Shown here: piece by piece, positions 1 to 35,370 of the stretch | Position numbering within the stretch: position 1 is the stretch's first letter | Layout of the letters: the number at the start of each line of letters is the position of its first letter | Origin: a virus | Length of the DNA: 35,370 nt | Direction: 5' to 3' (one strand) | Virus record (IMG/VR): IMGVR_UViG_3300050138_000076 | Span: 1-35,370 of that record | Made by a program: the position numbers and the translations under genes | Notes under the pieces: model-generated | Databases searched by the model: none | Seen by the model: only the letters and a program-made list of their open reading frames with translations | What the model was told of the DNA's origin: nothing

Positions 1-6
1 TCCCAT
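1..6 (-). CDS. Start of a further Gly-X repeat gene copy, cut by the left edge
   Basis: Positions 6-4 read ATG and 3-1 read GGA on the minus strand. They are preceded by AGGAATTTAAAAT, the same ribosome site and start used by the copies at 34694 and 35215. Only two codons are inside the window. It shows that the tandem array continues past the left edge. It may be the beginning of the copy whose end is at 35241-35370 if the genome is circular. Confidence 0.6.
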
Positions 7-31
7 ATTTTAAATTCCTAATATGAATTAT

Positions 32-298
32 TTAGCCGTCGCCGTCGCCGGAGCCGGAGCCGTAGCCGTAGCCGTCGCCGTAGCCGGAGCCGTAGCAGTA
101 GCCGTAGCCAGAGCCGTAGCCGTAGCCGTAGCCGGAGCAGTAGCCGTAGCCAGAGCCGGAGCCGGCGCCGTAGCCGGAGCCGTCGCCGTAGCCGGAGCCG
201 TCGCCGTCGCCGTAGCCGGAGAAGTCGCCGTCGCCGTAGCCGGAGCCGTCGCCGTATCCGTATCCGTCGCCGGAGCCGGAGCCGTCTAGGATTCCCAT
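32..298 (-). CDS. Gly-X dipeptide-repeat small protein (array copy A)
   Basis: This is an 88-residue protein with a short unique start, MGILDG, followed to the end by Gly-X dipeptides where X is mostly Ser, Asp or Tyr, with Cys, Phe and Ala rarely. There is no signal peptide or membrane segment. It does not fit the RTX nonapeptide; it is a plain Gly-X low-complexity chain. The minus strand is chosen because every copy has an AGGA-type ribosome site 6-9 bases before a conserved ATG GGA start. The start overlaps the last 13 bases of the DUF6948-like gene, so translation is probably coupled. Its ribosome site (AAAGGATG) differs from the AGGAAT of the other copies. The opposite strand is also open as Ala-Val/Ala-Gly, a by-product of the six-base repeat. 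Function unknown. Confidence 0.7.
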   Translation of the reverse strand: MGILDGSGSGDGYGYGDGSGYGDGDFSGYGDGDGSGYGDGSGYGAGSGSGYGYCSGYGYGYGSGYGYCYGSGYGDGYGYGSGSGDGDG

Positions 299-657
299 AT
301 TTTTACATCCTTTATCGATTTCTCGGCTTTTTTTGATGTATTTAAAATCTCAATAACTTCTAACAATTCAACTCTAGTAACTTCACAAGGAAATTTACAG
401 TCATTAGGTTTGCTTGTACCATCTACGGCTAATTGTGATATTGACGCTGCTCCCTGCCACATCCACAATCTTCGCGCATTTAACAAAACAACTTCACGAT
501 CTTTTCGTGATTCTATATTCCCAGCAAAAACACCGGCGGAATAAGTTCTAACAATCACATATCTACCATCTTCTTTTTTTAAACTATTTTCTTGTTTATC
601 AAAAAGTAAATTTATTTCTTTTAATTCACGCAGTGTTAATTCATCAATTTTTAACAT
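286..657 (-). CDS. DUF6948-like phage protein
   Basis: A 123-residue protein. The central stretch (YVIVRTYSAGVFAG, then RRLWMWQGAASISQLA, then NDCKFPCEV) resembles a conserved phage/prophage family that I recall as DUF6948. The biochemical role is unknown. The family occurs among early genes and looks like a compact beta domain followed by a helical tail. The gene starts 15 bases after the SSB-like gene, preceded by GGAG (AATGGAGTAAAAAATG). Its last codons (TGG GAA TCC TAG) are overlapped by the start of Gly-X copy A. Family recognition is from memory of the motif; the domain name should be confirmed by profile search. Confidence 0.75.
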   Translation of the reverse strand: MLKIDELTLRELKEINLLFDKQENSLKKEDGRYVIVRTYSAGVFAGNIESRKDREVVLLNARRLWMWQGAASISQLAVDGTSKPNDCKFPCEVTRVELLEVIEILNTSKKAEKSIKDVKIWES

Positions 658-672
658 TTTTTACTCCATTAA

Positions 673-1143
673 TTAAAAAGGTATCGTATCATCAAATAAC
701 TTGTCTAGTTCTTGCTGTACTGGCGCAGTCGTCGAAGCATCAAGTGACATAAAGTCATTTACATTGTTCACGAATATTTCTTGATTTTGCTTGTTAATAT
801 AAGACCTCATTGTTATTTCGACACCTATTAATCGCGTTACAGCTAAACATGTGTCTGCGTTTATATTGCCCTTCTTATACTGATCACTTAAGCCTGCCGC
901 GTCTGCAAAGCGTTTTAGCAGTTTCATATATGCGGGGGTTAGTACACATTGTAACGTGTGTGCCTTTCCCTGTTGATCGTACACTTTGAGTTGTAGGTTT
1001 ATTTTCTCAACACCTTTCTGCGTCAGCAGCGGTTGACCGTGTTCGTTTTTGTCTTGCGCGTCTAAAACCTCGGCTTGATATTGACCGTCTGGTATCAGAT
1101 TTGCGGATTGTATTTCTTCGTCGGACATAGGTGTAAAGTTCAT
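673..1143 (-). CDS. ssb: Phage single-stranded DNA-binding protein (SSB-like)
   Basis: A 156-residue protein with a mixed alpha/beta body and an acidic tail ending FDDTIPF. That ending is close to the DDDIPF tip by which bacterial SSB proteins recruit partners. The body (residues 15-60: IPDGQYQAEVLDAQ, INLQLKVYDQQGKAHTLQCVL) resembles phage proteins annotated as SSB or DUF669-like. It probably coats ssDNA during replication and recombination. The ATG overlaps the stop of the Sak4-like gene by one base (TAATG) and is preceded by AGGGGATAA, so the two are translationally coupled. Sak4 annealases are known to work with a cognate SSB, which fits this pairing. I am confident of the role and less sure of the exact family. 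Confidence 0.75.
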   Translation of the reverse strand: MNFTPMSDEEIQSANLIPDGQYQAEVLDAQDKNEHGQPLLTQKGVEKINLQLKVYDQQGKAHTLQCVLTPAYMKLLKRFADAAGLSDQYKKGNINADTCLAVTRLIGVEITMRSYINKQNQEIFVNNVNDFMSLDASTTAPVQQELDKLFDDTIPF

Positions 1144-1994
1144 TATTTATCCCCTGTAATTTGTTTTTTAAGATGATCTATGATTTTTTGTATTGTGTCT
1201 GCGCTTAGCTCGTCAAACGAATCAGCCTGATGCTTCTCCAACCATTTAATGTAGGTTTCTTCCGGCACGCGGAATAGATCTATTAACCGCTTGCATTCTG
1301 CTACTTGCTCATCACTTGCGATTTCTTGCGCTACGACTTCCTTTTCTATAGAGTCGGTACCCATACGCTTAATTATTTCTTGGTAATTGAATTTAAAACT
1401 TTCACGCATTGGGAATTCTTCTAAACGTGACTTGCGAGTAATAGCGATGTGCTCATCACCGCGAACCTGTGTTTCAAAGACAAGATCAAACATATAACCT
1501 AGACGGTCATAGCAACTATATGTCTGTCCCACAACAGACATCGTGCCACTGTATTCCTTCTTTGCCTGACACGTCACAATGATGTTCATATCGAGCTTTA
1601 ATAACAGATTTACAAGCAGCTTTGTTTTCTTCTTTGCTTCACCGACACCACGCCCGAAATCCGAACCATGTACTCGTTCGCAGTCAATCACTGCATTTTC
1701 GTATGGTATTGTCAGCGAGTCTATGACTAGCGTTTTATAGTTGTGTCCGCCTCGCATTAACATCTTTACAGTATCAATTATCTCATCCATATCGCCGGAT
1801 GCTGTTGTCTCTCCGTGATTGTCGGTGATCATTTTCGTGTATTTCTTCTTGCTCGTTGTGTCTTCAGTATCTATGTATGCTGTAAACGGGAATTGACACG
1901 CACATGTTGATTTACCTGTCCCCATTTCACCATAAAACATTGCTTTCAATCGTTGCTGCTTTATTTCTGGTTTCTTAAATTTTAAAACTGCCAT
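1143..1994 (-). CDS. sak4: Sak4-like RecA-fold ATPase (phage annealase/recombinase)
   Basis: A 283-residue P-loop ATPase. Walker A is GEMGTGKST at residues 22-30 and Walker B is TLVIDS at 88-93, followed by IIVTCQAK near residue 140 as a sensor-like strand. Short size, N-terminal P-loop and early-operon position beside an SSB fit the Sak4/AAA_24 group, which are remote RecA/Rad51 relatives that anneal ssDNA. An upstream in-frame ATG at 2120 exists. I chose ATG 1994 because the homologous fold starts with MAVLKFKKP and because the extra 42 residues overlap two other genes in another frame. The C-terminal helical region (about 215-283) is probably regulatory or oligomerising. Its proximity to a mosaic repeat array is noted in the findings. 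Confidence 0.8.
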   Translation of the reverse strand: MAVLKFKKPEIKQQRLKAMFYGEMGTGKSTCACQFPFTAYIDTEDTTSKKKYTKMITDNHGETTASGDMDEIIDTVKMLMRGGHNYKTLVIDSLTIPYENAVIDCERVHGSDFGRGVGEAKKKTKLLVNLLLKLDMNIIVTCQAKKEYSGTMSVVGQTYSCYDRLGYMFDLVFETQVRGDEHIAITRKSRLEEFPMRESFKFNYQEIIKRMGTDSIEKEVVAQEIASDEQVAECKRLIDLFRVPEETYIKWLEKHQADSFDELSADTIQKIIDHLKKQITGDK

Positions 1995-1996
1995 GG

Positions 1997-2074
1997 TCAA
2001 TACCCGCCTATTATATGTAAACAAAAAAATACCGCTATCGTAACTATTGTTATTAATGCAAGATTTAACGCCAT
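1997..2074 (-). CDS. 25-residue single-pass membrane microprotein
   Basis: A 25-codon reading frame, MALNLALITIVTIAVF followed by a short hydrophilic end, that is almost entirely hydrophobic and long enough for one membrane helix. The ATG is preceded by AGGGGAAACGAC, a strong ribosome site, inside the end of the 125-aa gene. Its TGA is two bases from the Sak4-like ATG, so it could couple translation of the two. It fits the tight packing of the operon. No family is recognised. It could act as a membrane toxin or leader peptide, but that is speculation. Confidence 0.45.
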   Translation of the reverse strand: MALNLALITIVTIAVFFCLHIIGGY

Positions 2075-2442
2075 GTCGTTTCCCCTGTTTGTGCGCATGT
2101 TTCGGATTGTGATTCTGCAAGCGTTATTCTGTATAGTGACGATTCACAAAGTGCTCTCATCTTTTTTTCATAAAATGAGACTATGCGATCAATAAGCTTA
2201 TCCGAAAACCATATCTTATCGTCTGTTGATAGTGTCATTAACAAGTTAATCAGCACAGTTTTCACGGGTATATCCATGATTTCTGTCATATCGAAATCAT
2301 CCATTTCAAGAAACAACTTGGCAAAGAGTTTTTTGTCGTTGTCTGGGATTTTTTCCCAATTTATCTTTGCCTCGCCGTCCTCCATGTAGTGATGGTCACG
2401 CACTAAATCGTCTGCAAAATCGTGTAGTCGTTCGTAAATCAT
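2065..2442 (-). CDS. Unknown acidic phage protein, 125 aa
   Basis: A mostly helical, acidic protein (many Asp/Glu in residues 10-60, including FLEMDDFDMTEIMDI), with a more polar C-terminal tail. I do not recognise the family. The ATG overlaps the preceding stop as ATGA at 2439-2442, which indicates coupled translation with the 69-aa gene. The last bases overlap the 25-aa membrane frame. It lies in the early recombination block, so a role in DNA metabolism or host takeover is plausible by context only. Confidence 0.7.
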   Translation of the reverse strand: MIYERLHDFADDLVRDHHYMEDGEAKINWEKIPDNDKKLFAKLFLEMDDFDMTEIMDIPVKTVLINLLMTLSTDDKIWFSDKLIDRIVSFYEKKMRALCESSLYRITLAESQSETCAQTGETTWR

Positions 2443-2648
2443 AATACACCATCCTTAACTAAAAAATCCGTCCAGTTTTCTAGGTTCTTCATCAGCACTA
2501 CGGCTCGCGGATCCTTTAAAACGCTGTTATAACCTGTGCCTTGCGGCCATGTTGATTTAATCTCAATAATCCCCTGTATCAATTCATATGCTGCATCAAA
2601 CGCTTTACGCTCTGTATAGGATTGCTGTACTCTTCCGTTATCCATCAT
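2439..2648 (-). CDS. Unknown small early protein, 69 aa
   Basis: A small soluble protein, MMDNGRVQQSYTERKAF onward, with no recognised domain. It has two consecutive ATG codons; CGGAG sits 4-7 bases upstream, so either could serve. It is the second gene after the RHH regulator and the first of the closely packed row that leads to the Sak4/SSB pair. The ATGA overlap with the next gene supports that it is translated. Function unknown. Confidence 0.65.
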   Translation of the reverse strand: MMDNGRVQQSYTERKAFDAAYELIQGIIEIKSTWPQGTGYNSVLKDPRAVVLMKNLENWTDFLVKDGVL

Positions 2649-2764
2649 TGACTCCGATCAGTTGTTGGTGGCTAGCTATTCTGCATTCATCCATGTGCGT
2701 GCAGTTTAGCGCAATTTGTTTCCATCTACATCTATTCATGTAAAGCACTATATCAATGCTTCAA

Positions 2765-2938
2765 TTACTCGTCAACATCTTTTGTGTGTTTATTTATAAT
2801 TTTTTCGATTGACCAGCGTATTAATTGCGTCATTGAAATCTCTTTTTCGTATGAAACCTTGCGCAGCGCTTGCCACATAGATTTTTGTACGTGTATCACT
2901 ATCGTCTTGTCATAATTTCTTTTTGGTGCTTCGGCCAT
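2765..2938 (-). CDS. Ribbon-helix-helix regulator (CopG/Arc-like)
   Basis: A 57-residue protein. KTIVIHV (residues 11-17) is the beta strand that would enter the DNA groove. Residues 19-34 and 38-51 are the two helices (SMWQALRKVS... and MTQLIRWSIEKII), matching the ribbon-helix-helix plan of a dimeric repressor. The start ATG is preceded by GGAG eight bases away (GGAGTGTGTATG). It is the first gene of the leftward early operon. Its upstream region holds a perfect 7+7 bp inverted repeat (2986-3005) next to a TATAAT, which makes autoregulation likely. The strand, helix and size evidence is good; the target is inferred. Confidence 0.8.
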   Translation of the reverse strand: MAEAPKRNYDKTIVIHVQKSMWQALRKVSYEKEISMTQLIRWSIEKIINKHTKDVDE

Positions 2939-2959
2939 ACACACTCCTTATAAATTAAA

Positions 2960-3005
2960 TTGCTTTACGTGCAGCATGGTATTATATTGTATGCGTAAAT
3001 ACAAT
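2960..3005. promoter_or_regulatory. Divergent promoter region with palindromic operator
   Basis: The sequence ATTGTAT-GCGTAA-ATACAAT (2986-3005) is a perfect inverted repeat with 7-bp arms and a 6-bp spacer. A leftward -10 (TATAAT on the minus strand, 2986-2981) abuts it. A rightward promoter is possible with TTGCTT at 2960-2965, a 17-bp spacer and TATATT at 2983-2988. The RHH gene reads left and a 40-aa gene reads right. A repressor bound here could block both directions. Motifs are seen directly; promoter function is inferred. Confidence 0.55.
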
Positions 3006-3006
3006 G

Positions 3007-3029
3007 TTTTCCACAGATTTTGTGGATAA
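3007..3029. promoter_or_regulatory. Pair of inverted DnaA-box-like sites
   Basis: TTTTCCACA at 3007-3015 and TGTGGATAA at 3021-3029 face each other across five bases. The second is, on the minus strand, TTATCCACA, the consensus DnaA box; the first differs by one base. They lie between the operator palindrome and the 40-aa gene, so host DnaA could affect early transcription or help open a replication site. Only two boxes are present, which is few for a full DnaA-driven origin. Confidence 0.45.
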
Positions 3030-3052
3030 GTTTTTTAATCACGGAGGATTTT

Positions 3053-3175
3053 ATGGATCTATTAAAAGAGTATAGTCAGGTGATACGGTTGTTAAATGAT
3101 TTTAACATGCTGTCATTGACGAATAGCCAATACGATGATTTTATGTTTCGGTTATCGAGTATATTTAAGATTTAG
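3053..3175 (+). CDS. Small protein, 40 aa, first rightward gene
   Basis: A 40-codon frame, MDLLKEYSQVIRLLNDFN onward, predicted to be helical. The ribosome site is excellent: CACGGAGGATTTT before the ATG, with five bases of spacing. It lies directly downstream of the divergent control region, a usual place for a cro-like or anti-repressor gene, but no DNA-binding motif is visible. A possible hairpin follows it at 3187-3216. Unrecognised; the ribosome site is the main evidence. Confidence 0.55.
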   Translation: MDLLKEYSQVIRLLNDFNMLSLTNSQYDDFMFRLSSIFKI

Positions 3176-3186
3176 TACAAAAACGT

Positions 3187-3216
3187 GCGCTATGCAGCCT
3201 TGCCGGTACATAGCGC
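3187..3216. other. Inverted repeat (hairpin) between early rightward genes
   Basis: GCGCTATG (3187-3194) and CATAGCGC (3209-3216) are perfect 8-bp arms with a 14-base loop. No T-run follows, so it is a weak candidate terminator. It may be an operator or an RNA hairpin that separates the 40-aa gene from the 112-aa gene. A TATAAT at 3241-3246 just beyond it could be the -10 of a new promoter. Confidence 0.5.
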
Positions 3217-3281
3217 TAAATTCAACACACGCATGCATTATATAATAGTGATTAAGTAATGCAAGCTTTTAAAGGTAATGT

Positions 3282-3620
3282 ATGAAAATAATCCCGCCCT
3301 ATAGCAAACCTTTGCATGATCTGCAACTCACCGGGCATGCGCCTAAAAATTCTATTTATATCTGGATTGGGAACAATGCCTGGATCAAAGGCAAATCATT
3401 TTCCGCAAGTCAACCAACACGCAATATTGTTTTACCACCATGGGATGCGCCAGAGAAATATAAATGGCCTGTGTTCGAGTGCGATATTCTCATACAAGAT
3501 ACTGGGTATGCTGAGTTAGACTATGTTACAGATTTAGTTTTCTGTTTATATCAGGATGGGGCAAGCATAGTTAGATACGTTGCCCCGGATTTTACTTTAA
3601 CCGTCTTCCACAAGGATTAG
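3282..3620 (+). CDS. Conserved-looking phage protein of unknown function, 112 aa
   Basis: A soluble, aromatic-rich protein (SIYIWIGNNAWIKGKSF near residues 24-40, then LPPWDAPEKYKWPVFECDI). It looks like a compact beta-rich domain. AAAGGT six bases before the ATG is a reasonable ribosome site. Its TAG overlaps a GTG start of the helicase gene, so the two are co-transcribed. Such a gene just before a RepA-like helicase suggests a replication accessory role, for example a loader or initiator. This is context only, as I do not recognise a family. Confidence 0.75.
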   Translation: MKIIPPYSKPLHDLQLTGHAPKNSIYIWIGNNAWIKGKSFSASQPTRNIVLPPWDAPEKYKWPVFECDILIQDTGYAELDYVTDLVFCLYQDGASIVRYVAPDFTLTVFHKD

Positions 3621-3625
3621 TGTAC

Positions 3626-4801
3626 ATGAAACACAAGAATGATAAAAGTTTATCTCAATTAAAACCATCGCAACAATTTACAGATCGTCTCGTAACACTT
3701 TCTGAATTTGAAATCTATCAACCAAATTGGATTGACCTCACAAAAGTTGAAATAAAATCTCAACCTTGGTTATGGCAAAATGTAATTCCGCTGGAAACGT
3801 CTATGCTTTTAGCAGGTGCTGGCGGCATAGGTAAATCCACTTTATTGCTATTCATAATTGCAAAAGTAACGAGTGGAGAATTATTCAATTGTTGCGGTGA
3901 TGATGTCATTTTGCAAAAAGGTCATGTTATTTTATTAGCTGCTGAAGATCGTGAAGATACGTATTTAGTGCCTAATTTACTAGCCGCTGGCGCTGATCTA
4001 TCAAAAATACATTGTATAAAATCAAAGATTGGGTGCGTTTCCGGGAAGAGTAAGTTTTTAGAATTAGACAAAGATTTAGACGTTATAGAACAAAAATTAA
4101 TTGAATTACAAAAGCAAGGTAATCATGTCAAATTAATGGTGATAGATCCTATCACCTATTTCACTGGCGAAACAAAAGATCATATACAAACTGAAGTCGC
4201 TAATTTCATACAGTCACTAACGGACTTGGCACAATCTTATGGGATGGCACTTATATTAAATAAACATCTGCGTAAAAAATCTGGAAAACAATCTGTGTCA
4301 TCTGTTGTTGACGAAGTCGGCGGCTCTGCGGCCTGGGTTAATACACCACGACAGGCATTCGTTGTCATGCGTCACCCAGAAAATGAAAATAAAATTTTAA
4401 TGTTTAATTTAAAAACCAATCTTACAAAACGAAAAACCGAAGCATATTGTTACACGATAGAACAAACTGAAATACAAGCAAGTAATGGAATTTTTCAAGC
4501 AACTAAACTTGTATGGTCAGACAAAAAAGAAACGATAGGGATTGAAGAAGCATCTAACAAAGAATTATTCAACAAATCTAAAGGAGATCATGCGCAAGAT
4601 ATAATTCATTATCAGCTAAACAACAACGGTGCCACTTCCATAGAAAACTTAAAAGAAATATGTGAGAAGCAGGGCATATCGGAACGAACGTGCCAACGTG
4701 CCTACCTTTCCATGGAAAAGGAAAATACAATAAGGCGTCAAAAGGGTACTATTAAACCACATTTTGAATTGTCAGACGGTTGGCACGGTGACAATAAATG
4801 A
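3626..4801 (+). CDS. RepA-like hexameric replicative helicase (AAA_25 type)
   Basis: A 391-residue RecA-fold ATPase. GAGGIGKST at residues 64-72 is Walker A and KLMVIDP at 169-175 is Walker B. LNKHLRK (211-217) and GGSAAWVNTPR (232-242) match the later conserved motifs of RSF1010 RepA/KaiC-like helicases. The last 70 residues have the look of a winged helix (SIENLKEICEKQGISERTCQRAYL), a likely DNA-contacting tail. A GTG start at 3620 is possible, but ATG 3626 has AAGGA nine bases upstream and was preferred. The 3' end of the gene already carries GTGCCA/TGGCAC repeats (4690, 4781) that continue into the candidate origin. It probably unwinds the phage origin. Confidence 0.85.
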   Translation: MKHKNDKSLSQLKPSQQFTDRLVTLSEFEIYQPNWIDLTKVEIKSQPWLWQNVIPLETSMLLAGAGGIGKSTLLLFIIAKVTSGELFNCCGDDVILQKGHVILLAAEDREDTYLVPNLLAAGADLSKIHCIKSKIGCVSGKSKFLELDKDLDVIEQKLIELQKQGNHVKLMVIDPITYFTGETKDHIQTEVANFIQSLTDLAQSYGMALILNKHLRKKSGKQSVSSVVDEVGGSAAWVNTPRQAFVVMRHPENENKILMFNLKTNLTKRKTEAYCYTIEQTEIQASNGIFQATKLVWSDKKETIGIEEASNKELFNKSKGDHAQDIIHYQLNNNGATSIENLKEICEKQGISERTCQRAYLSMEKENTIRRQKGTIKPHFELSDGWHGDNK

Positions 4802-4848
4802 TCATTATTTTGGGGGGTGTCTCCTGTGGTGGCATGTTGGGGGTATGT

Positions 4849-5081
4849 TGGCACGGGCACGGTAAAACCCACGTCCGGCGCAGCCTGCCAGCGTGCCAAG
4901 GCAAGTGCCAACAGCGTGCCATCTGGCATGTTGCTGTATATTAGTGGTACAACTGCGTGCCATTTGGCACGTGCTTGGCACGCCCTTGGCACGTATATAT
5001 ATATAAGTAAAATCATATATTTATATATATATATACCAGCAACGTGCCAACGTGCCACGGGATACACCACACCCTTGGCAC
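4849..5081. other. Candidate replication origin: GTGCCA repeats around an AT-rich tract
   Basis: This 316-base gap after the helicase gene has no convincing gene. It contains eleven copies of GTGCCA or its complement TGGCAC, starting at 4849, 4893, 4905, 4916, 4957, 4965, 4976, 4987, 5044, 5052 and 5076. Most fit CGTGCCAA or its complement. Two more lie in the helicase gene at 4690 and 4781. Copies at 4956-4971 form the perfect palindrome CGTGCCATTTGGCACG. An almost pure A/T tract with TATATA runs (4993-5036) sits between the repeat groups, as a DNA-unwinding element would. Iteron-like repeats next to a helicase gene are the known layout of many phage and plasmid origins. The role is inferred; the repeats are seen directly. 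Confidence 0.65.
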
Positions 5082-5117
5082 GCGCTTACTTTTTAACCAT
5101 GACATGAGGGACACGAA

Positions 5118-5384
5118 ATGCATAAGAAATTTACAACTATTTTTTGCGAAAAGATTTATATTGACGATATTAAGTCAATTAAACGATCTGAATTTACATT
5201 TCCAAGTTCAAAGACAGTTCACTATCAGCTAAGTGTAATAGCTATTTCTGATTTTTTTAGAAATACTTCTGAACCTGAATTTATATTCAATCAGATATAT
5301 TACTCAAGGAGCTCAAGAGATAAAGATTTTAATAATCTACAATCAAGATGTCTTGATTTAACAAAACAAGGAAAGTTAGCGTGA
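5118..5384 (+). CDS. Unknown small protein, 88 aa
   Basis: A lysine-rich soluble protein, MHKKFTTIFCEKIYIDDI onward, with no motif I recognise. The start is supported by GAGGGA eight bases before the ATG. It is the first gene after the candidate origin and precedes the nuclease gene, so it belongs to the replication block. It could be a DNA-binding or host-modifying early protein, which cannot be decided from sequence. Confidence 0.6.
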   Translation: MHKKFTTIFCEKIYIDDIKSIKRSEFTFPSSKTVHYQLSVIAISDFFRNTSEPEFIFNQIYYSRSSRDKDFNNLQSRCLDLTKQGKLA

Positions 5385-5605
5385 AAAACGTACAAAAATG
5401 CAATCTTGCAGATCATGATAAGAAAATGGATTTTCTAAAGCAGCTGTACACGACAACCGCGACAACCGCACCACAAGCCCAAGGAGGGGTTATCCATGAA
5501 ATTACCGATCCTAATGCCAACGGAAGACAAAGAAGCCATGGAGCTCATACAATTAGTCCAGGGACTGCCTATGGTACGGGATCTGATATTCCACGTGCCA
5601 AATGA
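5381..5605 (+). CDS. Doubtful small ORF overlapping the nuclease gene
   Basis: A 74-codon frame with a GTG start inside the end of the 88-aa gene and AAGGA nine bases upstream. Its first 38 codons (MKNVQKCNLADHDKKMDF...) occupy DNA not used by another gene. The last 36 overlap the nuclease gene in another frame and look like shadow sequence (Gly/Thr/Arg-rich). It may be a real short coupling peptide or only a leader region carrying the AAGGAGGGG site of the nuclease gene. Confidence 0.3.
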   Translation: MKNVQKCNLADHDKKMDFLKQLYTTTATTAPQAQGGVIHEITDPNANGRQRSHGAHTISPGTAYGTGSDIPRAK

Positions 5606-5906
5606 AGGTCGCAGAAGCCTAATGCTCGGAAATAAACTCAAACGCATGGGTGTGCGAAAGGGTGTGAGCGACTATTTCTTGCCGCTCCCAGTCCCCGGCT
5701 ATCACGGTCTCTGGATAGAACTAAAACGCGTGAAAGGCTCGAAGACCACCGACGAGCAGCTTTCATGGTTGAAAAAAATGCATGACTTGGGGTACATGAG
5801 CTGTATTTGCTATGGCGCCGAACACGCTTTTGATACAATAAAAAAGTACATTGAGCGTATGCAAGACTGCAACGCAATATACGCGCACATTAATAATCAA
5901 GGATGA
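5496..5906 (+). CDS. VRR-NUC domain nuclease
   Basis: A 136-residue PD-(D/E)XK nuclease of the VRR-NUC type. HVPNEGRR (about residues 33-40) carries the early conserved Glu. GVRKGVSDYFLPLP (about 53-66) carries the catalytic Asp. LWIELKR follows (about 73-79) with the E-x-K pair, and then TTDEQLSWL. Phage VRR-NUC proteins of this size act as structure-specific or junction-resolving endonucleases in replication and packaging preparation. AAGGAGGGG seven bases before the ATG is a near-perfect ribosome site, suggesting high expression. It lies between the replication and lysis genes. Confidence 0.85.
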   Translation: MKLPILMPTEDKEAMELIQLVQGLPMVRDLIFHVPNEGRRSLMLGNKLKRMGVRKGVSDYFLPLPVPGYHGLWIELKRVKGSKTTDEQLSWLKKMHDLGYMSCICYGAEHAFDTIKKYIERMQDCNAIYAHINNQG

Positions 5907-5909
5907 TTT

Positions 5910-6080
5910 ATGGAATTTGCATGGTTTTTTATAGCAGGATTTGGGTTAGGTGCGCTCGTCACATATCTGCATCAACATAACAAGAAATTAATTGCAGAAT
6001 ATACGAAAATACGCGAAGATATTACCGCAGCTTACGATAGGCTCTCAAAGGTCCTTTGCGAGTGGCAAAAAAAACTTTAG
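5910..6080 (+). CDS. Small membrane-anchored protein, 56 aa
   Basis: An N-terminal hydrophobic helix (residues 3-20, FAWFFIAGFGLGALVTYL) is followed by a charged helical tail (HQHNKKLIAEYTKIREDI...). The layout resembles a very short inner-membrane spanin or other lysis accessory. It starts three bases after the nuclease stop, with AAGGATGA as ribosome site, and lies upstream of the endolysin gene. It is much shorter than typical Rz proteins, so the spanin idea is weak. Confidence 0.6.
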   Translation: MEFAWFFIAGFGLGALVTYLHQHNKKLIAEYTKIREDITAAYDRLSKVLCEWQKKL

Positions 6081-6090
6081 ATGCTCCTTA

Positions 6091-6115
6091 GTGCCGAGCT
6101 TAAAACGTTCGGCAC
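6091..6115. other. Inverted repeat upstream of the lysis genes
   Basis: GTGCCGA (6091-6097) and TCGGCAC (6109-6115) form 7-bp perfect arms with an 11-base loop. No T-run follows on either strand, so it is probably a regulatory RNA hairpin or protein-binding site rather than a terminator. Confidence 0.4.
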
Positions 6116-6132
6116 GTCCTCTGGTATCACGG

Positions 6133-6315
6133 ATGATCATTAGTAAATGTCACAAAACCATCGTTTACGTTGTGTCGCATGAGTCAGACTCTGATTACCA
6201 TTGTTCGCAATGTTACATGCAATGTGATACGGTTATGTCACTCTCATTAAGCATGGATAGCGCATATGAATCTCGACATGCAACTGAAACTCAAGAAGCT
6301 ACTGATACAGCATGA
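6133..6315 (+). CDS. Possible Cys-rich small protein, 60 aa
   Basis: A 60-codon frame with a zinc-ribbon-like YHCSQCYMQCD in the middle (residues 22-32). There is no clear ribosome site at ATG 6133, and the last 50 bases overlap the endolysin gene, where the frame becomes Thr/Glu/Ala-rich. The otherwise empty stretch 6081-6265 and the CxxC motif are the only support. It could instead be non-coding leader of the lysis genes. Confidence 0.3.
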   Translation: MIISKCHKTIVYVVSHESDSDYHCSQCYMQCDTVMSLSLSMDSAYESRHATETQEATDTA

Positions 6316-6688
6316 AGGTTGTAGATCTGAACCATACTCCGACACAAAAGGAAACATTACTATTGGTATTGGTCGCAATCTCACAGATCGCGGTGTATTG
6401 CCGTCAGAAATAGATTTCATGTACAACAACGACGCCTTGTATTTTTTCGAACAACTCAGCGCAGATTACAAATGGTTTAACTATTTAGATGAAAACCGAC
6501 AAATCGCACTCGTTGATTTCGCATTTTGTGGGATGAAGACATTTGCGGAATTTACAGACATGATTTCAGCTCTTACAATTCATGATTTCGATAGCGCAGC
6601 AGAGCAGTTGCTAAACTCAGATTATGCTAAGCAAGTTAAACAACGGGCAATTGATCTTGCAAACATCATACGCACGGGTGATATATGA
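6266..6688 (+). CDS. Endolysin, GH24 (T4-type) lysozyme
   Basis: A 140-residue muramidase. The catalytic triad E17-(8)-D26-(5)-T32 in HEGCRSEPYSDTKGNITIGIG matches the E-8-D-5-T spacing of T4 lysozyme. It hydrolyses the MurNAc-GlcNAc bond of peptidoglycan at the end of infection. No signal peptide or SAR helix is visible, so export requires a holin. Size is close to the short form of the family. Its stop overlaps the next start as ATGA (6685-6688), so the holin-like gene is translationally coupled. Confidence 0.9.
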   Translation: MNLDMQLKLKKLLIQHEGCRSEPYSDTKGNITIGIGRNLTDRGVLPSEIDFMYNNDALYFFEQLSADYKWFNYLDENRQIALVDFAFCGMKTFAEFTDMISALTIHDFDSAAEQLLNSDYAKQVKQRAIDLANIIRTGDI

Positions 6689-7011
6689 ATTTTTTGCTTA
6701 ACGCTTTTGAAGCTGTCATGCCAATGATTGAAAAATCAGCGCCAATGATTGCAAGTGCAATGGGCGGCCCAATCGCAGGTATTGCAACAACAGCGCTGAT
6801 ACTAATTAAAAATGCATTTGGCTTGCCAACAGAAGCAACTCCTGCGGATCTTTTAACAGCTATACAATCACATCCAGACGCTGAAACTATCCTTGCAAAA
6901 CTAAATGCAACGCATGGAACATGGCTCGCAAAAGTCGTATCTATGGTTGACAATCCAACGACAGCTGAGATAAACGTTAAACTCACTTGGAATCGTCAAC
7001 AACCTACTTAA
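6685..7011 (+). CDS. Holin-like protein (possible short GTA/3TM-holin relative)
   Basis: A 108-residue protein with a hydrophobic, Gly/Ala-rich segment at residues 17-44 (APMIASAMGGPIAGIATTAL, then ILI). LPTEATPADLLTAIQSHPDA follows (47-66), a pattern I associate with the 3TM holin family of phages and gene transfer agents. The usual C-terminal membrane helices are absent, so it may be truncated or a different small membrane-active protein. Coupling to the endolysin by an ATGA overlap supports a lysis role. Confidence 0.55.
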   Translation: MNFLLNAFEAVMPMIEKSAPMIASAMGGPIAGIATTALILIKNAFGLPTEATPADLLTAIQSHPDAETILAKLNATHGTWLAKVVSMVDNPTTAEINVKLTWNRQQPT

Positions 7012-7071
7012 AATCATGAATAACTACTTTTAACATGTAAAAAAATATCATTATCATTAACCAATCAAAAA

Positions 7072-7206
7072 TCATATAGCACCCCAAAAATATTTTACAA
7101 AACGTTTAGCATCGTCAATTCGATTAAACACTTCAACAACAATGCTAAGATCATTGAACTCTCGAACTACTTCGTATCTGCCTTGCATGTTTATTCTTAT
7201 TTGCAT
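7072..7206 (-). CDS. Unknown small protein, 44 aa, partner of RHH gene
   Basis: A 44-codon frame on the minus strand, MQIRINMQGRYEVVREFN onward, ending in DDAKRFVKYFWGAI. AAGGA six bases before the ATG is a good ribosome site, located inside the 3' end of the RHH gene, whose stop lies just beyond this ATG. The pattern (basic beta hairpin then an aligned Ala-Lys-x-Phe-Val helix) resembles the small MKYxIV proteins at 10286 and 31791. With the RHH gene upstream it has the layout of a toxin-antitoxin or autoregulated pair, but it is very short for a toxin. Confidence 0.5.
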   Translation of the reverse strand: MQIRINMQGRYEVVREFNDLSIVVEVFNRIDDAKRFVKYFWGAI

Positions 7207-7367
7207 TCAGATTCCTTCTTATTAACAATACGAACATGATGAAAAAAATCTATTGCCGATTTAATAACACCGGATTTATTGTCACCCATAAATTCCATGA
7301 GCTCTTCTAGCTTACGCTTATCATCTTTGTTTAGAGCTATCGTTGTTCGCATTACGGTTGTTAACAT
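7197..7367 (-). CDS. Ribbon-helix-helix protein, 56 aa
   Basis: MRTTIALNKDD (residues 6-16) is a typical RHH beta strand, followed by helix one (KRKLEELMEFMG) and helix two (NKSGVIKSAIDFFHHV). It would bind DNA as a dimer. AAGGGAA lies eight bases before the first ATG; a second ATG at codon 6 is possible. A palindromic AGTA/TACT site upstream (7576-7591) overlaps the presumed promoter -10, so autorepression is likely. It is reversed relative to the lysis and terminase genes and is a second RHH gene, distinct from that at 2765. Confidence 0.75.
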   Translation of the reverse strand: MLTTVMRTTIALNKDDKRKLEELMEFMGDNKSGVIKSAIDFFHHVRIVNKKESECK

Positions 7368-7384
7368 TTTCGATTCCCTTTGTT

Positions 7385-7405
7385 AGCCGCTCTTCTTGAG
7401 CGGCT
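7385..7405. other. Hairpin in the reversed cassette
   Basis: AGCCGCTC and GAGCGGCT form perfect 8-bp arms around the loop TTCTT. It lies between the 43-aa gene and the RHH gene. There is no adjacent T-run in the minus direction, so it may be an attenuator or mRNA-processing/stability element that separates expression of the first gene from the RHH pair. Confidence 0.55.
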
Positions 7406-7411
7406 GGTTGT

Positions 7412-7543
7412 TTATACCAACGTGTTGCGCATTGTCATTATCTCTTTGCGTGTAAAGCTGAGTACATTTCCGTAAAAAACATATGCATTCTGTTCGTCGC
7501 AATATTCGTAAATCTTGCCATTTTCAAATCTATATTTATTCAT
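7412..7543 (-). CDS. Unknown small protein, 43 aa
   Basis: A 43-codon minus-strand frame, MNKYRFENGKIYEYCDEQ onward, rich in Tyr and Asn. GGAG nine bases before the ATG supports translation. It is the first gene behind the TTGACA promoter at 7576-7604 and precedes the RHH gene. No family recognised. The compact beta-hairpin look is shared by several short phage accessory proteins. Confidence 0.5.
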   Translation of the reverse strand: MNKYRFENGKIYEYCDEQNAYVFYGNVLSFTRKEIMTMRNTLV

Positions 7544-7575
7544 CTTATTTACTCCGTTGTGTTGTTGATATGATC

Positions 7576-7604
7576 ATAGTAATACTATAGTAACAGTGTG
7601 TCAA
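7576..7604 (-). promoter_or_regulatory. Promoter and overlapping operator for the reversed cassette
   Basis: On the minus strand a perfect TTGACA (7604-7599) is followed by a 17-bp spacer and TACTAT (7581-7576) as -10. The palindrome ATAGTA-A-TACTAT (7576-7588) and the overlapping ACTATAGT (7584-7591) lie over the -10 and spacer, giving alternating AGTA/TACT half-sites as RHH dimers commonly use. Autoregulation by the 7197-7367 protein is inferred. Confidence 0.55.
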
Positions 7605-7682
7605 TAGCATTTAATAAAATAATTTAAATAACCGTAATAATTCGGTAATTTTTTTATGCCGAATCCTCCGATTTTGGAGAGA

Positions 7683-7709
7683 GACGCCTAAGACGCCTAA
7701 GACGCCTAA
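7683..7709. repeat. Tandem repeat, three copies of 9-bp GACGCCTAA
   Basis: Three exact head-to-tail copies of GACGCCTAA directly abut the GGAGTGAAT array. The region 7544-7991 contains no convincing gene; this and the next array, the cassette promoter, a hairpin and a possible terminase promoter are what it holds. The period of nine equals that of the neighbouring array although the motifs are unrelated. Confidence 0.9.
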
Positions 7710-7799
7710 GGAGTGAATGGAGTGAATGGAGTGAATGGAGTGAATGGAGTGAATGGAGTGAATGGAGTGAATGGAGTGAATGGAGTGAATGGAGTGCGG
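7710..7799. repeat. Tandem repeat, nine exact copies of 9-bp GGAGTGAAT plus a partial
   Basis: Nine perfect copies occupy 7710-7790, followed by GGAGTGCGG. Reading it as a protein gives an Ile-His-Ser chain on the minus strand, but that frame has no ATG and no ribosome site, so I treat it as non-coding. The GGAG in every unit resembles ribosome sites but there is no start codon for them. Copy number is likely to vary by replication slippage. Confidence 0.9.
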
Positions 7800-7840
7800 T
7801 AAATTATGAATCGCTATCACAAAATTATCCAAAATAGTAG

Positions 7841-7866
7841 GGGTAAGAAAAATTTCTTTTCACCCC
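7841..7866. other. Imperfect hairpin before the terminase genes
   Basis: GGGGT-AAGAAA pairs with TTTCTT-ACCCC with a two-base bulge. It could end transcripts arriving from the left or act in the leader of a terminase transcript. Evidence is complementarity only. Confidence 0.35.
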
Positions 7867-7941
7867 GATACTTTATTTACAATCTACATTTAAAAAGGGC
7901 TAATCTGTTAAAAATAGGTTGATTACGTTTATGTGACATTC

Positions 7942-7970
7942 TTTACAATCTGTGTTAATGAGCGTATTGT
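7942..7970 (+). promoter_or_regulatory. Possible late promoter before the terminase genes
   Basis: TTTACA (7942-7947), a 17-bp spacer and TATTGT (7965-7970) form a fair sigma70-like promoter 21 bases before the small terminase ATG. The ten bases TTTACAATCT also occur exactly at 7876-7885, again with a GCTAAT 17 bases further on. The duplication suggests two tandem promoters or a shared activator site. Confidence 0.35.
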
Positions 7971-7991
7971 TATATTTATTATCAATTTGCA

Positions 7992-8393
7992 ATGGATTTG
8001 CACAATATGACTGCTGGACATCCTTTAACTTACAAAGAAGACGTGCATTTTAAAAAGCTTGTCGATGGCGTGAAGATTGCATTGACGCTTAACAAGACTG
8101 CTGAGTTATGCATGCTATCTCCTTCTACTTTCAAGGATTGGGTATTGCAGGGACGTAAAGATTTAAGCAATGGTTTAGATACACCGCTAGCCAAATTGTC
8201 GGCTAATATAAGAGCAGAGCAGTCAAAAAAAGCCATAAATTTAATGAATGAGATACAGGAATCACCCGAGCGTTGGCAAGCGCTTGCGTGGATTTTAGAA
8301 CGCTGTTTTCGCGAAGATTTTGGAGCTGATGCAGGCATCATTCAAGAGCTAAAAGAGAAATTCGAAGAACTCGAAAAGAAAATGGAGAAGTAG
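7992..8393 (+). CDS. terS: Terminase small subunit
   Basis: A 133-residue protein with an N-terminal helix-turn-helix (NKTAELCMLSPSTFKDWVLQGR, about residues 34-55) as in DNA-recognising small terminases. A helical middle follows, including AWILERCFREDFG, and a charged coiled tail (ELKEKFEELEKKMEK) likely joins the oligomer or contacts the large subunit. It recognises the phage packaging site and stimulates the large subunit. No clear ribosome site precedes ATG 7992; ATG 8007 is an alternative. Its position ahead of the large terminase agrees with the role. Confidence 0.75.
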   Translation: MDLHNMTAGHPLTYKEDVHFKKLVDGVKIALTLNKTAELCMLSPSTFKDWVLQGRKDLSNGLDTPLAKLSANIRAEQSKKAINLMNEIQESPERWQALAWILERCFREDFGADAGIIQELKEKFEELEKKMEK

Positions 8394-8397
8394 TAAA

Positions 8398-8559
8398 ATG
8401 GGATTAGTTAAGCTAGAGAAAGGCAGAGACAAAGAAGCAAAGCGTTTACCGCGGGACGTGCAGAAAGTTGCAAAGAAATCGAAAGTAACTCACCCAGAAA
8501 ATCCACATATCGCAAAGCGCAGTAATCTCAAAAAAACTCTTAGTGGCGTACGTAAATAG
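8398..8559 (+). CDS. Small basic protein, 53 aa
   Basis: A strongly basic, Lys/Arg-rich 53-codon frame (LEKGRDKEAKRLPRDVQK near the start). It starts four bases after the small terminase stop, with GGAG upstream. It ends just before the zinc-ribbon gene. Its charge suggests nucleic-acid binding, perhaps in packaging. No family recognised. Confidence 0.55.
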   Translation: MGLVKLEKGRDKEAKRLPRDVQKVAKKSKVTHPENPHIAKRSNLKKTLSGVRK

Positions 8560-8569
8560 TAAGGTCATT

Positions 8570-8737
8570 ATGATCTGCCCAAATTGTCAGTACACGCAAA
8601 GCCAAGTTGTTAAAGTCATGCATTACGATACGGGACAAACAACGCGTCGACGTGAATGTATGAAATGTGGATTACGATTTACAACTCTCGAATCACCTAA
8701 ACAACCACGAAAACGCCGGGAAAACCATGAATCTTAG
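8570..8737 (+). CDS. Zinc-ribbon protein, NrdR-like N-terminal type
   Basis: A 55-residue protein with two Cys pairs: CPNC at residues 3-6 and CMKC at about 30-33. They are followed by GLRFTTLE, very like the RRRxCxxCxxRFTTxE pattern of the NrdR zinc finger. The ATP-cone half of NrdR is absent, so it is a stand-alone ribbon that probably binds DNA or a protein. ATG 8570 has AAGGT five bases upstream and is preferred to the GTG at 8543. Its last codons overlap the large terminase start in another frame. Confidence 0.75.
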   Translation: MICPNCQYTQSQVVKVMHYDTGQTTRRRECMKCGLRFTTLESPKQPRKRRENHES

Positions 8738-10286
8738 TGAGATGCTTAAGAAAGCAAACTCGTGGCAAGCGCGATCTGAAGTGCGTAACAAAGCGCATAT
8801 CACTATACTACCCGACAAAACCATTATTCATGGTCTCATTGACGATCGTGTCTATATACCTTCACGAACAGGAAAAATATTTCATGAAAGCGCTAATTTT
8901 ATTGATCTTGTTATTGGTCCTTATGGAAGCGGCAAATCTACTATGTGCGCTGAACGTATTGTACGCTCAGCCTGTGCAATGCCCGCCTGGTCAAGTGGAC
9001 GAAGAAAGTCTAAATGGATAATCGTGCGCAATACAAGTGGTGAACTATATAGTACAACATTACCAACATGGCTCGCTTGGTTTGGCGAGCTTGGTGATAT
9101 TACTAAGAGACAAAAACCACTGCTAACATACGAGCATCTATTCAATGATGGTCATGGCATGATTGAGCTTGATCTCATATTTCTTGCACTTGATCGTGAA
9201 GACGATGTTCGTAAGATTAAATCGCTTGAAGCAACGGGTGTATACATAAATGAACTCTCAGAAGTACCGCAAGCTGCTTTGTCACATTTTAAGGGACGAG
9301 TCAATCACCGCTATCCCAGTCGTGCATTTTGTAGCGAGCCTTACTACTCCGGTATTATTGCAGACACCAATCCCCCCGATGTGGACCACTGGATATACAA
9401 AACTTTCGAGACTCAAGCACTCGATAGTTATCGAATCTTTCATCAGCCACCTGGACTACTTAAAGATAGAGACGGAAAATGGCGAAGAAATGCTGATGCT
9501 GATAACGCCGAAAATTTGGCGGACGACTACTATCTTAAATTAGCGGAGGGACAGACTGAGGACTTTGTAAAAGTATTTTGTCTTGGTGAATATGGCTCCG
9601 TAGGGTTTGGAAAGCGCGTTTATCCAGAATACAACGATGATCTACATTCCTGTGGTGAACTGAAAGAAATTCAAGGTCAACCGATACATCTTGGTTGGGA
9701 TTTTGGATTGACACCTGCATGTGTTGTTTCACAACTTTCAGAACGCGGGCAATTTCGCGTACTGAAAGAATATACCGCGGAAGATATGGGTATCAAAACA
9801 TTTGCAGAATCAATTGTTTTGCCAGGCCTTGCGCGCGACTTTCCATACTGTAAAATCGGGCGATCCGTGGCAGACCCTTCCGGTCTCAAGCAAGATGAGA
9901 TAATGGAAGAGCTAAGCTGTATCGGGACATTGAACATATTGGGAATACATACAAATGGTGCGCGTACTAATGCAATTGATCCTCGCCTCGGGGCTGTTCG
10001 CTACTTTCTCAATCGCATGGTCGACGGTAAACCCGGGTTCATCATCTCGCGAACGGGTTGTCCTATTCTTCGCAGAGGATTTATCAAAGGTTACGTCTAT
10101 AAGCGCATTTCGGTGTCGGGCGAGGAGAGATATAGAGATATACCACATAAATCACCCGAATCGCACCCGCATGATGGATTGCAGTATAGTGCCTTAGAGT
10201 GGGCAAGTAATGAGATAGTTGCAGATAAAGGTGAGAAAACATATGTTGATATGATTAATCCAGGATTTAGGTGGGGAACGCAATAA
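8727..10286 (+). CDS. terL: Terminase large subunit
   Basis: A 519-residue packaging motor. GPYGSGKST (64-72) is Walker A, and GVYINELSEVP resembles the Walker B/catalytic Glu strand. HLGWDFGLTPACVV starts the RNase H-like nuclease domain with its Asp, VADPSG follows, and HPHDGLQYSALEW supplies the last nuclease Asp. The enzyme hydrolyses ATP to fill the prohead and cuts DNA. ATG 8727 is chosen because the upstream in-frame ATG at 8667 lies inside the zinc-ribbon gene and starts with non-conserved sequence. The stop and the next start overlap as TAATG. Confidence 0.92.
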   Translation: MNLSEMLKKANSWQARSEVRNKAHITILPDKTIIHGLIDDRVYIPSRTGKIFHESANFIDLVIGPYGSGKSTMCAERIVRSACAMPAWSSGRRKSKWIIVRNTSGELYSTTLPTWLAWFGELGDITKRQKPLLTYEHLFNDGHGMIELDLIFLALDREDDVRKIKSLEATGVYINELSEVPQAALSHFKGRVNHRYPSRAFCSEPYYSGIIADTNPPDVDHWIYKTFETQALDSYRIFHQPPGLLKDRDGKWRRNADADNAENLADDYYLKLAEGQTEDFVKVFCLGEYGSVGFGKRVYPEYNDDLHSCGELKEIQGQPIHLGWDFGLTPACVVSQLSERGQFRVLKEYTAEDMGIKTFAESIVLPGLARDFPYCKIGRSVADPSGLKQDEIMEELSCIGTLNILGIHTNGARTNAIDPRLGAVRYFLNRMVDGKPGFIISRTGCPILRRGFIKGYVYKRISVSGEERYRDIPHKSPESHPHDGLQYSALEWASNEIVADKGEKTYVDMINPGFRWGTQ

Positions 10287-10534
10287 TGAGCGCAAGAGAT
10301 GTAGTAGTAATGAAATATAAAATCGTAGAATTAAATAGCGGAATGTTTAAAGTATATAAATCCCATGGTTTTTTATACGGCTGGGATGATACATGGAGTG
10401 AGTTTCGAACCGAAGTTGAAGCGCGACGATATATTGTAGACAAGATAACAGAACGTAACATTGACAAAGAGCGTGTCATGCTTGACAAGCACAACATGAA
10501 GCACAAGCGTGTAGTAGATATCATTAAGAGTTAA
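10286..10534 (+). CDS. Small MKYxIV-type protein, 82 aa
   Basis: Starts in the TAATG overlap with the large terminase stop, with GGGGA eight bases upstream. A second start at ATG 10310 gives MKYKIVELNSGMFKV, matching the start of the early protein at 31791 (MKYRIVKLASLEYIV). Both then have a Trp-Tyr/Trp-Asp segment and an E-x-R/K-x-Val helix. The C-terminal part is strongly charged and helical (ITERNIDKERVMLDKHNM). Function unknown. A TATAAT after the stop (10544-10549) may serve the portal gene. Confidence 0.7.
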   Translation: MSARDVVVMKYKIVELNSGMFKVYKSHGFLYGWDDTWSEFRTEVEARRYIVDKITERNIDKERVMLDKHNMKHKRVVDIIKS

Positions 10535-10580
10535 CAATAGCGTATAATAGTTGTAAATAAATTAACCAAGGATGGTTGAG

Positions 10581-12830
10581 ATGAAATACACAGCGGATGA
10601 AGGCTTGTCTTTAGACGAAATCAATGATCTTGAAGAACGCAGAGTTAGTAAGTTAGACGAAGCTGGTATCAATGAGCTTGAAGTTCTTGCAGACGCTCAC
10701 GAAAATATCAATATCTGGAACAACTATTTTAACGAGAACATCACACGCGGTAAAGATGATGTTAATTTCGTCTTTCGCGATCAATGGACAGCAATAGAGC
10801 GCAGTGAATTCACAAGATTATTCAAACCTGCAATGACATTCAACAAGCTTGATGATGCGGTGAAGAAAATAACTGGAGAACAACGGAAGAATAAACCTGA
10901 TCTCTTGGTACGTTCATTAACGGGTAAGGCCACGGAAGAGCAAATTGATTTACGTGCTGATCTTGTACGCACAATATCATATCAATCACAAAACGATCTA
11001 GTTTATCAAACAGCATTTAAATCAGCTCTCACGATGGGGTTCGGTGCGTTTCAATTGAGCCTGGATTATGAATCACCTCGATCGTTTAACCAAGTGATCA
11101 ATTTCAATATGATCACAGATCCGACTAAGACATCATTCGATCCGTCAGCAGTCAAGCCACACAAGGGAGATGGTAATTATTGTTCTCGACAATACATCAT
11201 GTCCAAAGAAGAGTTCTTTGCAACTTATCCCTATATACATAATCCAGACAGTTACGCAGATCCTCGCATGTTGCTAGACTTTCAATGGGAAACGCGTGAC
11301 ACAATTGTGCTGTGCGACTACTACGTGAAAGAATGGTTTCCATTGATGATATACAAGTTATCAAATGGAATGTCTGTCACTGCAAATCAGTGGGAAGACA
11401 TGCAAAAGCAATACAAGATGATGAAGGGTTTGGCAAGTGACTCGAAAGTAGTTGGTGGTATTATTACCGGAGAAATTCCAAAGATTATTCGTGAACGACA
11501 ATCGCAAGATTACAAAATAATGCATTACCGAATGATAAAAAACCAGATTCTAGATTTCGACTTATGGCCTAGTAAGTTCTTACCGATTATCTATGTTGAT
11601 GGTAATTCTTATTATAAAGATGGTCAGCAATATACAAGATCATTCATTCACGAAGCGCGCGATGCACAGAAGTTCATAAATTATGTTGGCAGCGAGATTG
11701 CAGCAGAGATCAAGAATCGTCGTAGGGAACAATGGATCGGTACACCCGACAACGTAGTCGGCAATGAACAAATGTGGCGTAACCCTGAGCAGCAGATTGG
11801 CATATTAATTGCGAAACCCGATCCAAAAACTGGACAGCTACCACAAAAAGCGCAACCGTGGGATATATCGCAACAGTTATTAGCTCAATTCGAACGTGGC
11901 GGCCAAGATATTAAAGAAATTCTAGGGTTCCACGAGGAACAAGCTGGGCAAGAATCAAACGCACAATCCGGTGTTGCAATTAAGAATCGACAAATTGCTG
12001 GTTCGATGTCTGCTTACGTGTTTTTTGACAACATAAACCAAGCAATCGAGCAAGCAGGTCGTTGCATACTAGATCTATTGCCAACTGTTTATGATGAAGA
12101 ACGTCATGTTGTCGTATCGAAAGCTAATGGTGTAACGCAATCAATCATACTTAACCAAAAGCAAGATGATGGTACGGTACAAAATGTAATTGAACGCGGT
12201 GATTTTGATATTGAAATCGACACTGGTCCGTCATTTGCAGTACAAAAAGACGTTGCATTACAATTTATGATGCAGTTGTTGCAAGTGCCGCCTGATTCTC
12301 CAGTATTCCCTCTAATTGTCGATCTGATTGCGAAAAATCTTGATGTGCAATTCATGCCGCAAATTGTAGAGCGCCTACAAACTCTAGTTCCTCCGCAAAT
12401 ACTCGCGAAAGAAAAAGGTGAGCCACCCCCTCCCCCACAACCAAATCCGCAAGAACAAGCGCAGCAACAACAACAAGAAATGGCGCAGCAAGAAATGGAA
12501 TTGAAAAAACAAGACATGCAGATTAAGCAAGCACAAATGCAGGATAGATCTGAAGAGTTGCAGATCAGAAAACAAAAACACGAAATGGATAAAGTACAGA
12601 TGTCATTTGATGCGCACAAGTTAGCAGCTGATATAGAAGCAGACAAATCATACAACGAATTAGAAAAGCAAAAGCTGATGCTTGAAGCGCATAAGATTTC
12701 CAAATCACTAGAAGATTCACATCATGATAGAGAAATGGATATGCATAAGTTGAACCAAGAACACGTACACAAAATGATGGATATCGATAGTGATATGCAT
12801 CTTGCTAAACAAAAAACTACAAAGGAATAG
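10581..12830 (+). CDS. Portal protein, P22 gp1-like
   Basis: A 749-residue protein close in size to P22 portal (about 725). DVNFVFRDQWTAIERSEF and KLDDAVKKITGEQRKNKP near the N-terminus, and EILGFHEEQAGQESNAQSG later, fit the P22 portal family. The last 150 residues are a Gln/Met/Lys-rich coiled coil (QQQQQEMAQQEMELKKQDMQ), recalling the long barrel helix of P22 portal. It forms the dodecameric ring for DNA entry and tail attachment. ATG 10581 has AAGGATGG at proper spacing; the ATG at 10572 lies inside that site. Confidence 0.9.
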   Translation: MKYTADEGLSLDEINDLEERRVSKLDEAGINELEVLADAHENINIWNNYFNENITRGKDDVNFVFRDQWTAIERSEFTRLFKPAMTFNKLDDAVKKITGEQRKNKPDLLVRSLTGKATEEQIDLRADLVRTISYQSQNDLVYQTAFKSALTMGFGAFQLSLDYESPRSFNQVINFNMITDPTKTSFDPSAVKPHKGDGNYCSRQYIMSKEEFFATYPYIHNPDSYADPRMLLDFQWETRDTIVLCDYYVKEWFPLMIYKLSNGMSVTANQWEDMQKQYKMMKGLASDSKVVGGIITGEIPKIIRERQSQDYKIMHYRMIKNQILDFDLWPSKFLPIIYVDGNSYYKDGQQYTRSFIHEARDAQKFINYVGSEIAAEIKNRRREQWIGTPDNVVGNEQMWRNPEQQIGILIAKPDPKTGQLPQKAQPWDISQQLLAQFERGGQDIKEILGFHEEQAGQESNAQSGVAIKNRQIAGSMSAYVFFDNINQAIEQAGRCILDLLPTVYDEERHVVVSKANGVTQSIILNQKQDDGTVQNVIERGDFDIEIDTGPSFAVQKDVALQFMMQLLQVPPDSPVFPLIVDLIAKNLDVQFMPQIVERLQTLVPPQILAKEKGEPPPPPQPNPQEQAQQQQQEMAQQEMELKKQDMQIKQAQMQDRSEELQIRKQKHEMDKVQMSFDAHKLAADIEADKSYNELEKQKLMLEAHKISKSLEDSHHDREMDMHKLNQEHVHKMMDIDSDMHLAKQKTTKE

Positions 12831-12854
12831 CAATATAAGGTATACGGGCGCACC

Positions 12855-12882
12855 TTGCGAGAAAAGTAAACAGGCCTATAAT
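12855..12882 (+). promoter_or_regulatory. Internal late promoter before scaffold and coat genes
   Basis: TTGCGA (12855-12860), a 16-bp spacer and a perfect TATAAT (12877-12882) lie in the 151-base gap after the portal gene. A dedicated promoter would raise scaffold and coat output over the portal. Sequence match only; no -10 extension. Confidence 0.55.
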
Positions 12883-12895
12883 TTAATGTAATAAC

Positions 12896-12914
12896 GTGCG
12901 AAATGATTTTGCAC
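12896..12914 (+). other. Leader hairpin downstream of the internal promoter
   Basis: GTGCGAAA pairs with TTTTGCAC (one G-T pair) around a three-base loop, and the flanks ACGT/ACGT can extend it. It would sit near the 5' end of the transcript from 12877 and may stabilise the scaffold/coat mRNA. Confidence 0.4.
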
Positions 12915-12981
12915 GGGACGTTACAGAGCGTCAGCAAGTACATCTCTGGGGCAGTCATGCCGAAATGGAGTAGTGAATCGA

Positions 12982-13797
12982 ATGGATAATCGTCAAGTTC
13001 CACCCAGTGAAACAGATCCAAGTTTTCCGAGTGAAGTATTAGGTACGATGGAGAGCGGAGATGCAGCGGCAAAGGATGCAGAGCACATCGATGCAAGTAG
13101 CAACAAGGAAGATTTGCCGAAGCACATTCAAGAACGGCTCGGACGCCAAGAGCATCGGCACAAAAAGGAATTACGAAATTTACGCAGTGAAATGCAGCAA
13201 CAAATGCAAGACATGCATGCACGCGTAGGTTCAACAAATCAACCATCGCCAAATGCAACACCGTTAAACCCTTATAACAACCAGCCGATACAACCTGGTA
13301 GTCATGAGGACGTGATCCATAGAGCCGTGACGGCTGCTTTAGCTCACAGGGATAATGAGTCTAAGCAGAGAGAGCAGGCAGCAGGGGCCGCGCATGTGCA
13401 CGAGCAGTATCAGAATCTCCAAAAGAATCTTGATAATGCGTCGAGTAAATACGAGGACTTTGATGATGTAGTACGTGACGACAAAAAGCCGTTCACGGGA
13501 GCAATGCGGGATGCATCGCTATTACTACCGAACGCCGAAGACGTGCTTTATAAACTGGGAAAAAACCCTGATGAACTTTCACGCATTTCACGACTTCATC
13601 CATTAGATCAAGCAAAAGAGATGGTAAAACTGTCGATTGCTCTCATGGGTGCGGCGAAATCAGATCCAATGGCTGCCTCCCGACCCACCATGGGTCAGAT
13701 TAAGAGTAATCCGGTTAATGCCTCTCCAAGAAATGTAAGCGACCAGACACCCGTGAGTGATTTGCGGGCAAGGATGAAGGCGGGAAGCTTTAAATAG
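12982..13797 (+). CDS. Scaffold-like protein
   Basis: A 271-residue protein between portal and coat, the usual place of the scaffold gene. It is highly charged and mostly helical. QERLGRQEHRHKKELRNLRS and following residues (about 50-80) form a coiled coil, and a disordered Asn/Pro/Gln linker (about 82-105) follows. A folded C-terminal half contains SKYEDFDDVVRDDKKPFTGA, conserved in such proteins. It would direct coat assembly and leave before packaging. ATG 12982 is preferred; a GTG at 12973 is too close to the GGAG site. Assignment is mainly by position and composition. Confidence 0.7.
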   Translation: MDNRQVPPSETDPSFPSEVLGTMESGDAAAKDAEHIDASSNKEDLPKHIQERLGRQEHRHKKELRNLRSEMQQQMQDMHARVGSTNQPSPNATPLNPYNNQPIQPGSHEDVIHRAVTAALAHRDNESKQREQAAGAAHVHEQYQNLQKNLDNASSKYEDFDDVVRDDKKPFTGAMRDASLLLPNAEDVLYKLGKNPDELSRISRLHPLDQAKEMVKLSIALMGAAKSDPMAASRPTMGQIKSNPVNASPRNVSDQTPVSDLRARMKAGSFK

Positions 13798-13831
13798 CAC
13801 TCGTCATTGTTAAACAAATGGAGTATTGGCA

Positions 13832-15043
13832 ATGCCTAACCAATTTATTACAACCCAACTCGTCTCAAATACCGCGCTCGCAATGTTTGCAAACAACGCG
13901 CCTTTTGTGATGACTGCTTCACGTATTTATCAAGATGATTTTACAAGTTCAGGATACAAAATCGGCGACACGTTACAGGTTCGCAGACAAAACAACTTTA
14001 TTGTTGGTGATGGCGCAACTGCTACACCGCAATCTATTATTGAAACGGTAGAAAATATTGTTGTTGCTCATCAATACCATGCATTGATTTCATATACCGT
14101 CCAAGATTTAACATTACGTATTGAAGATTTCTCAAGAATCTTTATTCAACCTGCCATCCAAAACATCGTAACGCAAATGGAACGTGACATGGGTACGGCT
14201 GCTGAATTATCACTGAATTTCTATTCAGGCACAGCAGGCACACCGGTTAATTCATTCACAGCAGTAGATTTATGCGGCGCAAAATTGCTAGAGCAAGGTG
14301 TTAATATTTCTAGTGATGCTTACATGGCATTGACTGTACGTGACGGATCATCGTTAAAAGGTGCGTTATTAAGCAACTTCACTCCAGTGTTTAACGAAGA
14401 CATCGTCAGACAATCTGCTATTGGACATTTGTCATATTTTGATATTTTCCAATCCCAAAACGTAGTACAACACGTTGCAGGTGCAGGCCCAACATTGCAT
14501 TCAGGAGATACATTGTTAGTAAATGGCACCGTAAGTTCAGGCAGCACAATTATATTGTCTGGCGCTTCAAACGCTATTACTAATTACTTCTTGCCAGGCG
14601 ATTTAATTTCCATTGCTGGCGTGCATTCAGTTAATCCAATCTCACGCGCATCCACCGGACAAAACATGCAGTTTGTTGTGACTGCTCCTGCGAGTTCTTC
14701 TGGCGCTGGCGCAATTACAATTAGCGTTTCCCCTGCAATCATTAGTGATACTGGCAACCCATTACAAAACGTTGATGGCGCTGTACTCACGACTTCCGTC
14801 GTATCAGTAGTGCCTAACTATAATGTTAACGTTGCATATCCTGCCCGTGCATTAGATGTTGTTTGCCCACCATTGTATAAACTCCAAGTGCCTTACGCTT
14901 CAGTTGCTGTCGATCCTGAAACTGGATTGTCACTTGCAGTTACGCAATCTGGTGACATTTTAGGGTATCAAAACTTTATGCGTTTAGATGTGTTATGCGG
15001 TTTCTTATGGCATCCACAGTACGCAGTTAAGATGTTGTCTTAA
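13832..15043 (+). CDS. Major capsid (coat) protein, P22 gp5-like
   Basis: A 403-residue protein, MPNQFITTQLVSNTALAM at the start, of HK97-fold P22 coat type (P22 gp5 is 430 aa). YKIGDTLQVRRQNNF (about residues 46-60) and the later VNVAYPARALDVVCPPLYK are in keeping with this family. The middle region is Ser/Gly/Ala-rich (about 210-310), as an inserted surface domain would be. GGAG lies nine bases before ATG 13832; a TTG at 13826 is not needed. It builds the icosahedral shell with the scaffold-like protein. Confidence 0.85.
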   Translation: MPNQFITTQLVSNTALAMFANNAPFVMTASRIYQDDFTSSGYKIGDTLQVRRQNNFIVGDGATATPQSIIETVENIVVAHQYHALISYTVQDLTLRIEDFSRIFIQPAIQNIVTQMERDMGTAAELSLNFYSGTAGTPVNSFTAVDLCGAKLLEQGVNISSDAYMALTVRDGSSLKGALLSNFTPVFNEDIVRQSAIGHLSYFDIFQSQNVVQHVAGAGPTLHSGDTLLVNGTVSSGSTIILSGASNAITNYFLPGDLISIAGVHSVNPISRASTGQNMQFVVTAPASSSGAGAITISVSPAIISDTGNPLQNVDGAVLTTSVVSVVPNYNVNVAYPARALDVVCPPLYKLQVPYASVAVDPETGLSLAVTQSGDILGYQNFMRLDVLCGFLWHPQYAVKMLS

Positions 15044-15045
15044 TT

Positions 15046-15315
15046 ATGGTAACAAAGCACTGGATATACCACCCCACTAAAGGTGGGGTGGTGGTAGAGG
15101 AAATCACTAAGAACGAAGCACTAGCGACTGGTGTTTGGTTCTTAGACCCAAACGATGCGAAAAAGATGAGGGAAGATTATGAAAAATCAATCAAAGGATT
15201 ACACGCTCCGAGACGGAAAAGACGCAAGCATAATGAACAAGCGACAAGCGATGGGCGAACGCCAGCACTCGGAAACGAACAGCTTTGTGAAAGCGGAGCA
15301 GATGAAGTCTGCTAA
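15046..15315 (+). CDS. Small protein following the coat gene, 89 aa
   Basis: Starts two bases after the coat stop. The first 60 residues (MVTKHWIYHPTKGGVVV, then ATGVWFLDPNDAKKMREDY) look like a real short phage protein with a WxYHP start. The last 43 residues overlap the next gene in another frame and are low in structure (RRKRRKHNEQATSDGR). An 8-bp hairpin lies in its eighth to sixteenth codons. It may be a head-tail or decoration accessory. Unknown function. Confidence 0.6.
   Translation: MVTKHWIYHPTKGGVVVEEITKNEALATGVWFLDPNDAKKMREDYEKSIKGLHAPRRKRRKHNEQATSDGRTPALGNEQLCESGADEVC
15068..15092 (+). other. Stable hairpin inside the start of the post-coat gene
   Basis: ACCACCCC (15068-15075) and GGGGTGGT (15085-15092) are perfect 8-bp GC-rich arms with a 9-base loop, 25 bases beyond the coat stop. 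In the RNA it should be very stable. It could reduce transcription or translation beyond the highly expressed coat gene, or protect the coat mRNA 3' end. It is also in the coding frame (YHPTKGGVVV). Confidence 0.5.
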
Positions 15316-15478
15316 ATTTGGTGGACGCGCTCCAGACATGGATGGTCGTTACATGAAGTTAGACGCAAGCATGATGAACAATGGCGCGCACGCGCAAGAG
15401 TTCGCAAAGAAATTGACTGCATCTATTGATCATGAAGCATTCCCAGTTAGGCAAAATCCGGACATGTCGCAAGACTAA
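15179..15478 (+). CDS. Unknown structural-region protein, 99 aa
   Basis: Starts 137 bases before the end of the preceding gene, in another frame, with GAGGGA seven bases before the ATG. Met-, Lys- and Asn-rich (NKRQAMGERQHSETNSF, later MDGRYMKLDASMMNNGAHA). The C-terminal two thirds occupy DNA without any other gene, so it is probably translated. The position between coat and gp4-like genes suggests a small virion or head-completion part. No family recognised. Confidence 0.6.
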   Translation: MKNQSKDYTLRDGKDASIMNKRQAMGERQHSETNSFVKAEQMKSAKFGGRAPDMDGRYMKLDASMMNNGAHAQEFAKKLTASIDHEAFPVRQNPDMSQD

Positions 15479-15499
15479 TCATAGCTGAGGTATTACGCT

Positions 15500-16240
15500 A
15501 TGCCGCAGGTTGTACGGACGACGAATGACTTGATCATTAACTCCCTTTTTCTCATTGGAGAATTGGGAGTTAGTGAATCACCAGATTCTTTTATGCTATC
15601 AACTGGTATTGAACTCATTAATGAAGTTATTGATGGGTTCACAGCAGATAGTATCTACATCCCGTTCTTAACAGAAATAGATTTTTTATTCGTACCTGGA
15701 AAGCAAACGTATTCTATCAGTGATATTTTAGTTGGTACGGATATTGTTGCGGATAGATTGGCAAATCTCGTATTTGCAAATTACACAGTTGAACCGACAG
15801 GATCTGAACCCATTGTTTATCCTTTGCGTATCATCAGCAAAGCTGAATACTATAATGTTGTGCATTTACTTAATTTACAGACACGTCCTGGATTTATATT
15901 CCTAAACAAGCAGAGTACAGAATCATTCATCACGGTTTATCCGGCGCCTGATCAGCCTTATCCTTGTCAATTACAAGCAAAGGTCTTTATCAATGGATTT
16001 GATGCAGGTGATGATCTTTCAGGATTGCCGCCATATTATTATGGATTTTTAAAGTTTGCACTTGGTAGACGTTTTAAAGCGTATTACCCATCAGCAAATT
16101 GGCCGCAGGAAAATGAGGATATTTATTTAGACTATTTCAATAATCTAAAGAATGCGAACGAGCTAGATCTTACGCTCACGCCGTCTGTCGTATTAACATC
16201 ACCTGAGCCGTTCTACTGGCCAAATATATTGGCATACTAA
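15500..16240 (+). CDS. Tail accessory factor, P22 gp4-like
   Basis: A 246-residue protein. The N-terminal TNDLIINSLFLIGELGV and ELINEVIDGFTADSIYIPF helices, followed by a beta region with FLFVPGKQTYSIS, match the P22 gp4/head-tail connector family. P22 gp4 is 166 aa, so this is a longer member. It would attach beneath the portal as the first tail layer. GAGGT lies nine bases before the ATG. It is followed one base later by the gp10-like gene, the same order as in P22. Confidence 0.8.
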   Translation: MPQVVRTTNDLIINSLFLIGELGVSESPDSFMLSTGIELINEVIDGFTADSIYIPFLTEIDFLFVPGKQTYSISDILVGTDIVADRLANLVFANYTVEPTGSEPIVYPLRIISKAEYYNVVHLLNLQTRPGFIFLNKQSTESFITVYPAPDQPYPCQLQAKVFINGFDAGDDLSGLPPYYYGFLKFALGRRFKAYYPSANWPQENEDIYLDYFNNLKNANELDLTLTPSVVLTSPEPFYWPNILAY

Positions 16241-16241
16241 T

Positions 16242-18104
16242 ATGTCAGCTACTGTTGATTACCCCATTGTCGGTTCATACAATAATCAACGTGTATTGTC
16301 GATAGATGCTGAACGCACGATAAATCTTTTTGAATACATAGATCAAAAAGGAAAAAAGGCGCATGTATTATTACCTACTAGCGGTTTGCTTAATACGAAT
16401 CAACAATTTGTTCAAACAACTGGGGGTTTCCGTAGACAGTTTATATTTAACAATAACGAATATAGTGTTGTGGGCAATGGTGTATTTTTAATTAATGCTG
16501 CTACAAATGTGGTGTCATTGCTTGGGCGGATTGGCACATCAGTCGGTTATGTTGGTATTGATGCAAATACATTTCAGATCATCATAGTTGATGGGTTGAA
16601 CGGTTGGATATATGACACTACCGCAAATACTTTTTTACAAATTACAGATACAAATTTTCCGAAAGCGCCGATTGATGTTACAAATCTTGATGGCTTCTTT
16701 TCGGTGCCACAAGGTGGGACGCCTAATTTCTTTTTATCATCACTGAATCAAGGTATGGTTTGGGGTGGATTTAATTCTACATATACAACCGCTTTTGCAA
16801 CAAATAATTTTCTAACAGTATCTGCAACAGCAAACTTAGCAACTGGGGTACCTGTTGCGGTTGCTGTAGCGCCAACTGGCACATTATCCGCTCCATTAAT
16901 TGGAGGTCCACCACAAATATATTTTGCAATACGAATTGATGCCACACGTATTGCTCTTGCAACTACCTATGCAAATGCAATTGCAGGAACACAAATAGTA
17001 TTAACAGGTGACGGTAATCTAGTACAAACTATCACAGTGCAAGGACAATTACAGCAAGCTGCTATTACAACGCATCCTGGGAATATTGTAGCAATAAGAA
17101 CATTACACAGATTTTTATTTATATTTTCTGCTTTCTTCACAGAAGTGTGGGAAAACTATGGTGCAGGGCAAAATCTACCATTCAGGCGCAACAACGGTTT
17201 GTTAATGGAATACGGTTGTGCAGCAATTGGTTCTGTGCAAGTTGGTTTTGATCGCATGTTCTTCTTGTCGCAAGATAAAGACGGTTTAGGATCTGTGATG
17301 CAGGTTACAGGTTCGCAATCAGTGCCAGTAAGTCCACGCGCATTAGATTATCAATACTCACAATACGCAGGAACACCGATGGTGGGTGTTGCAGACTGCT
17401 ATGGCATGTTGGTTAAAGAAAACGGCATGATCTTTTATCGTATGAACTTCACTCTCGCAAATGCGACGTTTGTATATAACGTTTCAATGTCTGATCCATC
17501 TAGTGAAGCGACTATGTTATGGCATGAAGAACAAGATATTTATGGTAACCGACATCCTGCGCAAACTCATGCGTACTTTAATGGTAATAACTATTATGGA
17601 AACTATGCGGCGCCAATACTTTATCAAGTAAGTTCAGCATATCAAACGAATGATGGCCAACCAATTCCTCGCATTAGAATTGGTAAACCGATGTGCCCGC
17701 CAGGCTATCAGCGTCAACGTATCGACCGTTGGCAGATTGATCTTGTCCAAGGATCTGCGCTAGAAGTTTATTCAGAAACACTAGAATCTGATTTATTAAC
17801 TGAATTAGGTGTTGATATTACCACTGAGCTTTCTATCAATATTGAAACCGAATCAGGCCAAGTTATTAATGATCAGCGATTTCCTGTGGTATTTTTCAGT
17901 TATTCAAAAGATGGTGGTCAATCATATGGTAGTGAAACACGTGGGTTGATGGGACAGATTGGTGACCGCACAGCAAGAACGGTATGGCGCAAGTTAGGGG
18001 TTACCCCTAGAGGACAAGGGTTTGTACCTAAAATCCGATTCTTTAATCAACTGCCATTCGTGGTGCTAGGCGCTGCGTGGGCAATGGATACATTACCGGA
18101 ATAG
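16242..18104 (+). CDS. Packaged-DNA stabilization protein, P22 gp10-like
   Basis: A 620-residue beta-rich protein. YPIVGSYNNQRVLSIDAERT near the N-terminus, LLPTSGLL, a WENYG strand and later DRWQIDLVQGS match the P22 gp10 family. P22 gp10 is 472 aa; this one appears to have an insertion of Val/Ala/Thr-rich sequence (about residues 180-270). It forms the second tail-hub ring and holds DNA in the head. There is no clear ribosome site, so translation probably continues from the gp4-like gene, whose stop is one base upstream. Confidence 0.85.
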   Translation: MSATVDYPIVGSYNNQRVLSIDAERTINLFEYIDQKGKKAHVLLPTSGLLNTNQQFVQTTGGFRRQFIFNNNEYSVVGNGVFLINAATNVVSLLGRIGTSVGYVGIDANTFQIIIVDGLNGWIYDTTANTFLQITDTNFPKAPIDVTNLDGFFSVPQGGTPNFFLSSLNQGMVWGGFNSTYTTAFATNNFLTVSATANLATGVPVAVAVAPTGTLSAPLIGGPPQIYFAIRIDATRIALATTYANAIAGTQIVLTGDGNLVQTITVQGQLQQAAITTHPGNIVAIRTLHRFLFIFSAFFTEVWENYGAGQNLPFRRNNGLLMEYGCAAIGSVQVGFDRMFFLSQDKDGLGSVMQVTGSQSVPVSPRALDYQYSQYAGTPMVGVADCYGMLVKENGMIFYRMNFTLANATFVYNVSMSDPSSEATMLWHEEQDIYGNRHPAQTHAYFNGNNYYGNYAAPILYQVSSAYQTNDGQPIPRIRIGKPMCPPGYQRQRIDRWQIDLVQGSALEVYSETLESDLLTELGVDITTELSINIETESGQVINDQRFPVVFFSYSKDGGQSYGSETRGLMGQIGDRTARTVWRKLGVTPRGQGFVPKIRFFNQLPFVVLGAAWAMDTLPE

Positions 18105-18109
18105 TACCT

Positions 18110-18397
18110 ATGGCAACATCAATTGATAAACCGCCTATTTATGATCCGATAACAAAAGATCCTAAAACGCATTTGCCATTGAACCCGCTTTCTGATCAGT
18201 GGATATCATGGTTTACGACATTTTGGGAAACAATGCAGGCTTATTTATCCCAAAATGGTGTGTTTATATCGACAATAACAACAGCACAGCGCGGTGCGAT
18301 ACAATCGCCCGTCAATGGACAAATGATATATAATAGTGATACAGGTACGTTTCAGGGTTATCAAGCGGGTGCGTGGAAAACGTTCACGCTTAGTTAA
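18110..18397 (+). CDS. Small tail-associated protein, 95 aa
   Basis: A short protein with a Pro-rich start (SIDKPPIYDPITKDPKTH), a Trp-rich helix (DQWISWFTTFWETMQAYL) and a C-terminal TTAQRGAIQSPVNGQMIYN motif. The last segment is often seen as the end motif of phage tail or fibre proteins. It is located where P22 encodes its tail needle, but is far too short to be a full needle. ATG 18110 follows the gp10-like stop by five bases. Confidence 0.65.
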   Translation: MATSIDKPPIYDPITKDPKTHLPLNPLSDQWISWFTTFWETMQAYLSQNGVFISTITTAQRGAIQSPVNGQMIYNSDTGTFQGYQAGAWKTFTLS

Positions 18398-18421
18398 TCC
18401 AACACATAAGGATATGTGCAT

Positions 18422-19066
18422 ATGATGTCTTCAGGCGGTGGCGCAGGTGGTGGCGTCGGTAGTTTAGTAAGTGCGGGTCAAGGCATGTCCGGTGGTATTC
18501 AGCAGTTTTTGTCTGGGATATTTGGTCATGGAGGTTCGCAATTTGCAGACGCTTTCAAAGCTTATAAACCTTACGCGCAACAAGCGGCAGGGTATCAAAT
18601 GCCGTTTTATAATAATGGCGTTAATGCTAGTAATAATTTGCAAAACCAAATTGGTCAAATGTCGAATCCTACCGAATTCATTAATAAGTTAATGGGTGGA
18701 TATCAATCATCTCCATGGGCAAAGTATGCTACACAAGCAGCGCAACAAGGAGCAAATAACTCCGCTTCTGCTAGTGGTTTAGTGGGTAGTACACCATTCG
18801 CTCAACAATCAGCAGACTATGCTAAAAACATTGCATCAGGTGATATGGGATCATGGTTGCAGAACGTGTTAGGCGTGAACCAACATGCGATGGAAGGTAA
18901 CGAATTCATGTCAGAGCAAGGTCAGCATTCAGGTGACCAACTGTCAAACATATTTAGTAAGATGGCAGATTTCGCAGGTGGCACGCAGTACGGGCAATCT
19001 GCCGGTGAAAACACGGACCAAAACAATTGGATGCAGGGTTTGATCAAGATGTTTACGGGAGGGTAA
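18422..19066 (+). CDS. Glycine-rich internal virion/ejection protein, 214 aa
   Basis: A Gly/Ser-rich N-terminus (residues 3-40), then SPWAKYATQAAQQGANNSAS and GLVGSTPFAQQ, a pattern found in podovirus internal or DNA-transfer proteins. The region is mostly helical and Gln/Ala-rich. AAGGA lies nine bases before ATG 18422. First of three genes that occupy the gp7/gp20/gp16 ejection position of P22-like genomes. It probably leaves the virion with the DNA. Confidence 0.65.
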   Translation: MMSSGGGAGGGVGSLVSAGQGMSGGIQQFLSGIFGHGGSQFADAFKAYKPYAQQAAGYQMPFYNNGVNASNNLQNQIGQMSNPTEFINKLMGGYQSSPWAKYATQAAQQGANNSASASGLVGSTPFAQQSADYAKNIASGDMGSWLQNVLGVNQHAMEGNEFMSEQGQHSGDQLSNIFSKMADFAGGTQYGQSAGENTDQNNWMQGLIKMFTGG

Positions 19067-19069
19067 TAT

Positions 19070-20524
19070 ATGTTATCAAGTGTACAATTACCCGCATTCC
19101 CAGCAGGCGGCTATGGAATGCAAGCAGCCAAACAGGGTAATGCATTAACTAAGCAAGCTCTCGATAACCAAAAGGAGCGCTTAGAAAACATTATCAATCA
19201 ACCAAGAGCAAATGCAGCGCAGGCATTCACAGATGCAGAATTGCAAGAAGCGCAAGCGAAACCAGGATTGACAAAAGCGCAAGCACAGCAAGCATCAGGT
19301 GCGGCGAATTTATCAAATGCATCAGCATTAGGCGTGCCATCTGAAATACAACTACGTCAAGCACAAGCAAGATTGCTAGACCCGCAAACACAACTTGCAG
19401 CATTGAAAGCTCAGGTTATACGACAAAACTTTTTAAACAATGGACAGCAGGGCGGGGGCGGTGGGACTCCACCTCCGCAAAACAATTCACAAGCACCGCC
19501 ACAAAATGGAAATGCTAATTTAGATATGAACGCTGGAGGTGGTGTATCAGCGTCACCGCAAACGATTAATTCATTGCTAGATCAAATGAGTTCACAGCAA
19601 CCAGGGCAATCAATTACGGTTCCACAGGGTGATAACAAGCTAAATAATTCTGCGCCAGTGCAAAACAATAATCAGGCGCAAAAACCTGGTCCTTATGGAT
19701 TAACTGCGCCAACCATGAATGGTCAAGACTTTGGGAATAGTTTATTCCATGTCGATTCATATTCGCCAAGATTGAAAAACTATAACGAACAATATATGGA
19801 TCAATACCATCAATACCAAAGTGAAATAAAAAATGCTAGTGACCAATCCGTTTCGGCTAGTAACTCAAACCAATTATTAGATGCTTATAATAACGCAATG
19901 GATAAGTCACACTTTAAAGGACCAACACTTGGAAAGGTCGATAGTGAAAAATCTAAAATTGCAAGTGGACTAGGTATTGCCGGAGTGAATATGGAAAATG
20001 AACAAGCCGTTGATCGTTTGTCAGCAAAAAATTTACCTGGAGTAGTTCATCAGTTAGCAGACGCTATGCATAATGCGAAATTTTCTAATCTTGACATGCA
20101 TGTTGCGGAAGGAATGAATTTTGATAGATCGTTAAGTGATGCCAATAGAAAGTTTTTCACAAATTTAACTAAGGGTGTTAACGAACGCATTAACGAGCGC
20201 AGGCAATTCTATACGCAATTAGGTAATCCACAATCTGGAGCATCAAAACAAAATGCAGATTCATTATGGGCTGCATATCAAAAACAATATCCGATTGTTG
20301 CTGATGATGGAAAATCAATTAACAAGAATGATGTTGGTAAATGGCCGTTATTTACGACACAGAAAGCTATACAATCTGTAAGTCAAACAGGTGATTATAA
20401 CCCTGAAAACAAGCAGCCATTGGTCGCAATGTCTGGGCCTAAAGGTTCTAAGTGGGAAGGTAAAACCTATAACCTAACGCCAGAGCAAGCGAAGCGTGCG
20501 ACTGGTTGGTCGAGGGTTGGATAA
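19070..20524 (+). CDS. Probable ejection protein, 484 aa
   Basis: Ala/Gln-rich helical N-terminal 110 residues (KAQAQQASGAANLSNASALG), a disordered Gly/Pro/Asn/Gln segment (about 122-215), and a more folded C-terminal half. Composition and place between the Gly-rich protein and the next large helical protein fit a P22 gp20/gp16-like injectosome part. It starts three bases after the previous stop, with GGAGGG upstream. No catalytic motif seen. Its stop overlaps the next start as TAATG. Confidence 0.6.
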   Translation: MLSSVQLPAFPAGGYGMQAAKQGNALTKQALDNQKERLENIINQPRANAAQAFTDAELQEAQAKPGLTKAQAQQASGAANLSNASALGVPSEIQLRQAQARLLDPQTQLAALKAQVIRQNFLNNGQQGGGGGTPPPQNNSQAPPQNGNANLDMNAGGGVSASPQTINSLLDQMSSQQPGQSITVPQGDNKLNNSAPVQNNNQAQKPGPYGLTAPTMNGQDFGNSLFHVDSYSPRLKNYNEQYMDQYHQYQSEIKNASDQSVSASNSNQLLDAYNNAMDKSHFKGPTLGKVDSEKSKIASGLGIAGVNMENEQAVDRLSAKNLPGVVHQLADAMHNAKFSNLDMHVAEGMNFDRSLSDANRKFFTNLTKGVNERINERRQFYTQLGNPQSGASKQNADSLWAAYQKQYPIVADDGKSINKNDVGKWPLFTTQKAIQSVSQTGDYNPENKQPLVAMSGPKGSKWEGKTYNLTPEQAKRATGWSRVG

Positions 20525-22161
20525 TGGCAGAATTTAATCCTGATACTGAAAAGGCACCGTTTCTATCATCAACATTTGATCCTGATGAAGAAAGTGCGTC
20601 TCCAGGTACAAATTCTTCGCCGCAGTTACAAAATAATAATTCGACGATATTAGGATTACCATCATCGCATAAAGAAGTTATGCAAATGTATCCAGCATTA
20701 AGTGATCCTGAAGCTCTTAAAAAAGAAATACCTAATGCGGTAAATTCGGTTTCTTCATTGTTAGGACCGGAATACTCGATATACAAAGGAATACCAGGAT
20801 TTTTGCGTATTGCAAGAGGATTAACGAACAGAGCAATAAACTATCTAAATCCTGAAGCGGAACATGTTCCCGCACCTGATGCATTGACGCCTTATTCTGG
20901 AGGTGCAAGCCCACAACCTAATGCAAATTTTGGATCTGCTGAAGGTTCAGAATTTAAATCTAAGCCATTTGAAGCGCCTTCATTCTTAACAGAAGATAAG
21001 CAAGCAGCATCACCCGAAGAACATGCTTCACAACTCATGCAAACAATGAGCAGGGGAGAAACTCCAGAACAAGCTGGTATAAACCTTGCAGAACATACAA
21101 AAAATACATTTTCACAAAAAGAAGAAGCTGGACAAGCCAAATACAATGATTTGCTTGACACGCCCATTACAGATAAAGAATCGGTTGGCGATATTAAATT
21201 ATATGATCACCCAGATCCATTAATAGGCACAAAGCGTCAAGGTGGTTACATTGACACAGTTGGTGAGAAGAAATCTCCCTATGGTGATACGAATTTAGAT
21301 TCTTTACATAATGATTTAATGAAAGATCCGTCAGTTGATACGGCACACAAATTACAAAGCCAATTAGGAAGAGAAATTGGTGAAATGAAGTATCAAAATA
21401 AACAAGGTAATCTTGATCAATCTGGAAAGAACACATTAAATTTATATAGTAGAGCGCGTGGATCATTAATAGATGATATGCATTCAGCAATGGATGAAGT
21501 AAATCCTGACTATGCGGATCAATACAGAGACGCGACCGCCAATTGGAAAAATGAAGTTCGTCCGTACCTTTCCGATCCCACATTAGCAAAAATGGCACGT
21601 GGTGATTTAACCAATCCAACATCAGCTCAGGTAAATAGAATATTCAAAAATCCCGAAGGTGACATAAGCAAAGTAACAGGTGATCTAGGACAAGAAGGCA
21701 CCGATAGAATTGCGTATATAGGCATGGGTAAACAACCAGAAGAAAACTCATCCGCTGATATGCAAGCTGGAAATCTTTCGTTGCGTCGCAAAGGTTTGGG
21801 CAGTTACATAAACCCCGATACGCAACAATCATTCACAGAACTTAACGATAAAATAACCACAGATGCGCAGGCATCGGCGCAGAATGCGCAGAATGCGCAA
21901 ACTGTGCAAGCTCTCAGAGTTGCTCACGAAAAAGTTAATCCACCATCGTCACCATTAACACCTAATGCACTGAACCAAAGAAGTCAGAGCGGAACGCAGG
22001 CAGGCGCAAGTGATGCAAACCAAATTCATAGAGCTGTTATTAACAAATTGAACGACCAGTTCGCTGAAAAAGCGGTACCACCAAACAATGCATTAATAAA
22101 AATTGGCAAAGCAGCGGGATTGATGGAATTGATCAAATTTTTACACAAGCATATTCCATAG
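20524..22161 (+). CDS. Probable ejection protein, 545 aa
   Basis: Mostly helical, acidic and Ser/Asn-rich. Residues about 160-360 contain long charged helices (SQLMQTMSRGETPEQAGIN; DDMHSAMDEVNPDYADQYRD). A short hydrophobic end follows (LMELIKFLHKHIP). No lytic transglycosylase or peptidase motif is visible. ATG 20524 is chosen over the in-frame 20506 because it overlaps the preceding stop as TAATG, giving translational coupling. By order it is the last of the three ejection-type proteins before the fibre genes. Confidence 0.6.
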   Translation: MAEFNPDTEKAPFLSSTFDPDEESASPGTNSSPQLQNNNSTILGLPSSHKEVMQMYPALSDPEALKKEIPNAVNSVSSLLGPEYSIYKGIPGFLRIARGLTNRAINYLNPEAEHVPAPDALTPYSGGASPQPNANFGSAEGSEFKSKPFEAPSFLTEDKQAASPEEHASQLMQTMSRGETPEQAGINLAEHTKNTFSQKEEAGQAKYNDLLDTPITDKESVGDIKLYDHPDPLIGTKRQGGYIDTVGEKKSPYGDTNLDSLHNDLMKDPSVDTAHKLQSQLGREIGEMKYQNKQGNLDQSGKNTLNLYSRARGSLIDDMHSAMDEVNPDYADQYRDATANWKNEVRPYLSDPTLAKMARGDLTNPTSAQVNRIFKNPEGDISKVTGDLGQEGTDRIAYIGMGKQPEENSSADMQAGNLSLRRKGLGSYINPDTQQSFTELNDKITTDAQASAQNAQNAQTVQALRVAHEKVNPPSSPLTPNALNQRSQSGTQAGASDANQIHRAVINKLNDQFAEKAVPPNNALIKIGKAAGLMELIKFLHKHIP

Positions 22162-22210
22162 CAATAAAGTGTAGTAAAATGCGATTAACGGAATACAAGG
22201 ACGCGCCAGG

Positions 22211-23830
22211 ATGGCAGTTACAGTAAGTTATAGTCTAGTCCCGATACCTAAATGGTATTTTGCTGACATTTCGGGTAAACCGTTAGGCGGTGGTTCGTTA
22301 TATACGTATAGCAATATCAATCCTACGATACAAAAACCGGTATACCAAGATCAAGGCGGCGTAGTTCCGTGGCCTAATCCTATTTTGTTTGACATGAACG
22401 GCGAACAAGGACCGTTTTTCTGGAAATTTGATACTGCAAATCCGAATGACACGTACTACCTTGAGTTATATGACGCAGCAGGTAACCTACAATGGACTAT
22501 GTCTAATTATGGTCCTGGTCTTGCTGGCGGAGGCGGTGGTGGTGGAACTATTGCCACTAACCTATCGCTGAAAAACTACATTATCAATGGCGATTTGTTA
22601 TTCAATATTTATACTGGTTACACCGTGAGTTCTGGAAGCTCAACAAGCAATACGCCTGTTCCTGCTCTAGTAACGCTAGCGCCTGGTTTTCATACAGGTA
22701 TTAGTGAAGCTGATGTTCGCTTTGTTAAGAGTGCATCGACATCAGTTGACACACTGTCAATGCCAATATTTGGTTATGGTGTTAATGAATTTGCACCAAC
22801 TGATGTTACCCCTGAGTTTTTCTTTAGATACAATTCAACTAATGCGGGTGTTGAAACATTCAAATATGTTCAATGGCCAATAGATTGGAAAGTTGAGAAT
22901 TTTGAAGGCCAAACGATGAGCGTTTCGATTTGGGCTAGAAATTCAGGTGCTGGAAGTCCTTCTCTATTACTAATACATAGACAGTTTTTCGGCACAGCTC
23001 CAGGTGGCGGCGTGCCAGGAGATGTGACCACCACTATTGGTACGGCTGTATTAACATCGTCATGGTCGCAATACTCATTTACTTTCGTGGTACCAAGTGT
23101 GATCGGAAAAACTCTAGGACCATGCGGTGATGATGCATCATATTTTCAGGTGAATTTACCATTAAGCACAATCTGTACGGTTGATTTTATAAAACCTAGA
23201 ATGTATCTAGGATCATTGCTAAATCCATTTGCTGATCTTGATACATATGACAATGTTGCAAGCCAAGTATTTTTACCCCGCACTGGCGATTTACGAACAA
23301 GCATGTCTGTCTTTGGCCAACAAGGATGGGTATACCTAAATGATGGAACTATTGGTGATGGTAATCAAACCAGTGGTTTGCAAGCCCGTTGGAATTTAGA
23401 TACTTTCCAGTTATTCGCCATACTTTGGCAAATGAGCGTAGCTTATACACCGATGTATACGCAGAACGGCGCATCAGCACAAGCACGCGGTGTATCAGCA
23501 GCAGCAGACTTTGCAGCGCATTATCAGATAAGACCACCATTAACTCAGGGACGTTTGATTGCAGCAGCGGGTATTGCAGTAGGCAGCAGTGGCACTAATT
23601 GGGTTCCTGGGCAATCAACAGGTGTTGAATCTCATGTATTGGGACTTAATGAAATACCGAATCATGTTCATGGAATGTATCAATCAACTCCTTCGGAATC
23701 GGGTGGTGGTGCAGATGGTATAAAAGCACCATTACTTGCTAATACAACAGGCATTGTTGGATATACAGGACAAACCGCATTAAACCTACAAAATCCAGTT
23801 ACCTATTATTATACATTTATGAAGCTTTAG
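22211..23830 (+). CDS. Tail fibre / receptor-binding protein with collar-type tip
   Basis: A 539-residue protein. The N-terminal 115 residues (IPKWYFADISGKPLGGGSLY) look like a virion-attachment domain, ending in a Gly linker (GGGGGGGT). A middle beta-sandwich (about 130-340: SVSIWARNSGAGSPSLLL) resembles carbohydrate-binding modules. The C-terminus (LTQGRLIAAAGIAVGSSG, then LNEIPNHVHGMYQ) matches phage tail-collar tips with a His-x-His site that can bind metal as in T4 short tail fibres. It probably contacts a surface sugar. AAGGA lies nine bases before the ATG. Confidence 0.8.
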   Translation: MAVTVSYSLVPIPKWYFADISGKPLGGGSLYTYSNINPTIQKPVYQDQGGVVPWPNPILFDMNGEQGPFFWKFDTANPNDTYYLELYDAAGNLQWTMSNYGPGLAGGGGGGGTIATNLSLKNYIINGDLLFNIYTGYTVSSGSSTSNTPVPALVTLAPGFHTGISEADVRFVKSASTSVDTLSMPIFGYGVNEFAPTDVTPEFFFRYNSTNAGVETFKYVQWPIDWKVENFEGQTMSVSIWARNSGAGSPSLLLIHRQFFGTAPGGGVPGDVTTTIGTAVLTSSWSQYSFTFVVPSVIGKTLGPCGDDASYFQVNLPLSTICTVDFIKPRMYLGSLLNPFADLDTYDNVASQVFLPRTGDLRTSMSVFGQQGWVYLNDGTIGDGNQTSGLQARWNLDTFQLFAILWQMSVAYTPMYTQNGASAQARGVSAAADFAAHYQIRPPLTQGRLIAAAGIAVGSSGTNWVPGQSTGVESHVLGLNEIPNHVHGMYQSTPSESGGGADGIKAPLLANTTGIVGYTGQTALNLQNPVTYYYTFMKL

Positions 23831-23840
23831 GAGTCATAGA

Positions 23841-24143
23841 ATGACATTACAGACATACAAGGTTCCACCGCTAGATAAGCACTTATTCACAGGTCCGGCA
23901 AGATTGATGGGTGGTGTTGCGCGAATGGGCACGATCACGCTTGATACTCCTTATGGCACTAATGGAAATGCAGAATTCGCAAGATGGATTTATATTGGTG
24001 GCACTGGAAATATTTCAATCGTTGATTGGTCTGGTAATACAGATGTCATGGTGGGTATTGCTGCTGGTATTTGGCATCCAATATACAGTATACAAGTGAA
24101 TTCGGTCGGTACAACCGCAACGAGTTTATTGTGGGGAAGTTAG
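23841..24143 (+). CDS. Spike-base-like small protein
   Basis: A 100-residue beta protein. ARWIYIGGTGNISIVDWSG and GIAAGIWHPIYSIQVNSVGT resemble the short 'spike base protein' family found in gene transfer agents and some phages, with repeated strands ending in ATSLLWGS. It may plug or connect fibres at the tail. Starts ten bases after the fibre gene, with GGAGTCAT before the ATG. Family similarity is from memory. Confidence 0.65.
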   Translation: MTLQTYKVPPLDKHLFTGPARLMGGVARMGTITLDTPYGTNGNAEFARWIYIGGTGNISIVDWSGNTDVMVGIAAGIWHPIYSIQVNSVGTTATSLLWGS

Positions 24144-24190
24144 TTTTTTAAATACGGATTTACTTTTTATTAATTACAAGGAGTTTCACA

Positions 24191-25405
24191 ATGTCCAGCT
24201 TTCAACAATACAATATTTCTCCCTGGTTAACTCCAGTACGTCTTTGCTCAAACGTCAATGTTGCTGGTACCTATTTTAATGGTTCAACTAACAATGGCGT
24301 TGGCGCAACATTAACTGTTGCTGCATCTTCCTTAACAGTTGATAGCGTAGCTTCAGCAGTAGGTGATCGCATTTTATTACAAGCACAAACATCAGCTCCA
24401 CAAAACGGTGTTTATGTCGTATTGTCAATTGGTAGCACCGTTGTGTTGCAGCGTTCTGCTGATGTGCAATGCCGTGAACAATTACTCGAAGGCGCTTATG
24501 TTACTGTTGGTGCAGGTACTGCGCTTGGCGGTTCTGCATTTATCCTAGTTGAGCCTTTACCAGCACAATTTGGCTTGAAAAGCATGGTATGGGTTGATGC
24601 GTCATCATCTGCTGATGTTGCATTGCCAACTATCCTTAATCACATTGCAGTTTATACGAATACAGCAGGCGCTTTAGGTGAAGATGCAGCCACCGCTATT
24701 AATGGTGGTTCGATCCAAGCTGGGTTATCCGGCACTGCTGGTAGCTTGATTTCATTCCCTGGAACTGCAACCACTGGTTCTTTAGCATTGACAGCGGTAG
24801 CGTCATCAGGAAACTACGCAGCTGTAATTTCGAATGCTTCGTTAGGTCAAGCATCCACATGGACATTAGCTGATCCAGGTGCTGCAACATCGAAAGTATT
24901 ACAATCAGCAGGTTCTCTAGTAAGTGGTAACTTGTTACAAACATCCGGTACTGCTGGATTGATGGTTGATTCTGGAATTGCAGCAACAGGCGTTCCACTT
25001 TCCGCACAAGTTGCATTAACAGCAGCGCAGTTCAACGGAATGTATGCAGCACCTGTACTGCTAGTTGCAGCTCCTGGTGCAAACTCAATGCTTGTTGTTG
25101 ATAGCATTGCACTCGTTATGACTTACGGTTCTGCTGCATTCGCGTCCGGCGGTGTTGTAGCGGCTCAATATGACTCAACAGCTCTGGGTGCCGGTGTTAT
25201 TGCATCAAGCACGGAAGCTGCAGCAGACTATTTTGCAACAGCAAGCACGGTGTTTAAGTTAAATCCTGGCGCAGTATTAGCACCATTTACTACTTGCGCA
25301 AACAAGGGATTGTACTTGTCAAACATTACAGGTGCATTCACAACAGGTACAGGTTCGGCATTCATTGTGAAAGTTAAGTATCATGTAATTTCCACTGTTG
25401 CATAA
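24191..25405 (+). CDS. Tail fibre-like protein, 404 aa
   Basis: The N-terminal 130 residues (GVGATLTVAASSLTVDSV, then DRILLQAQTSAPQNGVYVV, then LEGAYVTVGAGTALGGSAFI) match a recurrent domain of phage tail/fibre proteins. The remainder is Ala/Ser/Thr-rich beta sequence that ends without a known enzyme motif. AAGGAG lies eight bases before the ATG. A perfect hairpin follows the gene (25412-25431). Probably a homotrimeric fibre or baseplate-decoration protein. Confidence 0.7.
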   Translation: MSSFQQYNISPWLTPVRLCSNVNVAGTYFNGSTNNGVGATLTVAASSLTVDSVASAVGDRILLQAQTSAPQNGVYVVLSIGSTVVLQRSADVQCREQLLEGAYVTVGAGTALGGSAFILVEPLPAQFGLKSMVWVDASSSADVALPTILNHIAVYTNTAGALGEDAATAINGGSIQAGLSGTAGSLISFPGTATTGSLALTAVASSGNYAAVISNASLGQASTWTLADPGAATSKVLQSAGSLVSGNLLQTSGTAGLMVDSGIAATGVPLSAQVALTAAQFNGMYAAPVLLVAAPGANSMLVVDSIALVMTYGSAAFASGGVVAAQYDSTALGAGVIASSTEAAADYFATASTVFKLNPGAVLAPFTTCANKGLYLSNITGAFTTGTGSAFIVKVKYHVISTVA

Positions 25406-25411
25406 TGACCA

Positions 25412-25431
25412 GGGGCGTAGTAATACGCCCC
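25412..25431 (+). other. Perfect intergenic hairpin
   Basis: GGGGCGTA and TACGCCCC pair exactly with the tetraloop GTAA. It sits between the stop at 25405 and the ribosome site AAGGATG of the next gene. No T-run follows, so it is better read as an mRNA-stabilising or processing hairpin than as a terminator. Confidence 0.6.
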
Positions 25432-25444
25432 ACAAGGATGTGTT

Positions 25445-26872
25445 ATGGGTGTAAAAATAAGCGTATTGCCGCCAGTTGGTGCGGCGTTATTTACCGATAC
25501 ATTTCCGGTAGTGCAGGGAGGTATTACTTCGCAAGAAGCATTATCGCAAATTGCTACGTTATTCGGTTATCTTGGTGGTGTGCTGATACCATTATCAGGC
25601 GGTACGGGCGTTGCAAACGCGGATGCTAGTACGATCACGCTTGGCGGTCCGTTGGTATTTTCAGGTGCTTATGCATTCACGGGTACATTGACAGGTGCAA
25701 CTAATCTCACCTTCCCAACAAGCGGTACATTAGCAGCACTAGATGCAAATAGTAATTTATCAGCAGATAACTTTATAGCTGGTTATGCCACAACTGCAAC
25801 AGCGGCGGGAAATACTACGCTTACAGTGGGAAGTGCATACCAACAATTTTTTACAGGTGTTACAACGCAATCAGTCATAATGCCTGTTACATCAACATTA
25901 GTTCTAGGACAATCTTTTTGGATTGTTAATAACTCAACAGGTGTTGTTACGGTTAAATCATCAGGTAGTAACACGATTGTTGCAATGGCAGCAAATACAG
26001 ACGCTACGCTAACATGTGTTTTATTATCTGGTACGACAGCTACATCATGGGATTATTCATATAACGCGCAGAATGTAATTACATTACCTGTGTCATTAAC
26101 GAACGGTGGTACGAATGCCGCATTAACAGCAAGTAACGGCGGTATATTCTACTCGACTGCAACTGCTGGCGCGATTCTTTCCGGTACTGCTACTGCAAAT
26201 CAGGTTTTGTTGTCTGGTACAAGCACAGCACCCGCATGGTCAACTGCTGTATATCCTGCAACAACTACGATTAATCAATTGTTATATTCATCGTCAGCAA
26301 ACGTGCTAGCAGGTATTGCAACTGCTAATAGTTCTGGTCTGCTTACAAATGGTTCCGGTGTGCCTGCGTGGGTCACATTTACAGGAACGGGTGCGCCAGT
26401 ATTGGGAACAAGCCCAACTATTACAACTCCCCTTATAGTTGGTGTAACAAATGCCAGTAGCGGTGCCGCTGGAAATGTGGGCCAAGTAATTACAAGTAAT
26501 GTAGCTGACGCTAGCGCAGTATCAATAACGACGGCAACAGTAACTACTATTACATCGATATCATTAACAGCGGGTGACTGGGATGTATGGGGATTGGTTG
26601 ATTTTACTGGTAACGCCATTACAAATGTTACTACCCTGCAAGCGGCAATTTCTTTAAATGCCGCTGCATTAGGTGATCAATCGACATATCCTGCATTGTC
26701 ATTTGCAGCGGCTGGCGTCGTACCGTTTGTTAGTGGACGAATATCATTAGCAGTGAGTGCGATTCCCTTTACTGTTAATGCGCCAACCACTGTCTACCTA
26801 TTAGCGAATTCTGCTTTTTCTGTTAGTACGCTAGCCGGTGCTGGGACAATTTACGCAAGACGTAGAAGGTAG
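25445..26872 (+). CDS. Tail fibre-like protein, 475 aa
   Basis: Starts MGVKISVLPPVGAALFTDTF, followed by PVVQGGITSQEALSQIATLF, a short adaptor pattern also seen in the 1070-aa protein at 27048 (IIQLTPLVTQAVTDIYEVS). The body has the Gly-Gly-Thr/Ala-rich repeats of phage fibres (LPVSLTNGGTNAALTASNGG, a known fibre hinge motif). The C-terminal 130 residues look like a compact beta domain (ITSISLTAGDWDVWGLVDF). AAGGATG precedes the ATG. Likely host-recognition part. Confidence 0.75.
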   Translation: MGVKISVLPPVGAALFTDTFPVVQGGITSQEALSQIATLFGYLGGVLIPLSGGTGVANADASTITLGGPLVFSGAYAFTGTLTGATNLTFPTSGTLAALDANSNLSADNFIAGYATTATAAGNTTLTVGSAYQQFFTGVTTQSVIMPVTSTLVLGQSFWIVNNSTGVVTVKSSGSNTIVAMAANTDATLTCVLLSGTTATSWDYSYNAQNVITLPVSLTNGGTNAALTASNGGIFYSTATAGAILSGTATANQVLLSGTSTAPAWSTAVYPATTTINQLLYSSSANVLAGIATANSSGLLTNGSGVPAWVTFTGTGAPVLGTSPTITTPLIVGVTNASSGAAGNVGQVITSNVADASAVSITTATVTTITSISLTAGDWDVWGLVDFTGNAITNVTTLQAAISLNAAALGDQSTYPALSFAAAGVVPFVSGRISLAVSAIPFTVNAPTTVYLLANSAFSVSTLAGAGTIYARRRR

Positions 26873-26878
26873 TTATTT

Positions 26879-27031
26879 ATGCACTTTGGCGGCCTAATAA
26901 ACATATTGTACTACCCCGACATGGGTGGCGTACCAATACCAACGCCACCTGAAGCATATAGAATAACAGACGATGTGGCATATTTTTTCAGAATTACAGA
27001 CACTGGCGATATACGTATAACAGATCCATAA
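26879..27031 (+). CDS. Small protein with RITD repeats, 50 aa
   Basis: A 50-codon frame between two fibre genes. It carries three copies of Arg-Ile-Thr-Asp (YRITDD, FRITDT, IRITDP), which predicts repeated short beta strands. AAGGTAG seven bases before the ATG is a moderate ribosome site. It may be a fibre chaperone or a decoration peptide; no family recognised. Confidence 0.5.
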   Translation: MHFGGLINILYYPDMGGVPIPTPPEAYRITDDVAYFFRITDTGDIRITDP

Positions 27032-27047
27032 CAGTCTAGGAATTATT

Positions 27048-30000
27048 ATGACTAATAAAACAATCATACAATTAACACCGCTCGTTACGCAGGCTGTAAC
27101 TGATATCTATGAAGTTAGTGCCAATGGTACGGGTAGCTTTTACGAAACACGCGCACAAATGGCTGCGTATTTCAAATCAGTGGCTGCAACTCTTGGGAAC
27201 ACTATTTATGTTTCGAATGCTGGTACACCCACAGGTACAGGAAGTGTAATAAGTCCAGTACAGACTTATGCGCAGGCTCTCGCGCTGATCAGCGGTGCAA
27301 CTAATCTTAATCCTTATCTCGTGCAGTTTGATTCGGGTGTGTTTACTATCGCATCGTTGCAACTTAATCCATGGGTATTTTTATCCGGATCTTCTGTCGG
27401 TTCCACCTATTTTACGATGTCAGGTGCTATCACTCTAAATCTTGCTGCATTTGCTAATCTAACCGCATCAACAGGCATTACAAGCATAAACATGTCTGGA
27501 TCTATGACGCTTGCAACAACGGGCGGTACTGCTGCATCACCTACGGTTTATCTTGATAATGTTGGTGTGCAAGGACAGGTTTCTATCACAGGGTTAACAG
27601 CCGATCCATTGTCAGTTGCGGTAACAAATTGCAATCTAAGCTATGGCTCACACTTAACACTTGTTAACAGCGCTACATTGACATCCGGTGGCAATAATTC
27701 ATTCGGTCAAGGTATTACAATCACAAATACAGCGGGTAATGCTAGCGTTGTATTAAATAATGAAGTCTCAATTGGCGCAGTAATATCCACGCAAACAGGC
27801 ACCAATAATATTGTATTTACGGCTTCAAATTCTGAAGGCGTAACAAGCGTTGCAGCAAGCCAAGCAAGCAGCGGTACAAACACGATAAGCCTTGATTCAT
27901 CTACGTGGAAATCAGTTAGTAACACTGGCGGAACCCCCGTATTTTCCAGAACTGATCCAGATGTAATACAGCACAATTTATATTACTCAACACTTGGAAG
28001 CGCTATGGGTAATGGCACAATAACATTACCATTTGCAACACCAAACCAAGCGGTTGCTTTAGCATTATCAAAGCTCACAATCACAGCGTCTAACCAATGC
28101 AATATTATTGGTGATGCAGGTACATACACGGTGACCGGATTAACTCTTAATCCTAATATAAACTTTTATGGTAAAGGTGTTATTTGGACGGGTTCGGGAA
28201 GTATTGTTTTTGCAAATACATTCCCGACTGCGGCAACGTTTGTAACGCTTGGTGAGATTGAAATTTTATCAGGTTTAACGTTAAGTTTAGACTCAAGCGC
28301 CCTCACACATTTTAATTCTACTATTACATTGGCAGACGGATTTTGGGCTCTAAATTCTCCAACGTTTAAAGCGGGCGCATCCCCACAAGTTTACAATTTA
28401 AATATCAATGATAATGTAATTTTAGGGTCAAAAGCATCTTCTGGCGCAGTCGTGTTTGATGGCGTGTATTGTAACGCACAGGGTGCACATCAAATCGGCA
28501 TCGCATTCGCGACCGGAATTTCTTTTTTAACCACAAACGCTAATCTTGTTTTTACATCCGTAGGAAATAACGGGCTTGGTACTATTGCCGCTACTGCAAC
28601 AACATCTTTTGCCGCTGCTCTTACAATACTTGCGGGGTATGTAGTAAATTCTGGGGTCACTCTTACTGATAGCTCTACATCGGGAACCTCAGTAGCTTTA
28701 TACAGAGATGCTACGACTTGGATTTACGGCACCACGTATGCCGGAGAATGGGCTAGCACTATTATAGATTTAAACGATTCACAATATTACTACAAAAATG
28801 TGAATGCTTTAGTTGATGGTGCGACGGTAAACTGGAACGTATCAAATAGCGGTATTAATGTATCGTTAACAACGGGCGCAGCAAGAACGATTGCTTTGCC
28901 AACAAACTTTAAACTTGGTGATATTCTCACGCTGAATTTAACTAGCGCAGGCTACCAGCCAATTTTTGCAAGTGGTTATTATTTCCCAAATGGAGCTCCG
29001 AATGTTAACTCTGTTAGCGGCGCTATCGACACTTATATTTTCCAAGCTATCAGCGGATCTCAATTAACGCTTGTTAATTATCTAAATTCTGTCCCTAATT
29101 GGAATAACTGGACTGGGTTAAATAACTTACCGGCGTCCTCCTTTAGCTATTCCCTACTCTCGTCGAACGGGGGGATAACAATGACGCCGATACCAGGCAC
29201 AAATAATTTACTCGTCGTTGCAGTTAGCAGTACTGTAAACATCAAGGCTTTTGTTGCAGTAGTAGATAGTTTGGGGCGCATAACGTATCCGGTAGTGCAA
29301 AATTGGACGATAATATCACCAACAAGTCTGATTTTTGGACAGCCTCAAGTTACTGTTTTAACAGATGGGCTTCACGCGATTTTAAGCTATCAGGCCACAA
29401 CGTCCGGAGTCTCTTGTCAGCAACTTACACCTATCGCAATTTCTGGCACCTCATTAAGCCTTGGCACTACAACGCAAGTAAGAGTTACGGAAGCCGCTTC
29501 TGGATACGGTTCGGTTGAAGCATTAGATACGTCAAATTTTAGTTTAATTATGCGAACAGCAACGGCAAATAAATTATACGCGTATCAATGCAGTTTATCA
29601 GTATCAACAATCACAATCGGTAGTTCGCCATTAACAATTGAAACCGGAAATACTTCTACTATTGACACAGCACAAGCATTTATTAGCTCAAGTGCCACAG
29701 CATTATTTTTCCGCAGCACAGTGACCGCAACAGCATCTTATGGGTATGCTGCTTTCTTGGGTTTTACTGGCACAAGCAACACGCCAACAATCGGCGCATT
29801 ATTACAGCTAAGCTTAGCAGTTAACCCCAGTGGAAATAGATCTATGCAACTAACTCCCTTCCTTGGTGTGACAAATTATTTTATATATGGATGGACAGGC
29901 ACTACAAATCAATTATATCTTCAAGTAATCGAAAATATATCTACTACACCAACTGCAACAGGGTCGGTGTATACGTCAGATGGTTTCGCAAATAATTGGA

Positions 30001-30260
30001 CGATGGCGTTTTTCCAACCAGACGCGAAGCATTGTGTTGCTATTGCGTCCAACTCACACGAAGGCGGAACCCCTTTCATAATACTAAATATTGACGGTAG
30101 TTATAATTTGACGGAATCATACCGACAATTGCAAGTTGATTTATCGTTGCTGAATGTCGGCTTGAATTTTGTTCCCGTGAATAATAATACAATGGGAATA
30201 TTATCATATGAAAATAATAATACCGGTAACCTTTACTCGTATCTTACAGTTAGAAGTTAA
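27048..30260 (+). CDS. Large tailspike/tail fibre with beta-helix region, 1070 aa
   Basis: The largest protein of the window. Residues 1-45 form the adaptor shared with the 475-aa protein. Residues about 50-550 are repetitive beta sequence typical of right-handed beta-helix spikes (GNTIYVSNAGTPTGTGSVIS; PVQTYAQALALISGATNL, a start motif of pectate-lyase-like spikes; a second similar start near 315: HNLYYSTLGSAMGNGTITLP). After a central Tyr/Asn-rich part (580-690), the C-terminal 350 residues look like another beta domain, perhaps a propeller. Active residues cannot be assigned. AGGAATT precedes the ATG. Confidence 0.75.
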   Translation: MTNKTIIQLTPLVTQAVTDIYEVSANGTGSFYETRAQMAAYFKSVAATLGNTIYVSNAGTPTGTGSVISPVQTYAQALALISGATNLNPYLVQFDSGVFTIASLQLNPWVFLSGSSVGSTYFTMSGAITLNLAAFANLTASTGITSINMSGSMTLATTGGTAASPTVYLDNVGVQGQVSITGLTADPLSVAVTNCNLSYGSHLTLVNSATLTSGGNNSFGQGITITNTAGNASVVLNNEVSIGAVISTQTGTNNIVFTASNSEGVTSVAASQASSGTNTISLDSSTWKSVSNTGGTPVFSRTDPDVIQHNLYYSTLGSAMGNGTITLPFATPNQAVALALSKLTITASNQCNIIGDAGTYTVTGLTLNPNINFYGKGVIWTGSGSIVFANTFPTAATFVTLGEIEILSGLTLSLDSSALTHFNSTITLADGFWALNSPTFKAGASPQVYNLNINDNVILGSKASSGAVVFDGVYCNAQGAHQIGIAFATGISFLTTNANLVFTSVGNNGLGTIAATATTSFAAALTILAGYVVNSGVTLTDSSTSGTSVALYRDATTWIYGTTYAGEWASTIIDLNDSQYYYKNVNALVDGATVNWNVSNSGINVSLTTGAARTIALPTNFKLGDILTLNLTSAGYQPIFASGYYFPNGAPNVNSVSGAIDTYIFQAISGSQLTLVNYLNSVPNWNNWTGLNNLPASSFSYSLLSSNGGITMTPIPGTNNLLVVAVSSTVNIKAFVAVVDSLGRITYPVVQNWTIISPTSLIFGQPQVTVLTDGLHAILSYQATTSGVSCQQLTPIAISGTSLSLGTTTQVRVTEAASGYGSVEALDTSNFSLIMRTATANKLYAYQCSLSVSTITIGSSPLTIETGNTSTIDTAQAFISSSATALFFRSTVTATASYGYAAFLGFTGTSNTPTIGALLQLSLAVNPSGNRSMQLTPFLGVTNYFIYGWTGTTNQLYLQVIENISTTPTATGSVYTSDGFANNWTMAFFQPDAKHCVAIASNSHEGGTPFIILNIDGSYNLTESYRQLQVDLSLLNVGLNFVPVNNNTMGILSYENNNTGNLYSYLTVRS

Positions 30261-30270
30261 GGGATAAATT

Positions 30271-30522
30271 ATGTCAGTAACTTTCAATAAAACAATTTCG
30301 TATGGTAACCCGCAACTAATATCATTCAGTTCAACGGATAATTTAGCAACGGTGCAAACATTAAATTACATGCAAGACGTATGTTCTAGTTATCCTTTTG
30401 TAGCCGGTGATATTGTGATTATTCAATATATGAATGATGACAGCTCACTAAGCACAGGATTTTTCAGCGCGTCATTTGACGTAAATGGAAACGTCACAGT
30501 TACGCAGGTTGTAAAGTTCTAG
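30271..30522 (+). CDS. Small beta protein at the end of the tail genes, 83 aa
   Basis: An 83-residue protein, MSVTFNKTISYGNPQLISF onward, mostly beta and ending VNGNVTVTQVVKF. It follows the tailspike gene by ten bases, with AAGGGATAAA as ribosome site. It precedes the terminator at 30538. It may be a spike-associated chaperone or cap, and is not recognised. Confidence 0.65.
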   Translation: MSVTFNKTISYGNPQLISFSSTDNLATVQTLNYMQDVCSSYPFVAGDIVIIQYMNDDSSLSTGFFSASFDVNGNVTVTQVVKF

Positions 30523-30537
30523 TTGTAGCTTAAAAAG

Positions 30538-30573
30538 AAATAGCTTAGGATTCGCTCCCGAGCTATTTTTTTT
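30538..30573 (+). terminator. Rho-independent terminator after the late structural genes
   Basis: AAATAGCT (30538-30545) and AGCTATTT (30561-30568) form an 8-bp stem whose loop can pair further (GGA/TCC), followed by eight Ts (30566-30573). This is the clearest terminator in the window and ends the long late operon. The next gene's ribosome site (AAGGA) lies right after it, so read-through or a separate promoter would be needed for that gene. Confidence 0.8.
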
Positions 30574-30585
30574 AAGGAAAAAACT

Positions 30586-30819
30586 ATGTCAGTTGAGCAA
30601 TTAACACAGCAAAATAAAGACCTGAACTTCCACGCAATCGCGCTTGACCAATCATTCATGAACCAGATCAGAGAAAACGTCACATTACGCAAAGAAATTG
30701 CTAGATTGACGCACCATAATCAAGAATTGAATCAACAGTTATATCAAGCCAATGCTGAACTCAACAAGAATAAGGCTGATGCTGCCCCTATTCATGAATT
30801 AACCGCTACGCAAGACTAG
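30586..30819 (+). CDS. Short coiled-coil protein, 77 aa
   Basis: MSVEQLTQQNKDLNFHAIAL onward, then LRKEIARLTHHNQELNQQLY, a continuous amphipathic coiled coil with regular Leu/Ile spacing. AAGGA lies eight bases before the ATG. It sits between two hairpins. The function is unknown; it could assemble with a fibre or scaffold. Confidence 0.65.
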   Translation: MSVEQLTQQNKDLNFHAIALDQSFMNQIRENVTLRKEIARLTHHNQELNQQLYQANAELNKNKADAAPIHELTATQD

Positions 30820-30829
30820 TATCACTTGC

Positions 30830-30861
30830 TATCCCCGCTTTGCGTATGCTAAACGGGGATA
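30830..30861. terminator. GC-rich hairpin, possible terminator
   Basis: TATCCCCG (30830-30837) and CGGGGATA (30854-30861) are perfect 8-bp arms with a 16-base loop directly after the coiled-coil gene. The following CTGTTTGC has only a short T-run, so termination efficiency is uncertain. Confidence 0.5.
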
Positions 30862-30921
30862 CTGTTTGCATTAACAACGATAATACTATAACCTGCGCAC
30901 TCATTATTACTAGAGTACATT

Positions 30922-31098
30922 ATGCGATACACAAACAACGAACGTGCAATCATATGTGTGGAAAAAGCGGTTAAAGCGTTAGACGCTGCAATGGAGTTTA
31001 TGAAGTTAACCACTAAAGATCTAAACGAAGCAAATAGTGGAATCGTAAAGAAATCACAGAAAAGAGCTAAGCGTGGAACGCGTTCACGTAAGGCGTAA
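30922..31098 (+). CDS. Small basic protein, 58 aa
   Basis: A 58-codon frame, MRYTNNERAIICVEKAVKAL onward, helical with a basic tail (KKSQKRAKRGTRSRKA). A TATAAC at 30887-30892 may be the -10 of its own promoter with TTGCAT 15 bases upstream. The ribosome site is weak (TAGAG). The basic tail suggests nucleic-acid binding. It is the last rightward gene before the converging early operon. Confidence 0.5.
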   Translation: MRYTNNERAIICVEKAVKALDAAMEFMKLTTKDLNEANSGIVKKSQKRAKRGTRSRKA

Positions 31099-31108
31099 CC
31101 GTATGGTT

Positions 31109-31161
31109 GGTAACATGTTGTCCTGCCTCCTTGTTGATTAGTTAGTTATTGGCATGTTACC
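31109..31161. other. Long-loop inverted repeat between converging operons
   Basis: GGTAACATG (31109-31117) and CATGTTACC (31153-31161) are perfect 9-bp arms 35 bases apart. The site lies in the gap between the last rightward gene (ends 31098) and the last leftward gene (ends 31171). A T-rich stretch (TTTTTATC) follows on the plus strand. It may act as a bidirectional terminator or as a protein-binding site. Confidence 0.5.
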
Positions 31162-31170
31162 GCCTAGTTT

Positions 31171-31467
31171 TTATCTCGTTCCTTTGTATGCAATATTTTG
31201 CAAATCCTCAATTGATTCATGGAATTCTATTGCAGCATTTCTATTGTTGTTTAATATGTATTCATGATTATCTATCTGTTTCTGCATGGCTAAAATATCA
31301 CATACTGAAAAAATATATATTTCCAAACCTTCAATTCTTTCATTAAATTTCTCTAAGCATTTATTTTGGTTTTCTAAAACAGTTAGCGTGTTTAGACCTT
31401 TTTCTGACAATTTAGATTCTATTTTTGTTAATCGAATAAGAATATCAGAAATCGCATTATTCCACAT
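31171..31467 (-). CDS. Coiled-coil protein, last gene of the early operon, 98 aa
   Basis: Helical and charged (ISDILIRLTKIESKLSEKGL; CLEKFNERIEGLEIYIF), consistent with a coiled-coil dimer. The start ATG overlaps the previous stop as TAATG with AGGGTGG upstream, so I prefer it to an in-frame ATG at 31494. No family recognised. Confidence 0.6.
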   Translation of the reverse strand: MWNNAISDILIRLTKIESKLSEKGLNTLTVLENQNKCLEKFNERIEGLEIYIFSVCDILAMQKQIDNHEYILNNNRNAAIEFHESIEDLQNIAYKGTR

Positions 31468-31583
31468 TAATAAACCACCCTGTATTTGTTGCATCGTTTA
31501 CACCATGCGCGATCCATAGCGTATAAATCATTTTTATCAAAATCATGACCGGACCATAGCCAACATATAAGCAGCTTAATCAT
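31467..31583 (-). CDS. Short Cys-containing protein, 38 aa (DUF1660-like)
   Basis: MIKLLICWLWSGHDFDKND, then AWCKRCNKYRVVY. The hydrophobic start, GHD and later CxxC resemble the tiny phage proteins grouped as DUF1660, with a single zinc knuckle. AGGGGAATT lies before the ATG, which overlaps the previous stop as ATGA. Function unknown. Confidence 0.6.
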   Translation of the reverse strand: MIKLLICWLWSGHDFDKNDLYAMDRAWCKRCNKYRVVY

Positions 31584-31798
31584 AATTCCCCTATTTCTCT
31601 TAGCACCGACCTGACATTCAAAACATGATCGACGTGATAGCCAGCTTCAGCCATCGCTAGTAACTTTTCTTCCGGTTCTTTTAAATTCGCTATATCGCGT
31701 ATAAACGCTAGCATCTTGTCATGTCGTTTTATCCACGCTCTGATGCATCCAGGACATGCCAGTTCTAGGGTGTGATCGCCACATTTGTATTTACTCAT
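31580..31798 (-). CDS. Cys/His small protein, 72 aa
   Basis: MSKYKCGDHTLELACPGCIR contains Cys, His and a CPGC pair, suggesting a zinc site. The remainder is helical (RHDKMLAFIRDIANLKEP). A TTG start six bases upstream has a better-spaced GAGGTG, so the true start is uncertain between 31804 and 31798. Overlaps the preceding gene by eight bases. Unknown function. Confidence 0.65.
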   Translation of the reverse strand: MSKYKCGDHTLELACPGCIRAWIKRHDKMLAFIRDIANLKEPEEKLLAMAEAGYHVDHVLNVRSVLREIGEL

Positions 31799-32045
31799 CT
31801 TCAATATAGATCACCTCTAAAATCTCCGCTCTATTTTTTTCTTTTAATCTGTTGCATGCTGCTATTCTTTCTTCTTCGTTTCTTTTTTCTATAAAATTTT
31901 TTACTACATTTTTCGCTTCTTCCATTGTTGTGTAATATCTAATAGGGGAAAAAACATCGTACCATTGGTTTTCATCTTTATAACCGCGACCTTTGCTTTC
32001 AACTATGTACTCAAGGCTTGCTAGTTTAACGATACGGTATTTCAT
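31791..32045 (-). CDS. MKYxIV-type small protein, 84 aa
   Basis: MKYRIVKLASLEYIVESKG, a WYDVFSPIRYYTTMEEAKN segment and a charged helix ending VIYIEDE. It is a likely paralog of the 82-aa protein after the large terminase (10286-10534). AAGGGTAAATT precedes the ATG. Such an alpha/beta fold is typical of small phage accessory proteins, role unknown. Confidence 0.7.
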   Translation of the reverse strand: MKYRIVKLASLEYIVESKGRGYKDENQWYDVFSPIRYYTTMEEAKNVVKNFIEKRNEEERIAACNRLKEKNRAEILEVIYIEDE

Positions 32046-32062
32046 AATTTACCCTTATTTTA

Positions 32063-32197
32063 TTATATCAACGCTATACCAATTCCAAACAATACAAAGA
32101 ATAAGCATGTCATTCCTAATCCATATTTTGCTCCATACAAAAGCCATCCGTAACTGCATCCGATTATAATCAGACCAATAAAAGTTTTATGGTTCAT
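32063..32197 (-). CDS. Two-helix membrane microprotein, 44 aa
   Basis: Residues 4-18 (KTFIGLIIIGCSYGW) and 25-44 (LGMTCLFFVLFGIGIALI) are hydrophobic and long enough for two membrane passes. The ATG overlaps the previous stop as TGATG, so translation would depend on coupling; no clear ribosome site. No family recognised. Confidence 0.5.
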   Translation of the reverse strand: MNHKTFIGLIIIGCSYGWLLYGAKYGLGMTCLFFVLFGIGIALI

Positions 32198-32445
32198 CAA
32201 GCCCACGCAAATTTGCGTCGAGATCCATCCGTAATATCGTCTGAAATCTCAACGTAGTGCCTAAGCCTTGGAGAAAACATAGGCTTGTAATCACCAGGTG
32301 ACGATTTCGGAGAGTCTGGCTCTAACCGTCTGTATTCTGTCTTTGGTGTTGCTAACAACCACTTCTTGTAGTCGTCAATAATTTTCTCTGATTCTAGTTT
32401 CCCGACTTTTCTATGTATGATTTTGTTTAGTCGTGCTGTAGTCAT
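32197..32445 (-). CDS. Small basic protein, 82 aa
   Basis: MTTARLNKIIHRKVGKLESE, then DDYKKWLLATPKTEYRRLEP and a Pro/Ser/Arg-rich C-terminus. Start chosen at ATG 32445: GGAGGATTT upstream and an ATGA overlap with the previous stop. An in-frame ATG at 32508 would add 21 residues inside the preceding gene and is less likely. Unknown; basic charge suggests nucleic-acid contact. Confidence 0.65.
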   Translation of the reverse strand: MTTARLNKIIHRKVGKLESEKIIDDYKKWLLATPKTEYRRLEPDSPKSSPGDYKPMFSPRLRHYVEISDDITDGSRRKFAWA

Positions 32446-32849
32446 TTCAAATCCTCCACTTTTACGTGCTTGTTTTCGATTAACCATATTAACATTTTGG
32501 CTAGGCAATTAGACAAGTTGTTATCAAATTCAATAGCAAATCTTTTGGTATCGTCTTCGTTACAATATTTAACTTCGTATTCTTTATGACATTTTTTAAT
32601 TATCAAATCCCAATCATTTATATAAAAAGGCAGACACTCTAATAATTCTCTCGCTGTGTATGCGGAATTAAGATCTATAGGAAGCCAACTCATTTGCCAT
32701 GCGTGAACAACAACCCAAACATTTTCTTTTAATTTTGTTTTACCAATTTGATTTACCTCAAAATAGTAAAATTGCGATTCTTTTTCTATACCAAGCTCTT
32801 TCAATTTCTTGCATAGATCTAAACTGCAAACGATATCTTCTAGTTTCAT
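32442..32849 (-). CDS. Conserved phage protein of unknown function, 135 aa
   Basis: CSLDLCKKLKELGIEKESQF, then YTARELLECLPFYI. These match a widespread early phage family of unknown role that pairs 'LxxKLKELG...SxFYY' with 'TAxELxExLP'. ATG 32849 has GAGGG five bases upstream and is preferred to the ATG at 32873. It is AT-rich like its neighbours. Confidence 0.75.
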   Translation of the reverse strand: MKLEDIVCSLDLCKKLKELGIEKESQFYYFEVNQIGKTKLKENVWVVVHAWQMSWLPIDLNSAYTARELLECLPFYINDWDLIIKKCHKEYEVKYCNEDDTKRFAIEFDNNLSNCLAKMLIWLIENKHVKVEDLK

Positions 32850-32850
32850 T

Positions 32851-33225
32851 CTATCCCTCAATTTCGAATTCAATCGTTTTAATTAAAAGTGACGCGCTTA
32901 TATCATAATCACAAACTTTTCCTTCTCTGTGTATTTGACTAGACCATAAGAAATCGTGTTCATGTTTGTAAATATTGATAAAGTATTTTTTAGTTTCTGC
33001 AAGCATGAAAAGATCAAAACTAGATTCTTTTTCATTTAAATCAAATTTACCGTTTAAATTATATGTAAATAATTGCTCTTTTTCGTCTTCCTCCATCAGT
33101 AAAACAATCATTGGTTCTTCGAAAATAGCATCGAAACAAATTATTCTTGCTTTATCTCCATTTCTGCAAATAACAGGATCTCCACGTTTTGCGGCTTCCA
33201 AATCAAACGGTTTCATGGTCGTCAT
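32851..33225 (-). CDS. Conserved-type phage protein, 124 aa
   Basis: MKPFDLEAAKRGDPVICRNG and KARIICFDAIFEEPMIVLL match the beta-barrel-like N-terminal module common to many small phage proteins ('FDLEAAxxGxPVxTRxGxxxRI'). The C-terminal half differs. ATG 33225 overlaps the previous stop as TAATG; a second ATG lies at codon 4. Function unknown. Confidence 0.7.
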   Translation of the reverse strand: MTTMKPFDLEAAKRGDPVICRNGDKARIICFDAIFEEPMIVLLMEEDEKEQLFTYNLNGKFDLNEKESSFDLFMLAETKKYFINIYKHEHDFLWSSQIHREGKVCDYDISASLLIKTIEFEIEG

Positions 33226-33389
33226 TAGGAATCTTCCAATAAGCTATCTTCGACTAGTTTCATTAAATTCTGGGAATGATTTATTAACTCTAATAATTTA
33301 TCGCATTCTTTGGTTTCTATTAACCAATTTTTTATAAGATCAAGCGATTGTTGATATCCTCTTTTATAGTCTTCACATGCTAGTTTCAT
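33225..33389 (-). CDS. Small helical protein, 54 aa
   Basis: MKLACEDYKRGYQQSLDLIK onward, entirely helical, Lys/Glu/Leu-rich and probably a coiled coil. AGGGTAG eight bases before the ATG, and its TAATG junction with the next gene, support it. No family recognised. Confidence 0.55.
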   Translation of the reverse strand: MKLACEDYKRGYQQSLDLIKNWLIETKECDKLLELINHSQNLMKLVEDSLLEDS

Positions 33390-33404
33390 TTTCTATCTAC
33401 CCTG

Positions 33405-33521
33405 TTAACTTGTTTTTACTAAAAAACAGCACAATCCGATTAATGCGATACAGCAACAAATTGCACCCACGCTGTTCACGACCAATAAAATGACTACACA
33501 ATCAGCTATTATTTGAGACAT
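33405..33521 (-). CDS. Cys-rich membrane microprotein, 38 aa
   Basis: One long hydrophobic stretch (residues 8-35: CVVILLVVNSVGAICCCIAL) with six Cys in 38 residues. Preceded by GGAGGGG, one of the strongest ribosome sites of the operon. Could be an inner-membrane peptide with disulfide or palmitate-like modification; superinfection exclusion or similar is only a guess. Confidence 0.55.
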   Translation of the reverse strand: MSQIIADCVVILLVVNSVGAICCCIALIGLCCFLVKTS

Positions 33522-33531
33522 AACCCCTCCA

Positions 33532-33723
33532 CTAACGCTGGCAACTAGTAATCAAATAAATCATAAATAAAATTGATAGCACACCCAACGACAATACAAA
33601 ATAACCCGCTGCTTTAGCGCTTATTAACGATATCAGCAAGACAATAGTGACAAACACTACCGCCGGTATTATGATAATTGCTAAGTTTATTAAATAGCGT
33701 TTTATGAATTTAGCAGTGATCAT
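33532..33723 (-). CDS. Two-helix membrane protein, 63 aa
   Basis: A basic N-terminus (MITAKFIKRYLIN) followed by two hydrophobic segments (residues 13-34 and 40-58). The ATG overlaps the preceding stop as ATGA. The topology could be in-in with a short loop (ISAKAAGYFV). Unknown; a position in an early operon suggests membrane takeover or exclusion rather than lysis. Confidence 0.6.
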   Translation of the reverse strand: MITAKFIKRYLINLAIIIIPAVVFVTIVLLISLISAKAAGYFVLSLGVLSILFMIYLITSCQR

Positions 33724-33941
33724 ATACTAACGCCTGACATTCTTAGACTCGTAGTCTTATGCGTATAACGGTCAAGCGCTAAATCAAGAGCAGTTGCTGC
33801 AACCGCCGTTTCAACATGCGATCTGACACCACCTGAATACATTATCTCACCATAATGCCCGTTGTGAGGCTCAATATCCCAGCAATAGCTTACTATTGAT
33901 TCTAAATCTATCCACCAACCGTCTATGATTTTTGTTAACAT
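33720..33941 (-). CDS. Unknown small protein, 73 aa
   Basis: Trp-rich start (MLTKIIDGWWIDLESIVSY), then HNGHYGEIMYSGGVRSHVET and an Ala-rich helix. The pattern of a 'W-D-L-E-S-I' strand with a Gly turn is seen in other small phage proteins. AAAGGA seven bases before the ATG; overlaps the previous gene by seven bases and the next by ATGA. Confidence 0.6.
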   Translation of the reverse strand: MLTKIIDGWWIDLESIVSYCWDIEPHNGHYGEIMYSGGVRSHVETAVAATALDLALDRYTHKTTSLRMSGVSI

Positions 33942-34105
33942 TGTCTGTCCTTTTGCTTGTCGTTATCACGCTGTATCTGTGCGGCTAAATCCTTGTTGCT
34001 GTACTGCATAATTTGCTCGCGTCTACCTGTCACCGCGCCTATGTACTTACCTGTCTTATCATATATCGGGATGGTACTAATTTCTTTTGGGTTTATGTCG
34101 TTCAT
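33935..34105 (-). CDS. Unknown small protein, 56 aa
   Basis: MNDINPKEISTIPIYDKTGK, then YIGAVTGRREQIMQ and a charged tail. AAGGATAA upstream, with an ATGA overlap to the previous gene. The 'IPIYDKTGKYIGAVT' segment looks like a small beta hairpin. Function unknown. Confidence 0.6.
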   Translation of the reverse strand: MNDINPKEISTIPIYDKTGKYIGAVTGRREQIMQYSNKDLAAQIQRDNDKQKDRQC

Positions 34106-34428
34106 GATTTTATCCTTTTTGGTTTGTCTTTTCCGTGTTCGGTCTCAGCAAAATCTTTTAGGAACTCAGTAGCAACTGAATGTATGCGATTTATCATTTC
34201 TTGAGCTACCACTTGTCCTGTCATTTCTTGCAAAGATTGACATTTGTTTGCGATTAAATGCGCTAGCAAATGTGTAACCATCCCGAACATATCATATTCA
34301 TTTGCATTTATTTCCTGTAGTTTTGGATAAACTTTATCTAGCGAGTCACAAAATGCATCATGCAAAGCTATAGCTATAGTCTCACTTATGATAATAGCTT
34401 GGTGAAGTCTTTGTTCGTCTGTTAGCAT
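34102..34428 (-). CDS. Helical protein downstream of the Gly-X array, 108 aa
   Basis: A 108-residue mainly helical protein (QRLHQAIIISETIAIALHDA; MVTHLLAHLIANKCQSLQEM) with a Lys/Arg-rich end. It shares exactly the ribosome-site sequence AGGAATTTAAAAT before its ATG with the Gly-X copies, which indicates where the array's duplications joined. First non-repeat gene after the array. Unknown function. Confidence 0.65.
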   Translation of the reverse strand: MLTDEQRLHQAIIISETIAIALHDAFCDSLDKVYPKLQEINANEYDMFGMVTHLLAHLIANKCQSLQEMTGQVVAQEMINRIHSVATEFLKDFAETEHGKDKPKRIKS

Positions 34429-34451
34429 TTTAAATTCCTAATATAAATTAT

Positions 34452-34694
34452 TTAGCCGGAGCCTTCGCCGTCGCCGTTGCCATAGCCGGAGCCGTCGCCG
34501 GAGCCGTAGCCGTCGCCATAGCCGGAGCCGTCGCCGTCGCCGTAGCCGGAGAAGTCGCCGTCGCCGTAGCCGGAGCCGTCGCCGTATCCGTATCCGTCGC
34601 CGGAGCCGGAGCCAGAGCCAGAGCCAGAGCCGTTGCCGTAGCCAGAGCCATAGCCAGAGCCGTTGCCGGAGCCAGAGCCGTCTAGGATTCCCAT
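34452..34694 (-). CDS. Gly-X repeat small protein (array copy B)
   Basis: An 80-residue member, MGILDGSGSGNGSGYGSGYG at the start. It has Gly-Ser, Gly-Tyr, Gly-Asp and some Gly-Asn/Glu pairs, and a phase slip 'GDGDFSGYG' identical to that in copy A. It is preceded by AGGAATTTAAAAT and ends with TAA ahead of the 108-aa gene's ribosome site. It may be a flexible, strongly hydrophilic filler or binding protein. Role unknown. Confidence 0.7.
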   Translation of the reverse strand: MGILDGSGSGNGSGYGSGYGNGSGSGSGSGSGDGYGYGDGSGYGDGDFSGYGDGDGSGYGDGYGSGDGSGYGNGDGEGSG

Positions 34695-34719
34695 ATTTTA
34701 AATTCCTAATATGAATTAT

Positions 34720-34977
34720 TTAGCCGTCGCCGTCGCCGGAGCCGGAGCCGTAGCCGTAGCCGTCGCCGGAGCCGGAGCCGTAGCCGTATACGTCGCCGTA
34801 GCCGGAGCCATCGCCGTATACGTCACCCTAGCCGGAGCCGTCGCCGTATCCGTATCCGTAGCCGGAGCCGTCGCCGTATCCGTATCCGTCGCCGGAGCCG
34901 GAGCCGGAGCAGTCGCCGTCGCCGTAGCCGTAGCCGGAGCAGTCGCCGAAGCCGGAGCCGTCGCCTATGATTCCCAT
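34720..34977 (-). pseudogene. Gly-X repeat gene copy C with internal stop
   Basis: The frame starts MGIIGDGSGFGDCSGYGYGD (Leu-4 replaced by Ile) and would read to the TAA at 34720-34722. A TAG at 34828-34830 stops it after 49 residues; the frame beyond is open as GDVYGDGSGYG. It could therefore produce a 49-aa short form. The rest of the unit and its ribosome site (AGGAATTTAAAAT) are intact. Confidence 0.7.
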
Positions 34978-35002
34978 ATTTTAAATTCCTAATATAAATT
35001 AT

Positions 35003-35215
35003 TTAGCCGGAGCCTTCGCCGTCGCCGTTGCCATAGCCGGAGCCGTCGCCGGAGCCGTAGCCGTCGCCATAGCCGGAGCCGTCGCCGGAGCCGTCGACAT
35101 AGCCAGAGCCGTAGCCGTCGCCATAGCCGGAGCCAGAGCCAGAGCCAGAGCCGTTGCCGTAGCCAGAGCCATAGCCAGAGCCTTCGCCGTCGCCGTCGCC
35201 GTCTAGGATTCCCAT
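35003..35215 (-). CDS. Gly-X repeat small protein (array copy D)
   Basis: A 70-residue member beginning MGILDGDGDGEGSGYGSG. It shares its C-terminal end (GYGNGDGEGSG) and the segment GSGSGSGSGYGDGYGSG with small changes relative to copy B. One phase slip reads GYVDG. Ribosome site and start are as in the other copies. Function unknown. Confidence 0.7.
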   Translation of the reverse strand: MGILDGDGDGEGSGYGSGYGNGSGSGSGSGYGDGYGSGYVDGSGDGSGYGDGYGSGDGSGYGNGDGEGSG

Positions 35216-35240
35216 ATTTTAAATTCCTAATATGAATTAT

Positions 35241-35370
35241 TTAGCCGTCGCCGTCGCCGGAGCCGGAGCCGTATCCGTAGCCGGAGCCGTCGCCGTATCC
35301 GTATCCGTCGCCGGCGCCGGCGCCGGAGCCATCGCCGTAGCCGGAGAAGTCGCCGTCGCCGTAGCCGGAG
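35241..35370 (-). CDS. Gly-X repeat gene copy E, C-terminal part only
   Basis: The minus frame enters at the right edge and stops at TAA 35241-35243. It reads SGYGDGDFSGYGDGSGAGAG, followed by a Gly-X end identical in its last six codons to those of A and C. Its start lies outside the window or, if the sequence is circular, at position 6. The direct join is not in frame (ATG GGA then one extra base), consistent with some bases missing in the repeat. Confidence 0.65.
   Translation of the reverse strand, partial: SGYGDGDFSGYGDGSGAGAGDGYGYGDGSGYGYGSGSGDGDG

Follow-up and report, generated by a model that had tools for sequence, protein, structure and literature searches.

The iterons of PICIs come in two sets, invariably placed on either side of an A/T-rich region, and a cloned pri-rep-ori segment replicates (PMC6092414). 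According to the same authors, this organisation is known from no other bacterial replicon (PMC6092414). The SaPI Rep protein binds iterons located directly downstream of its own gene via its C-terminal domain, and the C-terminal domain of Cch2 acts likewise (PMC7581432). A similar arrangement was found in the virus record of 35,370 bases analysed here in its entirety (the window). With a probability of roughly 85%, the region 4688-5083 is a replication origin, and the helicase encoded at 3620-4801 most likely serves as both initiator and replicative helicase, reading the word ACGTGCCA via a winged helix. The origin reading of the array is strongly supported by comparison of related sequences, and is best understood as a theta-type origin that a self-loading initiator helicase would bind and open.

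The window contains P22-like head genes (portal, PHROG 156; scaffold; coat; terminase). The portal is about 25% similar to those of P22-like phages, and no similarity was found between the window DNA and known phages. Satellites borrow the capsid of a helper, whereas the window encodes its own terminase, portal, scaffold and coat. The genes below approximately 3.0 kb, which include those of Sak4-like and SSB-like proteins, point leftward. From 3.28 kb the genes are oriented rightward in the order p112 (a 112-aa protein), AAA_25 helicase, repeat region, VRR-NUC nuclease (5496-5906), lysozyme, terminase and structural genes. The cumulative GC-skew minimum of the window is near 3000, but it was set aside as origin evidence because gene direction diverges there. 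The divergent intergenic region contains two DnaA-box-like sites (3007-3029), TTTTCCACA and, on the other strand, a perfect TTATCCACA, which together form a hairpin; DnaA-box-like sites showed no overall enrichment across the window. Irregular hexamer-like G+C-rich repeats (GCCGGAGCC/GCCGTAGCC) are present near both record ends (23-290 and 34465-35361) and read as an Ala/Val/Gly-rich frame. They may represent a single tract split by assembly; an exact terminal repeat longer than 15 bases was not found at the record ends. Between the lysis genes and the gene of the terminase small subunit there is a tandem repeat with AATGGA words (7716-7996, tandem fraction 0.89).

The word GTGCCA/TGGCAC occurs in 13 exact copies within 4690-5081 (392 bases), seven on the plus and six on the minus strand. 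Dinucleotide shuffles of this region gave a mean of 0.71 and a maximum of 5 copies (n=2000), shuffles of the whole window a mean of 0.16 and a maximum of 2 (n=200). The recount thus agrees with the first-pass annotation, which had described the copy number as far above chance. Twelve of the exact copies are part of CGTGCCA, and nine of CGTGCCAA. With a motif model, 17 ACGTGCCA sites were found, distributed over the two strands between 4688 and 5083. As noted earlier, the first repeats fall within the helicase gene (sites at 4688-4706 and 4781-4787); the array ends near 5083. It encloses a 42-bp core (4994-5035) of 95% A+T, flanked by sequences of 42% and 45% A+T, which is a candidate DNA unwinding element. 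The A/T tract had been described as lying in the middle of the repeats. Its composition was borne out, but it is off-centre: most copies are to its left, and only three (5042-5083 by the motif model; a tandem pair at 5042/5050 on the plus strand and a single site at 5076 on the minus strand) to its right.

The helicase gene (3620-4801, plus strand) starts with GTG at 3620 or ATG at 3626 and codes for 393 amino acids. The protein matches AAA_25 in Pfam (2.1e-23) and primase/helicase in PHROG (2.6e-14), and has the Walker A motif and the RecA fold expected of AAA_25; no primase domain match was obtained in Pfam. Foldseek matches, from a search that covered the ATPase part, include RSF1010 RepA (1nlf, 1olo) and DnaB (4esv). 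In the AF2 model residues 312-382 (encoded by 4559-4771) form, in this order, a helix, a short strand, two helices and two strands, with pLDDT of about 75-88. This order of elements is that of a winged helix, predicted with moderate AF2 confidence and proposed here as the iteron reader; Pfam HTH matches to the C-terminus were weak and below cut-off.

Searches of viral and genome contigs with the helicase alone yielded no close relative. The coat protein opened a route to the relatives that these searches had missed. A search with it gave 80 contigs with 78-85% identical coats, and three of the 26 larger coat-related records encoded the same helicase at 37-46% identity. An alignment of these first relatives led to further loci, bringing the total to 13 distinct helicases (the window and 12 others, all on IMG/VR contigs); when genome contigs were searched with the family alignment, nothing was found. 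All 13 loci have a three-part cassette: the p112 gene, then that of the helicase, then an array of repeats that includes an A/T tract. In most relatives the A/T tract is 167-274 bp past the helicase stop codon, and in five of them (L131, L132, L136, L137 and L144) a pair of copies follows 3' of the tract, as in the window. VRR-NUC relatives were also inspected with tblastn, and no helicase of the window's family was detected. No array was seen in the stretches examined of the distant AAA_25 relatives L045, L047, L049 (which ends at the record end) and L050.

The arrangement is not restricted to this helicase family. In two records containing p112 the AAA_25 helicase is replaced by a VapE-like helicase, with arrays of ATGACACC and CCTGTCAC. 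In one further p112 record the helicase is of a second AAA_25 type, with a tail that is clearly an HTH, and the array consists of AGTGTACA. In other coat relatives (G005, G006, G016 and G020) p112 was undetected by family search, and a primase-like protein precedes the helicase. That of G020 matches Toprim_3, and the others align to it. The arrays behind the helicase genes of these relatives are built of GATTCA, CTTAAC, GAGACA and GGTTAA; that of G016 has no clear A/T core inside. Among 21 coat-related records surveyed (19 whole, two half), every non-tandem array that had nine or more copies, distributed over both strands, and an A/T run of 20 or longer was located at the 3' terminus of a helicase gene. 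Motif scores exceeded the shuffle mean in all 16 systems compared, and each also exceeded the best of 20 base shuffles. By exact 6-mer counts, 10 of the 13 arrays surpassed all 500 dinucleotide shuffles; the arrays of L135, L138 and L149 are degenerate and were not significant in this count. The same scan also recovered the annotated origin and the crr repeats of phage P4. The replication-origin layout proposed in the first-pass annotation is shared by all 13 examined members of the helicase family and by the relatives with the VapE-like and second AAA_25 helicases.

Other short elements were noticed near some of these loci. Pattern matching located the 16-mers TGTTCCACATAGAACA/T in three related phage records (L133 at 3478, L136 at 1898 and L179 at 767). 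These closely resemble the consensus of the bacterial centromere parS. In L133 and L136 the 16-mer is flanked by the array on one side and the VRR-NUC gene on the other, and CGTGAAACAATTTCGTGAAACA is found after the array in L134, L147 and L149. Both elements are possibly host ParB sites or a promoter element.

The word of the array differs or diverges between relatives, with TGAGCA, AGTCCCA, TGATCGC, GGCAAAC, CAGTCTAC and CGGTCA among the variants. In full, the window's ACGTGCCA corresponds to TTGCTCAT in L131, GGGACTGG in L132, TAGCGATC in L133, ATGGGCAA in L134, CACATGAG in L135, GTTTGCC-type words in L136-L138, CAGTCTAC in L144, TTATCGCT in L147, ATAGGGAT in L149 and CATTCGGT in L154. Lack of conservation of the repeats in relatives had been named beforehand as an observation that would speak against an origin. 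Taken literally, the word is indeed not kept, but the architecture is; and what had been suggested to be a new iteron family appears instead to be one of many word variants of a single origin design.

Arrays were compared in pairs for sites that agree in position and strand. Each pair was permitted a single offset and a single flip of orientation, and nulls were obtained by shuffling gaps and strands. Between the window and L144, whose words are unrelated, 12 of 13 sites coincided in position and strand (null mean 5.4, maximum 8, n=1000). The window and L131 had nine common sites (null maximum 8), and L131 and L134 had eight (null maximum 7). Over all 120 pairs the mean number of coinciding sites was 4.8, compared with 3.8 in the null; conservation of geometry is thus strong in a subset of pairs and weak in many. 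The agreement among L136-L138 is uninformative because they are near relatives. An array can thus keep the spacing and orientation of its sites even when the word is entirely replaced. A tentative extension, which we consider somewhat less probable than its opposite, is that the origin is 'rewritable': site number, spacing and strand would be fixed, and the word at all sites would switch together with the reading domain of the helicase, even to unrelated sequences. If so, such joint switching of origin specificity would prevent co-infecting relatives, or their satellites, from exploiting one another's replication machinery.

The p112 gene (3282-3620, plus strand) immediately precedes the initiator helicase gene and is its conserved partner: a homologue occupies this place at all 13 AAA_25 loci and also precedes the VapE-like and the second-type AAA_25 helicases. 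No match to p112 was found in phages, PDB sequences, Pfam or PHROG, and the match in BFVD was one uncharacterised protein of an uncultured Caudovirales (59% identity). The AF2 model has a pLDDT of 94. Its best structural matches were the DnaG polymerase domain (5guj, Z 7.5, 101 aligned residues, 3.8 Å) and T7 gp4 (6n9u, Z 7.4, 95 aligned, 3.2 Å), although Z values below 8 may reflect a common arrangement of elements; phosphoribosyltransferases scored lower (Z 6.1). Identification of p112 as a TOPRIM primase is not supported by sequence profiles, and the fold match is weak: hhalign against the TOPRIM-like primases of sister phages gave a probability of 0.3%, there is no Pfam match, and the p112 alignment has neither a Glu before the first-strand Gly30 nor a D-x-D. 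The position of p112, in the place otherwise taken by a primase gene, is no more than a hint. Co-transcribed with the helicase, it is perhaps a conserved partner for priming or loading.

The first-pass annotation had left the choice of initiator between the helicase tail and the 112-aa protein. Iteron similarity correlated with winged-helix identity among the 13 helicases (Mantel r 0.59, p 0.0004) more closely than with ATPase identity (r 0.44), and the partial correlations were 0.50 for the winged helix and 0.27 for the ATPase. The correlation with p112 identity was not significant (r 0.14, p 0.12). Common ancestry of the 13 proteins inflates such correlations, and the C-terminal tail of the helicase, rather than p112, is therefore favoured as the sequence reader but not proven. 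It is unlikely, though conceivable, that the array is an origin whose repeats are read by p112 or a host factor that recruits the helicase, in the manner of lambda O or RSF1010 RepC. Such a role would fit the stronger conservation of p112 relative to the helicase and its occurrence with three helicase types, all of them with arrays. It does not fit the word, which follows the divergence of the helicase C-terminus and not that of p112, nor the arrays of the four coat relatives that have a primase-like gene in place of a detectable p112; and a host factor would leave the different word in each virus unexplained.

Functions other than replication were given much less weight. Two-stranded iterated sites also occur in operators and centromeres, and a sigma70-like match is present at 4986-5013. 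However, this match does not stand out from the number expected by chance, shuffled sequences contain promoter-like sites at least as often, none of the scanned proteins was recognised as a partition protein, and the A/T core and the place behind the helicase gene recur with several helicase types, all of which makes a transcriptional operator or a partition site improbable. Least probable of all, and contradicted by the comparison of relatives, is the chance presence of neutral low-complexity or mobile repeats behind the helicase gene. Other simple-repeat tracts do exist in the window, but the strongest of these word clusters (23-290, 7716-7996 and 34465-35361) are tandem or one-stranded, whereas this array is irregular and two-stranded, is found at the corresponding position in 16 systems and in some pairs keeps its positions despite different words.

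With the region 4688-5083 taken as an origin, we infer the following course of initiation. The C-terminal winged helix of the helicase would bind the ACGTGCCA sites flanking the A/T core, and oligomers assembled on both flanks would melt the core (4994-5035). RecA-fold rings could then load at the melted core and unwind outwards, together with the host polymerase and primase.

Several known replicons share part of this design. Phage lambda has its iterons within gene O, halfway along the gene; its initiator is no helicase, and the host DnaB is recruited by P. The likeness consists in iterons beside an A/T-rich region at an initiator gene, and no homologue of O or P was found in the window. RSF1010 has a RecA-fold hexameric helicase (1nlf, 1olo) and an iteron origin, but a separate iteron-binding protein, RepC, whereas in the window the predicted winged helix is part of the helicase itself, at its C-terminus. 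In the Corynebacterium plasmid pCG2 (NC_004534) an AAA_25 domain is likewise combined with a two-stranded array directly 3' of the replicase gene; unlike in the window, Prim-Pol is fused to the helicase and the replicon is a plasmid. The pCG2 array (CATACA/TGTATG, at 2377-2626 of L048) is behind the Prim-Pol/AAA_25 gene of this natural replicon, and a function of the array was not found in the literature searched. Phage P4 is similar in its 8-bp repeats on both strands and in the location of crr directly 3' of the alpha gene. It differs in that alpha is a primase-helicase fusion, while the window helicase has no primase domain match, that function is split between crr and a distant ori, and that its word contains GGTGAA.

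The SaPI/PICI pri-rep-ori segments resemble the window in having short, element-specific iterons in two sets around an A/T-rich region, directly behind the gene of the initiator helicase, and a second small replication gene upstream. Iteron recognition by the C-terminal domain of Rep may have its counterpart in the predicted winged helix of the window helicase. In contrast to these islands, the cassette of the window is found in full P22-like phages, which encode terminase, portal and coat themselves, its helicase is AAA_25 (or VapE-like in relatives) and not of the DUF927 or D5/Primase_C types of SaPI Rep, and p112 takes the upstream place of the AEP primase. By strong analogy, the window origin appears to work like those of the PICI/P4 type while being outside the SaPI Rep family, with a different helicase and in a full phage. 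The 16 initiator/origin pairs, with different words and one architecture, represent a natural experiment on the evolution of initiator specificity and on the code between winged helix and iteron. They also yield a rule by which phage origins can be located in sequence data: inspect the DNA that immediately follows the gene of the initiator helicase. A type of origin described as exclusive to satellite islands (PMC6092414) would thereby extend to full phages with other helicase families.
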